Source: Chitinophagaceae bacterium (GTDB lineage: Bacteria > Bacteroidota > Bacteroidia > Chitinophagales > Chitinophagaceae). From it: a stretch of 57,029 bases of DNA. The stretch spans positions 1-57,029 of the forward strand of contig SCVJ01000046.1 in the NCBI GenBank assembly GCA_004322425.1. The letters are read 5' to 3'. Of the stretch, positions 1 to 57,029 are shown piece after piece. How positions within the stretch are numbered: the stretch's first letter is position 1; the number at the start of each line of letters is the position of its first letter. The notes beneath the pieces are model-generated. The model had not been told where the DNA came from and searched no databases. It worked only from the letters and a program-made list of their open reading frames with translations. A program made the position numbers and the translations under genes.

Positions 1-1
1 A

Positions 2-487
2 TTGGCGATTTATGATATTCAACATTGTGAAGAACCCATTGCCCGTTGGGATTTTATGAATCTGCCAAAAGTAAAAAATGCAAGCCCAATAAAAATTATG
101 GCCGATGAATGTTGTGGCGATGAACACGATGCAGAAAGATTAATACAACTGGGCGCTTGCGATTATTTTAATATCAAATTGGGAAAATCGGGCGGTATTT
201 TTAAAGCATTAAAAATGGTGCGGCTGGCAGAAAAAGCCAGTATTCATTTACAAGTAGGTGCTATGATTGAATCAAGATTGGCCATGACAGCATTTACCCA
301 TTTTGCTTTGTGTAGCCCGCAAATTATACATTATGATTTTGACACTGCATTAATGTTTAAAGAAGATCCTGTAACCGGTGGAATTGCTTATGAAAAAAAT
401 GGCAGAATAAATGTTCCTGAATTACCAGGACTTGGTGCAACCATTGGCGAAAGCTGGCTACAAAAGATGGAGGAAATTAAGATTTGA
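2..487 (+). CDS. Dipeptide epimerase-like enolase-superfamily protein, C-terminal part (5' end outside window)
   Basis: This is the C-terminal half of an enolase-superfamily barrel enzyme; the N-terminus lies left of the window and the reading frame is open from base 2. The barrel carries a metal-ligand strand (MADECCGD), a lysine strand (NIKLGKSGGI) that normally holds a catalytic base, and GAMIESRLAM followed by DFDTALMFKEDP. The last motif resembles the DxD loop of L-Ala-D/L-Glu (dipeptide) epimerases, which recycle murein peptides. Muconate cycloisomerase or o-succinylbenzoate synthase are alternatives, because substrate specificity cannot be read from this part. The gene is followed by an AT-rich gap and unrelated accessory genes, so no operon partner is visible downstream. 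Confidence 0.8.
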   Translation: MAIYDIQHCEEPIARWDFMNLPKVKNASPIKIMADECCGDEHDAERLIQLGACDYFNIKLGKSGGIFKALKMVRLAEKASIHLQVGAMIESRLAMTAFTHFALCSPQIIHYDFDTALMFKEDPVTGGIAYEKNGRINVPELPGLGATIGESWLQKMEEIKI

Positions 488-794
488 CTTCTCCGATAAG
501 TAGTACACTTTTTTATGTTGCAACCCTCTACCTTTAGTTTGTATTGTGATAAAAATAATAAAATTGAAGATTGTATTATCAACTGAGATTTATACACATG
601 TGAGTACTAAAAGTATTCAGCAAATTAAAAGTCCTTTTGATGACCTATAAACTAATTATTATATATTTAATCTTAATTAGATTGAAGCCATTCTATGGCA
701 CAAAGCCAACCAAAATTGGGTGGATATGGGTAAGTTTATGGCTCCTATAATCAAGTTACCAGCAATGTTAGACGACCACATAATCACGACAAAA
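488..794. other. AT-rich gap before the accessory block
   Basis: This stretch of about 300 bases holds no convincing gene. The plus-strand frame leading into the DUF1801 gene is open from about base 681, but the translated part upstream of base 795 does not look like the DUF1801 family, so it is read as leader or as remnant sequence. I see no tRNA and no strong terminator hairpin. Confidence 0.5.
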
Positions 795-1187
795 ATGAAT
801 TCTGAAATACAATCATACAACGACAAACAAAGCCTTAACGACAAAGAAATTTGCGACCAACTTGCAACAATTATTGACGGCGAACTGACCGAAGCAGAAA
901 GTAAAATTTGGCACTCCCACCCTGTTTGGTTTTTAGACGGCAACCCAATTGTTGGTTATAGTAAACAAAAGCTAGGTATCAGACTAATGTTTTGGAGTGG
1001 TGCAGACTTTGAAGAAGAAAATTTAAATGTAAGGGGAGAAAAATTTAAAGACGCTTCCGTTTTTTACAATAAAATTTCTGACATTAAAATAAAGGACTTG
1101 AATAGTTGGTTAAAAAAATCCAGAGAAATTCAATGGGACTACAAAAACATAGTGAAAAGAAAAGGACAATTAGAAAAACTAAAATAG
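795..1187 (+). CDS. DUF1801 domain protein
   Basis: This small soluble protein of 130 residues belongs to the DUF1801 family (fold related to YdhG/Fra-type proteins), with the typical core [29 protein letters not shown] and [15 protein letters not shown]. The biochemical function of the family is not established. I chose the ATG at 795 because the family-like sequence begins there; an upstream ATG at 720 would add 25 residues that look unrelated. The gene is followed after one base by the DUF2200 gene, so the two are probably co-transcribed. Its base use (many gac and aac codons) differs somewhat from the housekeeping genes nearby, which fits acquisition with the neighbouring small genes. Confidence 0.75.
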
Positions 1188-1188
1188 T

Positions 1189-1551
1189 ATGAAGATAACC
1201 CCTGAACACAATGAGCGAATAGCTAAAATGACATTTGCTTCAGTTTATCCGCACTACATTACAAAAGTTGAGAGTAAGGGCAGGACAAAAGATGAGTTGC
1301 ATCAAGTAATAAAGTGGCTGACTGGTTTTGACAATAAAAAACTGCAAGAACTCATTGACAAAAAAGTAACTTTTGAAACATTTTTTGAAAGAGCTCAATT
1401 AAATCCAAATGCACATCTCATTACAGGGCTTATTTGCGGTTATCGGATCGAGGAAATTGAAAATACTTTAACAAGACAAGCGCGGTATTTAGACAAGTTG
1501 GTGGATGAGTTGGCGAAGGGACGGAAGATGGAAAAGATTTTAAGAAGCTAA
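1189..1551 (+). CDS. DUF2200 family protein
   Basis: This 120-residue protein matches the DUF2200 family over its whole length: an N-terminal [11 protein letters not shown] segment, then [17 protein letters not shown], a helical middle ([15 protein letters not shown]) and [10 protein letters not shown] near the end. The family is small, cytosolic and of unknown function, and is often found among accessory genes. No signal peptide or membrane helix is visible. It starts one base after the DUF1801 stop codon and ends about 30 bases before the SRPBCC gene, all on the same strand, which suggests a short transcription unit of exchangeable genes. Confidence 0.8.
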
Positions 1552-1580
1552 CTATTAAACCAAACAAACAATTGATAATT

Positions 1581-2039
1581 ATGAAAAAGTTACAATTCAA
1601 AGTAAGCATTAATGCTTTGGCAAATAAAGTATATGATGTAATGCTAGGCATTAGCAACAAATCAACTTACGAGCAATGGACTGCTTTATTCAACCCGACA
1701 TCTACCTACGAGGGGAGTTGGAATAAGGGCAGCAAAATGTTATTCGTAGGAACTGATGAGAAGGGAGAAAAGGGCGGTATGGTTTCGGAAATATTTGATA
1801 ACATTCCAAACGAATTTATTTCAATCCGCCATTACGGACTCGTTAAAGCGAATGTAGAAATAACGGAAGGACCCGAAGTAGAAAAATGGGCAAACGCATT
1901 TGAAAACTATAGCTTCGAAGAAAACAATGGAACTACTACCATTACTATTGACTTAGACACTGCAGAAGATTTTTTAGATTATATGAACGAGACCTACCCG
2001 AAAGCTCTCGTCAAATTGAAGGAAATATGTGAAAAATAA
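1581..2039 (+). CDS. SRPBCC (AHSA1/START-like) domain protein
   Basis: This 152-residue protein looks like an SRPBCC-fold ligand-binding protein of the AHSA1/START-like group. It opens with a strand containing the pattern KVYDVML, followed by YEQWTALFNPTSTYEGSW, GSKMLFVG, GGMVSEIFDNIPNEFISIRHYG and a C-terminal helix (ETYPKALVKLKEICE), in the usual order for the family. Such proteins bind hydrophobic ligands or act as stress co-chaperones; no specific ligand can be assigned. The ATG at 1581 is preferred over an ATG nine bases upstream because it gives the usual MKKLQF start. It closes the row of three small accessory genes. Confidence 0.75.
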   Translation: MKKLQFKVSINALANKVYDVMLGISNKSTYEQWTALFNPTSTYEGSWNKGSKMLFVGTDEKGEKGGMVSEIFDNIPNEFISIRHYGLVKANVEITEGPEVEKWANAFENYSFEENNGTTTITIDLDTAEDFLDYMNETYPKALVKLKEICEK

Positions 2040-2079
2040 AATGACACTAAAATATAACAATGACGAAAGACGGAAACAC

Positions 2080-2211
2080 TGCTGGTAACATAAAGATTAA
2101 AAGAAATAATTTTTTTGAGGGCTTTGTTCGGTAATCAAACAGTGGTGCTTCTAATAAACAGAGGTGCGTTAACGAACAGTGGTGCTTCTAATCCCTTCTT
2201 CGTTATAAGCA
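2080..2211. repeat. Structured element with two nested imperfect inverted repeats
   Basis: Two pairs of arms can be read. The outer pair is TGCTGGTAAC (2080-2089) and GTTATAAGCA (2202-2211), complementary at 8 of 10 positions. The inner pair is GTTCGGTAA (2126-2134) and TTAACGAAC (2169-2177), complementary at 8 of 9. The element sits just downstream of the last small accessory gene and just upstream of the antitoxin remnant. The layout recalls recombination sites of gene cassettes, but the arms do not match the integron attC consensus exactly, so the role is inferred only. Confidence 0.45.
2138..2192. repeat. Three tandem copies of an 18-19 base unit
   Basis: An 18-base sequence (AACAGTGGTGCTTCTAAT) occurs at 2138-2155 and again, identical, at 2175-2192. 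Between them at 2157-2167 is a partial copy (AACAGAGGTGC), so the spacing is 19 and 18 bases. The repeats lie inside the inverted-repeat element described separately. Confidence 0.8.
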
Positions 2212-2233
2212 ACCCTAAAAAGACGACAACATA

Positions 2234-2416
2234 GTGCCAGGGAAATATCAAAATAACATTTCAGAATTTCTAAAAATAGACAATGAAACTGTTGTTGGTC
2301 TTAAAAGTAGAGCCAGTGAGATATTAAATAAAAAACGAAAGTTGACACTGGAAATGATTCGCAGTTTGCACGACACGCTTAAAATTCCTACTGCTGTATT
2401 AATTCAAAGTTATTAG
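2234..2416 (+). pseudogene. Remnant of a HigA-type antitoxin (XRE family), C-terminal part only
   Basis: From about base 2300 the reading frame encodes LKSRASEILNKKRKLTLEM followed by IRSLHDTLKIPTAVLIQSY, which is the second half of the helix-turn-helix and the C-terminus of HigA-like antitoxins of Bacteroidota (usual length about 120 residues). The N-terminal half is missing and the preceding residues, from a GTG at 2234, are unlike the family. No HigB toxin is visible beside it. I infer a decayed toxin-antitoxin module; a short expressed protein cannot be excluded. Confidence 0.65.
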
Positions 2417-2457
2417 CGGCAAGTCTTTCATTTCTTCCGCTCTTGTTGGTTTTGATA

Positions 2458-3096
2458 CTATGTAACTTTCTCCGTCAACTTACTTTTCTTTACAGTGGGT
2501 GCATTATCTTTCCATTGCCAAAGATGCAAACAGGCATAGGTTCTGTATGGGCTCCATTTATTTGAAAGTTGAATCATTTTTTCTTTTAGTTGCTTTTTAT
2601 CGGTGTTATCTATTTTATAAATTTTTGCCATTGCTATTTGAACACCCAAATCATCAACAGCAAAAACATCTTCTCGGCACAAGGCAAACATCAACAGCAT
2701 TTCGGAAGTCCATCTTCCCACACCTTTGATTTGTGTCAAATACGCAATCACCTCTTCGTCGTTCATTTTATTAAGCTTTGTAAACGCCATTCCTTGTTCC
2801 AATTCAAAGCGAGCCACATTTTGTACATAATTGGTTTTTGCATTACTCATTCCAATGCCTCGTAGTTTTTCAACAGGAGTTTCTACAATTTGTTGTGCTG
2901 TGGGTTCTTGCCCATTGTATAAATCTAAAAATCGTTGAGAAATAATTGCGGCAACTTTAGTAGATAATTGTTGACTGATGATGGAATAACAGAGATAAAC
3001 GCAAATATTTTTTTCTTTTTTCAAACGCACCGCAGGTTGCTCATCAATAATTTTCTTCAGCTTTTTATCCTTGGATAGATGGGCAACATAAAGCAT
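2458..3096 (-). CDS. DNA-3-methyladenine glycosylase II (AlkA-like, HhH-GPD)
   Basis: This 212-residue protein is a helix-hairpin-helix glycosylase that removes alkylated purines from DNA as the first step of base-excision repair. The substrate region YSIISQQLSTKVA is followed by the hairpin LTQIKGVGRWTSEMLL (about residues 120-135) and by the catalytic aspartate loop FAVDDLGVQ (Asp149 is the expected nucleophile-activating residue). The C-terminal part SPYRTYACLHLWQW is typical. It lacks the N-terminal domain of E. coli AlkA (282 residues) and is closer in length to the short AlkA/MAG1 type. It begins 5 bases after the small CxxC protein gene and probably shares the typA transcript. Confidence 0.88.
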   Translation of the reverse strand: MLYVAHLSKDKKLKKIIDEQPAVRLKKEKNICVYLCYSIISQQLSTKVAAIISQRFLDLYNGQEPTAQQIVETPVEKLRGIGMSNAKTNYVQNVARFELEQGMAFTKLNKMNDEEVIAYLTQIKGVGRWTSEMLLMFALCREDVFAVDDLGVQIAMAKIYKIDNTDKKQLKEKMIQLSNKWSPYRTYACLHLWQWKDNAPTVKKSKLTEKVT

Positions 3097-3101
3097 AACA
3101 A

Positions 3102-3317
3102 TCAGTTTATCTTATTTGATTTTTTCCAGCGATAGTAAATATAACCGGCAAGCACAAATGGTGTGAGTGCAAGATAAATGATACCGGCATTCATTCCCTT
3201 AGCCGGTTGCTCGCCTAATTGCTGTGCTGTTTTGGTGCAGATAGAACATTGAGCTGCTGTAACCAGTGTGCTAATTTGAAAAAGCACAAAAATTAGTATT
3301 TGTAATTTTCTTTTCAT
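3102..3317 (-). CDS. Small membrane protein with CxxC motif
   Basis: This 71-residue protein starts with a signal-like hydrophobic segment, then carries the motif CSICTKTAQQLGEQPAKG, a second hydrophobic helix (about residues 46-62) and a basic tail (RWKKSNK). I read it as a small cytoplasmic-membrane protein with the CxxC on the periplasmic side. I recognise the pattern as one that recurs in Bacteroidota genomes but know of no assigned function; metal binding or a redox role are possibilities only. It lies between typA and the AlkA-like gene with short gaps (27 and 5 bases). Confidence 0.65.
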   Translation of the reverse strand: MKRKLQILIFVLFQISTLVTAAQCSICTKTAQQLGEQPAKGMNAGIIYLALTPFVLAGYIYYRWKKSNKIN

Positions 3318-3344
3318 CCCAATCTCAAATCCGAAATTACAATC

Positions 3345-5156
3345 TTATACAGCTGTAGACTCAAATCTTTTTTGAACTTTTTTACGATCATCTTCATTCA
3401 ATATCAGTTTTCTCATTCTGATATTATTGGGTGTTACTTCTATGCACTCATCTTGTTGAATGTACTCCATGCACTCTTCCAATGTCATCTGAGTTTTTGG
3501 TGTGATACGTGTAGCATCGTCACTTCCACTGGCACGATGATTCGTCAATTTTTTTGGCTCTGTAGCATTTACTACCAAATCGCCCGGTTTTATGTTTTCA
3601 GCTATGATTTGTCCGGCATACACTTCTTCGCCAGCATCCACAAAGAAACTTCCTCTGTCTTGTAATTTTTCGATGGAATAGCCAGTTGTTTTTTCTGTAT
3701 TTTTTGATAATAACACGCCGTTGCCTCTTCCAGGAATTGGTCCTTTCCAAGGTTTATATTCGCTGAAACGATGCGCCATTACTGCTTCACCAGTTGTAGC
3801 TGTTAACATTTGTGTACGTAATCCAATCAATCCGCGAGAAGGGATATCAAATTCCAAATGTTGCATTTCACCTTTAGTTTCCATTATCAACATTTCTCCT
3901 TTTTTACGACTTACCAAATCAATTACCTTGCTAGCAAATTCTTGTGGCACATCCACTACAAGCGTTTCAAAAGGTTCGCATTTTTTTCCGTTGATTTCTT
4001 TTACAATTACTTGCGGCTGTCCAACCGTTAATTCATATCCTTCTCTTCGCATGGTTTCAATTAGAATTCCTAAATGCAAAATTCCACGGCCATACACTTC
4101 CAAACTATCGCCATCTTCACTATCCATTACTTTTAGTGCCAGATTTTTTTCTGTTTCTTTTATCAATCTATCGCGCAAATGACGACTCGTTACAAATTTT
4201 CCATCACGTCCAAAAAAGGGAGAATTATTTACAGAAAAAAGCATGTTCATTGTCGGCTCATCCACACTAATTACGGGAAGCGCTTCTGGATTTTCGGTAT
4301 CTGCAATGGTGTCGCCAATATTAAAATCGTCAATGCCAACAACAGCGCATAAATCGCCGGCAATAACTTCTGCTACTTTCTTTTTTCCCATTCCTTCAAA
4401 CACATACAACTCTTTTACTTTTAATTTTCGAATTGTACCATCGGCTTGCATCAAACTTACTTGTTGATTTTCTTTTATGCTGCCTCTATTAACTTTTCCA
4501 ATAGCAATCCTTCCCAAAAAAGAAGAATAATCCAAAGAAGTAATTTGCATTTGCAAAGGTCCTTCACTCACTTTTGGAGCAGGAACATATTTAAGAATAC
4601 CATCTAATAATGGATTGATATTGTCAATTTGTGTTAATGAATCGTTGAACCACCCGTGCTTTCCGGAACCGTAAAAAGTGGGAAAATGTAATTGTTCTTC
4701 GGTGGCGTCTAAACTAAAAAATAATTCAAACACCGCATCGTGCACTTCATCGGGGCGGCAATTGGGTTTATCTACTTTATTGATAATAACAATGGGTGTT
4801 AAATTTAATTGCAATGCTTTTTGGAGTACAAATCGAGTTTGTGGCATTGGACCTTCGAATGCGTCGACCAATAACAAAACACCATCTGCCATTCTCAATA
4901 CACGCTCTACTTCTCCACCAAAATCGGAGTGACCAGGAGTATCAATAACATTAATCTTTACATTTTTATAAAAAACAGAAGCATTTTTTGAGAAAATAGT
5001 AATTCCTCTTTCACGCTCCAAATCATTACTGTCCATTATCAAATCACCAGTGTCCTGATTATCGCGGAAAACTTTTGTGGTGTGTAAAATCTTGTCCACT
5101 AATGTAGTTTTCCCGTGATCAACGTGAGCAATAATTGCAATGTTTCTAATATTCAT
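3345..5156 (-). CDS. typA: Ribosome-associated translational GTPase BipA/TypA
   Basis: This 603-residue GTPase of the EF-G-like translational family acts on the 70S ribosome and in 50S assembly, particularly under stress and at low temperature. The G1 motif AHVDHGKTT, switch II DTPGHSDFGGEV and the NKVD specificity motif occur in order at the N-terminus, followed by domain II, the EF-G-like domain III/V (GRGILHLGILIE) and the BipA-specific C-terminal domain (KPGDLVVNATEPKKLTN, DDATRITP). I chose the ATG at 5156, because the upstream extension to 5195 lies outside the conserved start MNIRNIAIIAHVDHG. A well-formed Bacteroidota promoter lies about 80 bases upstream. Two small genes follow on the same strand. 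Confidence 0.96.
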   Translation of the reverse strand: MNIRNIAIIAHVDHGKTTLVDKILHTTKVFRDNQDTGDLIMDSNDLERERGITIFSKNASVFYKNVKINVIDTPGHSDFGGEVERVLRMADGVLLLVDAFEGPMPQTRFVLQKALQLNLTPIVIINKVDKPNCRPDEVHDAVFELFFSLDATEEQLHFPTFYGSGKHGWFNDSLTQIDNINPLLDGILKYVPAPKVSEGPLQMQITSLDYSSFLGRIAIGKVNRGSIKENQQVSLMQADGTIRKLKVKELYVFEGMGKKKVAEVIAGDLCAVVGIDDFNIGDTIADTENPEALPVISVDEPTMNMLFSVNNSPFFGRDGKFVTSRHLRDRLIKETEKNLALKVMDSEDGDSLEVYGRGILHLGILIETMRREGYELTVGQPQVIVKEINGKKCEPFETLVVDVPQEFASKVIDLVSRKKGEMLIMETKGEMQHLEFDIPSRGLIGLRTQMLTATTGEAVMAHRFSEYKPWKGPIPGRGNGVLLSKNTEKTTGYSIEKLQDRGSFFVDAGEEVYAGQIIAENIKPGDLVVNATEPKKLTNHRASGSDDATRITPKTQMTLEECMEYIQQDECIEVTPNNIRMRKLILNEDDRKKVQKRFESTAV

Positions 5157-5234
5157 AATCCGTTCTTTTTTAATTGTACGAAAAAGTCGTTTCAAAAATT
5201 TATTTTCCGAACAATCCCTTTTCTAAAATGGCGG

Positions 5235-5265
5235 CAAAGGTACGTCAATAAATACTGTAGTCAAA
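5235..5265 (-). promoter_or_regulatory. Bacteroidota-type promoter for typA
   Basis: On the minus strand the -33 element TTTG (complement of 5262-5265) is followed by 19 bases after TTG and then by TACCTTTG (complement of 5235-5242). This matches the Bacteroidota consensus TTG-N19-TAnnTTTG. Transcription would start near 5230, giving an untranslated leader of about 70 bases before the typA ATG at 5156. Confidence 0.75.
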
Positions 5266-5326
5266 GGAAAAGAGTATTTTTAATGTGTTATATTTTAGTA
5301 CTTTACAATCCTTTAATAATCAACAA

Positions 5327-6691
5327 ATGGCATCAAAATTATCGCGCCGCAATGCACTGAAGCTTTTTGGGTTATCCTCTTTGGCTCCTCTTTCATTTAC
5401 CTCGCTAGCCACAACTGAAAATGGTGAAAGAATCATTTTGCCCGATAATGCCCTGTATTCACCACTTTTAAAACCAATTACTGCCATTATTTGTGGTGCC
5501 GGAAACCGAGGAAATGTTTATGGAAATTACGCTCTTCAATATCCCGAACAATTGGATATTGTGGGAGTAGCCGAGCCTATTTTATTGCGTAACGAACGAT
5601 ATGCAAAAAAACACAATATTGAATCCGATAATCGATTTACAACCTGGGAAGATGTTTTTAAAAAACCAAAGTTTGCAGATGCTATCATAATAACTACTCC
5701 CGATAGTCTTCACTACGGCCCTTGCATGCAAGCGCTTAAAATGGGTTATGATGTGTTATTGGAAAAACCAATTTCTCCGAGCAAAAAAGAATGTAGCGAT
5801 ATTCTAGCACTAGCAAAAAAGAACAATCGAATAGTAGCAGTTTGCCATGTGCTTCGCTATGCACCCTATTTTATTAAATTGAGAGAAATAATTCAAAGCA
5901 AAGTAATTGGCGACGTAATTAGTTTACAACACTTGGAACCAATTGGGCATCAACACATGAGTCATTCGTATGTGCGCGGAAACTGGCATAACAGTAAAGA
6001 AACTACACCAATCATTTTAGCAAAATCTTGTCATGATCTTGATATTATTAAATGGATGCTCGGTGAGCAAACAAAAAAAATTCAAGCTTTCGGAGATGTA
6101 AAATGGTTTAGAAAAGAAAATGCTCCAGAAGGAAGTACTGATCGATGTACGGATGGCTGTAAAGTGGAAGCTACTTGCCCATATTCAGCTTTAAAAATTT
6201 ATCATCGAAGCAGAAAGTATTTGCATCATTTTATTTTACCCGATGACAGTGAGAAACATGGCGAAGCTATAATGGACTATTTGAAAAACACACACTATGG
6301 AAAATGTGTGTATCGTGCGCAGAACGATCAACCCGATCATTATGTATGTAATATTCTTTTCGAAAAAAATATCACCGCCTCTTTTTCTATGGAAGCTTTT
6401 ACTTCCTATGAAGGAAGAAGAACCCGTGTGATGGGAAGTTTAGGAGATATTGTTGGCGATATGAATTCATTTACACACACAGATTTCCATTCAGGGAAAA
6501 AAATAGAATGGAAACAAAGCAGTGACGGGCATGGTGGCGGCGACTGGCGTTTAGTGGCAGATTGGATTCAAGCTGTTGCACAACAAGATGCTTCGTTGCT
6601 TAGTTCAACTATCGAGGCTTCCATTGAAAGTCATTTTATGGGATTTGCTGCAGAAAAAAGTAGGCTTACTAGTAAAGTAATAAATTTGTAA
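5327..6691 (+). CDS. Gfo/Idh/MocA family oxidoreductase with Tat-type signal
   Basis: This 454-residue NAD(P)-dependent dehydrogenase has an N-terminal twin-arginine-like signal (SRRNALKLFGLSSLAP), a Rossmann segment (IICGAGNRGNVYG), the TPDSLHYG and LLEKPISP motifs of the family, and a C-terminal substrate domain. Around residues 275-295 it has a cysteine-rich stretch (CTDGCKVEATCPYSA) seen in a subgroup of Bacteroidota members. Such proteins usually act on sugars or sugar acids; the substrate is unknown. The ATG at 5327 is chosen because it places the twin arginines near the N-terminus. It is divergent from typA, and no partner gene for carbohydrate use is adjacent. Confidence 0.85.
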   Translation: MASKLSRRNALKLFGLSSLAPLSFTSLATTENGERIILPDNALYSPLLKPITAIICGAGNRGNVYGNYALQYPEQLDIVGVAEPILLRNERYAKKHNIESDNRFTTWEDVFKKPKFADAIIITTPDSLHYGPCMQALKMGYDVLLEKPISPSKKECSDILALAKKNNRIVAVCHVLRYAPYFIKLREIIQSKVIGDVISLQHLEPIGHQHMSHSYVRGNWHNSKETTPIILAKSCHDLDIIKWMLGEQTKKIQAFGDVKWFRKENAPEGSTDRCTDGCKVEATCPYSALKIYHRSRKYLHHFILPDDSEKHGEAIMDYLKNTHYGKCVYRAQNDQPDHYVCNILFEKNITASFSMEAFTSYEGRRTRVMGSLGDIVGDMNSFTHTDFHSGKKIEWKQSSDGHGGGDWRLVADWIQAVAQQDASLLSSTIEASIESHFMGFAAEKSRLTSKVINL

Positions 6692-6753
6692 AGTTTTTGT
6701 CCTCGTTAAAAAATAGATCACAATAATTTCTATCTTTTATTAAATTTATTTTT

Positions 6754-7806
6754 ATGCTCAGAAGCAAGATTGCCGGAATGGGTAAGTATCTCCCAAAAAA
6801 TGTTTTTACAAATAATGATCTGACGAAGTTTATGGAAACTTCAGATGAGTGGATTCAAGAAAGAACTGGCATTAAAGAACGCCGTTATGCAGACAGAACA
6901 GGTGAAACAACAACAACAATGGCTATAGAGGCATCAAAAATTGCAATTGAACGTGCCGGAATAACTCCACAAGATGTTGACTTCATCATCTTTGCTACAC
7001 TCAGTCCGGATTATTTTTTTCCAGGTTGCGGTGTTTTGTTACAACGAGAAATGAACATGAAAGAAATTGGTGCAATGGATGTAAGAAATCAATGCAGTGG
7101 ATTTTTATACGCATTAAGTGTAGCTGATCAGTTTATTAAAACAGGCATGTATAAAAATATTTTAGTTGTGGGTGCCGAAAAACATTCTTTCGGACTTGAC
7201 TTTAGTACAAGAGGAAGAAATGTATCTGTTATTTTCGGAGATGGCGCCGGTGCAGCTGTATTGCAACCATCTGAAGATAATAGTCGTGGAATACTAAGTA
7301 CACACTTACATAGTAGCGGAGCGCATGCCGAAATATTGGCACAATATAATCCGGGTACGCATGCTAATCATTGGATGAATGAACAAGTAGTGGCTGATTT
7401 TGACGAAGCTGAAATTGGAGAAATGTTTATGAGCCACTCCATGATTGATAAAGCCCAGCTTTTTCCAACCATGGATGGAACGTCGGTTTTTAAAATTGCA
7501 GTAGATAAATTTCCTGCAGTAATTTTAGAAGCACTTCAAGCCAATAACTTACAGCCAACCGATATTAAATTATTGGTTCCGCATCAGGCCAATTTGCGCA
7601 TCAGCCAGTTTATTCAAAAAAAATTACGATTAACAGACGACCAAGTAAAAAATAATATTCAGAAATACGGTAACACTACCGCTGCTTCTATTCCTATTGC
7701 ACTTTGCGAAGCATGGGAAGAAGGAAGAGTGAAAGATGGTGATTTGATTTGTTTAGCCGCCTTTGGCAGTGGGTTTACATGGGCCAGTGCATTGATTCGT
7801 TGGTAA
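6754..7806 (+). CDS. fabH: 3-oxoacyl-[acyl-carrier-protein] synthase III
   Basis: This 350-residue condensing enzyme starts fatty acid synthesis by joining acetyl-CoA or a branched acyl-CoA to malonyl-ACP. The catalytic triad is complete: Cys114 in RNQCSGFLYAL, His277 in VPHQANLR and Asn307 in KYGNTTAASIP. The N-terminal signature TSDEWIQERTGIKERR is also present. It is longer than E. coli FabH (317 residues) because of an insertion at about residues 190-240, a length common among Bacteroidota FabH-like paralogues. A paralogue with another acyl substrate is therefore possible. The lipid kinase gene follows 26 bases downstream, suggesting a lipid-related transcription unit. Confidence 0.9.
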   Translation: MLRSKIAGMGKYLPKNVFTNNDLTKFMETSDEWIQERTGIKERRYADRTGETTTTMAIEASKIAIERAGITPQDVDFIIFATLSPDYFFPGCGVLLQREMNMKEIGAMDVRNQCSGFLYALSVADQFIKTGMYKNILVVGAEKHSFGLDFSTRGRNVSVIFGDGAGAAVLQPSEDNSRGILSTHLHSSGAHAEILAQYNPGTHANHWMNEQVVADFDEAEIGEMFMSHSMIDKAQLFPTMDGTSVFKIAVDKFPAVILEALQANNLQPTDIKLLVPHQANLRISQFIQKKLRLTDDQVKNNIQKYGNTTAASIPIALCEAWEEGRVKDGDLICLAAFGSGFTWASALIRW

Positions 7807-7832
7807 TAATTAATTGTGGTTGATTATTTTTG

Positions 7833-8744
7833 ATGCCTGTGCACCGTTCAATAATTTATATTATCAATCCTATTTCAGGGAATAGTTCAAGAAATAAATT
7901 GTTTGCTCTAATAAAAGAGAAATCAAGTCAACAAAATATTCCTTGCCAAATTTTTTCATCCGTTGCGAATGGAGATTATTCTTTTCTACATCCCATAATT
8001 CAAAAGCAAGCAATCACCGATGTAGTAATTGCTGGAGGAGATGGAACGGTAAATCAAGTAGTAGATTCTTTAAAAAATTACGATATAAATTTTGGCATCA
8101 TTCCTTGTGGTTCAGGAAACGGCCTCGCCTTGGCTGCAAACATTTCCACTAATCCCTCAAATGCACTTGACATAATTTTCAATAATAAAACAAGTTGGGT
8201 TGACGGCATTATCATTAACAACCATTTTTCGTGTATGCTTTGTGGTATTGGCTTTGATGCACAAGTGGCCAAAGATTTTGCCAATGAAAAACAACGCGGT
8301 TTATGGACTTATATAAAATTATGTTTGAAAAACTATTGGACGATGCGTCCTTTCGTTTTTGATTTACAAATTGGTTCTGAACAACTACAAACAAAAGCCT
8401 ACTTTATAAGTATTGCCAACAGTAATCAATTCGGAAATCATTTTACAATTGCACCAAAAGCAAGTCTGTCTGATGGATTGCTGGATATAATAATTGTATT
8501 TCATCAAAATAAAATTGAACTCATTTTTCAATTATTAAAACAACTAGCTGGATGGAATCCAATATCCTCTTTAACTTCTATTTCAAAGCAAAACGGTGTT
8601 TTATATATACAAACAGAAAAACTTATTATTCGGAATCCTCAATTAGCTCCACTTCATATTGACGGTGAACCAAAAACCTCGTCAGAACTTTTTTCAATAG
8701 AAATTAAGAAAAAATGTTTTCGACTTATTCAACCTGCTTGCTAA
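7833..8744 (+). CDS. Diacylglycerol kinase-family lipid kinase (YegS/BmrU type)
   Basis: This 303-residue protein belongs to the DAGK catalytic-domain family that phosphorylates diacylglycerol or related lipids with ATP. The N-terminal part has IINPISGNSSRNK and the nucleotide-binding loop VIAGGDGTVNQVVD, followed by GIIPCGSGNGLA; the C-terminal beta-sandwich includes ISIANSNQFGNHFTIAPKASLSDGLLD and ends with PLHIDGEP, all typical. The ATG at 7833 is preferred to the adjoining TTG. It lies close behind fabH on the same strand. Its 3' end overlaps the convergent patatin gene by 20 bases. Confidence 0.88.
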   Translation: MPVHRSIIYIINPISGNSSRNKLFALIKEKSSQQNIPCQIFSSVANGDYSFLHPIIQKQAITDVVIAGGDGTVNQVVDSLKNYDINFGIIPCGSGNGLALAANISTNPSNALDIIFNNKTSWVDGIIINNHFSCMLCGIGFDAQVAKDFANEKQRGLWTYIKLCLKNYWTMRPFVFDLQIGSEQLQTKAYFISIANSNQFGNHFTIAPKASLSDGLLDIIIVFHQNKIELIFQLLKQLAGWNPISSLTSISKQNGVLYIQTEKLIIRNPQLAPLHIDGEPKTSSELFSIEIKKKCFRLIQPAC

Positions 8745-10980
8745 TTGCTGTATCTTTTTTAGTAAACAACTTCAGAATTTCTTGAAAACTTTTTTGATTG
8801 TGAGGTGAGTCGGACGACTTGAGGATCTGTACTTTTTCTCGTTGAGTAAGATGAAAACTTAATGCTACTTTATCTTCTGTGCCTTCTTTTTCATATTGAA
8901 AACTAATTTTATTTACAAGATAGTCATTATGCGCTGCGTACAAACTCAACATATTATTTTGGCTATACTCTTGCATCTGAGACCATTTGTGTTGCAACAC
9001 AAGAAATGGTTTTGTAAAATGATCTGAAAGATTATTGGAAGCATAAGCTTCACCCCATCCACCAGTTGGTCTATCTCGAATTTGTAATAATAACACGCCA
9101 CCCGTATTTTGTTTTATCCAATCATGAAAGAATTCTAGAAATCGAAGTGTGGTTTCTGTCCCGTAATTGTCTCGTATTCCCGCATCCATTACATCTATTA
9201 TCGGATTGGAAGGAAGCCATACATTGGGTAATGCTATGGGGAAAGTAGCATTCATGCGCAAAGCAGACAAAACACGAAGATTGTAGGAATCTTGTTTTTT
9301 AAAAAATGAAACAAAGTCAATAACATCTGGTTCCGCCTTTATAAATTGTGATGATTGGAAACGGCTCCTCATCATAAAACTAACCGGCTGTGTGCTGATG
9401 AGCATTTGTTTCCCATCGCGGGTAATAACTGAATTAAAAAAAGCTAATGGAATTTCAGCCTTTTCTTCTACTTCTTTATAGTCTTGTAAACGTTTATCTA
9501 AAAGTCCATTAGTGCTTTCGTTTAGTTTTGATTCGAATGAATATGCTCGGTCTTTTACATATTGATAAGAACCAATCTTAAATTTAAACGCCGGCGAAAT
9601 AATATCTCTTGCCACAAAAGCAGTAAACAACGGATTTAATAAATCGCTTGAAATATCATCGATATATTTACTCGACTGTAAATTTATATTCTCATTTTGT
9701 TGTCGCCGCCAATACAACTCTCTGAAATAAGAAGCGCCAATCATACCTCCCGATGCACCCGTAATAAGAAAAGTTTTTTTCATCAAAGCGCCATTCGTAA
9801 TACTATCTAATAGCTGTAAAATATTTAATGAAAAGCTAGCACTTCGATGTCCACCTCCGCTACTATTGATCAGCACCAATAATGGTTTTTCATCTATTTG
9901 CTTTGCCTTCCATTTTTCAAGAATTTGAATCATGTTTAAGCTGTCGGCTCTACTATTTTCATCCGACGAAAGTGCAAGTAGCGTTTCACGATTATACAAT
10001 GGCCGCTCGTTTTTGTTTTCATAATTCAATCCATAGGCTTTATTTCTAGGATCAATCCATCCTTGCTGGTAAAAAATATTTATTGCTAAAAGCAGAAGCA
10101 CAAAAAACGGGATACTCCAAGTTTTTAAAAAATAACTTAAAACACCAAAGACGCCCATCAGCACAGTGAAAAGAATAGTAATGCAAGCCGCAGCAGGAAG
10201 TTGAAAAAATCGAAAATCTTCTAAAAAACCAATGACAATTAAAAATAAAAATGCAAAAAGAATAGTAAGGATAGCAGCAAAATGATGCCGCTTTAAAATA
10301 CTTTCAATAAAATTTTGAGTGTAATGCGTTACGTCTCTGGCGGGCATTACACGCCAAGGCGAATCTAAATACCAGCGCACCGTAATTAGATTTGAGTTTG
10401 CGGAAGCACCAATTTCTGGATTTAAAAAAGCACTGAACTCTTTCGGATCATTAATTTTTGGCATCATTTTTCGTAGGATAGATCTGTCTGTTTGAAAAAA
10501 ATAAATAAATGAAACAGCAAGCAGAAATATAAACCCACTTAGAAAGCCAGCGGCTAAAAATAAAATCTCCGTACCGGAAATCAATTCCTTGTATCTATCA
10601 AACTCCCATGCTTTTAAAAAATAAAAGATTAAAAAGAATAATGGAATACAAAAATTATTGACACAATATTTTAAAAATGGATTGGTTGTAGCAGCCAAAA
10701 ATTTGATATGATTACTAAAAAGTATAAACCCTGTAATATTCCAACTCATAACAAACATACCTATGGAAACTCCCACTATAGCGGCACCAATAGCATTGAC
10801 ATCGCCCAAATATTCGGGAGCTAAAAAAAGAGAATCGGCACCAAACTGGCGCAGGAATCTGCTACCGACAGTAAGAAATAAAATAACCCAAAAAAAAAGC
10901 AACACCTGATGTTTTCTGAAATGCAGAAACAATAGTTGCACAGGAAAAGAAAAATAAACACCTCTTATATAATCTTTCAT
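8725..10980 (-). CDS. Membrane-anchored patatin-like phospholipase domain protein
   Basis: This 751-residue protein joins about seven hydrophobic helices (roughly residues 15-310) to a C-terminal patatin-like domain. The patatin domain shows the oxyanion loop SSGGGHRSAS (about 373-382), the nucleophile elbow GASGG (Ser near 410) and the DAG form of the dyad Asp motif in VMDAGIRDN (Asp near 599), so all catalytic elements are present. Patatins are lipid acyl hydrolases; the active site would face the cytoplasm if the topology is as expected, which is inference. The ATG at 10980 is chosen over an upstream TTG. The gene lies 77 bases downstream of ctaA and its end overlaps the lipid kinase gene tail to tail. 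The substrate is unknown. Confidence 0.78.
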   Translation of the reverse strand: MKDYIRGVYFSFPVQLLFLHFRKHQVLLFFWVILFLTVGSRFLRQFGADSLFLAPEYLGDVNAIGAAIVGVSIGMFVMSWNITGFILFSNHIKFLAATTNPFLKYCVNNFCIPLFFLIFYFLKAWEFDRYKELISGTEILFLAAGFLSGFIFLLAVSFIYFFQTDRSILRKMMPKINDPKEFSAFLNPEIGASANSNLITVRWYLDSPWRVMPARDVTHYTQNFIESILKRHHFAAILTILFAFLFLIVIGFLEDFRFFQLPAAACITILFTVLMGVFGVLSYFLKTWSIPFFVLLLLAINIFYQQGWIDPRNKAYGLNYENKNERPLYNRETLLALSSDENSRADSLNMIQILEKWKAKQIDEKPLLVLINSSGGGHRSASFSLNILQLLDSITNGALMKKTFLITGASGGMIGASYFRELYWRRQQNENINLQSSKYIDDISSDLLNPLFTAFVARDIISPAFKFKIGSYQYVKDRAYSFESKLNESTNGLLDKRLQDYKEVEEKAEIPLAFFNSVITRDGKQMLISTQPVSFMMRSRFQSSQFIKAEPDVIDFVSFFKKQDSYNLRVLSALRMNATFPIALPNVWLPSNPIIDVMDAGIRDNYGTETTLRFLEFFHDWIKQNTGGVLLLQIRDRPTGGWGEAYASNNLSDHFTKPFLVLQHKWSQMQEYSQNNMLSLYAAHNDYLVNKISFQYEKEGTEDKVALSFHLTQREKVQILKSSDSPHNQKSFQEILKLFTKKDTAISKQVE

Positions 10981-11057
10981 AATGAAGAGAAAGGGCAATG
11001 TAAAATCAATAACTTAAATATAAAACAAAAAATGTGTGCCCTCTAATTCTGAGATAC

Positions 11058-12110
11058 TTATTTTGTAGTTGGACTAATTTTCGATGTTAGAAAAAGCATC
11101 CAAACTAAAGAGAGCAAAAATAAAATAGCCATCAATTGATGGAGTTGAGCCACCCATTCAAATACTCCCCACCTATTAGGAATTATTTGTGGGCTGACGA
11201 TAACACAAAAAATTCCTAAACCAAGTTGAATTATTACAAGCAATAGTGGAATGAATCGTGTTTTTGTAAAAAGTAGATTTTCTTTTATTCGATAAGATTG
11301 CGAAGTCCACACAGCAACTAAAATAAAAATAAGATAAGCAAGAGTTCGATGAATAAAATGAATACTGATCTTATCCTCCATCAGTTCTGCCAAGCCAAAA
11401 CTTAAATTTTCAGGAATGAAGTAACCGTTAATATTGGGCCAAGTTGGTGCTGCTGTAGCGGCTTTATGCCCTGCCATTAATGCTCCAAAAATTAATTGAA
11501 TCGAAAGAATAAGCAAAATTATCAATGTAAGTTTACGAAGTAAACTATTGATCACAATTTGTTTTTCTGAAATTAAGAGTTGTAATGCAAACCAAAAAGT
11601 ATAACAAAGAAGACCTATGGCAAAAATAAAATGTAAGGCAAGCTTTACGGGTTTTACATACAGCGCATCGCCTGTAAGTCCACTGGCCACCATAATCCAG
11701 CCCACAGCACCTTGCAATGCACCAAAAAGAAAAAGTGCAATGAATGGTTTTACCATTGTTGAATTAAATCTTTTTTGAAAAAGGAAAACAAAAAATGGAA
11801 CGATAAAAACAAATCCCATAAATCTTGCCCAAAAGCGGTGTAACCACTCCCAAAAGAAAATAAATTTGAAATCGTTGAGTGTAAAATCAAAATTCAAAAA
11901 CTGAAACTGCGGTGTTTGTTTATATTTATCAAATTCAATCATCCACTGCTGTGCATTCAATGGCGGCAAAGTGCCTGTAATCACATTCCATTCCGTAATG
12001 GATAATCCAGAACCTGTAAGTCTCGTAATGCCGCCCAGCAAAATTTGAACGACCAACATTATCACACCTATTATCAGCCAAATAGCAACTGGTTTTGAGG
12101 AACGATTCAT
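11058..12110 (-). CDS. ctaA: Heme A synthase (COX15/CtaA)
   Basis: This 350-residue integral membrane protein oxidises the methyl group of heme O to make heme A for the aa3 oxidase encoded further along the window. It has eight predicted membrane helices in two similar halves, and the expected haem-ligand histidines occur in WLHRFWARFMG, LALHFIFAIG, HFIHRTLAYL and AQLHQLMAIL. The N-terminal GGITRLTGSGLSITEWNVITG is the family signature, and the length matches the COX15 type. It is transcribed away from rnhB and sits upstream of the patatin gene, separate from the main oxidase operon. Confidence 0.94.
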   Translation of the reverse strand: MNRSSKPVAIWLIIGVIMLVVQILLGGITRLTGSGLSITEWNVITGTLPPLNAQQWMIEFDKYKQTPQFQFLNFDFTLNDFKFIFFWEWLHRFWARFMGFVFIVPFFVFLFQKRFNSTMVKPFIALFLFGALQGAVGWIMVASGLTGDALYVKPVKLALHFIFAIGLLCYTFWFALQLLISEKQIVINSLLRKLTLIILLILSIQLIFGALMAGHKAATAAPTWPNINGYFIPENLSFGLAELMEDKISIHFIHRTLAYLIFILVAVWTSQSYRIKENLLFTKTRFIPLLLVIIQLGLGIFCVIVSPQIIPNRWGVFEWVAQLHQLMAILFLLSLVWMLFLTSKISPTTK

Positions 12111-12196
12111 TCGTATTGTTTATAAAAATGTAAAGTTAAGTAGCCAGATTATTGAAAATAATTTTATATCCTTACTATTTATGAAATTGCATCGAA

Positions 12197-12784
12197 ATGT
12201 TATTGCCCTTTTACAAAAAAGAATGGAAAGAAGCCGGTTGCGATGAAGCGGGACGCGGTTGTTTTGCAGGCCCTGTATTTGCAGCTGCCGTTATACTTCC
12301 TAAAAAATTCCAGCATTCTACTTTAAATGATTCCAAGCAATTAAACGAAAAGCAGAGAAATGAAATGCGAAAAATAATAGAAAAGGAAGCTATTAGTTTT
12401 GCCGTTGCCCATGTAAGTCATAAAGAAATTGACAATACCAATATTTTAAAAGCTTCCATAAAAGCTATTCACCTTGCCGTATCTCATTTGAAAACTACTC
12501 CGGAATTTTTATTAATTGACGGCAATCGATTTACTCCTTACAAAAATATTTCGCATCAATGTATCATAAAAGGTGATGCTATTTTTTCGTCCATTGCGGC
12601 TGCTAGCATTTTGGCCAAAACATATCGCGATGAATATATGTTGCGATTGCACGAGGAGTTTCCGCATTACCATTGGAATGCCAACAAGGGTTATGGAACA
12701 GTGAAACATAGAAACGCTATTAAAGAATTTGGAATTTGCAAATATCACCGAATAAGTTTTCGTATATTACCAGAACAGTCTTGA
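12197..12784 (+). CDS. rnhB: Ribonuclease HII
   Basis: This 195-residue enzyme cleaves RNA in RNA-DNA hybrids and at single ribonucleotides in DNA. The acidic catalytic residues are visible: Asp16 and Glu17 in CDEAGRGCFAGPV, an Asp in LLIDGNRF and an Asp in KGDAIFSSIAAASILAKTYRD. The NKGYGTVKHRNAI motif near the C-terminus is also characteristic. The length is usual for bacterial RNase HII. The start at 12197 places the catalytic motif near residue 15, as in homologues. It is divergent from ctaA and followed after 24 bases by a lipoprotein hydrolase gene. Confidence 0.95.
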   Translation: MLLPFYKKEWKEAGCDEAGRGCFAGPVFAAAVILPKKFQHSTLNDSKQLNEKQRNEMRKIIEKEAISFAVAHVSHKEIDNTNILKASIKAIHLAVSHLKTTPEFLLIDGNRFTPYKNISHQCIIKGDAIFSSIAAASILAKTYRDEYMLRLHEEFPHYHWNANKGYGTVKHRNAIKEFGICKYHRISFRILPEQS

Positions 12785-12808
12785 TAATTTTTACTTAAAC
12801 ACCACTGT

Positions 12809-13843
12809 ATGAAATACATTTTTTATTTTACATATGTACTACTACTTTTTGTAGCTTGTAATACACAGCCATCAAATTCAGTTAAAGATTATTTTAATTA
12901 TAATGAAACGGGAGTAAAAACAGCCGGCGTAAAAATGATTCCTATTAAAACTCCTGTTGGAACTTTTAATGTATGGACAAAAAGATTTGGCAATAATCCG
13001 CGAATCAAAGTTTTATTGTTGCACGGTGGGCCTGCTTCAACACACGAATACCTAGAAGCTTTTGAAAGTTTCTTTCCACAAGAAGGTTTTGAATTTTATG
13101 AATACGATCAACTCGGTTCTTATTATAGCGATCAACCTACCGATAGTTCCTTGTGGACTATTGATCATTTTGTTGAAGAAGTAGAACAAGTGCGTGTGGC
13201 GTTGGGATTAACCAATGATAATTTTTATTTGTATGGAAATTCCTGGGGCGGTATATTGGCTATGGAATATGCTTTTAAATATCAAGATAATTTAAAAGGA
13301 TTAATCATCAGCAATATGATGTCGAGCTGCCCCGATTATGGGAAATATGCAAACGAGGTTTTATCAAAACAAATGAAGCCGGAAGTTTTAGCAGAAATTA
13401 GAAACATTGAAGCAAAACAAGATTTTGCAAATCCTCGGTATATGGAATTATTGCTTCCAAATTTTTACAAAGAACATTTATGCCGATTGGAAGAATGGCC
13501 TGATGCTGTGAATCGCTCATTCAAACATTCTAATTCGACTATTTATACAATGATGCAAGGCCCTAGTGAATTTGGTGTTGGGGGACGACTTGTAAACTGG
13601 GATCGCTCAAAAGATTTACCACAATTAAAAATTCCTACATTAACAATTGGCGCACAACACGACACGATGGATCCTAAACACATGGAATGGATGAGCACCC
13701 AAGTTCAAAATGGGCGATATTTATTTTGCCCCAATGGAAGCCACCTGAGTATGTGGGACGATCAAGCCGTTTTTTTTAACGGACTAATTAACTTTATCAA
13801 TGATGTAGATAAGGGAAAGATGGATGCTATTGCAAAAAAATAA
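12809..13843 (+). CDS. Lipoprotein alpha/beta hydrolase, proline iminopeptidase-like
   Basis: This 344-residue alpha/beta hydrolase of peptidase family S33 is predicted to be a lipoprotein, with signal and lipobox LFVAC (Cys17). The catalytic site shows the oxyanion motif LHGGPAS, the nucleophile GNSWGG (Ser145), an acid in QHDTMDP and the His in GSHLSMWD. EYDQLGSYYSD matches the DQxGxGxS pattern of proline iminopeptidases, which release N-terminal proline from peptides. The cap region is helical. It would act in the periplasm or on the cell surface; peptide substrate is inferred from the family only. It ends one base before a convergent small membrane gene. Confidence 0.85.
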   Translation: MKYIFYFTYVLLLFVACNTQPSNSVKDYFNYNETGVKTAGVKMIPIKTPVGTFNVWTKRFGNNPRIKVLLLHGGPASTHEYLEAFESFFPQEGFEFYEYDQLGSYYSDQPTDSSLWTIDHFVEEVEQVRVALGLTNDNFYLYGNSWGGILAMEYAFKYQDNLKGLIISNMMSSCPDYGKYANEVLSKQMKPEVLAEIRNIEAKQDFANPRYMELLLPNFYKEHLCRLEEWPDAVNRSFKHSNSTIYTMMQGPSEFGVGGRLVNWDRSKDLPQLKIPTLTIGAQHDTMDPKHMEWMSTQVQNGRYLFCPNGSHLSMWDDQAVFFNGLINFINDVDKGKMDAIAKK

Positions 13844-13844
13844 A

Positions 13845-14141
13845 CTACCAATTTTTGTATGTCAATCTTTTTCTACCCAGCATCAAATAAACAGCTCCGG
13901 CAATTCCAGAAAAAAATATGAATGAAATCGTCCACATAAACTTTTCATTTTTACTAAATCGGCTCGACTGTGTAACCTCGTAAATAGCCAATGAAATAAA
14001 AATAATTGCGGAAAAGACCGTAGCAATAAGCAGCTCATTACCCAATGGCAAATGATCTAATTTGAAAATTGCAGTAACGGCTGTTAGAATTAAGTAAACC
14101 GCAAAACTGAGCTTGAGAGCAATATTGAATTTTTGATTCAT
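13845..14141 (-). CDS. Small three-helix membrane protein, PLDc_N-like
   Basis: This 98-residue protein has three hydrophobic helices (about residues 8-24, 36-54 and 68-88) separated by short polar loops. The last helix and tail, FFSGIAGAVYLMLGRKRL, resemble the N-terminal membrane module seen in cardiolipin-synthase-like proteins (PLDc_N), but there is no phospholipase domain. The function is unknown. It lies alone on the minus strand between two plus-strand genes, one base from the end of the hydrolase gene. Confidence 0.6.
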   Translation of the reverse strand: MNQKFNIALKLSFAVYLILTAVTAIFKLDHLPLGNELLIATVFSAIIFISLAIYEVTQSSRFSKNEKFMWTISFIFFSGIAGAVYLMLGRKRLTYKNW

Positions 14142-14205
14142 ACAAAATCGAAGATACTATTTTTATTATTTAGTACAATTGAAATCAAAAACCTAAAGCC
14201 TTTCA

Positions 14206-14213
14206 TAAATTTG
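14206..14213 (+). promoter_or_regulatory. Possible -7 element for the amidohydrolase gene
   Basis: The sequence TAAATTTG fits the Bacteroidota -7 element TAnnTTTG and lies 18 bases before the ATG at 14232. No TTG occurs at the preferred 19-base spacing, so support is weak. Confidence 0.35.
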
Positions 14214-14231
14214 TAAAATCATTTTTTTATT

Positions 14232-16010
14232 ATGAAAAAGAAAATATTAATTTCTGTTTTCGTTTTACTGCTATTAGCTGCAACTTTAGTTTGTATTTAT
14301 ATTTTTTCTGATTATTCCCATAGAAATAATATTATTTTTTATGGAGGAACAATTCTTACAATGGACGATAAAACGCCAACTGTTGAAGCCGTGTTTGTAA
14401 AGGATGGTAAAATTGAAGCGCTCGGCAATCAAGATCAAATTTTTAAATTAAAAACCTCAAAAACAGAATTAATAAATCTTGACGGCAAAACATTAATGCC
14501 CGGATTTTTTGATGCACACGGTCATAACGACTTGTCTTCTTTTCTATATGGAATGACCGACATTAGTGGTTTTAATCATAAAACACCAGCTGCTGTATGG
14601 CAAGCCGCCGCCGAAAAAGTAAAGGTTACACCTTTGGGAGAATGGATTATTTGCAAAGGTTTTGATCCAATCTTAACAAAAGGATTGCACTCTCCCACTA
14701 TTCAATTTTTAGATTCACTTTCTCCAAAAAATCCATTGCTGCTGATTTCACAAAGCTTACATTCTTTTTATGGAAATTCTTTGGCATTTAAAAAAGTAGG
14801 GATTACGAATAAAACCAAAGACCCCACCGTATCTAGTTATTTTGAAAAAGATAAAGATGGAAACCTGACTGGATTAATTGCAGAGCAAGAAGCTTTTGAA
14901 CCTTTTAGAGTCAAAATATTAGAAGTATTCAAAAAATCGTTGGCGGAAAATGCAACTAATGTAATGTTTGAAAATGCAAAAGCTGGCGTAACCAGTATTT
15001 CTACATTAGGATTATCCGCTGCCAATAAAAATATTTTGATGCTTTATGAACATCTTTCAGCCGGCACCTCTAAACCTCTTTATAAATTTTTAGAACTAAT
15101 TGGAAAACTTCCAGAAAGGAAACCTAATGTGCGTCACTTTATTTATTTACGTTATGATGCTCCAAAAATTTTAATTCCTGAAAGCGTTAACAATGGCGAT
15201 GATTTTAATAAAATTCTCGGAATTAAATATTGGTACGATGGCTCGCCCTATATTGGTTCTATGTATTTGAAAGAACCCTATTTACATTCCGAACTTACTG
15301 AAAAGGGTTTTCATCTTCCTGAATTTCATCGCGGAGAAGCACTTATTAAACAAGAAGATTTGCTATCAAGTTTTGATTCCATGCAATCAAAAGGTTTTCA
15401 AATTTCTATTCATGCACAAGGCGATAATGCAATTCAAGAAGTGGTTTCCGTTTTTGAAAAATTAAATCAAAAATATCCGATTGAAAAATACAGAAATCGC
15501 TTGGAGCATTGTTTGCTTTTACCAAGAGAGTTGATGCCCCAAATGAAAAAACTCAATCTTACATCAAGCTTTCACATTAATCATATTTTGTATTATGGCG
15601 ATGCGCTGAAAAATGATATTTTAGGAGAGTCCCGTAGCGAAAAAATTCTACCCATCAACTCTTTTGTTCAACAGCAACAACCATTCTCACTGCATTCAGA
15701 TCAGCCAATGTATCTATGTATCCCGTTGCTTTTATTAAACACAGCTGTTAATCGGACTTCTGAAAGTGGAACTGTATTGGGAAAAGAAGAAAAAATTTCT
15801 GTGCTAGAAGGATTAAAAGCGCTTACTATTTATGCAGCCTGGCAGTTTCATTGCGAAGACAAGCTGGGAAGTTTTGTAAAAAATAAATACGCCGATATGG
15901 TTTTGTTGGATAAAAATCCGTTGCTCGTAAATCCGAAGGAACTTAAAAATATTCAAGTACTGAAAACCTATGTTGCGGGAAACGTGATCTATCAAAAAGA
16001 TAGTCACTAA
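14232..16010 (+). CDS. YtcJ-type amidohydrolase with N-terminal membrane anchor
   Basis: This 592-residue metal-dependent amidohydrolase (amidohydrolase_3 / YtcJ group) begins with a hydrophobic anchor (about residues 5-26), so the enzyme is probably periplasmic and membrane-attached. The metal site is visible in FDAHGHNDLSS, ISIHAQGDNAIQ, RLEHCLLL and LHSDQP, and the C-terminal composite sandwich ends with KYADMVLLDKNPL, which is typical. Substrates of this group are mostly unknown (N-acyl or imide compounds). Its last four bases overlap the convergent korB-like gene. Confidence 0.83.
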   Translation: MKKKILISVFVLLLLAATLVCIYIFSDYSHRNNIIFYGGTILTMDDKTPTVEAVFVKDGKIEALGNQDQIFKLKTSKTELINLDGKTLMPGFFDAHGHNDLSSFLYGMTDISGFNHKTPAAVWQAAAEKVKVTPLGEWIICKGFDPILTKGLHSPTIQFLDSLSPKNPLLLISQSLHSFYGNSLAFKKVGITNKTKDPTVSSYFEKDKDGNLTGLIAEQEAFEPFRVKILEVFKKSLAENATNVMFENAKAGVTSISTLGLSAANKNILMLYEHLSAGTSKPLYKFLELIGKLPERKPNVRHFIYLRYDAPKILIPESVNNGDDFNKILGIKYWYDGSPYIGSMYLKEPYLHSELTEKGFHLPEFHRGEALIKQEDLLSSFDSMQSKGFQISIHAQGDNAIQEVVSVFEKLNQKYPIEKYRNRLEHCLLLPRELMPQMKKLNLTSSFHINHILYYGDALKNDILGESRSEKILPINSFVQQQQPFSLHSDQPMYLCIPLLLLNTAVNRTSESGTVLGKEEKISVLEGLKALTIYAAWQFHCEDKLGSFVKNKYADMVLLDKNPLLVNPKELKNIQVLKTYVAGNVIYQKDSH

Positions 16011-17035
16011 TTAATCGACCACACTTCATTTCCCCGAAGTAGCTTTTCCAAATCAGCCGGTCTTTTTGCTTTGGCTTCAATAACTTGTTGTTGCATTACA
16101 TCTTCGTAACATTTACGCTCTGTTTGAAAGAAAACGCCAAACGGTCTAGGTAAGTGGCCTTCTATTTTTGGATCATCAAAAATGCGAACCAATATCTGTG
16201 CTTTGTAAATATCTTTTTCGTCGTGTATCCATAAATCATCGGCACTATGTCCATCAGCAAGATTTACAATTTTGGGTGTAAATCCATCCAACTTTATTCC
16301 TTTATCGTTAGCTGCTCCAAACAACAATGGTTTGCCTTGTTCCAAAAAGAGAGTTTGTTCCGATTTAGATGATTTTTCGGTAAACGTTTCAAAAGCACCA
16401 TCGTTAAAAATATTACAGTTTTGATATATTTCTAAAAATGAAGAGCCTTTATGTTGATTAGAACGAATTAACATCGCTTGTAAATGTTTCGTATCGCGAT
16501 CCATGGTACGAGCCACAAATGTTGCATCGGCTCCCAATGCCAACGCCAGTGGATTAAATGGATGGTCAATACTACCGAAGGGAGTTGATTTAGTTACTTT
16601 ATTTTCTTCTGAAGTTGGAGAATATTGCCCTTTGGTTAAACCATAAATTTGGTTATTAAAAAGTAAAACATTCAAATCAAAATTTCGGCGAAGCAAATGA
16701 ATGGTATGATTACCGCCAATACTCAAACCATCTCCATCGCCTGTAACAACCCACACACTTAATTCCGGTCTCGATGCTTTTAATCCACTAGCAACAGCAG
16801 TTGCCCTTCCGTGAATGGAATGCATTCCGTACGTATTCATATAATAGGGAAAGCGGCTACTGCAACCAATTCCCGATACGATTACGATATTTTCTCTTGG
16901 AATACCCAAAGTGGGCATTACTTTTTGTACTTGTGCTAAAATTGAATAGTCCCCGCAACCTGGGCACCAACGTACTTCTTGATCGGTTACAAAATCTTTG
17001 GCTGTTAGAACTGGAGCTGTTTTTACGTCAATCAT
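16007..17035 (-). CDS. korB: 2-oxoacid:ferredoxin oxidoreductase, beta subunit
   Basis: This 342-residue subunit binds thiamine diphosphate and an iron-sulfur cluster and catalyses oxidative decarboxylation of a 2-oxoacid (probably 2-oxoglutarate) with ferredoxin. The cluster cysteines occur in WCPGCGDYS, GIGCSSRFP and YQNCNIF, and the cofactor site in VVTGDGDGLSIGGNH with FNNQIYGLTKGQ. The C-terminal part YCEDVM-like region and length fit KorB. The alpha subunit is not next to it nor elsewhere in the window, which is unusual for a pair that is normally co-transcribed. A TAAATTTG at 17052-17059 on the minus strand could be its own -7 element; otherwise it follows the acyl-CoA dehydrogenase by 50 bases. 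Confidence 0.9.
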   Translation of the reverse strand: MIDVKTAPVLTAKDFVTDQEVRWCPGCGDYSILAQVQKVMPTLGIPRENIVIVSGIGCSSRFPYYMNTYGMHSIHGRATAVASGLKASRPELSVWVVTGDGDGLSIGGNHTIHLLRRNFDLNVLLFNNQIYGLTKGQYSPTSEENKVTKSTPFGSIDHPFNPLALALGADATFVARTMDRDTKHLQAMLIRSNQHKGSSFLEIYQNCNIFNDGAFETFTEKSSKSEQTLFLEQGKPLLFGAANDKGIKLDGFTPKIVNLADGHSADDLWIHDEKDIYKAQILVRIFDDPKIEGHLPRPFGVFFQTERKCYEDVMQQQVIEAKAKRPADLEKLLRGNEVWSIN

Positions 17036-17085
17036 AATAAAAATTTCATAACAAATTTAACGATTATTTTATAGAGGAAAAAACA

Positions 17086-18879
17086 TTAAAAACAATAGCT
17101 TTTTTCAGTAATCATTTTGTCGGCAATTCTTCTTCTTGCATTTTTACTATTTAACGGTTCTGTTTTTGTAAAGCGCTTCAATCCTACTAACATCATTCGC
17201 TGCTCGTCCCCTTCGGCAAATGCATTAATCGCATCCTTTCCATTTTTTTCAATGCGATTGGCTGCATCATATAAATACGTTTGCAGCATATCTACATAAA
17301 CCCCACAAGCGGCTTCTCCTTTTTCATTTACCATTTTTGTTACTCGCAATAAAGTACTTTCCGCATTAAATGTATCAATGGCCATGTCGGCAATAAGCAT
17401 TAATATTTCTTGTTCACTTTCGATTTTCATCATTAATTTTTGCACGGCCCCGCCGGCTGCCATCAATATTGCTTTTTTAAAATTTTGAATCAACTTTTTT
17501 TCTTTGATAAATAAACCATCCTCCAAATCAGAAAAGTCGGGAATACTCATAAGCTCTTTTTGAACAGCCATTGCTGCTCCCATTATATCCAACCTCCCTT
17601 GCATGGCACGCTTCAGGGTCATATCAAGCGTAAGAAGTCGATTGATTTCATTCGTTCCTTCATAAATTCTATTGATGCGACTATCGCGATAAGCTCTTGA
17701 AATATTATATTCTGCACTAAATCCATTTCCTCCATGAATTTGTACCCCTTCATCCACAATATAATCTAACACCTCACTTCCGTACACTTTCAACATAGCA
17801 CATTCAATGGCATACTCTTCTGCTGCTCCCAATAATGCTTTACTAAAAGGTGTACCATCTGCTAATAACTCATGTTCTTTTTTATCAATCCAATTGGCAA
17901 CGCGATACAATGAACTTTCGCAAGCAAATATTTTGATGGCCATTTCTGCCAACTTATGTTTGATAGCTCCGAAGTTAGAAATCGGTTGCTTGAATTGCTC
18001 TCTCGAAACGGCATACTTTACTGACTCGGTTGTGGCTGCTTTTGCTCCACCAATTACAGCAGCGGCTAATTTTAAACGACCAAGATTAAGTATGTTAAAT
18101 GCAATTTTGTGTCCCTTTCCAATTTCTCCTAATACATTTTCTACTGGCACTTTACAATCTTGAAAATATAACTGAACAGTTGAAGATCCTTTGATACCCA
18201 TTTTGTGTTCTTCGGGCCCAAGTGTAAATCCTTCAGTTCCTCTGTCCACAATAAATCCAGTAAAATCTTTACCCTCTACTTTAGCAAAAACAGTATATAC
18301 ATCTGCAAAACCTCCGTTGGTAATCCAACATTTTTGTCCATTTAATAAATAATATTTTCCATCGCTACTTAACTTGGCTGTTGTTTTTGCTCCCAATGCA
18401 TCACTTCCACTATTGGGTTCAGTAAGGCCGTAAGCTCCCGCCCATTCTCCACTAGCAAGCTTTGGAATATATTTTTGTTTTTGCTCTTCTGTTCCAAAAT
18501 ATAAAATAGGCAACGATCCAATGCAAGTGTGTGCAGATACAGCAACAGAAAAAGAATGACCCGCTCCCAAGTATTCACATATAATAGTAGCGGAAACAAA
18601 ATCTTTTCCTAAGCCGCCGTATTCTTCGGGGAACGTTATTCCCAACATACCTAGTTCGCCAGCTTTGGTAACTAACGATTTCATCAGACCGGGTTCAAGA
18701 TTATCAATCCTATCCAGATTGGGAAAAATTTCTGTTTCCAAAAACTGCGTGCACATATCCCGAATCATTTTTTGTTCCTCGGAAAAATTTTCGGCAGTAA
18801 ATGTTTCTGTTTGTGCTGATTCTTTTACTAGCCACTCGCCGCCTTTTATTGTAGTAGCTATTTTTACTTGACTGCTCAT
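17086..18879 (-). CDS. Acyl-CoA dehydrogenase (long, VLCAD-like type)
   Basis: This 597-residue flavoenzyme oxidises acyl-CoA to enoyl-CoA in beta-oxidation. It shows the signature AYGLTEPNSGSDA, the FAD-binding WITNGG segment and the catalytic-base loop SRINRIYEGTNEINRLL. A C-terminal extension of about 190 residues beyond the usual 380-residue core places it with the very-long-chain type (as in VLCAD/ACAD9). Chain-length preference cannot be read directly. It lies 29 bases downstream of a MarR-family regulator on the same strand and upstream of korB, so regulated fatty-acid use feeding reduced ferredoxin is a reasonable inference. Confidence 0.93.
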   Translation of the reverse strand: MSSQVKIATTIKGGEWLVKESAQTETFTAENFSEEQKMIRDMCTQFLETEIFPNLDRIDNLEPGLMKSLVTKAGELGMLGITFPEEYGGLGKDFVSATIICEYLGAGHSFSVAVSAHTCIGSLPILYFGTEEQKQKYIPKLASGEWAGAYGLTEPNSGSDALGAKTTAKLSSDGKYYLLNGQKCWITNGGFADVYTVFAKVEGKDFTGFIVDRGTEGFTLGPEEHKMGIKGSSTVQLYFQDCKVPVENVLGEIGKGHKIAFNILNLGRLKLAAAVIGGAKAATTESVKYAVSREQFKQPISNFGAIKHKLAEMAIKIFACESSLYRVANWIDKKEHELLADGTPFSKALLGAAEEYAIECAMLKVYGSEVLDYIVDEGVQIHGGNGFSAEYNISRAYRDSRINRIYEGTNEINRLLTLDMTLKRAMQGRLDIMGAAMAVQKELMSIPDFSDLEDGLFIKEKKLIQNFKKAILMAAGGAVQKLMMKIESEQEILMLIADMAIDTFNAESTLLRVTKMVNEKGEAACGVYVDMLQTYLYDAANRIEKNGKDAINAFAEGDEQRMMLVGLKRFTKTEPLNSKNARRRIADKMITEKSYCF

Positions 18880-18908
18880 AACAAATTTTATTAAATTGAT
18901 TAAATATT

Positions 18909-19349
18909 TTACTTAAGATTATCGTAAACAACTTGCAATACTTCTTTACAGATTTCAATTTTTTCGGGAGGAACAGATACTAGGGATTCGTTTAAGGTTT
19001 CTTCTGCTAACAACATAGTTTGCTCCTGCAGTTTTTGCGCTTGTTTTGTCAACGTGATTTTATTAATCCTTCCGTCATTTTCTGAAGGCACACGTTTTAC
19101 TAAATTCAATTTTTCTAAATTATCTACTAATCGTGTGATGCTCGGTTTATCGCGAAAAGTAGCATTACATAATTCTTGTTGGCTTTTGCCGTCATCTTTC
19201 CACAAATGATATAAAACACTCCATTGCTCAATGGTAAGATTCATACCGGCGGCATTTAGTTTTTTTTGCAACCGTCTTGCAATAGCAGTAGATGCTTTTC
19301 CTGTAATAAAACTGTATAACTCACCTTTCTTAAAATGTTGATTTGACAT
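18909..19349 (-). CDS. MarR-family transcriptional regulator
   Basis: This 146-residue winged-helix regulator has the MarR layout: a dimerisation helix (SFITGKASTAIARRLQKKL), the core IEQWSVLYHLWKDDGKSQQELCNATFRDKPSITRLVDNLEK, a wing (RVPSENDGRINKITLTKQ) and a C-terminal helix. I chose the ATG at 19349, because the upstream extension to 19400 would run across the promoter and operator. A perfect 18-base palindrome lies one base upstream of this ATG, which suggests autoregulation. The acyl-CoA dehydrogenase and possibly korB are the likely targets; the ligand may be an acyl-CoA or fatty acid, which is inference. Confidence 0.9.
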   Translation of the reverse strand: MSNQHFKKGELYSFITGKASTAIARRLQKKLNAAGMNLTIEQWSVLYHLWKDDGKSQQELCNATFRDKPSITRLVDNLEKLNLVKRVPSENDGRINKITLTKQAQKLQEQTMLLAEETLNESLVSVPPEKIEICKEVLQVVYDNLK

Positions 19350-19350
19350 A

Positions 19351-19368
19351 TAGTTGTTTATGCAACTA
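19351..19368. promoter_or_regulatory. Putative MarR operator, perfect 6-6-6 palindrome
   Basis: TAGTTG (19351-19356) and CAACTA (19363-19368) form a perfect inverted repeat around a 6-base spacer, the size and type of site bound by MarR-family dimers. It occupies the leader between the predicted transcription start and the ATG of the MarR gene, so binding would block transcription. Assignment is inferred from position and symmetry. Confidence 0.7.
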
Positions 19369-19370
19369 TT

Positions 19371-19400
19371 CAAAAATAGCATTATATAAGAATCCACCAA
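19371..19400 (-). promoter_or_regulatory. Bacteroidota-type promoter for the marR-acyl-CoA dehydrogenase unit
   Basis: On the minus strand TTG (complement of 19398-19400) and TATTTTTG (complement of 19371-19378) are separated by exactly 19 bases, a full match to TTG-N19-TAnnTTTG. The predicted start of transcription, near 19366, falls inside the palindromic operator. Confidence 0.75.
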
Positions 19401-19411
19401 ATTATTTTTAA

Positions 19412-19429
19412 ACCCAACTGCACTTGGGT
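19412..19429. promoter_or_regulatory. Second palindrome in the divergent intergenic region
   Basis: ACCCAA (19412-19417) and TTGGGT (19424-19429) form a perfect inverted repeat with a 6-base spacer. It lies upstream of both the marR promoter and the glycosyltransferase start. Its sequence differs from the MarR-type site, so a different regulator or no function at all is possible. Confidence 0.35.
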
Positions 19430-19452
19430 AATTTCTATAGCCACTGTTTTGT

Positions 19453-19460
19453 TAGCTTTG
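19453..19460 (+). promoter_or_regulatory. Possible -7 element for the glycosyltransferase gene
   Basis: TAGCTTTG fits TAnnTTTG and ends 7 bases before the ATG at 19468, so a transcript would have almost no leader. The -33 TTG is not at the preferred distance. Confidence 0.45.
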
Positions 19461-19467
19461 TCTTTAT

Positions 19468-20583
19468 ATGTTGTTGTTTTACATACTTCTAGGCCTACTG
19501 ATTGTTTATGGAATACTAATTATTTATTACCGTATGGGCTGGAAAACAATTCCGCCATTCATTGCAGATCAGATCATTCCTCAACTTCGAATTTCAATAA
19601 TAGTTGCTGCCCGTAACGAAGAAAAAGTTATTGGTCGTTTATTAAAATCACTAACTGAACAAACTTATCCATCAGAATTATATGAAATAATTGTAGTGGA
19701 TGATCATTCAACCGATGCTACAGCAAAAATTGTACAGCATTTTTCAAAAGTGCGATTAATTCAATTAGAAGAAAATAATTTAAACTCCTATAAAAAGAAA
19801 GCAATTGAAACTGGCATTGCTGCTGCTACCGGAGACTGGATTGTAACCACCGATGCCGATTGTGTAGCACCACCCAATTGGTTGTTAACAATTGCCTCAT
19901 TTAAAGAAAAAACAAATGCCGTATTTATTGCGGCCCCTGTTGTAATGGAGACTAATCGAACTATTTTGCAAAATTTTCAAGCCTTAGATTTTTTAACAAT
20001 GCAAGGAATTACCGCAGCCTCTGTTCAACATAAATTTCATACTATGTGCAATGGAGCAAATTTATCTTTTGAAAAAAAAGTATTCGATGAGGTTGGAGGA
20101 TTTACAAATATCGACCATATTTCTTCCGGCGATGATATGTTTCTTATGCATAAAATTGCTCAGATACACCCGAGCGGGGTTTCTTATCTGCAGTCAAAAG
20201 ATGCTTTAATCAATACAGAGGCACAAGTAACTTGGAATGATTTTTTTCAGCAACGCATTCGTTGGGCAAGTAAGGCTACACACTACAAAGACATAAATAT
20301 TTTTGTTGTTCTACTATTGGTTTATGTGTTGAATCTTTTTTTATTTTTTATTTTTCTTGTAGGTTTTTGGCAACAAAAGTTTTGGATATATTTTGTGTTT
20401 GGCGCAACAACAAAAGCAATCATTGAATGGTTACTGGTGCATCCCGTTGCAAAATTTTATGGAAAGCAGCATTTGATAAAATTTCTATTTCTGTATCAAC
20501 CCCTTCACATAATTTATGTGCTCTTAGCCGGTTGGCTTGGAACGTTTGGAAATTTTGAATGGAAAGGACGAACCGTTAAATAA
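19468..20583 (+). CDS. Membrane glycosyltransferase, family 2
   Basis: This 371-residue protein has one N-terminal membrane helix, a GT2 (GT-A fold) catalytic domain and three C-terminal membrane segments (about residues 270-355). Catalytic features are IIVAARNEEKVIGRLLKSL, VVDDHSTDAT, the metal-binding TTDADCV and QQRIRWASKA, which is the QxxRW motif of processive enzymes. It may build an exopolysaccharide or glycosylate a lipid; the sugar is unknown. It is divergent from the marR unit and stands alone on its strand before trmB. Confidence 0.85.
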   Translation: MLLFYILLGLLIVYGILIIYYRMGWKTIPPFIADQIIPQLRISIIVAARNEEKVIGRLLKSLTEQTYPSELYEIIVVDDHSTDATAKIVQHFSKVRLIQLEENNLNSYKKKAIETGIAAATGDWIVTTDADCVAPPNWLLTIASFKEKTNAVFIAAPVVMETNRTILQNFQALDFLTMQGITAASVQHKFHTMCNGANLSFEKKVFDEVGGFTNIDHISSGDDMFLMHKIAQIHPSGVSYLQSKDALINTEAQVTWNDFFQQRIRWASKATHYKDINIFVVLLLVYVLNLFLFFIFLVGFWQQKFWIYFVFGATTKAIIEWLLVHPVAKFYGKQHLIKFLFLYQPLHIIYVLLAGWLGTFGNFEWKGRTVK

Positions 20584-20587
20584 TTTT

Positions 20588-21004
20588 TTACGGCTTTCTT
20601 GAGTAGCGGTAGGTACCAGTCCATTTATTATTCGCATCGGTACGAGAAGTAACCGTAACAGTAGTAATACAAATTATACTTACTGGAGTTCCCGTGATTG
20701 TAAAATCATTCACAGCAACTGTACTGTTTTGACTGGCAGTAAAAAAAGCAGGATCCACAGAGCCGTCATCTTTTTTACTCGAAATAGCAATCGTTACACC
20801 TTGCGCTGGCATAGTAGAATTGATGGTAACTTTTAAAGGAAATGTTGCTTGCGGAGCAGGGGGCTGAACAGAATTAGCTGCTGGATCTAATGTTACTTGT
20901 AAACTCGCTTCGGCAGGCGGCGGCGGTGTTTTTTTCTTACACTTGCCGGCTACACCCAATAATAAAGAAGATACAATAAATATATATATCAGTAATTTTC
21001 TCAT
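20588..21004 (-). CDS. Secreted or lipid-linked protein of unknown function
   Basis: I do not recognise a family for this 138-residue protein. It has an N-terminal hydrophobic signal (about residues 4-20), then GKCKKKTPPPPAE, a proline-rich linker after a cysteine. The residue before that cysteine is lysine, so it is a poor lipobox and lipoprotein status is uncertain. The rest (about residues 35-138) is rich in Thr, Val and Ser and looks like one beta-sandwich domain of the Ig-like kind. It converges with the glycosyltransferase gene, 4 bases from its end. Confidence 0.6.
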   Translation of the reverse strand: MRKLLIYIFIVSSLLLGVAGKCKKKTPPPPAEASLQVTLDPAANSVQPPAPQATFPLKVTINSTMPAQGVTIAISSKKDDGSVDPAFFTASQNSTVAVNDFTITGTPVSIICITTVTVTSRTDANNKWTGTYRYSRKP

Positions 21005-21081
21005 AATGCTACCCTTTAAAAAACTAAGATAAGAATTCTACAACTAACATATTAAACTTCTACACACTATCTTTCATTTTT

Positions 21082-21089
21082 TATCTTTG
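21082..21089 (+). promoter_or_regulatory. -7 element close to the trmB start codon
   Basis: TATCTTTG matches TAnnTTTG and ends 6 bases before the trmB ATG, so the transcript would be nearly leaderless. The -33 region is weak (no TTG at 19 bases). Confidence 0.5.
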
Positions 21090-21095
21090 CACGTT

Positions 21096-21806
21096 ATGGC
21101 ACAAAAAAAATTGCAACGATTTGAAGATTTGAAAACCTTGCAAAATGTATTGCAATATCCCCTAAACATGGGCGGGAATTGGAAAACTTTTTTTAATAAC
21201 AAAAATCCCATAACACTTGAACTGGCCTGTGGTAAAGGTGAATATGCCATAGGGCTTGCAGAATTATATCCGCAAAAAAATTTCATTGGAATAGATATTA
21301 AAGGAAACCGCATTTGGGTGGGAGCTAAAAAGGCTTTAAAGCTCGGCCTTAGCAATGTTGCCTATCTTAGAATTCAAATCGATAAAATAACTGAGTATTT
21401 TTCTGCTGAAGAAATTGAAGATATCTGGATTACATTTCCTGACCCTCAATTGAGAACCGGAAAGGCAAAAAAAAGATTAACCCATCCAAGATTTTTACGC
21501 TCATATAAACACGTATTGCATCCAAAAGGATGTATTCATTTAAAAACAGACAGTACGGCTCTTTATAAATTTACCAAACTAGTTATTGAAAGATATCATT
21601 GCTTCTTGTTAGAAGATATTGCCAATGTCAATAATGAAAAAATAGTTCACGAAGAACTAAAAATAAAAACATATTACGAATCGTTGGATATTGCGAAGAG
21701 CAATCAAATTTATTTTTTAAAATTTTCACTGCCAGAATTTTTTCCAGATATTTCTGCTGATAAATTATTGCAACAATTTTTAAAAGAATATGAACACGTT
21801 GATTGA
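21096..21806 (+). CDS. trmB: tRNA (guanine-N7)-methyltransferase
   Basis: This 236-residue enzyme makes m7G46 in tRNA using S-adenosylmethionine. The SAM site is visible in LELACGKGEYAIGLAELYP and FIGIDIKGNRIW, and the catalytic region in EDIWITFPDPQLRTGKAKKRLTHPRFL, including the family motif TFPDP. The ATG at 21096 follows a -7 element by 6 bases; an in-frame TTG upstream is less likely. The final 17 bases overlap the DUF5522 gene, which suggests coupled translation. Confidence 0.94.
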   Translation: MAQKKLQRFEDLKTLQNVLQYPLNMGGNWKTFFNNKNPITLELACGKGEYAIGLAELYPQKNFIGIDIKGNRIWVGAKKALKLGLSNVAYLRIQIDKITEYFSAEEIEDIWITFPDPQLRTGKAKKRLTHPRFLRSYKHVLHPKGCIHLKTDSTALYKFTKLVIERYHCFLLEDIANVNNEKIVHEELKIKTYYESLDIAKSNQIYFLKFSLPEFFPDISADKLLQQFLKEYEHVD

Positions 21807-21975
21807 AGGAAAAGATTTTTATTTTAATGAAAATGGCCTGATGGTTATGACGGAACATTACCATCTTGAAAAAGGTAGCTGTTGTGGTTTGGGCTGTTTG
21901 CATTGCCCCTACTTGTACAAAATGGTTTCCGAGCCAAATCGTACCCATTTACTTAATTCGAAAATTGAAAAATAA
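21790..21975 (+). CDS. DUF5522 cysteine-rich small protein
   Basis: This 61-residue protein fits the DUF5522 family: YFNENGLMVMTEHYHLEKG followed by the cysteine cluster CCGLGCLHCPY (four Cys in eleven residues), which suggests binding of zinc or an iron-sulfur cluster. The function is unknown. Its start lies within the end of trmB and the alkyltransferase-like gene follows 19 bases later, so all three are probably one transcript. Confidence 0.78.
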   Translation: MNTLIEGKDFYFNENGLMVMTEHYHLEKGSCCGLGCLHCPYLYKMVSEPNRTHLLNSKIEK

Positions 21976-21994
21976 TAATTTGTAATTTCAATTC

Positions 21995-22384
21995 ATGGCT
22001 ATTCCAAAAAAAAATTCATACAAACTGCCAACGTTAAATATATCAGGGAAAAAAGAATCAAATTTTTTTGAACAGGTGTATGAAATTACTCGACAAATTC
22101 CAAAAGGAAGAGTAACTAGTTATGGTGCTATTGCAACTTGCCTAGGCACAAAACTTTCTTCTCGGATGGTAGGATGGGCTATGAATGGATCGCATAAAGT
22201 AAAACCTAAAGTACCAGCTCACAGAGTTGTAAATCGCAAAGGACTACTTACAGGTAAATTAAATTTTGAAACTCCTACACGTATGGAAGATCTTTTAAAA
22301 AAAGAAGGAATAAAAATTAAAAACGATTCGGTAGTGGATTTCGAAAAAATATTTTGGGACCCTCTTGAAGAATTGCATTTTTAA
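21995..22384 (+). CDS. Alkyltransferase-like protein (MGMT fold without active cysteine)
   Basis: This 129-residue protein has the DNA-binding C-terminal domain of O6-alkylguanine-DNA alkyltransferases: VYEITRQIPKGRVTSYGAIA, RMVGWAMNG and the active-site region, which reads VPAHRVVNRKG. The normal PCHRV motif has Ala75 in place of the acceptor cysteine, so methyl transfer to the protein is not possible. In the known alkyltransferase-like (ATL) proteins such loss goes with recognition of O6-alkylguanine and handover to nucleotide excision repair; that role is inferred here. It follows DUF5522 by 19 bases and ends 8 bases before the convergent DUF420 gene. Confidence 0.88.
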   Translation: MAIPKKNSYKLPTLNISGKKESNFFEQVYEITRQIPKGRVTSYGAIATCLGTKLSSRMVGWAMNGSHKVKPKVPAHRVVNRKGLLTGKLNFETPTRMEDLLKKEGIKIKNDSVVDFEKIFWDPLEELHF

Positions 22385-22392
22385 ACCTCACC

Positions 22393-22932
22393 TTAATAAT
22401 ACGGACTAATCATAATATACACCAACACTCCTGTGATGGCTACATACAACCAAATGGGCCAAGTTACTTTTGCCAATTTTTTGTGTTGAGGCCATTCTCC
22501 AATTAAAGCTCTATACGCTGTAAATAAAATAAATGGTAATATTAATCCAGCAAGTGGAATATGGGTGAATAAAATAATATAGTAGATAGTCCGCATTGTT
22601 CCGTCGTCTCCAAAACTTGTTTCTCCTGCAAATAAATGATGGCAGATATAACTCACCAAAAACAAGATTGATAAAATCATAGCGGCCATCATCATTCTTT
22701 TATGCGCTAAATATTTTTTGTTTTTAACGGCCCACAAAGCAGTAACTAATAAAATAGCAACAGTAGAATTAATGATTGCATTGGCTCTCGCAAACCAGTG
22801 TATGTCAAATCCAAGATTGACCTCCAGCTTTACTCGGCTTAAAACAGCAACTGCTACAAATACAATAGCAGAAACTAAGAAAATAAAAAAGCGAGCTTTC
22901 GCGTCATTTTTTTGCCAGGCAGCAGATAACAT
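22393..22932 (-). CDS. DUF420 membrane protein associated with cytochrome oxidase
   Basis: This 179-residue protein has five hydrophobic helices and matches the DUF420 family (YozB/CtaM-like), whose members are needed for maturation of heme-copper oxidases in some bacteria. Visible features are FARANAIINSTVAILLVTAL, HKRMMMAAMILSILFLVSYICHHL and PLAGLILPFILFTAYRAL, with histidines facing the helices. It follows the SCO gene after 3 bases. A role in loading copper or in oxidase assembly is inferred from this context. Confidence 0.82.
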   Translation of the reverse strand: MLSAAWQKNDAKARFFIFLVSAIVFVAVAVLSRVKLEVNLGFDIHWFARANAIINSTVAILLVTALWAVKNKKYLAHKRMMMAAMILSILFLVSYICHHLFAGETSFGDDGTMRTIYYIILFTHIPLAGLILPFILFTAYRALIGEWPQHKKLAKVTWPIWLYVAITGVLVYIMISPYY

Positions 22933-22935
22933 AAA

Positions 22936-23751
22936 TTATTTATTTTTTATTTTTCGTATCCCGATTAAAAAAATACCAAGTGCAACAAGTGTCAACAAAA
23001 AGACAACTCCTATCAACTCCAACTTATCAGAAAAGTAACTCGGTCGCTTTTTATTTTTCTCCAACGAAAGTATAACAATGTCTTGAGAAAGTTTTGCTAG
23101 AGAAGTAGAATCTAGTCCATGATAATAACCACGAATAATTCGTTCTCCATCAATCAACACAAACCGATCAGTATGAATGAACGAAGTATCAATTCCCTCC
23201 CCATCCACTACACCCAGCTTCATTTCATTAATACATAAATCATAAATCGATTTTTTTTCGCCAGTAAGCAACCACCAGTTCATAGGGTTTACTTGAAAAC
23301 GATCGGCCCATTTTTTTAGTTCAGCAACCGAATCCCTTTCCGGATCAACACTGAACGAAAGAAACTGAACATAGTCGGCTGTTCTATCTCCAACCTTTTG
23401 TGATTTTTTAAGTGCGTCTTGCAACCATTTCATATTTCCCGTCAGTGTGGGACAAATAGTTGGACAGTGTGTAAAGAAAAAATTGGCAACAATAATTTTA
23501 TTTCCCAAAGAGCTCTTCATATTTTCCCATCCAATGGTTTCTCCCAATTGATTAGTGAGTGCAATTTTTGGAAGTGAATGCCAAACTGTATCTGTTTCTA
23601 TTTTGCCCTTATTTACTTTATCAATAACTGAATCAACAAAGTATCGCGGAGGAATATCAATAGCGTTTTTGCTAAGAGATTTGACAACAAAGTAACTACC
23701 CAATGGCAGCAACAAAGCAATAAACAAAGCAGATAGTGCAGTTTTATTCAA
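22936..23751 (-). CDS. SCO1/SenC copper chaperone
   Basis: This 271-residue membrane-anchored thioredoxin-fold protein delivers copper to the CuA site of cytochrome oxidase subunit II. It has an N-terminal membrane anchor, the copper-binding FTHCPTICPTLTGNM (CxxxC) and the distal histidine in FIHTDRFVLID. A second hydrophobic helix at the C-terminus (about residues 246-264) is unusual for SCO1 but seen in Bacteroidota. It lies behind a strong terminator hairpin that separates it from subunit IV, so it is probably expressed by read-through or from a weak promoter. Confidence 0.92.
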   Translation of the reverse strand: MNKTALSALFIALLLPLGSYFVVKSLSKNAIDIPPRYFVDSVIDKVNKGKIETDTVWHSLPKIALTNQLGETIGWENMKSSLGNKIIVANFFFTHCPTICPTLTGNMKWLQDALKKSQKVGDRTADYVQFLSFSVDPERDSVAELKKWADRFQVNPMNWWLLTGEKKSIYDLCINEMKLGVVDGEGIDTSFIHTDRFVLIDGERIIRGYYHGLDSTSLAKLSQDIVILSLEKNKKRPSYFSDKLELIGVVFLLTLVALGIFLIGIRKIKNK

Positions 23752-23762
23752 GCTGATACATT

Positions 23763-23792
23763 TTAAAAAATAGTCCCGCCAAAAAGCGGGAC
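23763..23792 (-). terminator. Rho-independent terminator after cytochrome oxidase subunit IV
   Basis: A perfect 7-base GC-rich stem (GTCCCGC at 23773-23779 with GCGGGAC at 23786-23792, 6-base loop) is followed on the minus strand by TATTTTTTAAAA. It lies between the subunit IV stop and the SCO start, so it would end or attenuate the main respiratory transcript. Confidence 0.85.
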
Positions 23793-23834
23793 ATCTAATT
23801 AATTATTAATTCTATGAAATTATTTTTATTAAAA

Positions 23835-24251
23835 TCAATGCCCGGTTTTGCTTTTTACTTCCACAGAAGTTCTTTCTTTAAAATGTTTATCATAATTATT
23901 ACGAAGATTTTTATAAGAATTTCCATCCAATAAAAATGCTGCAATAAACCAAATAAACAACATCAGAGGAACTGCAATAGTCATAATCATGTTTCTTATT
24001 TCATCCCCGAGGTGCATAAAAATTGAAACTATATAGAAAGCTTTTGCTAACGAAAGAATTACAATAACTCCTTTGATGGCCAAGTTGAAACTCGATTGCC
24101 AATCAGTAGCGTAAAGCAACAGTCCAAGTCCTAATTCAATTAAGGTAATGAAAAGCAATACCCAAAATGTTGACCAAATCCGCTTCGTGTCATTGGATGG
24201 TTCATGATGAAAAGTAATTTCTGATGCTACTGCATGATCTTGATGTTCCAT
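23835..24251 (-). CDS. Cytochrome c oxidase subunit IV (bacterial type)
   Basis: This 138-residue protein has three membrane helices (about residues 28-47, 58-79 and 87-109) and matches the bacterial subunit IV family: WVLLFITLIELGLG, VILSLAKAFYIVSIFMHLGDE and PLMLFIWFIAAFLLDG. The N-terminus is rich in histidine and acidic residues. It is the last gene of the respiratory operon before the terminator and lies 20 bases behind the larger subunit III gene. Confidence 0.88.
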   Translation of the reverse strand: MEHQDHAVASEITFHHEPSNDTKRIWSTFWVLLFITLIELGLGLLLYATDWQSSFNLAIKGVIVILSLAKAFYIVSIFMHLGDEIRNMIMTIAVPLMLFIWFIAAFLLDGNSYKNLRNNYDKHFKERTSVEVKSKTGH

Positions 24252-24270
24252 ATACTATTATTCAGATTAT

Positions 24271-25143
24271 TTAAATTAGATAAAAACAAAGAAATACAAA
24301 TACCCAAACCAAATCTACAAAGTGCCAGTACAATCCAGCCTTTTCAATCATTAGATAATGTCCTCTTCTTTGAAATACTCCTTTTTGTGCCATGATTAAC
24401 ATAACAATATTAATGATGACTCCAGAAAAAACGTGAAAGCCGTGAAAACCTGTAATGCCATAAAAATAACCTCCAAAAGCAACAGGTCCTTTTTCACGAA
24501 TATGTAACTCGGCCACATTCAACATTCCAGTCAGTTGCTCGTGAGACATTCCCATTAGTTGTTCATGTGTAAAATTAGAATGTTGTTCGTGCACAATTGC
24601 TGCTACCGTTTCATGAGAGGTCGCTTTCAATGCATCAACAACCTCGGTTCCTTCAACCAATTTTCCCCATGGATTTTCTCTCATGGTTTGACCAATCAAT
24701 TCAAGCTTACCTTCTGCAAGCACTGCATGTGTGCCAGTAATTAAGTGATGCCATTCCCATGCTTGACAACCAAGAAATGCAAGACCTCCAATAATGGTCC
24801 AAAACATCCATTTTACTACAGCTTTTTTATTGCCATGATGACCAGCATGAACGGCTAACACCATTGTTACCGAACTCACGATAAGTATAAAAGTCATGAC
24901 GCTTACAAAAGCCAATGGAAGATTTGCATGTCCAGCTCCGGGCAATGCATTAAAAACCACATTCGGATCGGGCCAAAAATTTTGAGAAACACGAATTGTA
25001 CCATAAGAAATTAGAAATGCTCCAAAGGTGAAGGTGTCACTCATCAAAAAATACCACATCATCAATTTCCCATATTCCATATTGAAGGGGCTTCTGCCTC
25101 CATTCCACCATTTAGTTTGATGTGTTGTTAGATTATTAGACAT
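24271..25143 (-). CDS. Cytochrome c oxidase subunit III (large paralogue)
   Basis: This 290-residue subunit III of the aa3-type oxidase has the usual membrane helices, including KLMMWYFLMSDTFTFGAFLISY, CQAWEWHHLI and TGFHGFHVFSG with the conserved histidines, and the final YWHFVDLVWVFVFLCFYL. Between two helices, about residues 135-222, it carries an unusual polar insertion with HEQLMGMS and HEQLTGML in direct succession. It lies 20 bases behind the shorter subunit III gene on the same transcript. Confidence 0.93.
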   Translation of the reverse strand: MSNNLTTHQTKWWNGGRSPFNMEYGKLMMWYFLMSDTFTFGAFLISYGTIRVSQNFWPDPNVVFNALPGAGHANLPLAFVSVMTFILIVSSVTMVLAVHAGHHGNKKAVVKWMFWTIIGGLAFLGCQAWEWHHLITGTHAVLAEGKLELIGQTMRENPWGKLVEGTEVVDALKATSHETVAAIVHEQHSNFTHEQLMGMSHEQLTGMLNVAELHIREKGPVAFGGYFYGITGFHGFHVFSGVIINIVMLIMAQKGVFQRRGHYLMIEKAGLYWHFVDLVWVFVFLCFYLI

Positions 25144-25163
25144 ATCTTAAAAAAAATTAATTT

Positions 25164-25733
25164 TTATCCAATCAAAAGAAAAAATATTATTATATAAAGC
25201 CAAAGTAAATCTACAAAGTGCCAATAGGTTGCTGCTACTTCAATGGAAATACTTGTTCTAGTTTTTGTACGAAAAAAAATAGTTTGTATTGCCATTATCA
25301 GCAAAGCAATAATACCGCCCAAAACGTGAACAATGTGTAACCCAAATACTACATACAAAAATTGTCCAGCACCCGCTACACCCCTAAATTGTATGCCGCT
25401 GTCCCAAAGCTGTTGAAACCCTAAGAGCTGCAACACTACAAAAACAATTCCCAGTACAGATGTTACTCCTAATAATTGTCGGTACTTATTTAATACTCCT
25501 TTTTTAAAAGAACTTACGGCCATTTGAATAGTGATACTACTAATCAAAATAGCACCAGTGGAAAACCAAAATAATTGCGGCATTTTTATTTCCTGCCAGC
25601 TTGCTTGGTTACTTTTAATAATATACGCACTTGTCAACCCAGCAAACATCATAACTATGCTTGCCATAGCCACCCACATAATAAACTTAAGTGGATGAAT
25701 TTTTTTTTGTTGCTGTACACTCACCATTCCCAT
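25164..25733 (-). CDS. Heme-copper oxidase subunit III (short paralogue)
   Basis: This 189-residue subunit III homologue has five helices, with MMFAGLTSAYIIKSNQASW, WFSTGAILISS, GLHIVHVLGG and the terminal ATYWHFVDLLWLYIIIFFL. It lacks the first helices of the larger paralogue and its insertion. Both may be present in one oxidase or used alternately; Bacteroidota operons commonly contain this pair. It follows ctaB by 15 bases. Confidence 0.9.
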   Translation of the reverse strand: MGMVSVQQQKKIHPLKFIMWVAMASIVMMFAGLTSAYIIKSNQASWQEIKMPQLFWFSTGAILISSITIQMAVSSFKKGVLNKYRQLLGVTSVLGIVFVVLQLLGFQQLWDSGIQFRGVAGAGQFLYVVFGLHIVHVLGGIIALLIMAIQTIFFRTKTRTSISIEVAATYWHFVDLLWLYIIIFFLLIG

Positions 25734-25748
25734 TTCACAATTTTAATA

Positions 25749-26666
25749 TTACACTTTATCTCCTAACAAAGCTAAAAGAACTATGGGCAAATAGATATAG
25801 CTGCTAAACATAACTCTCCTCGCTGATATAATTTCCATATCTCTATATAATCTGATGCATTGCCACAGCATAAAAAAATTTGCACCTGTTACTATTATTA
25901 AACTTATTAATCCGCTCATTTCAATAAAGTAGGGCAGTACACCAACCGGAATCAACAGCAGTGCATAAATTATAGTTTGCAGTGCCGTAAACTTTGTTGG
26001 TCCTTTTTGGCTTGGTAAAAGTTTAAATCCTGCTTTGCTATAATCTTGATGTGCCATCCAAGCTATTGCCCAAAAATGTGGGAATTGCCAAAAAAATTGC
26101 AAAGCAAATAAAACCCAACCACCTGTTGAAAGTTTGTCCTCGCCGGCTGACCAACCAATTAAACAAGGAAGTGCTCCCGGAAAAGCCCCAACTAAAACAG
26201 CAATAGAGTTTACTTTCTTTAAAGGCGTGTAAATAAAAGCGTATAAAAATAAACTGAATGCTGCCAAGCCTGCTGCTAGCCAATTAAAAAAATATCCCAA
26301 CATTAATACACCCACTATTCCGGTAATAATTGCAAAAATCCATCCTTCCAGCTCTGACATTCTTCCTGATGCAATGGGACGTGTTGCCGTCCTTTTCATC
26401 ATTTTATCTGTCTCTTTTTCTACTATTTGATTAATAGCATTGGCACTTCCTGTAACCAATAATCCTCCAATAGCTAATAGTATCGCCATTTGTAAAGGAC
26501 TTTCATAATTGACATTTAGCGACGGCGTTAATAAAAAACTTACAACGCTAGAAAATACTACCATGATGCTAAGCGAGGGCTTAACTAACTTCAAGTAATC
26601 TTTTAGCTTGGCTCCTATATGTAAAGAACTATTTTTTTTATTGCTTACACTTTCCTGCATATTCAA
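25749..26666 (-). CDS. ctaB: Heme O synthase (protoheme IX farnesyltransferase)
   Basis: This 305-residue UbiA-family membrane enzyme adds a farnesyl chain to heme B to make heme O, the precursor of heme A. The prenyl-binding motif reads NAINQIVEKETDKMMKRTATRP, and the second Asp-rich loop is HQDYSKAGFKLLP. Nine membrane helices fit the family. It lies between the subunit I and III genes in the same transcription unit; CtaA elsewhere in the window completes heme A synthesis. The start could also be two codons further in. Confidence 0.93.
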   Translation of the reverse strand: MNMQESVSNKKNSSLHIGAKLKDYLKLVKPSLSIMVVFSSVVSFLLTPSLNVNYESPLQMAILLAIGGLLVTGSANAINQIVEKETDKMMKRTATRPIASGRMSELEGWIFAIITGIVGVLMLGYFFNWLAAGLAAFSLFLYAFIYTPLKKVNSIAVLVGAFPGALPCLIGWSAGEDKLSTGGWVLFALQFFWQFPHFWAIAWMAHQDYSKAGFKLLPSQKGPTKFTALQTIIYALLLIPVGVLPYFIEMSGLISLIIVTGANFFMLWQCIRLYRDMEIISARRVMFSSYIYLPIVLLALLGDKV

Positions 26667-26695
26667 TTCTTGTCTTCTACTTTCTTTATACTTTA

Positions 26696-28492
26696 TTAAT
26701 GATCTTTCGTTTCGTCTGGTCCAATTGGCTCTGTTTGTGGAATAAATGAACGCCCATTTTTACTGTAATCATACGGCCAACGATGTACTTCCGGAATTTC
26801 ACCAGGCCAGTTTCCGTGTCCCGGATTAATAGGCGTTGTCCACTCCAATGTGTTGGAATCCCATGGATTTGGTGTGCGTACTTTTCTTCCTTTAAAAATG
26901 GAATAAAAGAAATTGAAGACAAACATTAATTGCATTGCAAATACAATGATAGAAACGATTGTAATTATCTTGTTTAAATCCTCGAATTTATTGAACGAAT
27001 GCCATCCTCTTAAATCAAGATAACGACGTGGTACACCCGCCAATCCCTCGTAGTGCATTGGCCAAAAAATAAGATAAGCGCCCAAGAAAGTAATCCAAAA
27101 ATGTATGTATCCCAACGTATTATTTAAATAACGACCATACATTTTCGGGAACCAATGATAAATTCCTGCAAACATTCCAAACATAGAAGCCACTCCCATT
27201 ACAATATGAAAATGCGCTACTACAAATTTTGTATCGTGCAAATGAATATCAATAGTAGAATTTCCCAAAAATAATCCGGTTAATCCACCAGAAATAAATA
27301 GACTTACAAAGCCAATAGCAAACAACATTCCTGGAGTAAATCGAATGTTTCCTCGCCATAATGTAGTTAGCCAGTTAAATACTTTAATGGCGGAAGGAAC
27401 CGCAATCAACAATGTCAACAATACAAAGAAGGATCCAAGAAAAGGATTTAATCCAGTAACAAACATATGATGCGCCCAAACCAAAAAGGCTAAAATAGCA
27501 ATAGAGAACAATGACGCAATCATGGCCATGTAACCAAAAATTGGTTTTCGCGAATTGACACTTAATATTTCTGACACCATTCCCATAGCTGGCAATAGAA
27601 TAATATAAACTTCTGGGTGACCTAAAAACCAAAATAAATGTTGAAACAAAATAGCACTTCCGCCTTCGTTAGGTAAAATTTCGCCACCAATTACGATATC
27701 GCTTAAAAAAAAGCTGGTGCCTAAGTTTCTATCAAATAACAAAAGTATTGCTCCAGAAAGAAGAACCGGAAAAGAAAGTACACCAAGAATTGCAGTAAAC
27801 AAAATTGCCCACATTGTCAATGGTAATTTTGTCATACTCATTCCTTTTGTGCGCATATTAAGAATGGTAGCTATATAATTCAACCCGCCTAATAAAGACG
27901 ACACGATAAAAAAGGCCATACTTATCAACCAAAGATCCATTCCAATTTTAGATCCATCGCCAGCTTGTCCCAATGCACTTAATGGTGGATAAACCGTCCA
28001 TCCGCCTGCCGCAGGACCGGTATGAACAAATAAAGAAGAAAACATTATGATACTTGCCAAAAAGAAAAACCAATAGGAAAGCATATTCAAAAATGGTGAA
28101 GCCATATCTCTTGCACCAATTTGTAGAGGAATTAATAAGTTGGCAAATGTTCCGCTCAGTCCAGCTGTTAAAACGAAAAAAACTAATACAGTTCCGTGAA
28201 TGGTTATTAACGCATAATAAAATTCGGGTTGAATAACGCCGCCTTTCGCTCCCTTGCCAAAAAATGTTTCAAGAATGGGAAAAGTTTGTTCTGGAAATCC
28301 TAATTGCAAACGAAATAATACAGAAAATAATCCACCAATAATAGCCCAAACAATTCCGGTAATTAAAAACTGCTTACCAATTGTTTTATGATCTTGGCTA
28401 AAAACATATTTGGAAATAAAAGTTTCGTGATGGGCATGATGCTCACCGTGAGATTCTGTTTCCAAACCGTGTAAAATTGTTTCGTTGCTCAT
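26696..28492 (-). CDS. ctaD: Cytochrome c oxidase subunit I (aa3 type)
   Basis: This 598-residue catalytic subunit of the heme-copper oxidase holds heme a and the heme a3-CuB centre and pumps protons. The cross-linked His-Tyr motif GHPEVYIILLPAMG, the copper-ligand HH in WAHHMFVTG and the heme-ligand His in HDTKFVVAHFHIVMG are present. It has the usual twelve helices, and a His-rich N-terminus (about residues 10-25). The C-terminal part contains WDSNTLEWTTP, typical of A-type enzymes. It lies 40 bases behind subunit II. Confidence 0.97.
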   Translation of the reverse strand: MSNETILHGLETESHGEHHAHHETFISKYVFSQDHKTIGKQFLITGIVWAIIGGLFSVLFRLQLGFPEQTFPILETFFGKGAKGGVIQPEFYYALITIHGTVLVFFVLTAGLSGTFANLLIPLQIGARDMASPFLNMLSYWFFFLASIIMFSSLFVHTGPAAGGWTVYPPLSALGQAGDGSKIGMDLWLISMAFFIVSSLLGGLNYIATILNMRTKGMSMTKLPLTMWAILFTAILGVLSFPVLLSGAILLLFDRNLGTSFFLSDIVIGGEILPNEGGSAILFQHLFWFLGHPEVYIILLPAMGMVSEILSVNSRKPIFGYMAMIASLFSIAILAFLVWAHHMFVTGLNPFLGSFFVLLTLLIAVPSAIKVFNWLTTLWRGNIRFTPGMLFAIGFVSLFISGGLTGLFLGNSTIDIHLHDTKFVVAHFHIVMGVASMFGMFAGIYHWFPKMYGRYLNNTLGYIHFWITFLGAYLIFWPMHYEGLAGVPRRYLDLRGWHSFNKFEDLNKIITIVSIIVFAMQLMFVFNFFYSIFKGRKVRTPNPWDSNTLEWTTPINPGHGNWPGEIPEVHRWPYDYSKNGRSFIPQTEPIGPDETKDH

Positions 28493-28532
28493 ACTTCTAT
28501 TATTAGAACACTACTAAAGTGTATCAAAAAAA

Positions 28533-29570
28533 TTATTTCTTTTCGCCTGTTACAGCCGCAATTACTGATTTATTTTCAGGGTCTTTTTCAGGAAAAACAC
28601 TAAAATATTTTGGTTTTTTGGAAGCCATCCATAAATCATATTCTTCTTGTTCTTCTACAACTATGAGTCCTCTCATGCTGAAGTGACCTCTACCGCACAT
28701 TTGATCGCAAGAAAGCTCAAACACAAATTCAGGATCGCCTGTTTCCAGTCTCATCTGCTTTGTTGTTTTAATTGGAGTAAACCAAATAGTGGTAGGTGTA
28801 CCTGGCACAGCATCCATTTTCATACGAAAATGAGCAAGTCCCACATTGTGAATTACATCTTGAGCACCAATGATAAATTTTACAGGCTTGTTTACCACTA
28901 AATGCATTTCTTGATTTAGTACAATATCATCGTGGTTTGCTGCATCTTCCCATAGCTGACCCAATGGATTTTCTTTTGCGGCATTAATGTTTTTGTAATA
29001 TTTTTTCCCTAGTTCGTTATCCTTACCCGGATAGCGAAAAATCCATTCAAATTGTTTTCCTGTTACCTCTACTTGTGCTACGTTTTTTGGAGCATCGCCG
29101 GTAATTCTATACCAATAAAAAAGTCCATACCCAACCATTACTGTTAGTACAATGGCTGGAATTACAGTCCAGATAATTTCTAACTGATTATTGTGTGGGT
29201 AAAAATGTACTTCTCTTTTTTCTGACTCTTGATATTTGAAAGAAAACCAAAACAACAGCGATTGGGTAATGACAAAAACAATGCCTGTAATGATAATGGT
29301 AATTTTTAACATGTTATCAATGTCAAGCCCGTGATCGGATGCGGAAGATCCAAACTTTAATATTTTACTTGCAAGTTTTTCATTGCAATAATAAACGCCG
29401 ATCAATCCGGCAACAAGAAAAACTAATAACAGGAGAGCATTAATGCGGTTGTTTTGTTTTCTAGATTTTTCTTCGCCCCGTAACACAGCTACATATTCGC
29501 TGGCTTTTGCAATTTGAAATGTAATTAAAAAACCAAACACCAAAATCGCTATAATAAAAATAGTCTGCAT
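28533..29570 (-). CDS. ctaC: Cytochrome c oxidase subunit II
   Basis: This 345-residue subunit carries the binuclear CuA centre that accepts electrons from the alternative complex III. The CuA ligands are visible in VIHNVGLAHFRMKMDAVPG and in FELSCDQMCGRGHFSMRG. Three hydrophobic helices precede the soluble domain (one more than the usual two), a form seen in Bacteroidota. No cytochrome c domain is fused to its C-terminus. It follows actF by 60 bases and starts the oxidase part of the operon. Confidence 0.94.
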   Translation of the reverse strand: MQTIFIIAILVFGFLITFQIAKASEYVAVLRGEEKSRKQNNRINALLLLVFLVAGLIGVYYCNEKLASKILKFGSSASDHGLDIDNMLKITIIITGIVFVITQSLLFWFSFKYQESEKREVHFYPHNNQLEIIWTVIPAIVLTVMVGYGLFYWYRITGDAPKNVAQVEVTGKQFEWIFRYPGKDNELGKKYYKNINAAKENPLGQLWEDAANHDDIVLNQEMHLVVNKPVKFIIGAQDVIHNVGLAHFRMKMDAVPGTPTTIWFTPIKTTKQMRLETGDPEFVFELSCDQMCGRGHFSMRGLIVVEEQEEYDLWMASKKPKYFSVFPEKDPENKSVIAAVTGEKK

Positions 29571-29630
29571 ATACTTAAGTTCGTTTTTGAGGTTTTACAA
29601 ATTGAATTGCTCTCCTCTTTTCAATTTTTT

Positions 29631-30857
29631 TTACGTGTGATGTATAACACTTTCTTTGAAAAATGGATGATACTTTGGCACCATCGGATGTTTTGCCAAG
29701 GATCGTCCGGTTACAAACATGATTAATCCTACAAAACCAAGCCCGATACCCAAATCATAAAGCATAGCGGGTACATGATTTTTCGAAGTACCGGGATGCA
29801 CCATTTGGAAAAAATCGAGCCAATGACCAAAAATGATTAATACGGCTAACAACGTAATCGTCATATAATTTCTTTTTGCATCTCTTTTCATTAACAAAAG
29901 TAGCGGCGCTAAAAAGTTAATGATCAGGTTTAAAAAGAAAATAGTTTTATATACTCCATGAACGCGTGGTTGAAAATAAATTGTTTCTTCCGGCTGATTA
30001 CTGTACCAAATCAACATATACTGGCTAAACCATAAATAGGTCCAAAAAACAGAGAAGGCAAACATAAATTTTCCTAAATCATGCAAGTGTTCTTGGTTGG
30101 TATATTCAAGATATCCTTTGTTTTTTAAATACACTACAAAAATTGCAATCAACGCCATACCCGAAACAAAAGTGCTTGCAAAAGTGTACCAACTATACAT
30201 GGTGCTATACCAATGCGCATCAATGCTCATCAACCAAAGCCACGGAATAGTTGACATAACCGTTAAAGCAAACACAACCATAAACAATGCCGCCCATACT
30301 GTGTTTTTCCAAACAAATTTTTTGTTCTCTGCTACACTCAAAACTCCTTTGTCTGTATCTATAGAAAGTGTTCTTATTTTTTTACCCAGTACCCACCATA
30401 AAAAAATTGTAAGAACGGTCCACACTAGAAAAAAATTCTTATTTAAGAATACACTTTTATGATTTAAGATTGGGTCGTGTTTTACATGTTCGGCATCGGT
30501 CCAATGATAAATAGCGTGATCGCCACCAAATACAATAGCTAATAAAATTGCTCCGCAGATAATTCCTATAACCGGAACAGCCGATGCAATTGCTTCGGGC
30601 ACTCTTCTAAAACTAATAGCCCATCCGCCCCACGCCAATATGGTAGTGCAAATGAAAAACATGGCTGCATTGACAACTAGTAAAAAGAAAACACTGTTTT
30701 GTAATAAGCTAGCCCAAAAACGAGAACGCACGTGTTCATCCGCTGAAGTGCCATGTGATATGTAAAGCAATAAAGTAGAAATTAATCCAACTCCAATGAG
30801 GGCATAAGACCACCACTTATAATTTTTAGGTATGGTAAATTGTTCGCGAATTGACAT
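29631..30857 (-). CDS. actF: Alternative complex III subunit ActF (quinol:cytochrome c oxidoreductase membrane subunit)
   Basis: This 408-residue NrfD-like integral membrane protein has about ten helices. Motifs include LLQNSVFFLLVVNAAMFF, HWYSTMYSWYTFAS and FAFSVFWTYLWFSQYMLIWYSNQPEET, as in ActF of Bacteroidota. It pairs with ActC in the membrane part of alternative complex III, which oxidises menaquinol in place of the bc1 complex. It is followed on the same strand by the oxidase genes; this arrangement is the one in which the two complexes form a supercomplex in Flavobacterium johnsoniae. Confidence 0.92.
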   Translation of the reverse strand: MSIREQFTIPKNYKWWSYALIGVGLISTLLLYISHGTSADEHVRSRFWASLLQNSVFFLLVVNAAMFFICTTILAWGGWAISFRRVPEAIASAVPVIGIICGAILLAIVFGGDHAIYHWTDAEHVKHDPILNHKSVFLNKNFFLVWTVLTIFLWWVLGKKIRTLSIDTDKGVLSVAENKKFVWKNTVWAALFMVVFALTVMSTIPWLWLMSIDAHWYSTMYSWYTFASTFVSGMALIAIFVVYLKNKGYLEYTNQEHLHDLGKFMFAFSVFWTYLWFSQYMLIWYSNQPEETIYFQPRVHGVYKTIFFLNLIINFLAPLLLLMKRDAKRNYMTITLLAVLIIFGHWLDFFQMVHPGTSKNHVPAMLYDLGIGLGFVGLIMFVTGRSLAKHPMVPKYHPFFKESVIHHT

Positions 30858-30892
30858 CAGTTATTTTTTAAATTCTTCAAAATATTATTTTT

Positions 30893-31513
30893 CTACTTTA
30901 CGGTTTCACCTGTTTTCGACAACCTTTGTTTCTCTTTAATATAATGTACAATCATCCATCTTTGTTTAGTACTTAATTGAGAAGCATAAGATCCCATCAT
31001 ATTTTTTCCATATGTCATTGAATGAAACATGGTACCCTCCGCCATATTTGCAGTAACCGGATCTTTAAGTAAATTACGAGGTGCAGATGGGAAAGGTCCA
31101 TCGCCGTCTTTCCACAGTGGTCCGTTTCCATCGAGCTTGTCGCCATGGCAAATACCACAATTCACTAAAAACAACCTTGTTGCTTCTATATAATCCTTTG
31201 CATCTAAAGTAGGTAATGGATTTTTTACATTCTTGGAAAGTACATAACCAATTGAATCATTTTTATACGGATAACTGCTCAAATCACCACGGGCAACTGT
31301 TCCAGCAACCGGTGTTGAATTATAGTTAACCCCTTTCTCATGAAGGTTGTCTACCGATGCATAGGTTTCGTAAGCACGGCTGTACACCATGTCGGGCATG
31401 TATGCTGTTCCTGGCTCTCTTTTATCGCTACTGCAACGTAGTACTGTAATTACGATAATAAAAAAACTAAATATGATTGCACTTTTTTTCATCCTTACTT
31501 TTTTTTGTTGCAT
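30893..31513 (-). CDS. actE: Alternative complex III subunit ActE (monoheme cytochrome c)
   Basis: This 206-residue protein is a membrane-attached c-type cytochrome with one heme site (CGICHGDKLDGNGP) and axial methionine candidates in the C-terminal part (MMGSYASQL). The N-terminus is a signal ending at VLRCSSDK, probably a lipoprotein cysteine. It transfers electrons within or out of alternative complex III. The ATG at 31513 overlaps the actD stop codon as TAATG, which supports translational coupling; an ATG at 31492 would give a more usual signal peptide. Confidence 0.9.
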   Translation of the reverse strand: MQQKKVRMKKSAIIFSFFIIVITVLRCSSDKREPGTAYMPDMVYSRAYETYASVDNLHEKGVNYNSTPVAGTVARGDLSSYPYKNDSIGYVLSKNVKNPLPTLDAKDYIEATRLFLVNCGICHGDKLDGNGPLWKDGDGPFPSAPRNLLKDPVTANMAEGTMFHSMTYGKNMMGSYASQLSTKQRWMIVHYIKEKQRLSKTGETVK

Positions 31514-32106
31514 TATGCAACAAGTTCTGTTTTGGTTTTTTCAAAAATTTTTGTCTCTTTATCATAACGACCCAACCACCATTCGGTTTCTTTGTGCTCT
31601 ACGGTTACATCTTTTGCACCAACACTTTGTAGAAAAGAAATCATTTCTTCGTCGTTTGATTTTGCAGTGCATCCTAATGCCATAATAAATAAATCGTCTG
31701 TGGATCTTAGATTAAAGTGATCTTTTTTTACAAATGGTGCCACTTGGCACAAGTAACAAAACGTAAGTACCATACCCACAGCAGAAAAAAGTACCGTCAA
31801 CTCAAACATAATTGGTATCCATGCTGGTAGAGAAAAGAAAGGCTTACCGCCAAAATTCAATGGCCAATCGGTAGTTAACGCCCAAGTAATAAATCCAAGC
31901 GCTGTAGTTGTACCCATGATGCCATAAATAAATCCAGCTGTATGTAAACTTGTATCTCTAAGTCCCATTGCTTTATCGAGCCCGTGAATAGGAAATGGAG
32001 TAAATACATCGTGGATTTTATAGCCAGCCTTTCTTACTTCTTTTACTGCCGGAAATAATACCGCCTCATCATCAAAACTTCCTACTATGAATTTTTTTAC
32101 CGCCAT
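31513..32106 (-). CDS. actD: Alternative complex III subunit ActD (DUF3341)
   Basis: This 197-residue protein matches the DUF3341 family: an N-terminal soluble region (VGSFDDEAVLFPAVKEVRKAGY, VFTPFPIHGLDKAMGL), two membrane helices (about residues 59-80 and 95-117) and a C-terminal soluble part. It is a membrane-peripheral subunit of alternative complex III without cofactors. The order between actC and actE is conserved across Bacteroidota. Confidence 0.93.
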   Translation of the reverse strand: MAVKKFIVGSFDDEAVLFPAVKEVRKAGYKIHDVFTPFPIHGLDKAMGLRDTSLHTAGFIYGIMGTTTALGFITWALTTDWPLNFGGKPFFSLPAWIPIMFELTVLFSAVGMVLTFCYLCQVAPFVKKDHFNLRSTDDLFIMALGCTAKSNDEEMISFLQSVGAKDVTVEHKETEWWLGRYDKETKIFEKTKTELVA

Positions 32107-32139
32107 ATTATTAATTCTAATTTCTTTTTAATTTTTTTA

Positions 32140-33594
32140 CTACGCCCCGTGATCGTGTGCATGTTCTTTTGCAAACCCTTCCGACTCTTGTCCTTCTAGC
32201 TTGTCCATCTTCTTTTTATAATTATCACCGCTTCGTTTTAAAATATGTTTAATTTCTGCTAAAGCAATTACCGGAAAATATTTTGCAAAAAGAAAATAAC
32301 AAGTAAAGAAAAGTCCGAAAGTGCCCATGTAAAATCCAATTTCCCAAATAGTGGGGCGGTAATAAGTACTCCACGATGATGGCAAGTAATCTCTGTAAAT
32401 ACTGGTAACAATAATTACAAATCGTTCAAACCACATACCAATATTTACCAAAATTGACATGAAGAAGGTTACCGTAACATTCCTCCGCATTTTACTGCTC
32501 CAAAATATTTGTGGCGACAAGACATTACATCCCATCATTATCCAATAACTCCATCCGTACGGACTATTTAAATTCAAACGATTCTCCATAAAGGCGAATC
32601 CCTCGTAAGCATTGGCGCCATACCAAGACATAAATAATTCGGTGAGATAGGCAATACCTACAATAGACCCTGTAAGAATAATTACTTTATTCATTACTTC
32701 TATATGCTCAATGGTAATATATTGTTCTAAACTCAATACTTTTCTAGTAATCACCAGCAAGGTTTGCACCATGGCAAATCCTGAAAAAATAGCTCCCGCA
32801 ACAAAATAAGGCGGGAAAATGGTGGTATGCCAACCCGGTACTACCGAAGTTGCGAAGTCGAAGGATACAATTGTATGTACCGATAATACTAATGGCGTAC
32901 TTAATCCCGCAAGTACGAGCGCCAACGCTTCGTGGCGTTGCCAGTGTTTTGTACTCCCCGTCCATCCGAAGGCTGTAATTCCATAAAACAGTTTGCGCCA
33001 TTTTTTCTTTGCACGATCGCGAAGTGTAGCCAAGTCGGGTATTAAGCCACTATACCAAAATAAAAGTGATACTGTAAAATAAGTTGAAATAGCAAACACA
33101 TCCCAAAGTAGTGGTGAGTTAAAATTCACCCATAATGGACCGCGAGTATTTGGATATGGTAATGTAAAAAATGCGTCCCACACTCTACCCATGTGAAAAA
33201 TAGGAAATTGTCCCGCACACATTACGGCAAAAATTGTCATCGCTTCTGCAGCACGGTTTACTCCCGTTCTCCAACCCTGTCTGAATAATAAAAGAATGGC
33301 TGAAATCAAAGTTCCGGCGTGACCAATACCAATCCACCAAACGAAATTGGTTATATCCCAACCCCAACCAATTGTTTTATTTAAGTTCCATTGACCAATT
33401 CCATAAACAACTTCCATTGTAACGGAAACAGCTCCAAAAATTAAAAAGACTAGCGAAATGGAGAAACCAATCCACCAAGCTTTAGTTGGTTTTGATTCCA
33501 CAGGACGACAGATATCTTCAGTAATCTGATGATACTCTTTATTGCCATCTACCAGTGGTGGTCTAACTTGTGATTCGTATCTAAGTAATCCCAT
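32140..33594 (-). CDS. actC: Alternative complex III subunit ActC (NrfD-like)
   Basis: This 484-residue integral membrane protein of the NrfD/PsrC family is the main membrane subunit of alternative complex III and is thought to hold the menaquinol site. About ten helices are visible, and characteristic segments include WWIGIGHAGTLISAILLLFRQ, VSFDFATSVVPGWHTTIFPPYF and WMLFGMWFERFVIIV-like WFERFVII. The C-terminus is soluble and rich in Lys, Glu and His. It lies between actB and actD, in the conserved order. Confidence 0.94.
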   Translation of the reverse strand: MGLLRYESQVRPPLVDGNKEYHQITEDICRPVESKPTKAWWIGFSISLVFLIFGAVSVTMEVVYGIGQWNLNKTIGWGWDITNFVWWIGIGHAGTLISAILLLFRQGWRTGVNRAAEAMTIFAVMCAGQFPIFHMGRVWDAFFTLPYPNTRGPLWVNFNSPLLWDVFAISTYFTVSLLFWYSGLIPDLATLRDRAKKKWRKLFYGITAFGWTGSTKHWQRHEALALVLAGLSTPLVLSVHTIVSFDFATSVVPGWHTTIFPPYFVAGAIFSGFAMVQTLLVITRKVLSLEQYITIEHIEVMNKVIILTGSIVGIAYLTELFMSWYGANAYEGFAFMENRLNLNSPYGWSYWIMMGCNVLSPQIFWSSKMRRNVTVTFFMSILVNIGMWFERFVIIVTSIYRDYLPSSWSTYYRPTIWEIGFYMGTFGLFFTCYFLFAKYFPVIALAEIKHILKRSGDNYKKKMDKLEGQESEGFAKEHAHDHGA

Positions 33595-33671
33595 AATTTA
33601 TACTTTTCATTGCAGCTTCTAACTGCTGTCTCTTTATTTAAAATCAAGTTCTATTTTCTATTCAACAAAAA

Positions 33672-36600
33672 TTAATGCGTCGCTTCTTCGTGATGTTCTA
33701 CCTCAGGTAATTCATCCGTATTTCTAATTTTTGCCAAATAGTTTACATTCGGTAATGTATGAACCTGTTCAATTACATAAAATAACCGTTGCTTGTGTTC
33801 TTCTCTTGTTTTTGTAATTCTACTTTCCTTGTCGTGCACATTTCCAAAAACTATTGCCTCCGTTGGACAAGCAGTCATACAAGCTGTTTTAGCATCGCCG
33901 TCGGCTAAAACTCTTCCTTCTTTTTTAGCAATTAATTTTCCTTCTTGCACACGCTGAATACAGAATGAACATTTTTCAATAACTCCACGACTACGTACGG
34001 TTACATCAGGATTTAACACCATTCTTGTTAAGTCATCATTCATCTGATGTACAACCGGATCTAATACCCCTACTAATTTTTGATCCTGATTGTTTGGAAA
34101 ACTGTCGGCTCCCATATAGTCGGCCCAATTAAATCGACGTACTTTATAAGGACAGTTATTGGCGCAATAGCGAGTTCCAATACAGCGATTATACGCCATT
34201 TGATTGATTCCCTCAGTACTGTGATTGGTTGCTGCCACCGGACAAACATTTTCGCAAGGCGCATTATCGCAATGCTGACACATCATCGGTTGAAATACAA
34301 CAGATTTTAAGTCATCCGCATTTTCTTTATCGCTTACAAAATATCGATCGATGCGTATCCAATGCATATCGTGATAACGAACTACTTCACTTTTTCCAAC
34401 AACTGGTACATTATTTTCAGCATGACATGCAATTACACAAGCACCACAAGCAACACAACTATTCATGTCAACACTCATTCCCCATTTCAGCCCAGGTTGT
34501 TCGTGTGAAGAATAAAGAGTTCCTTCTTTGCTATAATCTCCGGTTAGAGGTGCATAGTTTTTAGCTAAATCGTCTCTGTATTTTTTGAATTGATTGGGAT
34601 CACTTTTAAAATTTGCTAAACTAGTTTCTTTTACAACTTCTGTTCTATCCTCGTACGAATTATGGATTTGTGTTTGAGCAATTTTATACTTTTTCCCCGT
34701 ATTTGAAATGGAAACATTTTTTGAAAAATAATCAGTAGAAGTTCCATTAAACGAACTGAAAATTGATGCATTCTTTCCAACTCCTTCTACTACTTTTCCA
34801 AGACTTTTTGTTCTACCATAACCAACCGCCACAGCAATTGTATGTGCATTCATTCCTGGTAAAATAAGAACAGGAAGTTCTATTTCTTTATTTCCTGATG
34901 TAATTTTTACAACTGGTTTTTCCGGAAAGTATTCGTATTTATTGATTTCTTTTTCAGTGCCGTTGGCAAGATTAACGCCTAATAATTCTTTTGCCATCGA
35001 CATAGACATTAAAGCATAATTGTCCCAGGTAGCTTTTGTAATAGGATCGGGTAACTCTTGAAGCCAAGGGTTTCCAGCTTGTTTTCCTGTGCCTATTGAA
35101 ACTTTTTGATACAAAACCAATTCAATGTTTCCGTTCGGTTTTGAATTAGAAATAGAAGTAGCCGCTGAAGTAATGGAATTACTATTAAAAGCTTTTGTAG
35201 TAGAATTAGTTGTAGCTGTTTCCAACACGCCACTTTGCAAGGCTGCGTCAAACGCTATACTTGAACCTATTTTGGAAATCCAATATTCTTTAAAATAAGT
35301 TTCGTAATCTTTTTCACTGCCGCTCCATTTTAATAATGAAGTTTGAAAAGGTCTAGTTTTAAATAACGGATGAATGGTAGGCTGAATAAAACAAATATGA
35401 TTCGACTTTGGTTCGGCATCACCCCAACTTTCTAGATAATGATGTGCGGGAACTAAATAAGTACACAGCTCACTTGTTTCATCTAATTTTTCAGAAAATG
35501 AAATGGCGATTTTGGTTTTCTTTATAGCTGCCGAAAATTTATCTGCAGCATGATAATCGTAGGCAGGATTGGCTCCGTAAATCATCACAGCATCCACCTC
35601 GCCAGATTCCATATCGGCAACCAGCTTATTAATATCTGCATCAATTCCTTGGCGGCAATTTAATGTAGTTGACCAGTCAATTGTAGTTCCGTATGATTCG
35701 AGTAAAGAGTTAATTCCGTTGACAACTGTTTGAATATTTTTATCGTTACTTCCGCTAACTACTAATGTATGTTTACTATTTGCTTTTAGCTCAGAAGCAA
35801 TTTTATCGATTGCAGTTTGTAATTTTTTGTCGATTGATGGTGCAGTAGAATTTCCACCCAATGCCGCGTATAATGCAAGAACAACGGCTCCAGTTTCAGA
35901 AGGACGATGTGTTAAACGCACATCGGCACTAGCTCCAGTAGTGCTTAAAAAACTTTCAAATTGATAATGCTTACTCATTTCGAATGAAGCATCTTTCAAT
36001 TTTCTATTTTGTACATATTGACGAGAAAATTCAACAGGACTTAGCCAAGTACCCAAAAAATCGGCACCAAAACTTACAATCACTTTCGCATTGGAAAAGT
36101 TATAAGAAGGAATTGATTTTTTTCCAAAACACATTTCGTTTGCCAATAAAATTCCTGTAAACGAATCTGCATCATATTGCACGTGTTTCAATCCGGGATA
36201 TTTTGCAATAATATCTTTTGTAGAAGGAGAAGTGATTGTGCTTGTTAACAACACAGGATTTTTTACACCAGACATCGCTGCAATAATCATTTGATCTAAT
36301 TGCTCAAATGTTGGTATTTCTTCAAATTTATCTCCTACTTTTCTTTTAGGGTGTGTTAATCTATTGGTATCATATAAATCAAGAACCGATGCTTGTGCTC
36401 TTGCAGTAGTTCCGCCTTTTGTAAATGAACTAAGTGTATTCCCTTCAATCTTAATGGGACGGCCGTCTCTTACTTTTGCTACAATTGGAACAACATCACC
36501 ATCTTGAACATAAGTAGTGGCATAATATTTAGCAACACCAGGCACCATTTCAGCCGGTTTGTTTCCAAACGGAATGGCTTGTTTTACAGGAACTTTACAT

Positions 36601-36800
36601 CCTGCAGCTAATGAAGCTGCAGCAGTACTAAATCCAAGATATTTTAAAAAATCGCGGCGAGGGGTTGCTGCATCCAACCATCCTTTATCATTTTTTTCTT
36701 CAAAAGGAAGTTCTTCTTGAAATTCATTTTGAATGCGTTGCTCATATTCTTCTTTCCCAGAAAATTCGCCAAACCCTTGCCAATACTTGTTCTCGCTCAT
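33672..36800 (-). CDS. actB: Alternative complex III subunit ActB (molybdopterin-oxidoreductase fold plus iron-sulfur domain)
   Basis: This 1042-residue subunit joins a molybdopterin-enzyme-like domain, which in this family has lost the cofactor, to a ferredoxin domain with iron-sulfur clusters. A twin-arginine-type signal (RRDFLKYLGFSTAAASLAAGC) ends in a possible lipid-attachment cysteine. The cluster cysteines occur in CVACGACVIACHAENN, CQHCDNAPCENVCP, CIGTRYCANNCPYK and CSFCIQRVQEG. It carries electrons from the quinol site to the cytochromes. The order of the two domains and the length are usual for Bacteroidota ActB. Confidence 0.95.
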   Translation of the reverse strand: MSENKYWQGFGEFSGKEEYEQRIQNEFQEELPFEEKNDKGWLDAATPRRDFLKYLGFSTAAASLAAGCKVPVKQAIPFGNKPAEMVPGVAKYYATTYVQDGDVVPIVAKVRDGRPIKIEGNTLSSFTKGGTTARAQASVLDLYDTNRLTHPKRKVGDKFEEIPTFEQLDQMIIAAMSGVKNPVLLTSTITSPSTKDIIAKYPGLKHVQYDADSFTGILLANEMCFGKKSIPSYNFSNAKVIVSFGADFLGTWLSPVEFSRQYVQNRKLKDASFEMSKHYQFESFLSTTGASADVRLTHRPSETGAVVLALYAALGGNSTAPSIDKKLQTAIDKIASELKANSKHTLVVSGSNDKNIQTVVNGINSLLESYGTTIDWSTTLNCRQGIDADINKLVADMESGEVDAVMIYGANPAYDYHAADKFSAAIKKTKIAISFSEKLDETSELCTYLVPAHHYLESWGDAEPKSNHICFIQPTIHPLFKTRPFQTSLLKWSGSEKDYETYFKEYWISKIGSSIAFDAALQSGVLETATTNSTTKAFNSNSITSAATSISNSKPNGNIELVLYQKVSIGTGKQAGNPWLQELPDPITKATWDNYALMSMSMAKELLGVNLANGTEKEINKYEYFPEKPVVKITSGNKEIELPVLILPGMNAHTIAVAVGYGRTKSLGKVVEGVGKNASIFSSFNGTSTDYFSKNVSISNTGKKYKIAQTQIHNSYEDRTEVVKETSLANFKSDPNQFKKYRDDLAKNYAPLTGDYSKEGTLYSSHEQPGLKWGMSVDMNSCVACGACVIACHAENNVPVVGKSEVVRYHDMHWIRIDRYFVSDKENADDLKSVVFQPMMCQHCDNAPCENVCPVAATNHSTEGINQMAYNRCIGTRYCANNCPYKVRRFNWADYMGADSFPNNQDQKLVGVLDPVVHQMNDDLTRMVLNPDVTVRSRGVIEKCSFCIQRVQEGKLIAKKEGRVLADGDAKTACMTACPTEAIVFGNVHDKESRITKTREEHKQRLFYVIEQVHTLPNVNYLAKIRNTDELPEVEHHEEATH

Positions 36801-36879
36801 TTATACAAATTTGAAAGTTTGATAATCTTTTTGGTTCAAAATCAATTCAACGCTTAACAATGTAATTTATACCCCTTTT

Positions 36880-38163
36880 TTAATAATGACATTTTTGACA
36901 CTCCAACCCACCAATATCTTTCACCGTTACACTATCCATTTTCCCCGATTTTAAATCATTATGGAATTTTTCATAAATGCTATAAAACTTATTTCCTGTT
37001 CCTTTTTCTTCGTCGTAAAAATTAACTTTTGTATCACGATGGCAGTTTATACACCAGCTCATACTAAGTTCGCTAAACTGAAACACTTCATCCATTTTGG
37101 TAATTTCTCCATGGCAAGTTTGACACTGAACATTTCCTGCTTTAATGTGTTGCGAATGATTGAAATAAACGTGATCGGGTAGATTATGAATTTTTACCCA
37201 AGAAATAGGTTGTGCTTTTGAAGGATCCCAAGCAGCTGGATTTTTTGGATCAAACCTCGCATATTTATGAAGTTTAGCAATTTCGGCTGTTCCATTTATT
37301 TCCTTTCCTTCTTCGTCAAATAGTTTTGGGCCTTTTTCATACGAAGTGATAGCCTTGTGGCAATTCATACACACGTTGGTACTTGGAATAGTTGCATGCT
37401 TGCTTTCCATCGCATTGCCATGGCAATAAAGACAGTTAATCTGATTTATTCCTGCGTGTACTTTATGCGAATAAAAAATGGGTTGATGAGGTTGGTACTC
37501 CTTTTGACGACCAAAACCAATGGCACCCTTAGTTACATAAAAACCACCTACTACAAAAAATGCAATAGCTACTACGGAAATATATATTTTGTTTTTGTAA
37601 AACGGAGTGGGTTCAGGACGAAGAACCCCTTCCACATCATCGCTCAATTTCTTAAGATTACTATTTACTTGCATTAAAATCATAGCAATTACGGCCATGA
37701 TTAATGAAATAATGCCAAATAAAATTGCATTTCTACCATCTGTTTCTTCATTGGGTTCACTCGAGGTTGCAGTTGTTGTGCCACCACCAGGCCCCTTTTG
37801 AAAAGTTGTATTTACATAAGAAGCAATAGCCACTAATTCGGGCTCCGTAATATCGCTAAATGACTGCATGATGGAACCAAACTGTGCTTTTAGTCCTTTT
37901 GTGTATGCATCGTGCTCCATGTAAGCCGGCGGGTTTTTAACCCATTTAAGCAACTCTTTTGTATCGGTCCATTTCCCATTTTCTCTTTCTTGAAATCCTC
38001 CCAAAGCCGGTCCTGTAGTGTTTTTAAACACATTATGACAAGATGCACATTTTGAATTAAATAAAATTTTTCCATCCTGTGCAGAAAGATCAATATTTAG
38101 TACAGCAATAAAAACAAAAAAACAGAGAGATAATTTTTGATAAATGTATTTTTCTGAAATCAT
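36880..38163 (-). CDS. actA: Alternative complex III subunit ActA (multiheme cytochrome c with extra N-terminal heme domain)
   Basis: This 427-residue protein carries six CxxCH heme sites: CASCH in an N-terminal monoheme domain (about residues 30-125), then, after two membrane segments, CLYCH, CMNCH, CQTCH, CINCH and CQKCH in the pentaheme domain. The pentaheme part is the usual ActA, and the monoheme domain is fused in front, as in many Bacteroidota. The ATG at 38163 gives a signal peptide ending near LSAQ; upstream in-frame ATGs would add an unlikely leader. It is the first gene of the operon. A -7-like element lies about 45 bases upstream. Confidence 0.94.
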   Translation of the reverse strand: MISEKYIYQKLSLCFFVFIAVLNIDLSAQDGKILFNSKCASCHNVFKNTTGPALGGFQERENGKWTDTKELLKWVKNPPAYMEHDAYTKGLKAQFGSIMQSFSDITEPELVAIASYVNTTFQKGPGGGTTTATSSEPNEETDGRNAILFGIISLIMAVIAMILMQVNSNLKKLSDDVEGVLRPEPTPFYKNKIYISVVAIAFFVVGGFYVTKGAIGFGRQKEYQPHQPIFYSHKVHAGINQINCLYCHGNAMESKHATIPSTNVCMNCHKAITSYEKGPKLFDEEGKEINGTAEIAKLHKYARFDPKNPAAWDPSKAQPISWVKIHNLPDHVYFNHSQHIKAGNVQCQTCHGEITKMDEVFQFSELSMSWCINCHRDTKVNFYDEEKGTGNKFYSIYEKFHNDLKSGKMDSVTVKDIGGLECQKCHY

Positions 38164-38208
38164 AGAAGCGGTTGATCTGAAAAATGTGGATAAAGTGCAA
38201 TTAGTCGG

Positions 38209-38216
38209 CAAAAGTA
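38209..38216 (-). promoter_or_regulatory. Possible -7 element of the respiratory operon promoter
   Basis: The minus strand reads TACTTTTG, a match to TAnnTTTG, 45 bases upstream of the actA ATG. The -33 region at 19 bases reads GTG rather than TTG, so the promoter is plausible but not certain. Confidence 0.45.
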
Positions 38217-38413
38217 ATACAGGAATTGAATAAAAACACATAAAATTTAATTTATTTTTCACCCTTTTCCAGCCTATGTTTCATTGACTTTTTTATACTC
38301 ATTAATTTTGATCCTGTTTTGATGTCACTCTTTTGTAAACAAATGTATTTCAACGAAAATTGAAGTAAACTTCATAGTCTTTTACCGATTTTTGCTTTTT
38401 ATTAAACCAAATT

Positions 38414-38704
38414 ATGTTTGACAAATTAAAACAAAAGTGGAAAGTCGGCTCTTTTCAACTAACGCTTATTCTAATCACTTTTGCTATCGGTGGCTCTTGT
38501 ACAGGTTGGGCAGCAAAAGCATTAATGAATCAACTTTCAATCTCCCAAGATTGGTTGTGGGGAGCGGTATATTGTATTTTACTTACTCTAATTTGGCCAA
38601 TGATGGTTATACTAGTAAGCTTCCCTTTGGGTCAGTTTCGTTTTTTTACAAATTACACTCGAAGACTAGCAGAAAAAATGGGACTTCTTAAAAAGAAAAG
38701 CTGA
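38414..38704 (+). CDS. Small two-helix membrane protein, DUF6787-like
   Basis: This 96-residue protein has two hydrophobic helices (about residues 14-36 and 47-70), a cytosolic basic N-terminus (MFDKLKQKWKVG) and a C-terminal LGQFRFFTNYTRRLAEKMG. The layout resembles the DUF6787 family of Bacteroidota, for which no function is known. It faces the respiratory operon start across a 250-base intergenic region and ends two bases from the convergent TPR gene. Confidence 0.6.
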   Translation: MFDKLKQKWKVGSFQLTLILITFAIGGSCTGWAAKALMNQLSISQDWLWGAVYCILLTLIWPMMVILVSFPLGQFRFFTNYTRRLAEKMGLLKKKS

Positions 38705-38706
38705 CC

Positions 38707-39615
38707 TTACTTTAGTTTCAAGATAGTGGTTTCGGCTACAATAAATCCAAAGCTTGCCCATTGATTTCCGCGAACAATTTTTTCAAAAACTTCTTTTGCT
38801 TTTTGAACTTCTCCGTTTATGAGGTAGTAATTTCCTAATCCAAAGCTAAGTGTAGCATTACTGAGCGCTACTTGAGATTTTGTTTTTTCAAAAAATAGAC
38901 TGTCATTTTTATTTCGATAAAGCAATAAAATGTCGAGATAATCTTTGTTCTCAATCAATTCTATATCAGCATTAAGTTTACTAAGTTGTTTTTGGGCATC
39001 TTTTCTAAAAAATTTATTATTAATTCCCAATTGCCGCAATGTATTGTAGTACCAATAAAATGTGGCGACATACATATCGTTATTGGTAGAAACTTTCAAA
39101 CATTTTTTATATGCCTTAAGCGCACTCTCATAATCGCCTTTTAAATAATGAGCCAATCCCAAATGATACCAAATATTAGATTGAAGTGTGCTTGTTGGAA
39201 TATTTTTTTCATTCGGCATTCCGTCTGGCTCTATTTCATCAGTTTTAGCATTAATAAGTTGAGCCGCTTTTTCAAAATCACTAATTGCTTTGTCAAAACA
39301 TCGCACTGTTAAATATCGATGTCCACGATGGCGGAAAAACCTAGCGTCGTTTGGATGTAATTTTATTCCTTCCGAAAAAATAGAAATAGCTTGTAAATAG
39401 TTTCCCAAATAGGCGGTTCTTCGTCCATACCAAATAATGGCATCCGCATCAGCCGGATCTTTTACCAAATTTTCTTTTGCCAAAAACAAGTTATGCTCCA
39501 ATTTTTGTTTCACAGTTTCTGAAAACTGCGGAAGTATTATCGGTGCACATGGAGATTGCGCCAATAACATTTCGCTAATCTTAAATAATAAAAGCAGAGA
39601 AATTATTGGTTTCAT
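38707..39615 (-). CDS. Secreted TPR-repeat protein
   Basis: This 302-residue protein has a signal peptide (KPIISLLLLFKISEMLLAQS) and several tetratricopeptide repeats, seen as DAIIWYGRRTAYLGNYLQAISIF, DARFFRHRGHRYLTV and WYHLGLAHYLKGDYESALKAY. It is predicted periplasmic and to act as a protein-interaction scaffold; no partner is known. The divergent purN start is 33 bases away, and its -33 promoter element overlaps the start codon of this gene. Confidence 0.75.
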   Translation of the reverse strand: MKPIISLLLLFKISEMLLAQSPCAPIILPQFSETVKQKLEHNLFLAKENLVKDPADADAIIWYGRRTAYLGNYLQAISIFSEGIKLHPNDARFFRHRGHRYLTVRCFDKAISDFEKAAQLINAKTDEIEPDGMPNEKNIPTSTLQSNIWYHLGLAHYLKGDYESALKAYKKCLKVSTNNDMYVATFYWYYNTLRQLGINNKFFRKDAQKQLSKLNADIELIENKDYLDILLLYRNKNDSLFFEKTKSQVALSNATLSFGLGNYYLINGEVQKAKEVFEKIVRGNQWASFGFIVAETTILKLK

Positions 39616-39644
39616 TGTAGAAAGTTAGTTAGATTCTATATTTG
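39615..39644 (+). promoter_or_regulatory. Bacteroidota-type promoter for purN
   Basis: TTG (39615-39617) and TATATTTG (39637-39644) are separated by exactly 19 bases, a full match to TTG-N19-TAnnTTTG. The -7 element ends 4 bases before the purN ATG, so transcription should start at or next to the start codon, giving a leaderless or nearly leaderless message. Confidence 0.75.
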
Positions 39645-39648
39645 TTGA

Positions 39649-40215
39649 ATGAAGAAATTAGCAATTTTTGCATCAGGAACAGGAACTAATACTGCTAAAA
39701 TAATTGAACATTTTAAAGAAAACAAAACGAGTATTGTTGCGTTAGTTGTCAGTAATAAATCGTCTGCCGGAGTTTTGAAGATTGCAGAAGTCAATCACAT
39801 TCCCACTTTAATTCTTCAGAAAGAAATTTTTTTTCAAGGCAATGGTTATGTCAATGAATTAAAATCGGCAGGTATTGATATTATTGTTTTAGCCGGATTT
39901 TTATGGCAACTTCCTGTTTCTTTAATTCGGGCTTTTCCAAAAAAAATTATCAATATCCATCCTGCTTTATTGCCAAAATTTGGCGGAAAAGGAATGTACG
40001 GCAATCATGTACACGAAGCTGTGTTGGCATCTGGAGAAAAAGAAAGTGGCATTTCAATTCATTTTGTGGATGAACAATATGATCGCGGACAAATAATTAT
40101 GCAAGCTAAATGTTCGATTAACAAGAACGACGATGTTCATTCTCTTGCTAATAAAATTCATCAACTTGAGCATCGCCATTTTTCACCCACAATTGAAGTG
40201 TTTTCAACACTTTAG
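39649..40215 (+). CDS. purN: Phosphoribosylglycinamide formyltransferase
   Basis: This 188-residue enzyme transfers the formyl group from 10-formyl-tetrahydrofolate to GAR in purine synthesis. Typical features are FASGTGTNTAKIIEHF (substrate phosphate binding), VLAGFLWQLP, the catalytic region INIHPALLPKFGGKGMYG and GISIHFVDEQYDRGQII with the conserved His and Asp. The length matches the family. Its promoter places the transcription start beside the ATG. Confidence 0.95.
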   Translation: MKKLAIFASGTGTNTAKIIEHFKENKTSIVALVVSNKSSAGVLKIAEVNHIPTLILQKEIFFQGNGYVNELKSAGIDIIVLAGFLWQLPVSLIRAFPKKIINIHPALLPKFGGKGMYGNHVHEAVLASGEKESGISIHFVDEQYDRGQIIMQAKCSINKNDDVHSLANKIHQLEHRHFSPTIEVFSTL

Positions 40216-40250
40216 TTTTTTATTTACATTTTCTTTTGTTAATTGCCCCA

Positions 40251-41012
40251 TTGAAAAAATTATCTACTCATATTATTCCAATACTTGTCGTTCTCATTAT
40301 TTTTCCGTTTGTTTCTATAAACGCTCAATATTTTAAATTAAAAGGAATTGTTTACGACAGCGCAAGAGTCTATCCATTGCAAGCTGTAAGTGTTTTAACC
40401 ATTTCGGGAAAAGGAACGATGACCGATGCCAACGGTCGTTACGAAATTGAAGTAAAGGAAACAGATTCTATTTGGTTTAGCTATTTAAATAAACCAACTA
40501 AAAAATATGCCGTGGCAAAGATTTTCGACTCACAACATTTTGATATTGCCTTGCATGTAAATATTCCAGTGTTAAAAGAAATTATTTTACGCCCGAGAAA
40601 TTACCGATTCGATTCGTTGCAAAATAGAATTGATTATGCCAAAGTTTTTAACTGGGAAAAACCAAAGCTAAACCCCAATTTAGGTTCGGGACAGTTGGGA
40701 ACTGCTGTTGGCTTTGACTTACAGGAAATTATTCGCATGTTTCAATTTAGAAAAAACAAAAGCATGGAATTATTTCAAGAGCGCTTATTACAACAAGAAA
40801 GAGAAAAATTTATTACCTACCGATTTAATAAAGCGCTTGTTTTTCGCTTAACAAATTTAATTGGCGAGGAAAGAGATTTGTTTATGAACCGTTGCCGCCC
40901 CACTTATGAATTTTGTATTGCCGCCAATGATTATGAGTTTCACTCGTATATCAAAGTATGTTTTGAAAGAATGAAAATGGGTACTATTACAATTGATAAA
41001 CAGTTCAAGTAG
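40251..41012 (+). CDS. Secreted protein with carboxypeptidase-regulatory-like domain
   Basis: This protein of about 253 residues has a signal peptide (VVLIIFPFVSINAQ) followed by a CarboxypepD_reg-like beta-sandwich (GIVYDSARVYPLQAVSVLTISGKGTMTDANGRYEIEV) and a helical C-terminal region. The function is unknown; such domains are common in Bacteroidota envelope proteins. No ATG is available upstream of the signal, so the start is probably the TTG at 40251, giving LKKLSTHIIP, read as a Met-Lys-Lys start; a TTG at 40236 is an alternative. It follows purN by about 35 bases. Confidence 0.7.
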   Translation: MKKLSTHIIPILVVLIIFPFVSINAQYFKLKGIVYDSARVYPLQAVSVLTISGKGTMTDANGRYEIEVKETDSIWFSYLNKPTKKYAVAKIFDSQHFDIALHVNIPVLKEIILRPRNYRFDSLQNRIDYAKVFNWEKPKLNPNLGSGQLGTAVGFDLQEIIRMFQFRKNKSMELFQERLLQQEREKFITYRFNKALVFRLTNLIGEERDLFMNRCRPTYEFCIAANDYEFHSYIKVCFERMKMGTITIDKQFK

Positions 41013-41077
41013 TTATAATTTTTTTGTTCCCTCCATTTAGTTTTTCTAATTTCCTCCTTCAAATAAATTAATAGTAC

Positions 41078-42259
41078 ATGGCTCGTCTTTTTTTATTCCT
41101 CTTGTTTTCACTTTGTTGTAACTATGGTTTTACTCAGTCAGGTGAACGAGTTAAAAAAATTCATTCAAAGGCAATTTTAGTAGATGCGCATAATGATATA
41201 CTTACCACTATTGCAACCGACAGCTTAAATATTGAAACCAATCTTTTAGGAAAAACACATTCCGATATTTATCGCTTTGCTCAAGGTGGTGTGGATGTTC
41301 AAATTTTTTCAATTTGGTGCGATGGTAAAATGCAAAATCCTTATCAATGGGCCAATCGAGAAATAGATTCGTTGTATGCCGTTGCTTTTCGTAATCCACA
41401 ACAAATGCAAATTGCTTATTCGCCCAACGATATTAAAAAAATTGTTAGTCAAAATAAATTGGCAGCCATAATGGGAATGGAAGGAGGCCACATGATGGAA
41501 GACGATTTAAACAAACTGGATAGTTTATACAAAAGAGGTGTTCGGTACATGACATTAACTTGGAACAATTCAACTTCTTGGGCTTCTTCTGCTTTGGATG
41601 AAACAACAAATCGTGATTCGACAAAACAAAAAGGATTAACCAATTTTGGTAAACAAATAGTTTCTCGAATGAATGAATTGGGTATGATGGTGGATTTAAG
41701 TCATGTGGGTGAACAAACATTTTGGGATGCTATCAACACAACATCAAAACCAGTCATTGTTTCGCATAGCTGTGTTCATGCTCTTTGTCCCGTGTTTAGA
41801 AATTTGAAAGACGAGCAAATAAAAGCTGTGGGAAAAAATGGTGGCGTAATTTGTTTAAACTTTTATTCCGGTTTTTTGGATAGCAATTTTAATAAACGCA
41901 ATGCGGCTTTTAACGAACGCCATAAAGCAGAAAGAGATTCAATAATGAAAACCGTTACTGATTCATATTTCGCCAGCGATTATATGTTTAAAAAATACGC
42001 AGCTGAAGTTCAAGAATTACGAGCTCCGCTTTCGTTGATGTTGGATCATTTGGATTATCTTGTAAAACTTGCTGGTATCAATCATGTAGGCCTTGGTAGC
42101 GACTTTGATGGCATTAGCTCTACACCTCAATCTTTAGACGGTGTGCAAGATTTTCCAAATTTTACTGAAGCATTATTCAAAAGAGGTTATAGTAAAAAAA
42201 GTATTAGAAAAATATTGGGAGGCAATATACTTCGCGTATTTGCAGCTAACAGTAAATAG
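41078..42259 (+). CDS. Membrane dipeptidase (peptidase family M19)
   Basis: This 393-residue metallo-dipeptidase has a signal peptide (FLFLLFSLCCNYGFTQ) and the zinc-site sequences of renal-dipeptidase-type enzymes: VDAHNDIL, the bridging Glu in MGMEGGHMMEDDL, VDLSHVGEQTF, VIVSHSCVHALCP and LGSDFDGISSTP. Such enzymes hydrolyse dipeptides, including some with D-residues. The protein is probably periplasmic. It ends 13 bases before the convergent cysS gene. Confidence 0.92.
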   Translation: MARLFLFLLFSLCCNYGFTQSGERVKKIHSKAILVDAHNDILTTIATDSLNIETNLLGKTHSDIYRFAQGGVDVQIFSIWCDGKMQNPYQWANREIDSLYAVAFRNPQQMQIAYSPNDIKKIVSQNKLAAIMGMEGGHMMEDDLNKLDSLYKRGVRYMTLTWNNSTSWASSALDETTNRDSTKQKGLTNFGKQIVSRMNELGMMVDLSHVGEQTFWDAINTTSKPVIVSHSCVHALCPVFRNLKDEQIKAVGKNGGVICLNFYSGFLDSNFNKRNAAFNERHKAERDSIMKTVTDSYFASDYMFKKYAAEVQELRAPLSLMLDHLDYLVKLAGINHVGLGSDFDGISSTPQSLDGVQDFPNFTEALFKRGYSKKSIRKILGGNILRVFAANSK

Positions 42260-42272
42260 TAAGAAATAGATT

Positions 42273-43769
42273 TTAGAGTGTCTCTGCCGACCAACTCATT
42301 CCTCCATCTTTTTCGTCTTTTACAACAATGCCCAATCGTAGTAATTGATTTCGAATCTTATCGGAGGTCGCAAAATCTTTTTTTCCTTTTGCTTGTTTTC
42401 GGATGTCGATGAGTAATTCCATCACACCTTTCAGTGTTTCATTGTCGGTTTGTGTAAAATTTTTCAACCCCAGTAGATCGACAATAAAAATTTTGAATTG
42501 TTTTTTCAAAACTTCATAGGTTTCAGAACTTAAAGCTTCTGGTAAAATTGTTTTGTCTTTTATGCCATTAATTACCGGCACTATTTCAAAAAGGTTCGCT
42601 AATACTTTAGCTGTATTAAAATCGTCATTCATAAAATCATCCAACTCACTTACTAGTTTTATGACTTTTACATTCAACTCTTCATCAGCTGCAATACTAT
42701 TTGTACATTGTATTTTTTGTAAATTTTCGAAAGCATCCAGCAATCGCCTTAATCCTTTTTCTGCGGCTTGTAATGCTTCATTACTAAAATCAAGTGTGCT
42801 TCGATATTGCGTTTGTAAAATAAAAAATCGAACCACCATCGGATGATACGCTTTCTCCAACGTAGGATGATTACCACTGAAAAGTTGAGTGAGTGGAATT
42901 ACATTATTGTAACTCTTCCCCATCTTTTTTCCGTTGATGGTTATCATATTATTGTGCATCCAATAACTAACGGGCGACACATGATTGCAAATAGTGCTCT
43001 GGGCCATTTCGCTTTCGTGATGCGGAAACATTAAGTCCATTCCACCACCATGAATATCAAATTGTTTGCCCAAATATTTTGTAGCCATGGCAGAGCATTC
43101 AATATGCCAACCCGGAAATCCAACACCCCACGGACTTTTCCAACGCATAATATGTTCGGGAGCGGCAGCTTTCCATAATGCGAAATCTACTTTGTCATTT
43201 TTTTCTTCTTGTCCCTCTAACTCTCTTGTTGTTTCGAGTAAATCATCAATCACCCGTCCACTTAATTTTCCATAATCGTATTCTGCGGCATATTTTTTTA
43301 CATTAAAATAAACAGAACCATTTTTTTCGTAGGCATAACCGGCTTGAATTATTTGCTCAATCATTCCTATTTGCTCTACAATATGCCCTGTTGCTGTTGG
43401 CTCAATGGACGGCGGGATGGTATTGAATTGCTCCATCGCCCAATGAAATAAATTGGTATACTTCTGTACCAACTCCATCGGTTCCAATTTTTCTAGGGTT
43501 GCTTTTTTTGAAATTTTATCTTCGGCTTCGCGTCCTTCTTCTTCAAAATGACCGGCATCAGTAATATTTCTAACATACCGAACTTTATATCCTAAATAGT
43601 TCAAATAACGATTAACAACATCAAACGTAATATACGGGCGAGCATGCCCCAAATGGCTTTCTCCGCTTACTGTAGGGCCGCAAACATACAACCCCACATG
43701 ACCCGGTGTTAGCGATTTAAAAAGTTCTTTTTTTCTGCTATACGAATTATAAATTTTTAATTTACTCAT
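42273..43769 (-). CDS. cysS: Cysteinyl-tRNA synthetase
   Basis: This 498-residue class I enzyme charges tRNA-Cys. It has the zinc-binding YVCGPTVSG, the HIGH-type motif HLGHARPY, HIECSAMATKYLG, HHESEMAQS and the KMSKS-type loop KKMGKSYNN. The C-terminal anticodon domain contains DFATSDKIRNQLLRLGI. The ATG at 43769 is chosen over one 18 bases upstream. A TACTTTTG on the minus strand at 43785-43792 could be its own -7 element, inside the end of the preceding gene region. Confidence 0.96.
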   Translation of the reverse strand: MSKLKIYNSYSRKKELFKSLTPGHVGLYVCGPTVSGESHLGHARPYITFDVVNRYLNYLGYKVRYVRNITDAGHFEEEGREAEDKISKKATLEKLEPMELVQKYTNLFHWAMEQFNTIPPSIEPTATGHIVEQIGMIEQIIQAGYAYEKNGSVYFNVKKYAAEYDYGKLSGRVIDDLLETTRELEGQEEKNDKVDFALWKAAAPEHIMRWKSPWGVGFPGWHIECSAMATKYLGKQFDIHGGGMDLMFPHHESEMAQSTICNHVSPVSYWMHNNMITINGKKMGKSYNNVIPLTQLFSGNHPTLEKAYHPMVVRFFILQTQYRSTLDFSNEALQAAEKGLRRLLDAFENLQKIQCTNSIAADEELNVKVIKLVSELDDFMNDDFNTAKVLANLFEIVPVINGIKDKTILPEALSSETYEVLKKQFKIFIVDLLGLKNFTQTDNETLKGVMELLIDIRKQAKGKKDFATSDKIRNQLLRLGIVVKDEKDGGMSWSAETL

Positions 43770-43784
43770 ACACGTAGTATGTTT

Positions 43785-43792
43785 CAAAAGTA
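43785..43792 (-). promoter_or_regulatory. Possible -7 element for cysS
   Basis: The minus strand reads TACTTTTG, fitting TAnnTTTG, 15 bases upstream of the cysS ATG. No clear TTG lies 19 bases further upstream. Confidence 0.35.
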
Positions 43793-43793
43793 A

Positions 43794-44918
43794 TCATTCC
43801 CGATTATTTATTTGTATATCAGATGATAGCATATAATGATCACTATAATTATTTATCACGCGACGAAACTGGTTTATGGATAAACTTTTTTCAACAAAAA
43901 TATAATCAATGCGAAGTGTGGGAGATAACCCATTAAATGTTCTTCCAATGCCCATTCCTTTTTTTAGAAAAGCATCTTGCATATCTCCCCTGATTGTAAA
44001 ATAAGTATAGGAATTGGGGATGTCGTTCAAATCACCGCACATAATTTTAGGGAAAGGGCTGTCGTCCAAAATTTTTCGAACCACATCCGCTTGTGTACTT
44101 CGGTACTTAATTGCTTTTTTTAATTTGGAGAGAATAGTTTTTGAATGTACAAACAAACTATCTTCTGCTTTGGTTATTTCGTTAATCGCTTCATAATCTT
44201 TTTTTTGAAATTGTACCGATTGTAAATGAGTAGTAAAAACACGAATTGTTTCATTTTTTATTTTAAGATCCACATAGATTAATGCTTCGGGAACAGATGG
44301 TCTGGAATAGCGAACTTTTCCAGAATCGACAATCGGGTATCGGGAAAAGATAGCCGAGCCAACATATTGTTGTTGCTTGCTTGCGTCGTATGAAAAATAA
44401 AAATAAGGATAACCCATTTTTTTCAGCTCCTTAATATTGTGGTAATAGTTGGAGTCGGTAGAATAAAAAAACTCTTGTAAACAAAGTACATCCGCATTTT
44501 GTTCTTTGAGCTGTTGCAACATTTTCAGTCTTACTTGGCTTTTTTTATTGTTGTTTCGTCGCCATTCCCTAAATCTTGCCACATTCCAACTGACAATACG
44601 AATTGAAGAACTCGATTTTACCGAATTTGACTTTTCATTAAACTGAACCCCAATAAAAATGCCAATACTTTTATACCCAATTAATAAAACAATCAACGGC
44701 AACCAAACAAGTTTTGGTTTTGTAATCAACCACCAAAACACAAACCCAATTTGAATTGCAATTAAAATAGGGAAACCAATTCCTAATATTGAAAGCATCC
44801 ACCAGTTCTCGGGGTTGAAATAAGGTGCTATACACGATAGAAAAAAAAGTACAGCCGTAAATAGATTAATTGCAACGCTTGCCTTTTTGGCTATTTTTCT
44901 GATTAGGGATGGCACCAA
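43794..44918 (-). CDS. Endonuclease/exonuclease/phosphatase-family membrane protein
   Basis: This 374-residue protein starts with three hydrophobic helices (about residues 15-95) followed by an EEP-fold domain with the catalytic residues in VSWNVARFR, VLCLQEFF, MCGDLNDIPNS and SDHYMLSSDI. The fold covers nucleases, phosphodiesterases and sphingomyelinase-like enzymes; with its membrane part facing outwards a phospholipid or nucleotide substrate is possible, but none can be assigned. It lies 6 bases behind the rhomboid-like gene and 24 bases before cysS. Confidence 0.85.
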   Translation of the reverse strand: MVPSLIRKIAKKASVAINLFTAVLFFLSCIAPYFNPENWWMLSILGIGFPILIAIQIGFVFWWLITKPKLVWLPLIVLLIGYKSIGIFIGVQFNEKSNSVKSSSSIRIVSWNVARFREWRRNNNKKSQVRLKMLQQLKEQNADVLCLQEFFYSTDSNYYHNIKELKKMGYPYFYFSYDASKQQQYVGSAIFSRYPIVDSGKVRYSRPSVPEALIYVDLKIKNETIRVFTTHLQSVQFQKKDYEAINEITKAEDSLFVHSKTILSKLKKAIKYRSTQADVVRKILDDSPFPKIMCGDLNDIPNSYTYFTIRGDMQDAFLKKGMGIGRTFNGLSPTLRIDYIFVEKSLSINQFRRVINNYSDHYMLSSDIQINNRE

Positions 44919-44924
44919 TCGAAG

Positions 44925-45680
44925 TTACGAATCTTCGTTAGCTTTTTTCATGTCAGTTGCCGGATGAAACAAATTATTAATCCAAGCAAAAAAACTATTC
45001 ATGCCAATACTCCAATCAAATCCTCTTTTTAAAAAGAAAGCAAAAAAGAAACCGGTAATTCCACCGGCAACATCTGCAATAAATAATCCGCTTGACCAAT
45101 GAACTGTTATTTCAATAAGAACATAAACATCAGTTATTATCCAAAATGATATTCCGCCTTTTATCATAGCGAATATTTTTTCATTGCTCGCAAGTACTGT
45201 TGTTGCTATTGCAATAGCCATAATTCCCGCCGATGCGCCAGAAATATTAGTTTGAGTTATGGAAATGGCAGGTATTAAATTTATTAAAATAATTGCTGCA
45301 GCACCGCCCAATGCTCCATAAATAAAAAGTGGAATGATTTTTTTATGATTCGTTACTCTTTGAAAAAAGTAACCAAATACTCCTAGCCAAATAATATTAC
45401 CGAAGAGTTCCCAACTTTCAGCATGATAAAACATATGCGTAACGAGTGTCCACGGCTTTTTTAAAAATTCATTTGCCTGTAATGGCAGCACAACATTGCT
45501 CTGAATGTCATTTAGAAAATGTATGAACGCATTTTCTTTGCTAAATGTGAATAGATAAAAAACATAAACAAACGATTGTAACAAAAAAACAACAAATAGA
45601 ATTACAATGAGTACCAACAATGTACTTCTTTGCAAATCTGGTTGTTGATTAAATTTGTTTTGATGTGATGTAGAATTCAT
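44925..45680 (-). CDS. Rhomboid-family membrane protein lacking the catalytic histidine
   Basis: This 251-residue protein has six hydrophobic helices and the rhomboid pattern HMFYHAESWELFGNIIWLGVFG and the serine loop NISGASAGIM. The helix that normally holds the catalytic His next to GG reads IADVAGGITGF, with Asp where the neighbouring paralogue has His (WAHLGGALAG). The protein therefore looks like a non-catalytic rhomboid (pseudoprotease), which could bind partners without cutting. Its C-terminal soluble tail (DWSIGMNSFFAWINNLFHP) is extra. It follows the active-type rhomboid by 45 bases. Confidence 0.8.
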   Translation of the reverse strand: MNSTSHQNKFNQQPDLQRSTLLVLIVILFVVFLLQSFVYVFYLFTFSKENAFIHFLNDIQSNVVLPLQANEFLKKPWTLVTHMFYHAESWELFGNIIWLGVFGYFFQRVTNHKKIIPLFIYGALGGAAAIILINLIPAISITQTNISGASAGIMAIAIATTVLASNEKIFAMIKGGISFWIITDVYVLIEITVHWSSGLFIADVAGGITGFFFAFFLKRGFDWSIGMNSFFAWINNLFHPATDMKKANEDS

Positions 45681-45725
45681 TTCAAATAGTATTACCCAAA
45701 CTTTCTAAGACTGAAATTAGCAACC

Positions 45726-46343
45726 TTAATAAAACGTATCTCTTTTTGTTTTATTCCATAGGTACACTGTTATTATGCCGGCTAAAGCACCACCCAAATG
45801 TGCCCAATGCGCTACATTGTCGCCACTAACTTTGGCAACTCCACTAAATAAATCTATGGCAGCAAATCCGATTACTGCCCATTTTGCTTTTACAGGAATG
45901 GGAATAAACATTAAGTATAATTCTGTGTTGGGAAATAAAAATGCAAAGGCAGCAAAAAGTCCCATGATGGCTCCTGAAGCTCCAACGGCAACCACAAAGT
46001 CTCCCATTATTTGTTGAGCAAAAGCCGCGGCAATTCCACATAAAAGATAAAATAATAAAAATCGCTTGGGACCCCAATAATTTTCTAAAATTTTCCCAAA
46101 CATCCACAAGCTAAACATATTAAAAAATAAATGCCCCAAGCTCCCATGCATAAACATGTGTGTGACAAATTGAAAAGGCATAAATTCTTCCATCTTCCAA
46201 TTCACTAGGCCTCCGTAAGCCATTAATTGAATTTGTTGCTGCTCCAAAATAATTTGTCCTAAAAAAATTATCACATTTATTATCAATAAATTTTTTACAA
46301 CGGGAGGAAAATTATCAGGTCTTGTATAATAAAAATTGCTCAT
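45726..46343 (-). CDS. Rhomboid-family intramembrane serine protease
   Basis: This 205-residue protein of six helices has the full rhomboid signature: HMFMHGSLGHLFFNMFSLWMFG, the catalytic Ser in AVGASGAIMGLFAAFAF and the catalytic His in NVAHWAHLGGALAGI. It cleaves membrane proteins within the bilayer; substrates are unknown. It starts 15 bases behind rlmD and precedes the rhomboid-like gene on the same strand. Confidence 0.92.
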   Translation of the reverse strand: MSNFYYTRPDNFPPVVKNLLIINVIIFLGQIILEQQQIQLMAYGGLVNWKMEEFMPFQFVTHMFMHGSLGHLFFNMFSLWMFGKILENYWGPKRFLLFYLLCGIAAAFAQQIMGDFVVAVGASGAIMGLFAAFAFLFPNTELYLMFIPIPVKAKWAVIGFAAIDLFSGVAKVSGDNVAHWAHLGGALAGIITVYLWNKTKRDTFY

Positions 46344-46358
46344 GCGGTAAATGTAATT

Positions 46359-47780
46359 TTATTTTTTTAGTTTTAATTGAACAACGTTTTCAATATGCTG
46401 CGTATGCGGAAACATGTCCACGGGTTGTATTTTTGAAACATAATATTTTTCATCCAATAAGTTTATATCTCTTGCTTGTGTAGCAGGGTTGCAGCTGACA
46501 TAAACCACAATCGGTGCGGCAATCTCCAATATTTTTTGTACTAATTTTTCGTGCATGCCTGCTCGTGGCGGATCGGTTATTATAACATCAGGCATTCCGT
46601 GTTGATTAAAAAAATCTTCCTTACAAATGTCAATTACATCACCATCAAAAAATTCGGCATGCGAAATTTTATTGAGTATTGCATTTTCTTTCGCATCGTT
46701 AATAGCTATTGGCAGTTGCTCCACTCCAATAATTTTTCTTGCTCCCTTGCTAATAAAAATTCCTATGCTTCCTGTTCCACAATACAGATCGTAAACGATT
46801 TCGTTTCCTGTTAACTCAGCAAACTCCATTGTAATATTATAAAGTTTTTCTGCCTGTTTAGTATTGGTTTGAAAAAAAGATTGTGGACCTATTTTGAAAA
46901 TAAATTCATTACCCCTAACACGGTCTTTCATTTTTTCAATCACAAACCCTTTGCCACTGTACACTATTGGCTTTAAATCATGAATACTATCGTTAAACTT
47001 TTTATTAATAGTATATAAAAGCGTAGTAATACCTGGCACCGTTTCCAATAAATGCTTTAATAATTTATTGCATTTTTCCATATCGTCTTCGCCCAACACA
47101 ATATTAACCATCACTTCGCCGGTGGTACAAATGCGAACCAGTGTGTTTCTTAAAAATCCTGTGTGTGATTTATAGTCATAAAAAGAAAATCCCTCTTGGC
47201 GAGCAAATGAAGCAATTGTGTTTCTAATAGCATTAGTGGGTTCGGCCTGCAACCAACACTTTTCAATTTCTACTACCTTATCAAACCATCCTTTCGCATG
47301 AAACCCCGCCGCACCCATATTTTCAATTGTATTATCGTCGGGAGGCAACTCAAAATACTCTTTGCTACTAAAAGTATATTCTAATTTATTGCGATAAAAT
47401 TCTGTTGTTTCTGCTCCTGCAATTGGCAAGATTTCTGGCAAAAGTATTTTACCAATTCTTTTCAATGTTTCTTCTACCTGCTTTTGTTTAAAAATTAATT
47501 GCTGTGAGTAAGGAAGCATTTGCCATTGACAACCACCACAAACTCCAAAATGTTTGCAGCAAGGCGTAACTCTTTCTTTTGCATACGAATGAAAATGAAC
47601 AGGGTAGCCCTCTGCCCAGTCTTTTTTACTTTTTGTCAATCGTACATCCACGATATCACCTGGAACTACTCTTTCAATAAACACAACTTTTCCATCTACT
47701 CGAGCAATGCTTTTTCCTTCGCCGGCATAATTTTCTACTTCTATTTTTTCTAATATTCTTATTTTGTCTTTTCTTTTCAC
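46359..47780 (-). CDS. rlmD: 23S rRNA (uracil-C5)-methyltransferase, RlmD/TrmA family
   Basis: This 473-residue enzyme makes 5-methyluridine in 23S rRNA (U1939 in E. coli) using S-adenosylmethionine. It has an N-terminal TRAM domain (EVENYAGEGKSIARVDGKVVF), four cysteines for a 4Fe-4S cluster (CCKHFGVCGGCQW and a later CWLQ), the SAM-binding YDLYCGTGSIGIFI, and the catalytic region DPPRAGMHEK and YVSCNPATQARD. A TAGCTTTG at 47785-47792 ends 4 bases before the ATG. RlmD is favoured over TrmA by the cysteine cluster; RlmC is an alternative. Confidence 0.93.
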   Translation of the reverse strand: MKRKDKIRILEKIEVENYAGEGKSIARVDGKVVFIERVVPGDIVDVRLTKSKKDWAEGYPVHFHSYAKERVTPCCKHFGVCGGCQWQMLPYSQQLIFKQKQVEETLKRIGKILLPEILPIAGAETTEFYRNKLEYTFSSKEYFELPPDDNTIENMGAAGFHAKGWFDKVVEIEKCWLQAEPTNAIRNTIASFARQEGFSFYDYKSHTGFLRNTLVRICTTGEVMVNIVLGEDDMEKCNKLLKHLLETVPGITTLLYTINKKFNDSIHDLKPIVYSGKGFVIEKMKDRVRGNEFIFKIGPQSFFQTNTKQAEKLYNITMEFAELTGNEIVYDLYCGTGSIGIFISKGARKIIGVEQLPIAINDAKENAILNKISHAEFFDGDVIDICKEDFFNQHGMPDVIITDPPRAGMHEKLVQKILEIAAPIVVYVSCNPATQARDINLLDEKYYVSKIQPVDMFPHTQHIENVVQLKLKK

Positions 47781-47784
47781 GCCG

Positions 47785-47792
47785 CAAAGCTA
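47785..47792 (-). promoter_or_regulatory. -7 element directly upstream of rlmD
   Basis: The minus strand reads TAGCTTTG (TAnnTTTG), ending 4 bases before the rlmD ATG, so the message would be close to leaderless. No TTG occurs at the 19-base distance. Confidence 0.45.
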
Positions 47793-47891
47793 AGCGTTCA
47801 TTTAAATTGTATTTAATTAATTCCTTTTTAACTTCTCGGCAGCATTGCTGATGACGATTTTAAATATCTTTACCGCACAACATTTATTCTA

Positions 47892-49325
47892 ATGAAGCAA
47901 TTTTTATTTTTTACTTTTTTTCTAATTTCGGGGTTACAGTTATGGTCCCAAAATGAATCGTTTGAGTTGACGGTGACTTTCAAACCTTTTCAAAAACAAT
48001 ATATCTATCTCGGCTATTATTCCGGAAAGCAGAAACCAATTGTCGATTCAGTTTTATTGGATGAAAACGGTGTGGGTGTTTTTAAAAAAGATAGAAAAAT
48101 AGAAAAGGGTGTTTACCTCATTGGCTTCCCCAACAAATCGGGTTATTTTGAAATACTGATTGATAAAGAACAAAAATTTTCTGTATTTGCAGACAGTAGC
48201 AATATTCTTAATTCATTAAAATTTAAAAATTCACCCGACAACGAACTGTTTATTGAGTACCAAAAATTTACTGCGGTTAAAGGAAAAGAAATTGAATTTG
48301 CAAAACTGAATTTATCCAAAGCAACAACAAAAGCTGATTCTCTTCATTGGATTAAAACAGCAGAAAAAAGCAGTGAAGAAATTCACATTAACAGAGAATC
48401 CATCGTTACCAAAAACCCCGATGCCACTATAACGGCTTTATTGAATGCTATGAAAATGCCCGTTGTCCCTCCATCTCCAACGGGTAAATACGATTCTGTT
48501 TTTGCTTACAAATATTATAAGTCGCATTTTTGGGACAATACTTATTTTTTTGATGAACGATTGGTACGCACTTCTTTTTTTGAAGAAAAGTTGGATCAAT
48601 ATTTTGAACAACTCATTTATCCCGATCCTGATTCTGTTATAAAAGAAATAGATTGGATGTTGGGCTACGCCAGTATCAATGATGAAATGCAAAAATTTTT
48701 ACTCATAAAATTTGTCAACCGGTATTTGAACATTAAGTTTATGTGGGAAGACCGTGTATTTGTTCATTTATTTGAAAAATATTTTTCCCAAAAAGAATAT
48801 TCGTGGCTCACAGAAAAAGGAAAGAAAACTATTTTCGATCGTGCCTATAGTATGATGGCAAACTTGTTTGGATCGCAGGCAAGCAATATTGAACTTCCGG
48901 ATAGTACTGGCAAGTTACAATCCCTTTTCTCCATTCAAAATCCGTACATAGTTGTCGTTTTTTGGGACCCCGCCTGTGGCCACTGTAAGGAAACATTGCC
49001 AAAAATGGATTCGATATACAAAGTAAAATGGCGAAATGACTCTTTAAAAATTTATGCCATAGCCAAGGAAACCGATGGAAGTAAAAAAGATTGGATACGA
49101 TTTATTAATGATCATCAACTAAAAGATTGGACACATGTTTATTACTCCAAAGCTGAAAATGATGAGCGAGTAAACAATAATATTCCGAGCTATTTTCAAT
49201 TGTACGATATACAAACAGTTCCAACTTTGTATTTACTGGATAAAGACAAACGCATTCTTGCAAAAAAAATTCCTTTTGAACAAATAGATGAAGTATTGCA
49301 GTATAAATTAAAAAGCAACAAGTAA
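47892..49325 (+). CDS. TlpA-like thiol-disulfide oxidoreductase with large N-terminal domain
   Basis: This 477-residue secreted protein has a signal peptide (FLFFTFFLISGLQLWSQ), an N-terminal DUF4369-like beta-sandwich (SFELTVTFKPFQKQYIYLGYYSG), a long helical region (about 110-330) and a C-terminal thioredoxin domain with the redox motif WDPACGHCKETLPKMDS. It is predicted periplasmic and to exchange thiols with folding or cytochrome-maturation partners. It is followed by a bidirectional terminator and the convergent Omp28-like gene. Confidence 0.85.
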   Translation: MKQFLFFTFFLISGLQLWSQNESFELTVTFKPFQKQYIYLGYYSGKQKPIVDSVLLDENGVGVFKKDRKIEKGVYLIGFPNKSGYFEILIDKEQKFSVFADSSNILNSLKFKNSPDNELFIEYQKFTAVKGKEIEFAKLNLSKATTKADSLHWIKTAEKSSEEIHINRESIVTKNPDATITALLNAMKMPVVPPSPTGKYDSVFAYKYYKSHFWDNTYFFDERLVRTSFFEEKLDQYFEQLIYPDPDSVIKEIDWMLGYASINDEMQKFLLIKFVNRYLNIKFMWEDRVFVHLFEKYFSQKEYSWLTEKGKKTIFDRAYSMMANLFGSQASNIELPDSTGKLQSLFSIQNPYIVVVFWDPACGHCKETLPKMDSIYKVKWRNDSLKIYAIAKETDGSKKDWIRFINDHQLKDWTHVYYSKAENDERVNNNIPSYFQLYDIQTVPTLYLLDKDKRILAKKIPFEQIDEVLQYKLKSNK

Positions 49326-49388
49326 TAGTTGTAATGAAATACGATCCAACTACAATGAATTATTTAAAAAATTACACAGCAATAAAAA

Positions 49389-49420
49389 ACCCATCAGTAA
49401 GATGGGTTTATAAATTTATT
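49389..49420. terminator. Bidirectional terminator between convergent redox genes
   Basis: A perfect 7-base stem (ACCCATC at 49389-49395 with GATGGGT at 49401-49407, loop AGTAA) is followed by TTATAAATTTATTTT on the plus strand and by TTTTTTATT on the minus strand. It serves the TlpA-like gene and, in the other direction, the Omp28-like gene. Confidence 0.8.
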
Positions 49421-49430
49421 TTGTATCGTA

Positions 49431-50507
49431 TTAATCAAAGTTTCTACTTTGTCCAGCACTTACCACTTGCGCATTATGAACTATTTTTTCTTTGCGCCCT
49501 TGGTTATTCGGTCCCTGAACAACAAAAGCTATAATTCTACACTTGTTTAAATTATACCCACTTGTATTAATGGAAAAAGTTTTTTCATAAGTAACTCCTT
49601 TAACTTGTTTGTCGGTAGGAATATTTTCACCAAAAAGATCCAATCCCGTTGCCCTTAAAACTGCATTGTGAACATATCCGCTAATGGGATTTGGCAATCC
49701 AAAATATCCATAATTTACTTGAGGATAAACAAGATCGTCTTCTACTAAATAAGTTATCAATTTTAAATTGGCACTTGTTGAAACATCAAATTTTACTTTG
49801 GTTGTTACATTAACCGTATTTCCACTAATGGATGTTACTAAAGCCAAACCCAGGGGTGCTCTACGATTGGTAAACTGCTCGTTTAGTTGTGCTGTGTTTT
49901 CGTTCCATTTAATATCACGATCAACCCAAGCGGATGGGTAACCCGTTACACTAAATGAATTTGCCAAAGCTGCGTGCGATGAAAATGTATATGGATCACT
50001 ACTTGGACCATGATTAGCAATAACAATACAATTAGGATGTCCTGCATTTACATAATTTTCTAAAGCAACACCTACTCGAGGGCAATGACCGCACCAAGTA
50101 CCGGTATAATCTTCAACAACTATTTTTTGTGAAAAAGGAGAAGGGCCTGGATCAACAGCAGTTAATGTTATTTCGGGAGAAGTAACACCAGACTTTGTTG
50201 CTTTGACTCTATACGTTCCTGCGGTTGAAGTCCAAAATGTTGAACGAGAATAAGAACCAGCGTCAATATAAATAGTGCTGGAAGAAGTAACATCGGTACC
50301 ACTTTGGTCTTTTACGGTAAAAGAAGTTTCTTCCCAACCATCTGCAAAAATCTGTGCTTTACTTAGCGTAACAGCAAGTGTATTGGCAGGAGGTGGAGGA
50401 GGAGGCGGAGTAACGGATCCACCAGAAGTACTTTTTTTGGTACAAGCTCCAATAATTAGAACTGTACACAATAAACTTCCTACTGCTATTGAATTAAATA
50501 TTTTCAT
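49431..50507 (-). CDS. Omp28-related outer-membrane lipoprotein with CGHC motif
   Basis: This 358-residue lipoprotein (lipobox IIGAC, Cys22) has a proline-rich linker (VTPPPPPPPANT), an Ig-like domain (about residues 45-120) and a thioredoxin-fold Omp28-type domain starting EDYTGTWCGHCPRVGVALENY. The active-site CGHC matches protein disulfide isomerases, so a redox or isomerase role at the outer membrane is likely. It is transcribed divergently from a TlpA gene, sharing a 114-base intergenic region. Confidence 0.85.
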   Translation of the reverse strand: MKIFNSIAVGSLLCTVLIIGACTKKSTSGGSVTPPPPPPPANTLAVTLSKAQIFADGWEETSFTVKDQSGTDVTSSSTIYIDAGSYSRSTFWTSTAGTYRVKATKSGVTSPEITLTAVDPGPSPFSQKIVVEDYTGTWCGHCPRVGVALENYVNAGHPNCIVIANHGPSSDPYTFSSHAALANSFSVTGYPSAWVDRDIKWNENTAQLNEQFTNRRAPLGLALVTSISGNTVNVTTKVKFDVSTSANLKLITYLVEDDLVYPQVNYGYFGLPNPISGYVHNAVLRATGLDLFGENIPTDKQVKGVTYEKTFSINTSGYNLNKCRIIAFVVQGPNNQGRKEKIVHNAQVVSAGQSRNFD

Positions 50508-50621
50508 ACATTTAATTTTTAAGAAATTTAGAATTGGTTTAAGTCTTAAAACTAATCTATTTTTTGGAAATTCTATTTTTTCGGCAAATACCCCGAAATT
50601 TACCTCTATAATTACAGGAGA

Positions 50622-51104
50622 ATGAAAAAAATTTATTGTTTAACCCTCTGTATTTGTGCTGCTTATTTTATGTCAGCGCAGGGTGCATTGCCCGATGTAA
50701 AAATAAAGTCGTTAAAAGGTGAGGAAGTTTTATTTAGCTCATTGGGCGCCAAAAGCGATACTGCTATAATTGTAAGCTTGTGGGCTACTTGGTGCGTACC
50801 TTGTATTTTAGAATTAGAAACCATCAAAGAACTATATGATGAAAAACAAAAAGAAGTACCGTTTAAATTAATTGCTATTTCCATTGATGACTCCAGAACA
50901 GCACAACGTGTAAAACCATTTGTAATAGGCAAAGGTTGGCCATTTGATATTTATCTTGATATTAATAGTGATTTGAAAAGAGCATTGAATATTAATGATG
51001 TACCCCATATTCTAATCATTAAAAATGGAAAAATTGTTTACCAGCACAACGGCTACGTAGCTGGAAACGAAGAAGAACTTTTTCAAAAATTGAAAGAACT
51101 TTAA
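50622..51104 (+). CDS. Small TlpA-family thiol-disulfide oxidoreductase
   Basis: This 160-residue periplasmic thioredoxin-like protein has a signal peptide (CICAAYFMSAQ) and the redox site VSLWATWCVPCILELETIKE, with the cis-proline region DVPHILIIKNG. These two cysteines are the only ones in the mature protein. It lies 3 bases in front of the DUF6029 barrel gene, so the two are almost certainly co-transcribed and may work together. Confidence 0.9.
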   Translation: MKKIYCLTLCICAAYFMSAQGALPDVKIKSLKGEEVLFSSLGAKSDTAIIVSLWATWCVPCILELETIKELYDEKQKEVPFKLIAISIDDSRTAQRVKPFVIGKGWPFDIYLDINSDLKRALNINDVPHILIIKNGKIVYQHNGYVAGNEEELFQKLKEL

Positions 51105-51107
51105 ACT

Positions 51108-52697
51108 ATGGCCTACATGAAGAAATTCTATCTTTTACTTTTTACAACTTCCGTTTGCGTATTGGGGTTTGGACAAAAAACTACAGGAAATTTTAATGGA
51201 AGTTTTGAAACCTATAATCAGATATATAGAAAGGATTTAAAAATTGGAGCGGTTTTGCCACCCGATCGTGTTGGCTCCAATAATTATTTAAAATTGGATT
51301 ATAACTATAGCCAGTTTACAGTTGGGGTTCAATTGGAAGCCTATTTGCCCTCTACACAGGGTTATCCATTTATTGCTAATGACAATAAAATTGCTAACAA
51401 ATATTTTAAATACACTGCAACAAATTTTTCTTTGCAAGTAGGAGATTTTTATGAGCAATTTGGTAGCGGACTTGTTTTTCGTTCTTGGGAAAATAGACAA
51501 ATAGGAATTAACAATTCAATCGAAGGTGCAAATTTTCAAATAACACCACTTCCATTTATTAAGTTAAAAACTATTTACGGAAGACAGCGAAATAATTTTA
51601 ATTACAACAACAGTAATATCCGTGCTATCGATGCTGAAATTGATTTTTCAAAAATCAATGCAATCAATTCTCCAACAAAAGTAGTAGCTGGTTTTAGTTA
51701 TGTAAGCCGATATGAGCCATACACGGGACCTATACAAAATTTTCCTGCTACTGTAAAAGCAACTTCAACTCGATTGGATTTGAGTGGCGCCAATACTTCG
51801 TTTTCTGTAGAATACGTTCACAAAAAAAGGGATCCCCACGCAGCTAATAATTTTGTTGGAACTCCCGGTAAGGCATTATTATCCAATTTCACGTTTACGC
51901 AAAATAATTTTGGTGCTACTGCAACATTCAGAGCAATGTCAAATATGGATTTCAGAAGTGAACGGGAAGCTACAGGAAGCGCTAGTTTAATGAATTATAT
52001 TCCAGCATTAACCAAGCAGCACGATTATTTAACAACTAATATTTATGTTTATAATGCTCAACGACAAGCAGAAGTTGGCGGGCAAACAGATTGGTTTTTA
52101 TATGCCCCAAAAGGTTCTTCTCTTGGTGGCAAATACGGTTCAAATTTTTCAATGAACTTTTCTCATTATCGTGGTTTAAAAAATGCTAGTAATATTTTTA
52201 GCGTTGGCAACAAAGAATATTTTCACGATTTTAATTTAGAATGGAAAAAGAAACTCACTGAAAATCTGTCTTTCATTTTAGTGTACCAAAATGTTTTCTA
52301 CAACCGATTGGTTATTGAAGGCGAACCACTGCCCGATGTAAAAGCAAATACAATTGTTTTGAATTCGATTTATAAATATGCAAAGAAAAAAACTTTTCGT
52401 TTCGAACTCCAACATTTAGCCACCCAACAAGATAAAGGTAATTGGGTAGCCCTTCTTACAGAGTTTTCTTTTGCACCAAAGTTTACTTTTTACTGGAACG
52501 ATTTATATAATTACGGAACCACAAATACACATTATCAAACTGTGGGTGGAAGTTATTCAAAATCGGGAACGCGCCTAGGATTAAGTTACGGAAGGCAACG
52601 TGCTGGCTTGTTTTGTGTAGGTGGTGTTTGCCGCTATGTTCCTGCGTCAAGCGGATTTACGGTTATGCTCAATACTACTCTTCATAATAAACAATAG
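51108..52697 (+). CDS. DUF6029 outer-membrane beta-barrel protein
   Basis: This protein of about 529 residues fits the DUF6029 family of Bacteroidota. After a signal peptide (FTTSVCVLGFGQ) the sequence alternates polar and aromatic residues in strand-length stretches and contains QVGDFYEQFGSGLVFRSWENR, as expected for an outer-membrane barrel. The mature protein has only two cysteines, in FCVGGVCRYVP near the C-terminus, which could form a disulfide made or checked by the adjoining TlpA. The function is unknown. The ATG at 51117 is an equally good start. Confidence 0.78.
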   Translation: MAYMKKFYLLLFTTSVCVLGFGQKTTGNFNGSFETYNQIYRKDLKIGAVLPPDRVGSNNYLKLDYNYSQFTVGVQLEAYLPSTQGYPFIANDNKIANKYFKYTATNFSLQVGDFYEQFGSGLVFRSWENRQIGINNSIEGANFQITPLPFIKLKTIYGRQRNNFNYNNSNIRAIDAEIDFSKINAINSPTKVVAGFSYVSRYEPYTGPIQNFPATVKATSTRLDLSGANTSFSVEYVHKKRDPHAANNFVGTPGKALLSNFTFTQNNFGATATFRAMSNMDFRSEREATGSASLMNYIPALTKQHDYLTTNIYVYNAQRQAEVGGQTDWFLYAPKGSSLGGKYGSNFSMNFSHYRGLKNASNIFSVGNKEYFHDFNLEWKKKLTENLSFILVYQNVFYNRLVIEGEPLPDVKANTIVLNSIYKYAKKKTFRFELQHLATQQDKGNWVALLTEFSFAPKFTFYWNDLYNYGTTNTHYQTVGGSYSKSGTRLGLSYGRQRAGLFCVGGVCRYVPASSGFTVMLNTTLHNKQ

Positions 52698-53384
52698 TTA
52701 GTGGCCATAAAAACCGATGTAATCTACATATTGAGAGGTATTGGAAGATAAATAAGGTTGAAAATAGCTTCGGGGGAGTGGAAATATACATTCAAAATCT
52801 TGTAGATATTATGCTAGCAAAAAAATAGTCCGCACTAACCGAATACGCATTGTATGCGAAAAGGCAAGAAACATTAGAAGTATGAGGTTGGCAAACGTTT
52901 CTGTCATCCCTACAATAAAGACAGGCATAAGTATTATTACGAACTAAAAAGACAGCAACAAAGAAAAATCAAAAACAAGAACAAAAGTTGAACACGTACT
53001 TGGTTTTATGCCTGCCAGTAGGTATGGAACAAAGCATAATGGATTATTATACGCTCAACTGTAACAGTACGAGCAACGGGAATAATGGGACTTATAAACA
53101 TAACCTATAATTTATTTGGGTACGAACAAACCGTAAGCCTATCAATTTAATAGCCTGACAGATATAGATAGAAAATTTATACCCCGGTAAGAAAAAGATA
53201 TTGTATTTTCAGAAAACAGATTACAAAAAATCGTTTAACGGGTTCTGTGATTTTTATTTTAATCTTTACTAATGAATTTTAGAACCCCACTTATCATAAT
53301 TTATTCAGAGATATTAGCCCGATTCATTATCTCTGCTGAGCAACAAAACCCTTTTATGTATTGTCATGTATAAAACTATTTTCT
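52698..53384. other. Long intergenic region with a decayed transposase
   Basis: This region of nearly 690 bases holds no intact gene. Its central part is the transposase remnant annotated separately; the rest (52698-52845 and 53151-53384) shows no recognisable gene, tRNA or strong terminator. Inverted terminal repeats of an insertion sequence were not found by eye. Confidence 0.6.
52847..53150 (+). pseudogene. Decayed IS5-family transposase (C-terminal part)
   Basis: Pieces of an IS5-type DDE transposase can be read in three frames: ALYAKRQETLEV from 52847, then KEKSKTRTKVEHVLGFMP ending with the frame at 52987, then VRATGIIGLINITYNLFGY from 53067 to a stop at 53150. The VEHVxGF and ATGIIGLINLTYN blocks are hallmarks of the family C-terminus. 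In-frame stops and frame changes show the gene is dead; only about 100 residues remain. Confidence 0.8.
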
Positions 53385-53894
53385 ATGAAAAAATTTCTTC
53401 AATTAACATCAGGTATTATCATAGTGTGTTTTTTTTGTGCAAGCGGTTGCGGAAAAGAATGTGAAGAACCGTTTGATATAAAGCAATCCGGATTAACCTG
53501 TATTTTTAAAAATTCTGCTGGCTTATATTTATATGCGCAACTAAATCCACTGTATAATAAAGACAGCCTGACAATTCATGATGAAATCGGGAATAGATAT
53601 TCAGCACCCCCTTATATCGCACTAATTCCAAATACGTCATCTGGCTATTGGGAATTTGATTTCGGGCCACTATATAATTCACAAACAGACTCAGAATCTT
53701 TTAACAGAGAAATTTGTAAAAATTTTATTATCCACTACAAGTATAACGAAACAGATACTATCAAAACCTGCTATAAAGCAAATAAAACAGAATGTGGGAC
53801 TGTTTTTAGTTCATTGAAGGTTTTTCATAAAGGAGTATTATTAAAAGAAGTGAATAATCACTTTTTAGCCACTGTAACCATTACCAAAAATTAG
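53385..53894 (+). CDS. Lipoprotein of unknown function
   Basis: I do not recognise a family for this 169-residue protein. The ATG at 53385 gives a signal peptide ending in the lipobox CASGC, so it should be a lipoprotein. The mature part is rich in aromatic and polar residues and looks like a small beta-sandwich; four further cysteines are present (for example KECEE and KTECGT). It lies 4 bases in front of the secreted metalloprotease, so the two are probably co-transcribed and perhaps act together at the cell surface. Confidence 0.65.
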   Translation: MKKFLQLTSGIIIVCFFCASGCGKECEEPFDIKQSGLTCIFKNSAGLYLYAQLNPLYNKDSLTIHDEIGNRYSAPPYIALIPNTSSGYWEFDFGPLYNSQTDSESFNREICKNFIIHYKYNETDTIKTCYKANKTECGTVFSSLKVFHKGVLLKEVNNHFLATVTITKN

Positions 53895-53898
53895 ACGT

Positions 53899-56187
53899 AT
53901 GAAAAAAATTCTTCTTCTCCAGCTGTTACTGGGATTAATGCTTAATTGCTTTTCCCAAACCTATCAGATTATTGACAATGATGCAGACGACAGGGATACA
54001 ACAGAATTAGAATCCCTTCCTTGGTTTGGCAACAATCAATACCTGAATAATTTATTGGATAGTATGGGCTATCCATCATCAGCAGACAGAATTGTTGGGT
54101 CCGATAGGGTTAAATACCGTGTGCCAATAAAGTTTTGGGTTTATAGGAGGTCTGATGGTACAGGCGGACCCAATTTGCAAAATCTTCAAACCTATATAGA
54201 CAATTTAAACCGGATATATAACACTGACAATAACACATGGATTGGTTTTTATCTGCTTTGTGATATTGGATTTATTAATGATAACAAATGGTTTGATATA
54301 CAGGGAGATGGTGAGGCATGGAACCTTATTCAAAATAACAAGTCAAGCGGATGTATTAATATTCATATTGTGGGCAGCTATGAGCAAGCCGCAGGTATCC
54401 ATATCCGAGCAAGATTTTTTGGGCGTGATGGAATTGTTCTAAATTTTGGAGCAACTGTTGCAAATGCAAACACTACAATAGCACATGAAGTGGGACACTA
54501 TTTTGAACTTGACCACACTCATCAGTACTCAAACAGAGGTAAATGCAGAAAAGAGGCAATTGATAGAAATAGAACATGGCCTTTTATTATGTTTTGCCCT
54601 TTCGGTGGTGGTGGGCCAATTAGTCAAAAAATTTGTGAAGCTACAGGGGACCTTTTAGAAGATACACCTGCCGACCCTGATTTATCAAACAACAGATTTA
54701 ACAATCTCAGTGCATGTACATTTAATGCTCTTGGAGATTATAATAATTCCAGAGACCCATGGAATGACACATATGTAGCTCCACCGGCAGGTTCTCAACA
54801 ACCTAACTCCAGAAATGTTATGAGTTATAATCGTGACAGAGATTGCCGGATAGTTTTTTCAAGGCTTCAAATAGCCGTGATGTTATATTCCATAGAAAGA
54901 GGGAAAAGTAAAAACAATAAAAGTTCATGGAAAGATGAAGGAGCGGAATACGATGAATACGAAATGGATAATTTCAGGGAAGTGGCAATAACCAGGAACA
55001 TCTCTATAAATGAAATTCAGGAAAGAAACTTTCACCAGCAGTATGAAGAGGTGGGTGCAGTATGGACACAATGCGATGTTGATTGGGTAAGATTTGTAGC
55101 ACCATGCAACAGTAATTTCGACGTATTTACTTTTGCTATGCCAAATAGAACAAATGCCGATACTCGGCTAACATTATTTGACAACAATTCGGTACAGTTG
55201 GCTCAAAACGATGATATATCTCCCACCAATCAGTTTTCAAGGATTCAATTTAATTTTATCGCTGGCAGTGAATATTTTATTCGAATTGAAAACATGAGTA
55301 ATTTAACAACAGGATATTATGCTCTACAAATTGGGCAATTTTCAATTATTGGTAACGCTACATTGTGTACATCGGGTTCTTATTCTGTTCAAAATATGCC
55401 GACTTGTGCTACAGTAACTTGGAGTTCTATTCCTGCAGGTATAGTATCTTTTAATCCAACTGGCCCGACACCAAACTCATCAACTAAATTAACAAAAATA
55501 AACAATGGCACAGCTTTGTTAATTGCAACAGTTGCATATTCCAACTCCCCCATTAACTATACATATGAAAAATATATTGGAGTGGGGGTTCCAATTATAA
55601 AAGGTTGGTTTAATAGTCCAACAAATTCAAATGAGCCCTTAGCGGCATCGTCAAGTTTTGAATTTATTTGGAATGATGCCTGTTATACAAAAATGATTAG
55701 TACGAATATGGACATAACCGCAAACACCACAGTAACATGGCAAGATGCCGGAAATTCTGGTGGGGTTACCTGGTATCAAAATGGTAATAATTTGAATTTT
55801 TATTTTTCTAACCTATACCAATGGGCTTATTTCAGGGTAATTGCAACAAATTCCTGCGGTTCTCAAAGCTGGCTATACCGGTTTAGGTCAGTATATGAAA
55901 ATTGTGAAGGGGGAGGTCCCTCTTTACGTGTAACACTTTCACCCAACCCTGTAACAAGCATTATTAATATAACATTAATTGACAGAAGGGATATGAAAAA
56001 ACAAAAGGAAATAGTTGAAATACGTATGCTTGATAAGATGGGGAATATCAAACAAAAATGGAGTTATAGTAAAGGAAGCGGTACTCAGACCCGGCAAGTA
56101 AATGTCAATAGCTTACCAGCAGACATTTACAACATTATGGTTTTTGATGGCATGAATTGGGCTACTGAAAAATTCATTAAACAATAA
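53899..56187 (+). CDS. Secreted M43-like (cytophagalysin-type) metalloprotease with type IX sorting domain
   Basis: This 762-residue protein has a signal peptide (KKILLLQLLLGLMLNCFSQ), a zinc-protease domain, a PPC-like beta domain (about 360-460) and a C-terminal type IX secretion signal (LSPNPVTSIINITL to the end). The zinc site reads HEVGHYFELDH (His196, Glu197, His200, His206), with the M43 feature GDLLEDTPADP and the Met-turn NVMSYNRD (Met308). The Gly that metzincins usually have three residues before the last zinc ligand is Glu203 here. It is probably exported through the type IX system and attached to the surface. Confidence 0.82.
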   Translation: MKKILLLQLLLGLMLNCFSQTYQIIDNDADDRDTTELESLPWFGNNQYLNNLLDSMGYPSSADRIVGSDRVKYRVPIKFWVYRRSDGTGGPNLQNLQTYIDNLNRIYNTDNNTWIGFYLLCDIGFINDNKWFDIQGDGEAWNLIQNNKSSGCINIHIVGSYEQAAGIHIRARFFGRDGIVLNFGATVANANTTIAHEVGHYFELDHTHQYSNRGKCRKEAIDRNRTWPFIMFCPFGGGGPISQKICEATGDLLEDTPADPDLSNNRFNNLSACTFNALGDYNNSRDPWNDTYVAPPAGSQQPNSRNVMSYNRDRDCRIVFSRLQIAVMLYSIERGKSKNNKSSWKDEGAEYDEYEMDNFREVAITRNISINEIQERNFHQQYEEVGAVWTQCDVDWVRFVAPCNSNFDVFTFAMPNRTNADTRLTLFDNNSVQLAQNDDISPTNQFSRIQFNFIAGSEYFIRIENMSNLTTGYYALQIGQFSIIGNATLCTSGSYSVQNMPTCATVTWSSIPAGIVSFNPTGPTPNSSTKLTKINNGTALLIATVAYSNSPINYTYEKYIGVGVPIIKGWFNSPTNSNEPLAASSSFEFIWNDACYTKMISTNMDITANTTVTWQDAGNSGGVTWYQNGNNLNFYFSNLYQWAYFRVIATNSCGSQSWLYRFRSVYENCEGGGPSLRVTLSPNPVTSIINITLIDRRDMKKQKEIVEIRMLDKMGNIKQKWSYSKGSGTQTRQVNVNSLPADIYNIMVFDGMNWATEKFIKQ

Positions 56188-56206
56188 TAAGATGTTGCCA
56201 TATTTT

Positions 56207-56477
56207 TTAATGGCTGTTCATTAACTGAGCAGCCATTAATTTTGTCACTGACGAAGGGTTGCTTACAACATTCGGTTTAGCAATAATATATCCTGTCTTT
56301 TTGTTCGCCATCAACATTAGTCCAGGCCTGCCTATTACTGTTGAGCTTTTGTTGCTGTCTTCATAATTAGTAATTCTATTTGGCTTTGGCGCGTACCTCA
56401 AGCTGATGTTTTTCAAATGCCCTTACTTCGGCAATACTCAAACCGTTTACAGAAATATTATTGAGCGGTCGTTTCAC
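56207..56477 (-). pseudogene. Possible frameshifted small gene downstream of metF
   Basis: Two overlapping minus-strand frames look protein-like: from a GTG at 56477 to a stop at 56376 (containing NISVNGLSIAEVRAFEKHQ) and, in another frame, from about 56416 to 56207 (containing RITNYEDSNKSSTVIGRPG). Joined by a single shift they would form one protein of roughly 90 residues. I recognise no family, and the whole may be chance; there is no other gene in this 330-base gap. Confidence 0.25.
56209..56243 (+). terminator. Terminator-like hairpin after the metalloprotease gene
   Basis: AATGGCTGTTC (56209-56219) pairs with GAGCAGCCATT (56227-56237) over 11 bases with one G-U pair and is followed by AATTTT. 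The T tract is short, so strength is moderate. Confidence 0.6.
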
Positions 56478-56515
56478 TTTTAGGGGCTGCGCTCAATACT
56501 TCTTTTCATAAATAG

Positions 56516-57029
56516 TTACAACGCTTTCACTACAGCAGCAATCACAGTCGGTTTGCCCAATGTGTAGTAATGTAATACAGGAACTGAAGCTTCTTTTAAT
56601 TCTTTAGATTGAGTCAAGAGCCACTCTGCTCCTACTATTTCTACAGCAGCATCGTCTTTACATTTTAAAACAGCAGCAGAAAGATCGGAAGGAATATCTA
56701 CATGAAAAGTACGGGGTATTACAGATAATTGTTTTTTTGAAGTAATCGGTTTCAGCCCCGGAATAATGGGAACAGTAATGCCAGCATCGCGACACGCTTT
56801 TTCAAATGCAAAGAATTTTTTATTATCAAAAAACATTTGCGTTACAATATAATCAGAACCGGCATCGACTTTCTTTTTCAAATGCATCAAATCGATTTCC
56901 ATATTGGGCGCTTCAAAATGTTTTTCGGGATACCCGGCTACGCCAATGCAAAATGTTGTTCCGTTATTTCCCTTCAACTCTTCTTCTAAATAGGTTCCAT
57001 GATTTAAATTAACAACCTGTTGTAAAAGA
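56516..57029 (-). CDS. metF: Methylenetetrahydrofolate reductase, C-terminal part (5' end outside window)
   Basis: This is the C-terminal 170 residues of the FAD enzyme that reduces 5,10-methylene- to 5-methyl-tetrahydrofolate for methionine synthesis. The frame is open to the right edge. Typical segments are FCIGVAGYPEKHFEAPN, LKKKVDAGSDYIVTQMFFDN (flavin and folate site) and VPIIPGLKPITSKKQL. No adjacent methionine gene can be seen inside the window. Confidence 0.94.
   Translation of the reverse strand, partial: LLQQVVNLNHGTYLEEELKGNNGTTFCIGVAGYPEKHFEAPNMEIDLMHLKKKVDAGSDYIVTQMFFDNKKFFAFEKACRDAGITVPIIPGLKPITSKKQLSVIPRTFHVDIPSDLSAAVLKCKDDAAVEIVGAEWLLTQSKELKEASVPVLHYYTLGKPTVIAAVVKAL

Follow-up and report, generated by a model that had tools for sequence, protein, structure and literature searches.

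A candidate outer-membrane thiol-redox module of Bacteroidota built on a DUF6029 barrel with a conserved cysteine pair

DsbD and CcdA relay reductant across the inner membrane to the clients TlpA, ResA and CcmG, and LptD in the outer membrane requires disulfide maturation. The window analyzed here (the whole 57,029-nucleotide stretch of contig SCVJ01000046.1 from a Chitinophagaceae bacterium) carries a gene cluster with likenesses to both. As in the DsbD/CcdA systems, a membrane protein with a cysteine pair is accompanied by thioredoxin-fold partners, including a CxPC protein of TlpA type. However the membrane component, DUF6029, is a predicted outer-membrane β-barrel rather than a helical domain, its far-side partner is a lipoprotein or a T9SS-tailed thioredoxin-fold protein, and homology between the two membrane parts is not expected. 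DUF6029 would share with LptD a large size, an outer-membrane location and a dependence on disulfide chemistry, but the barrel and its cysteines are different, and we know of no dedicated adjacent TlpA for LptD.

In Porphyromonas gingivalis, PG_2174 is presumably a DUF6029 protein, and PG_2175 we take to be the TlpA solved as 2m72, an entry deposited as an uncharacterized thioredoxin-like protein that is the closest solved relative of the TlpA studied here (6.5e-35; 7.7e-63 with the subfamily profile). In the available excerpts of the literature PG2173, of the same family as the locus Omp28, is named Omp28 lipoprotein (PMC9722745), PG_2174 appears among W83 vesicle proteins (PMC4335976), and P. 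gingivalis Omp28 is described as an adhesin/receptor and antigen (PMC7290125); these excerpts mention neither a thiol-redox role for Omp28 nor a link to DUF6029. The initial annotation had suggested that the barrel-TlpA system could be undescribed, and the literature searched contains no description of a TlpA-DUF6029-Omp28 system. Queries pairing Omp28 with disulfide in Bacteroidetes or with selenoprotein returned nothing, and the titles and abstract openings of papers on Omp28 and thioredoxin include none on this module.

Gene calls and Pfam matches agree with the arrangement first annotated, in which a CGHC-bearing Omp28 gene is divergent from a TlpA gene lying 3 bases from a DUF6029 gene on the same strand (Table 1). 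The barrel matches PF19494 over positions 1-537 of 538 (572.7 bits, cut-off 27), TlpA matches Redoxin (49.5 bits, cut-off 26.6) with the active-site sequence WCVPC, and Omp28 matches PF11551 (97.6 bits, cut-off 34.9). Against the NCBIfam ResA family (NF002854) TlpA scores 55.6 bits, below the curated cut-off of 170, and is thus of a subfamily other than ResA; Omp28 scores 57.3 bits against lipoprot_Omp28 (NF033782, curated cut-off 150) and is therefore divergent from that subfamily. The cysteine counts also held. With C17 assigned by eye to the signal peptide, the mature barrel has exactly two cysteines, C503 and C508, and with C6, C10 and C12 similarly assigned, mature TlpA, which is too short to hold a sorting tail, retains only the CVPC pair (C58, C61). 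Omp28 contains C14, C22 (lipobox, by eye), C139 and C142 (CGHC), C160 and C323. The second TlpA-like gene that the initial annotation placed beside the cluster does exist, but it is not conserved with the cluster: among the tabulated loci a strong counterpart is found at that place only in a close relative (L101), so the gene is probably outside the core and was rejected as a member.

Table 1. Features of the TlpA-DUF6029-Omp28 locus (positions in the window)
Feature	Position	Strand	Basis or remark
Second TlpA-like gene (DUF4369, DUF5106, thioredoxin, CGHC)	47892..49325	+	Neighbor, probably outside the conserved core
Omp28 lipoprotein	49431..50507	-	Lipobox LIIGAC by eye
CGHC of Omp28, codons 139-142	50082-50093	-	
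Divergent intergenic stretch Omp28/TlpA, 114 bp	50508..50621	.	Presumed to hold both promoters
TlpA, predicted thiol-disulfide oxidoreductase	50622..51104	+	Redoxin/AhpC-TSA; signal peptide by eye
CVPC of TlpA, codons 58-61	50793-50804	+	
DUF6029 (PF19494), predicted outer-membrane β-barrel	51108..52697	+	Pfam; AF2 model, 24 strands read
Hairpin-bearing loop between the last two DUF6029 strands	52599..52646	+	Probably extracellular, from strand parity and loop length
Cx4C hairpin CVGGVC (C503, C508), conserved cysteine pair	52614..52631	+	

The Cx4C hairpin is kept in 176 of 178 DUF6029 loci, the misses being one frameshifted and one truncated gene; these counts leave aside L127, which lacks the motif and whose DUF6029 match is under the cut-off. 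A selenocysteine TGA was considered for the miss in L036 and rejected, the motif being intact in another frame. Ninety-seven phylum loci were found with the whole Pfam profile, while the 80 named loci are a kept subset of the 574 found by alignment A1 and are biased for the motif because one of the search patterns was the motif itself. A scan of genome contigs with the studied barrel sequence alone found no relative, whereas A1 found the 574. The pair is present in most DUF6029 proteins, and a restriction to loci with an adjacent TlpA was considered and rejected, since the pair is near-universal and 12 genomes have their TlpA elsewhere in the assembly.

The AF2 model of the barrel (pLDDT 94.2, pTM 0.88) reads as 24 strands with the hairpin in the last outward loop. 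Two marks of outer-membrane β-barrels are present: the strand number is even, and the loops on the outside are longer (14 on average) than the turns on the inside (4 on average). A third mark is an aromatic C-terminus; of the 176 intact loci 145 end in F, but the studied protein has Q as its last residue, behind a short additional tail. Outward loops 3, 7 and 12 are conserved. Strand parity and loop length suggest that the hairpin loop is extracellular, so that a periplasmic TlpA would reach it only if the loop folded into the lumen, or before the barrel is inserted. Modeled as one chain, TlpA and the barrel give a pTM of 0.81, which, as a value obtained without a control, weakly suggests a defined placement. 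A structure search with the barrel model returned generic barrels and no specific relative, among them the usher FimD (Z 18.9, rmsd 4.4 over 368 residues), PapC, Occ porins and AlgE. When the sequences of solved structures were searched with the DUF6029 alignment, the matches were three RecA entries over 36 positions, which were judged spurious.

The dedicated thiol-redox link between barrel and adjacent TlpA that the annotation had proposed is supported by genome distribution. Among 395 phylum genomes the TlpA subfamily is found in 93 of the 98 with DUF6029 and in 0 of the 297 others. Four of the five gaps have an adjacent TlpA just under threshold (87-91 bits), and in the fifth the DUF6029 match itself is under the Pfam cut-off; the best TlpA score in 20 genomes without DUF6029 is 79 bits. 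The E-value limits were of our choosing, 1e-25 for this sample and, loosened to admit the four sub-threshold partners, 1e-23 for a class sample of 295 genomes, in which 202 have both genes, 5 (of 207 bearing DUF6029) have DUF6029 with no detected TlpA, and 9 have TlpA only. The last are G633 and eight genomes of one family (f66). That family seemed at first to break the pattern, but the surroundings of its TlpA copies differ. Some adjoin a SIR2-type gene (identified by Pfam in L225, by resemblance in L226 and L228, and as a neighbor of equal length in L229 and L230), and their motif is CTNC or CNNC or the CxxC is absent; in L221-L224 the neighbor is a small barrel gene (identified by Pfam in L223) and TlpA retains its CxPC. 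TlpA adjacency, whose absence would have spoken against the link, is widely conserved, with 76 of 94 phylum matches upstream of DUF6029 on the same strand. The assembly shows no linkage of the two genes in 12 genomes; for two of these the separation is certain, with 117 and 152 kb between the genes on a single contig. In G292, a 3-contig genome, they form a natural TlpA-DUF6029 fusion from which the barrel signal peptide is gone. Outside the studied locus, 149 of 150 loci have a partner TlpA of CxPC type (L062 by eye). The co-occurrence of the module genes is partly phylogenetic. The near-constant motif, together with the tracking of DUF6029 by the TlpA subfamily, takes the association beyond chance. 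DsbD, present in 19/20 genomes with DUF6029 and 20/20 without, is thus no discriminator. VKOR was found in 1/20 and 6/20, respectively, which is suggestive but carries no weight in the interpretation.

Omp28 is associated with DUF6029 more strongly than the locus alone could show, occurring in 76 of 97 DUF6029 genomes versus 7 of 298 others, two of these seven with strong matches. At 20 loci without Omp28 another thioredoxin, mostly CPHC, takes its place, and 18 of these 20 have a T9SS tail or lipobox (regex) on a partner. When 102 second partners were aligned the only invariant columns were the two cysteines of CxxC; 41 of the 102 carry Por_Secre_tail and 10 carry CHU_C. This alignment (A5) began as 109 rows surveyed by lipobox/tail regex with the studied locus excluded; eight were removed by hand, namely four upstream partner TlpAs (L061, L063, L070, L078) and four extra opposite-strand thioredoxin-like ORFs (L081, L084, L085, L123), and the studied locus was added. 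One phylum locus tabulation likewise excluded the studied locus and L060, a second copy in G180. A search up to three ORFs away found no second thioredoxin at 12 of 97 phylum loci and 2 of 80 named loci, and the regex detected neither lipobox nor T9SS tail on Omp28-like proteins in 22 phylum and 19 named cases. The barrel residue following the second cysteine changes with the partner, being R, Q or N (137, 3 and 1 loci) with Omp28 and Y in all 20 loci with another thioredoxin, with no crossover, although this switch may reflect the joint movement of a single lineage.

Because second partners so often carry T9SS tails or lipoboxes, thiol exchange at the surface is suggested as an alternative to barrel folding. 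We infer, at somewhat below even confidence, that TlpA, DUF6029 and Omp28 form one outer-membrane thiol-redox module in which the barrel passes thiol equivalents between periplasm and surface, perhaps as a relay that starts at TlpA, runs through the barrel and ends at surface thioredoxins. The Cx4C hairpin would alternate between dithiol and disulfide, exchanging from inside with the dedicated periplasmic TlpA and from outside with a surface or extracellular thioredoxin-fold protein, whether the Omp28 lipoprotein, a T9SS-tailed Omp28 or, in one group, the mostly CPHC thioredoxin, so that the barrel would carry thiol-disulfide equivalents between the two compartments, much as DsbD/CcdA do at the inner membrane. 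The favored electron flow would be outward, from DsbD to TlpA to DUF6029 to the surface thioredoxin, and could serve to reduce or isomerize disulfides of exported surface proteins. More tentatively, this would be a thiol-disulfide relay spanning an outer membrane, the first of its kind, giving control of disulfides outside the cell through surface or T9SS-secreted thioredoxin-fold proteins.

The main competitor, doubtful but to be taken seriously, is that TlpA, with Omp28, is an oxidoreductase dedicated to DUF6029 biogenesis, forming, keeping open or isomerizing the cysteine pair in the unfolded periplasmic barrel so that the mature disulfide staples the last loop, while the barrel itself has a separate role, for instance as a 24-strand pore for export or import. 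The position of the pair adjoining the last strand, the tracking and fusion of TlpA with DUF6029, the conserved outward loops, suggestive of a worked pore, and the nearest folds (ushers, Occ porins, AlgE and LptD) are all consistent with such an assembly role, which nevertheless leaves unexplained both the sorting signals on the second partner and the loop residue that changes with partner type; one pair in a short hairpin would also hardly need a dedicated isomerase.

A redox-gated pore, in which TlpA and Omp28 set the state of a hairpin that switches the barrel open or shut to a substrate, for example polysaccharide, is improbable: the recurring neighbors are thiol proteins, in tables tagged for the DUF6029, TlpA and Omp28 profiles only, even though the barrel is large and its loops highly conserved. 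PMC9603273 does suggest, on the HHpred similarity of Wzi-barrel homologues, that DUF6029-like barrels have a role with polysaccharide; that source alone provides the Wzi similarity, and AlgE is among our generic barrel matches. Common descent can preserve gene order, and synteny might thus persist without shared function around a static structural disulfide, yet unlinked TlpA/DUF6029 pairs persist, the presence pattern follows across families, and the fusion and the coupled partner/loop switch also speak against mere bystanders, making this explanation very unlikely.

The control of disulfides in the cytoplasm and periplasm has been well characterized; to our knowledge, no mechanism is described by which exported surface proteins stay reduced or are corrected beyond the outer membrane. 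Across Bacteroidota an uncharacterized barrel with a nearly invariant cysteine pair is almost always accompanied by a periplasmic thiol enzyme of its own and, in most cases, by a surface-type thiol protein. This pattern suggests a hitherto undescribed system managing disulfides at the outer membrane or even across it. The proposed module would give DUF6029 its first function and make a probable thiol oxidoreductase of Omp28, a known antigen and adhesin, and a widespread cysteine-bearing barrel placed between two thioredoxin-fold partners makes extracellular disulfide control directly testable.

The four genes that the initial annotation had named in the window were all recovered at their places; the barrel gene (DUF6029, PF19494) and its two thiol partners, periplasmic TlpA and the lipoprotein Omp28 (PF11551), are listed in the table. 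In agreement with that annotation, the mature barrel contains only the cysteine pair C503 and C508 (CVGGVC), and the mature TlpA has none beyond its CVPC pair. Omp28 carries a lipobox followed by CGHC and two other cysteines (signal peptides and the lipobox were assigned by eye), and the genome has one match each to DUF6029, Omp28 and DsbD. Elsewhere in the window, the product of 53899-56187 bears a T9SS tail (a 30-bit Por_Secre_tail match) and matches a metalloprotease profile weakly, below its cut-off, so the genome probably has a T9SS, and two genes side by side at 44925-46343 appear from their sequence to encode rhomboid-like membrane proteins.

Module genes in the window and T9SS-tailed proteins in other DUF6029 loci (L numbers)
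Feature	Position	Remark
TlpA	window 50622-51104	3 bases from DUF6029
DUF6029 barrel	window 51108-52697	3 bases from TlpA
Omp28	window 49431-50507	divergent; 114 bases from TlpA
T9SS-tail protein	L050:6457-7182	tail by Pfam
T9SS-tail protein	L053:6295-7032	tail by Pfam
T9SS-tail protein	L054:10092-10901	
T9SS-tail protein	L046:6306-7031	

TlpA and the barrel occur together across the phylum. Among 395 genomes drawn evenly from it, with flanks fetched for every DUF6029 match, 98 carry DUF6029 by a whole-profile search (96 above cut-off), while a profile built from 19 partner TlpAs (A3; E 1e-25) matched 93, all among those 98, and none of the 297 without DUF6029. Of the five misses, G022, G104, G112 and G123 have the partner next to DUF6029 at 87-91 bits, and the fifth is a dropped sub-cut-off DUF6029 match; the best other TlpA, from 20 genomes without DUF6029, scores 79 bits, leaving a genuine though not large gap. 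TlpA lies upstream on the same strand in 76 of 94 matches, divergently upstream in 5 and elsewhere in 13 (12 genomes), two of these on DUF6029's contig at 117 and 152 kb; some of the pairs split between contigs may reflect assembly breaks. In a class sample of 295 genomes, 207 have DUF6029, 211 TlpA (E 1e-23) and 202 both; three of the five with DUF6029 alone are 80-84% complete, and the nine with TlpA alone comprise G633 and eight of family f66, whose copies sit in other gene contexts with the CxxC eroded in several. The Fisher p value was given no weight because the genomes are related, and families f1, f2, f4 and f5 each show both presence and absence, with the two genes agreeing within them. 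A single open frame in G292 (L101), a genome in 3 contigs from the same family as the window, joins TlpA to DUF6029, the sole such fusion among the loci tabulated; it lacks both the barrel signal peptide and an intervening stop codon, making an assembly slip unlikely.

Family f66 holds two further arrangements. At L225, L226, L228, L229 and L230 a TlpA paralog with an eroded CxxC (CTNC, CNNC or absent), in genomes mostly without DUF6029, adjoins a SIR2-type gene (Pfam-based for L225 only). At L221-L224 a CxPC TlpA lies immediately upstream of a 213-216 aa gene (a beta-barrel per Pfam in L223), a possible second TlpA-barrel pairing; the two sequences inspected (L222, L223) lack a mature cysteine pair.

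The cysteine pair of DUF6029 is near-universal. The phylum loci, 80 named loci and the window together give 178 loci, after leaving out L127, a sub-cut-off match without the motif; Cx4C is present in 176, exactly 17 residues from the end in 167 of these, although the named loci are biased, the motif being one of their two search patterns. Of the two exceptions, L036 is frameshifted and still has the complete motif in a different frame, and L038 has a truncated gene (8128-9246, G226; cut off at codon 372, with the adjoining TlpA intact and the sequence beyond reading as a different protein). Counting from the second Met, C500, G502, G503 and C505 do not vary in alignments of 21 (A1) and 81 (A2) sequences, the first glycine often being S or N in more distant relatives.

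An AlphaFold2 model of the barrel (81 sequences; pLDDT 94.2, pTM 0.88), whose nearest solved folds are ushers and generic porins, has 24 predicted membrane strands by its strand list. The predicted turns on the inner side have a mean length of 4 residues, against 14 for the outward loops; by this pattern the cysteine hairpin, which lies between strands 23 and 24, would belong to the final outward loop. That loop is the best conserved of the outward loops (3.51 vs 3.46 for the next, in a motif-biased set). The long outward loops 3 (112-134), 7 (276-317) and 12 (495-510), numbered outward, are conserved, which is unusual for surface loops and suggests that they may fold inward. A joined TlpA-barrel chain (24 rows) gave pLDDT 82.8 and pTM 0.81; compared with about 0.7, a value estimated roughly rather than computed for a TlpA that floats free, this hints at a defined TlpA placement.

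The second partner is Omp28 or another thioredoxin-fold protein. Omp28 (PF11551, E 0.001; 75 of 83 matching genomes above cut-off) is found in 76/97 DUF6029 genomes vs 7/298 others, counting G227 as without DUF6029, and an Omp28-like protein lies within three ORFs of DUF6029 in 64/96 phylum and 78/80 named loci. The 21 genomes without Pfam Omp28 comprise 18 of family f24 plus G123, G183 and G218; G123 has an Omp28-like neighbour, and in the other 20 a thioredoxin-fold neighbour takes its place, at least one bearing a lipobox or T9SS tail (regex) in 18 (at L087 a lipoprotein and a T9SS-tailed thioredoxin adjoin). Within three ORFs, 12/97 phylum and 2/80 named loci lack any second partner. Across 102 second partners, matching Omp28 (67), Redoxin (33), Por_Secre_tail (41) and CHU_C (10), only the CxxC cysteines are invariant, and these tails and domains imply an extracellular destination for many of them. 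Among loci that have a second partner, the regex detected a lipobox or T9SS tail on one or more such partners in 62/85 phylum and 66/78 named loci but could not place the remainder, and a lipobox by itself is no proof of surface exposure. In four loci a T9SS-tailed protein of 242-270 aa with a close cysteine pair lies between the Omp28-like gene and TlpA (table), a candidate client.

Partner type is tied to the barrel loop. The residue following the second cysteine is R in 137, Q in 3 and N in 1 of the Omp28 loci, Y in 20/20 loci with the other thioredoxins and R in 14 with neither, with no crossover among loci scored; the regex missed three Omp28 loci, namely the broken L036 and L038 and also L132, where the residue is R by eye. 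The switch may be due to a single lineage that has moved as one block.

The genetics are compatible both with thiol exchange from TlpA through DUF6029 to a surface thioredoxin-fold protein and with TlpA and its companions serving as dedicated assembly factors for DUF6029. The relay gains from the T9SS tails, the lipoboxes and the coupled switch; it is put forward tentatively, at just short of an even chance, with dedicated assembly as a credible but less probable account. TlpA-type CxPC proteins are mostly reductases supplied by DsbD/CcdA, which would feed TlpA in an outward-reducing relay; DsbD occurs in 19/20 DUF6029 genomes vs 20/20 others, permitting such flow rather than proving it. CPHC is the DsbA motif, so inward flow may be conceivable in the CPHC-partner group. 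VKOR was seen in 1/20 DUF6029 genomes vs 6/20 without, possibly reflecting different oxidative routes.

The solved structure nearest to TlpA is 2m72, which we take to be PG_2175; if so, P. gingivalis has the cluster as PG_2173-2175. PG2173 is the P. gingivalis Omp28 (PMC9722745), treated as an antigen and adhesin (PMC7290125), PG_2174 is counted among the vesicle proteins and is uncharacterised (PMC4335976), and a polysaccharide role is suggested for DUF6029 from similarity of Wzi-barrel homologues (PMC9603273), the only DUF6029 paper found in the literature searched. That literature, as far as its text was accessible, yielded no description of the TlpA-DUF6029-Omp28 module, which as far as found is undescribed; the module is real, and it is present in many families of the phylum.
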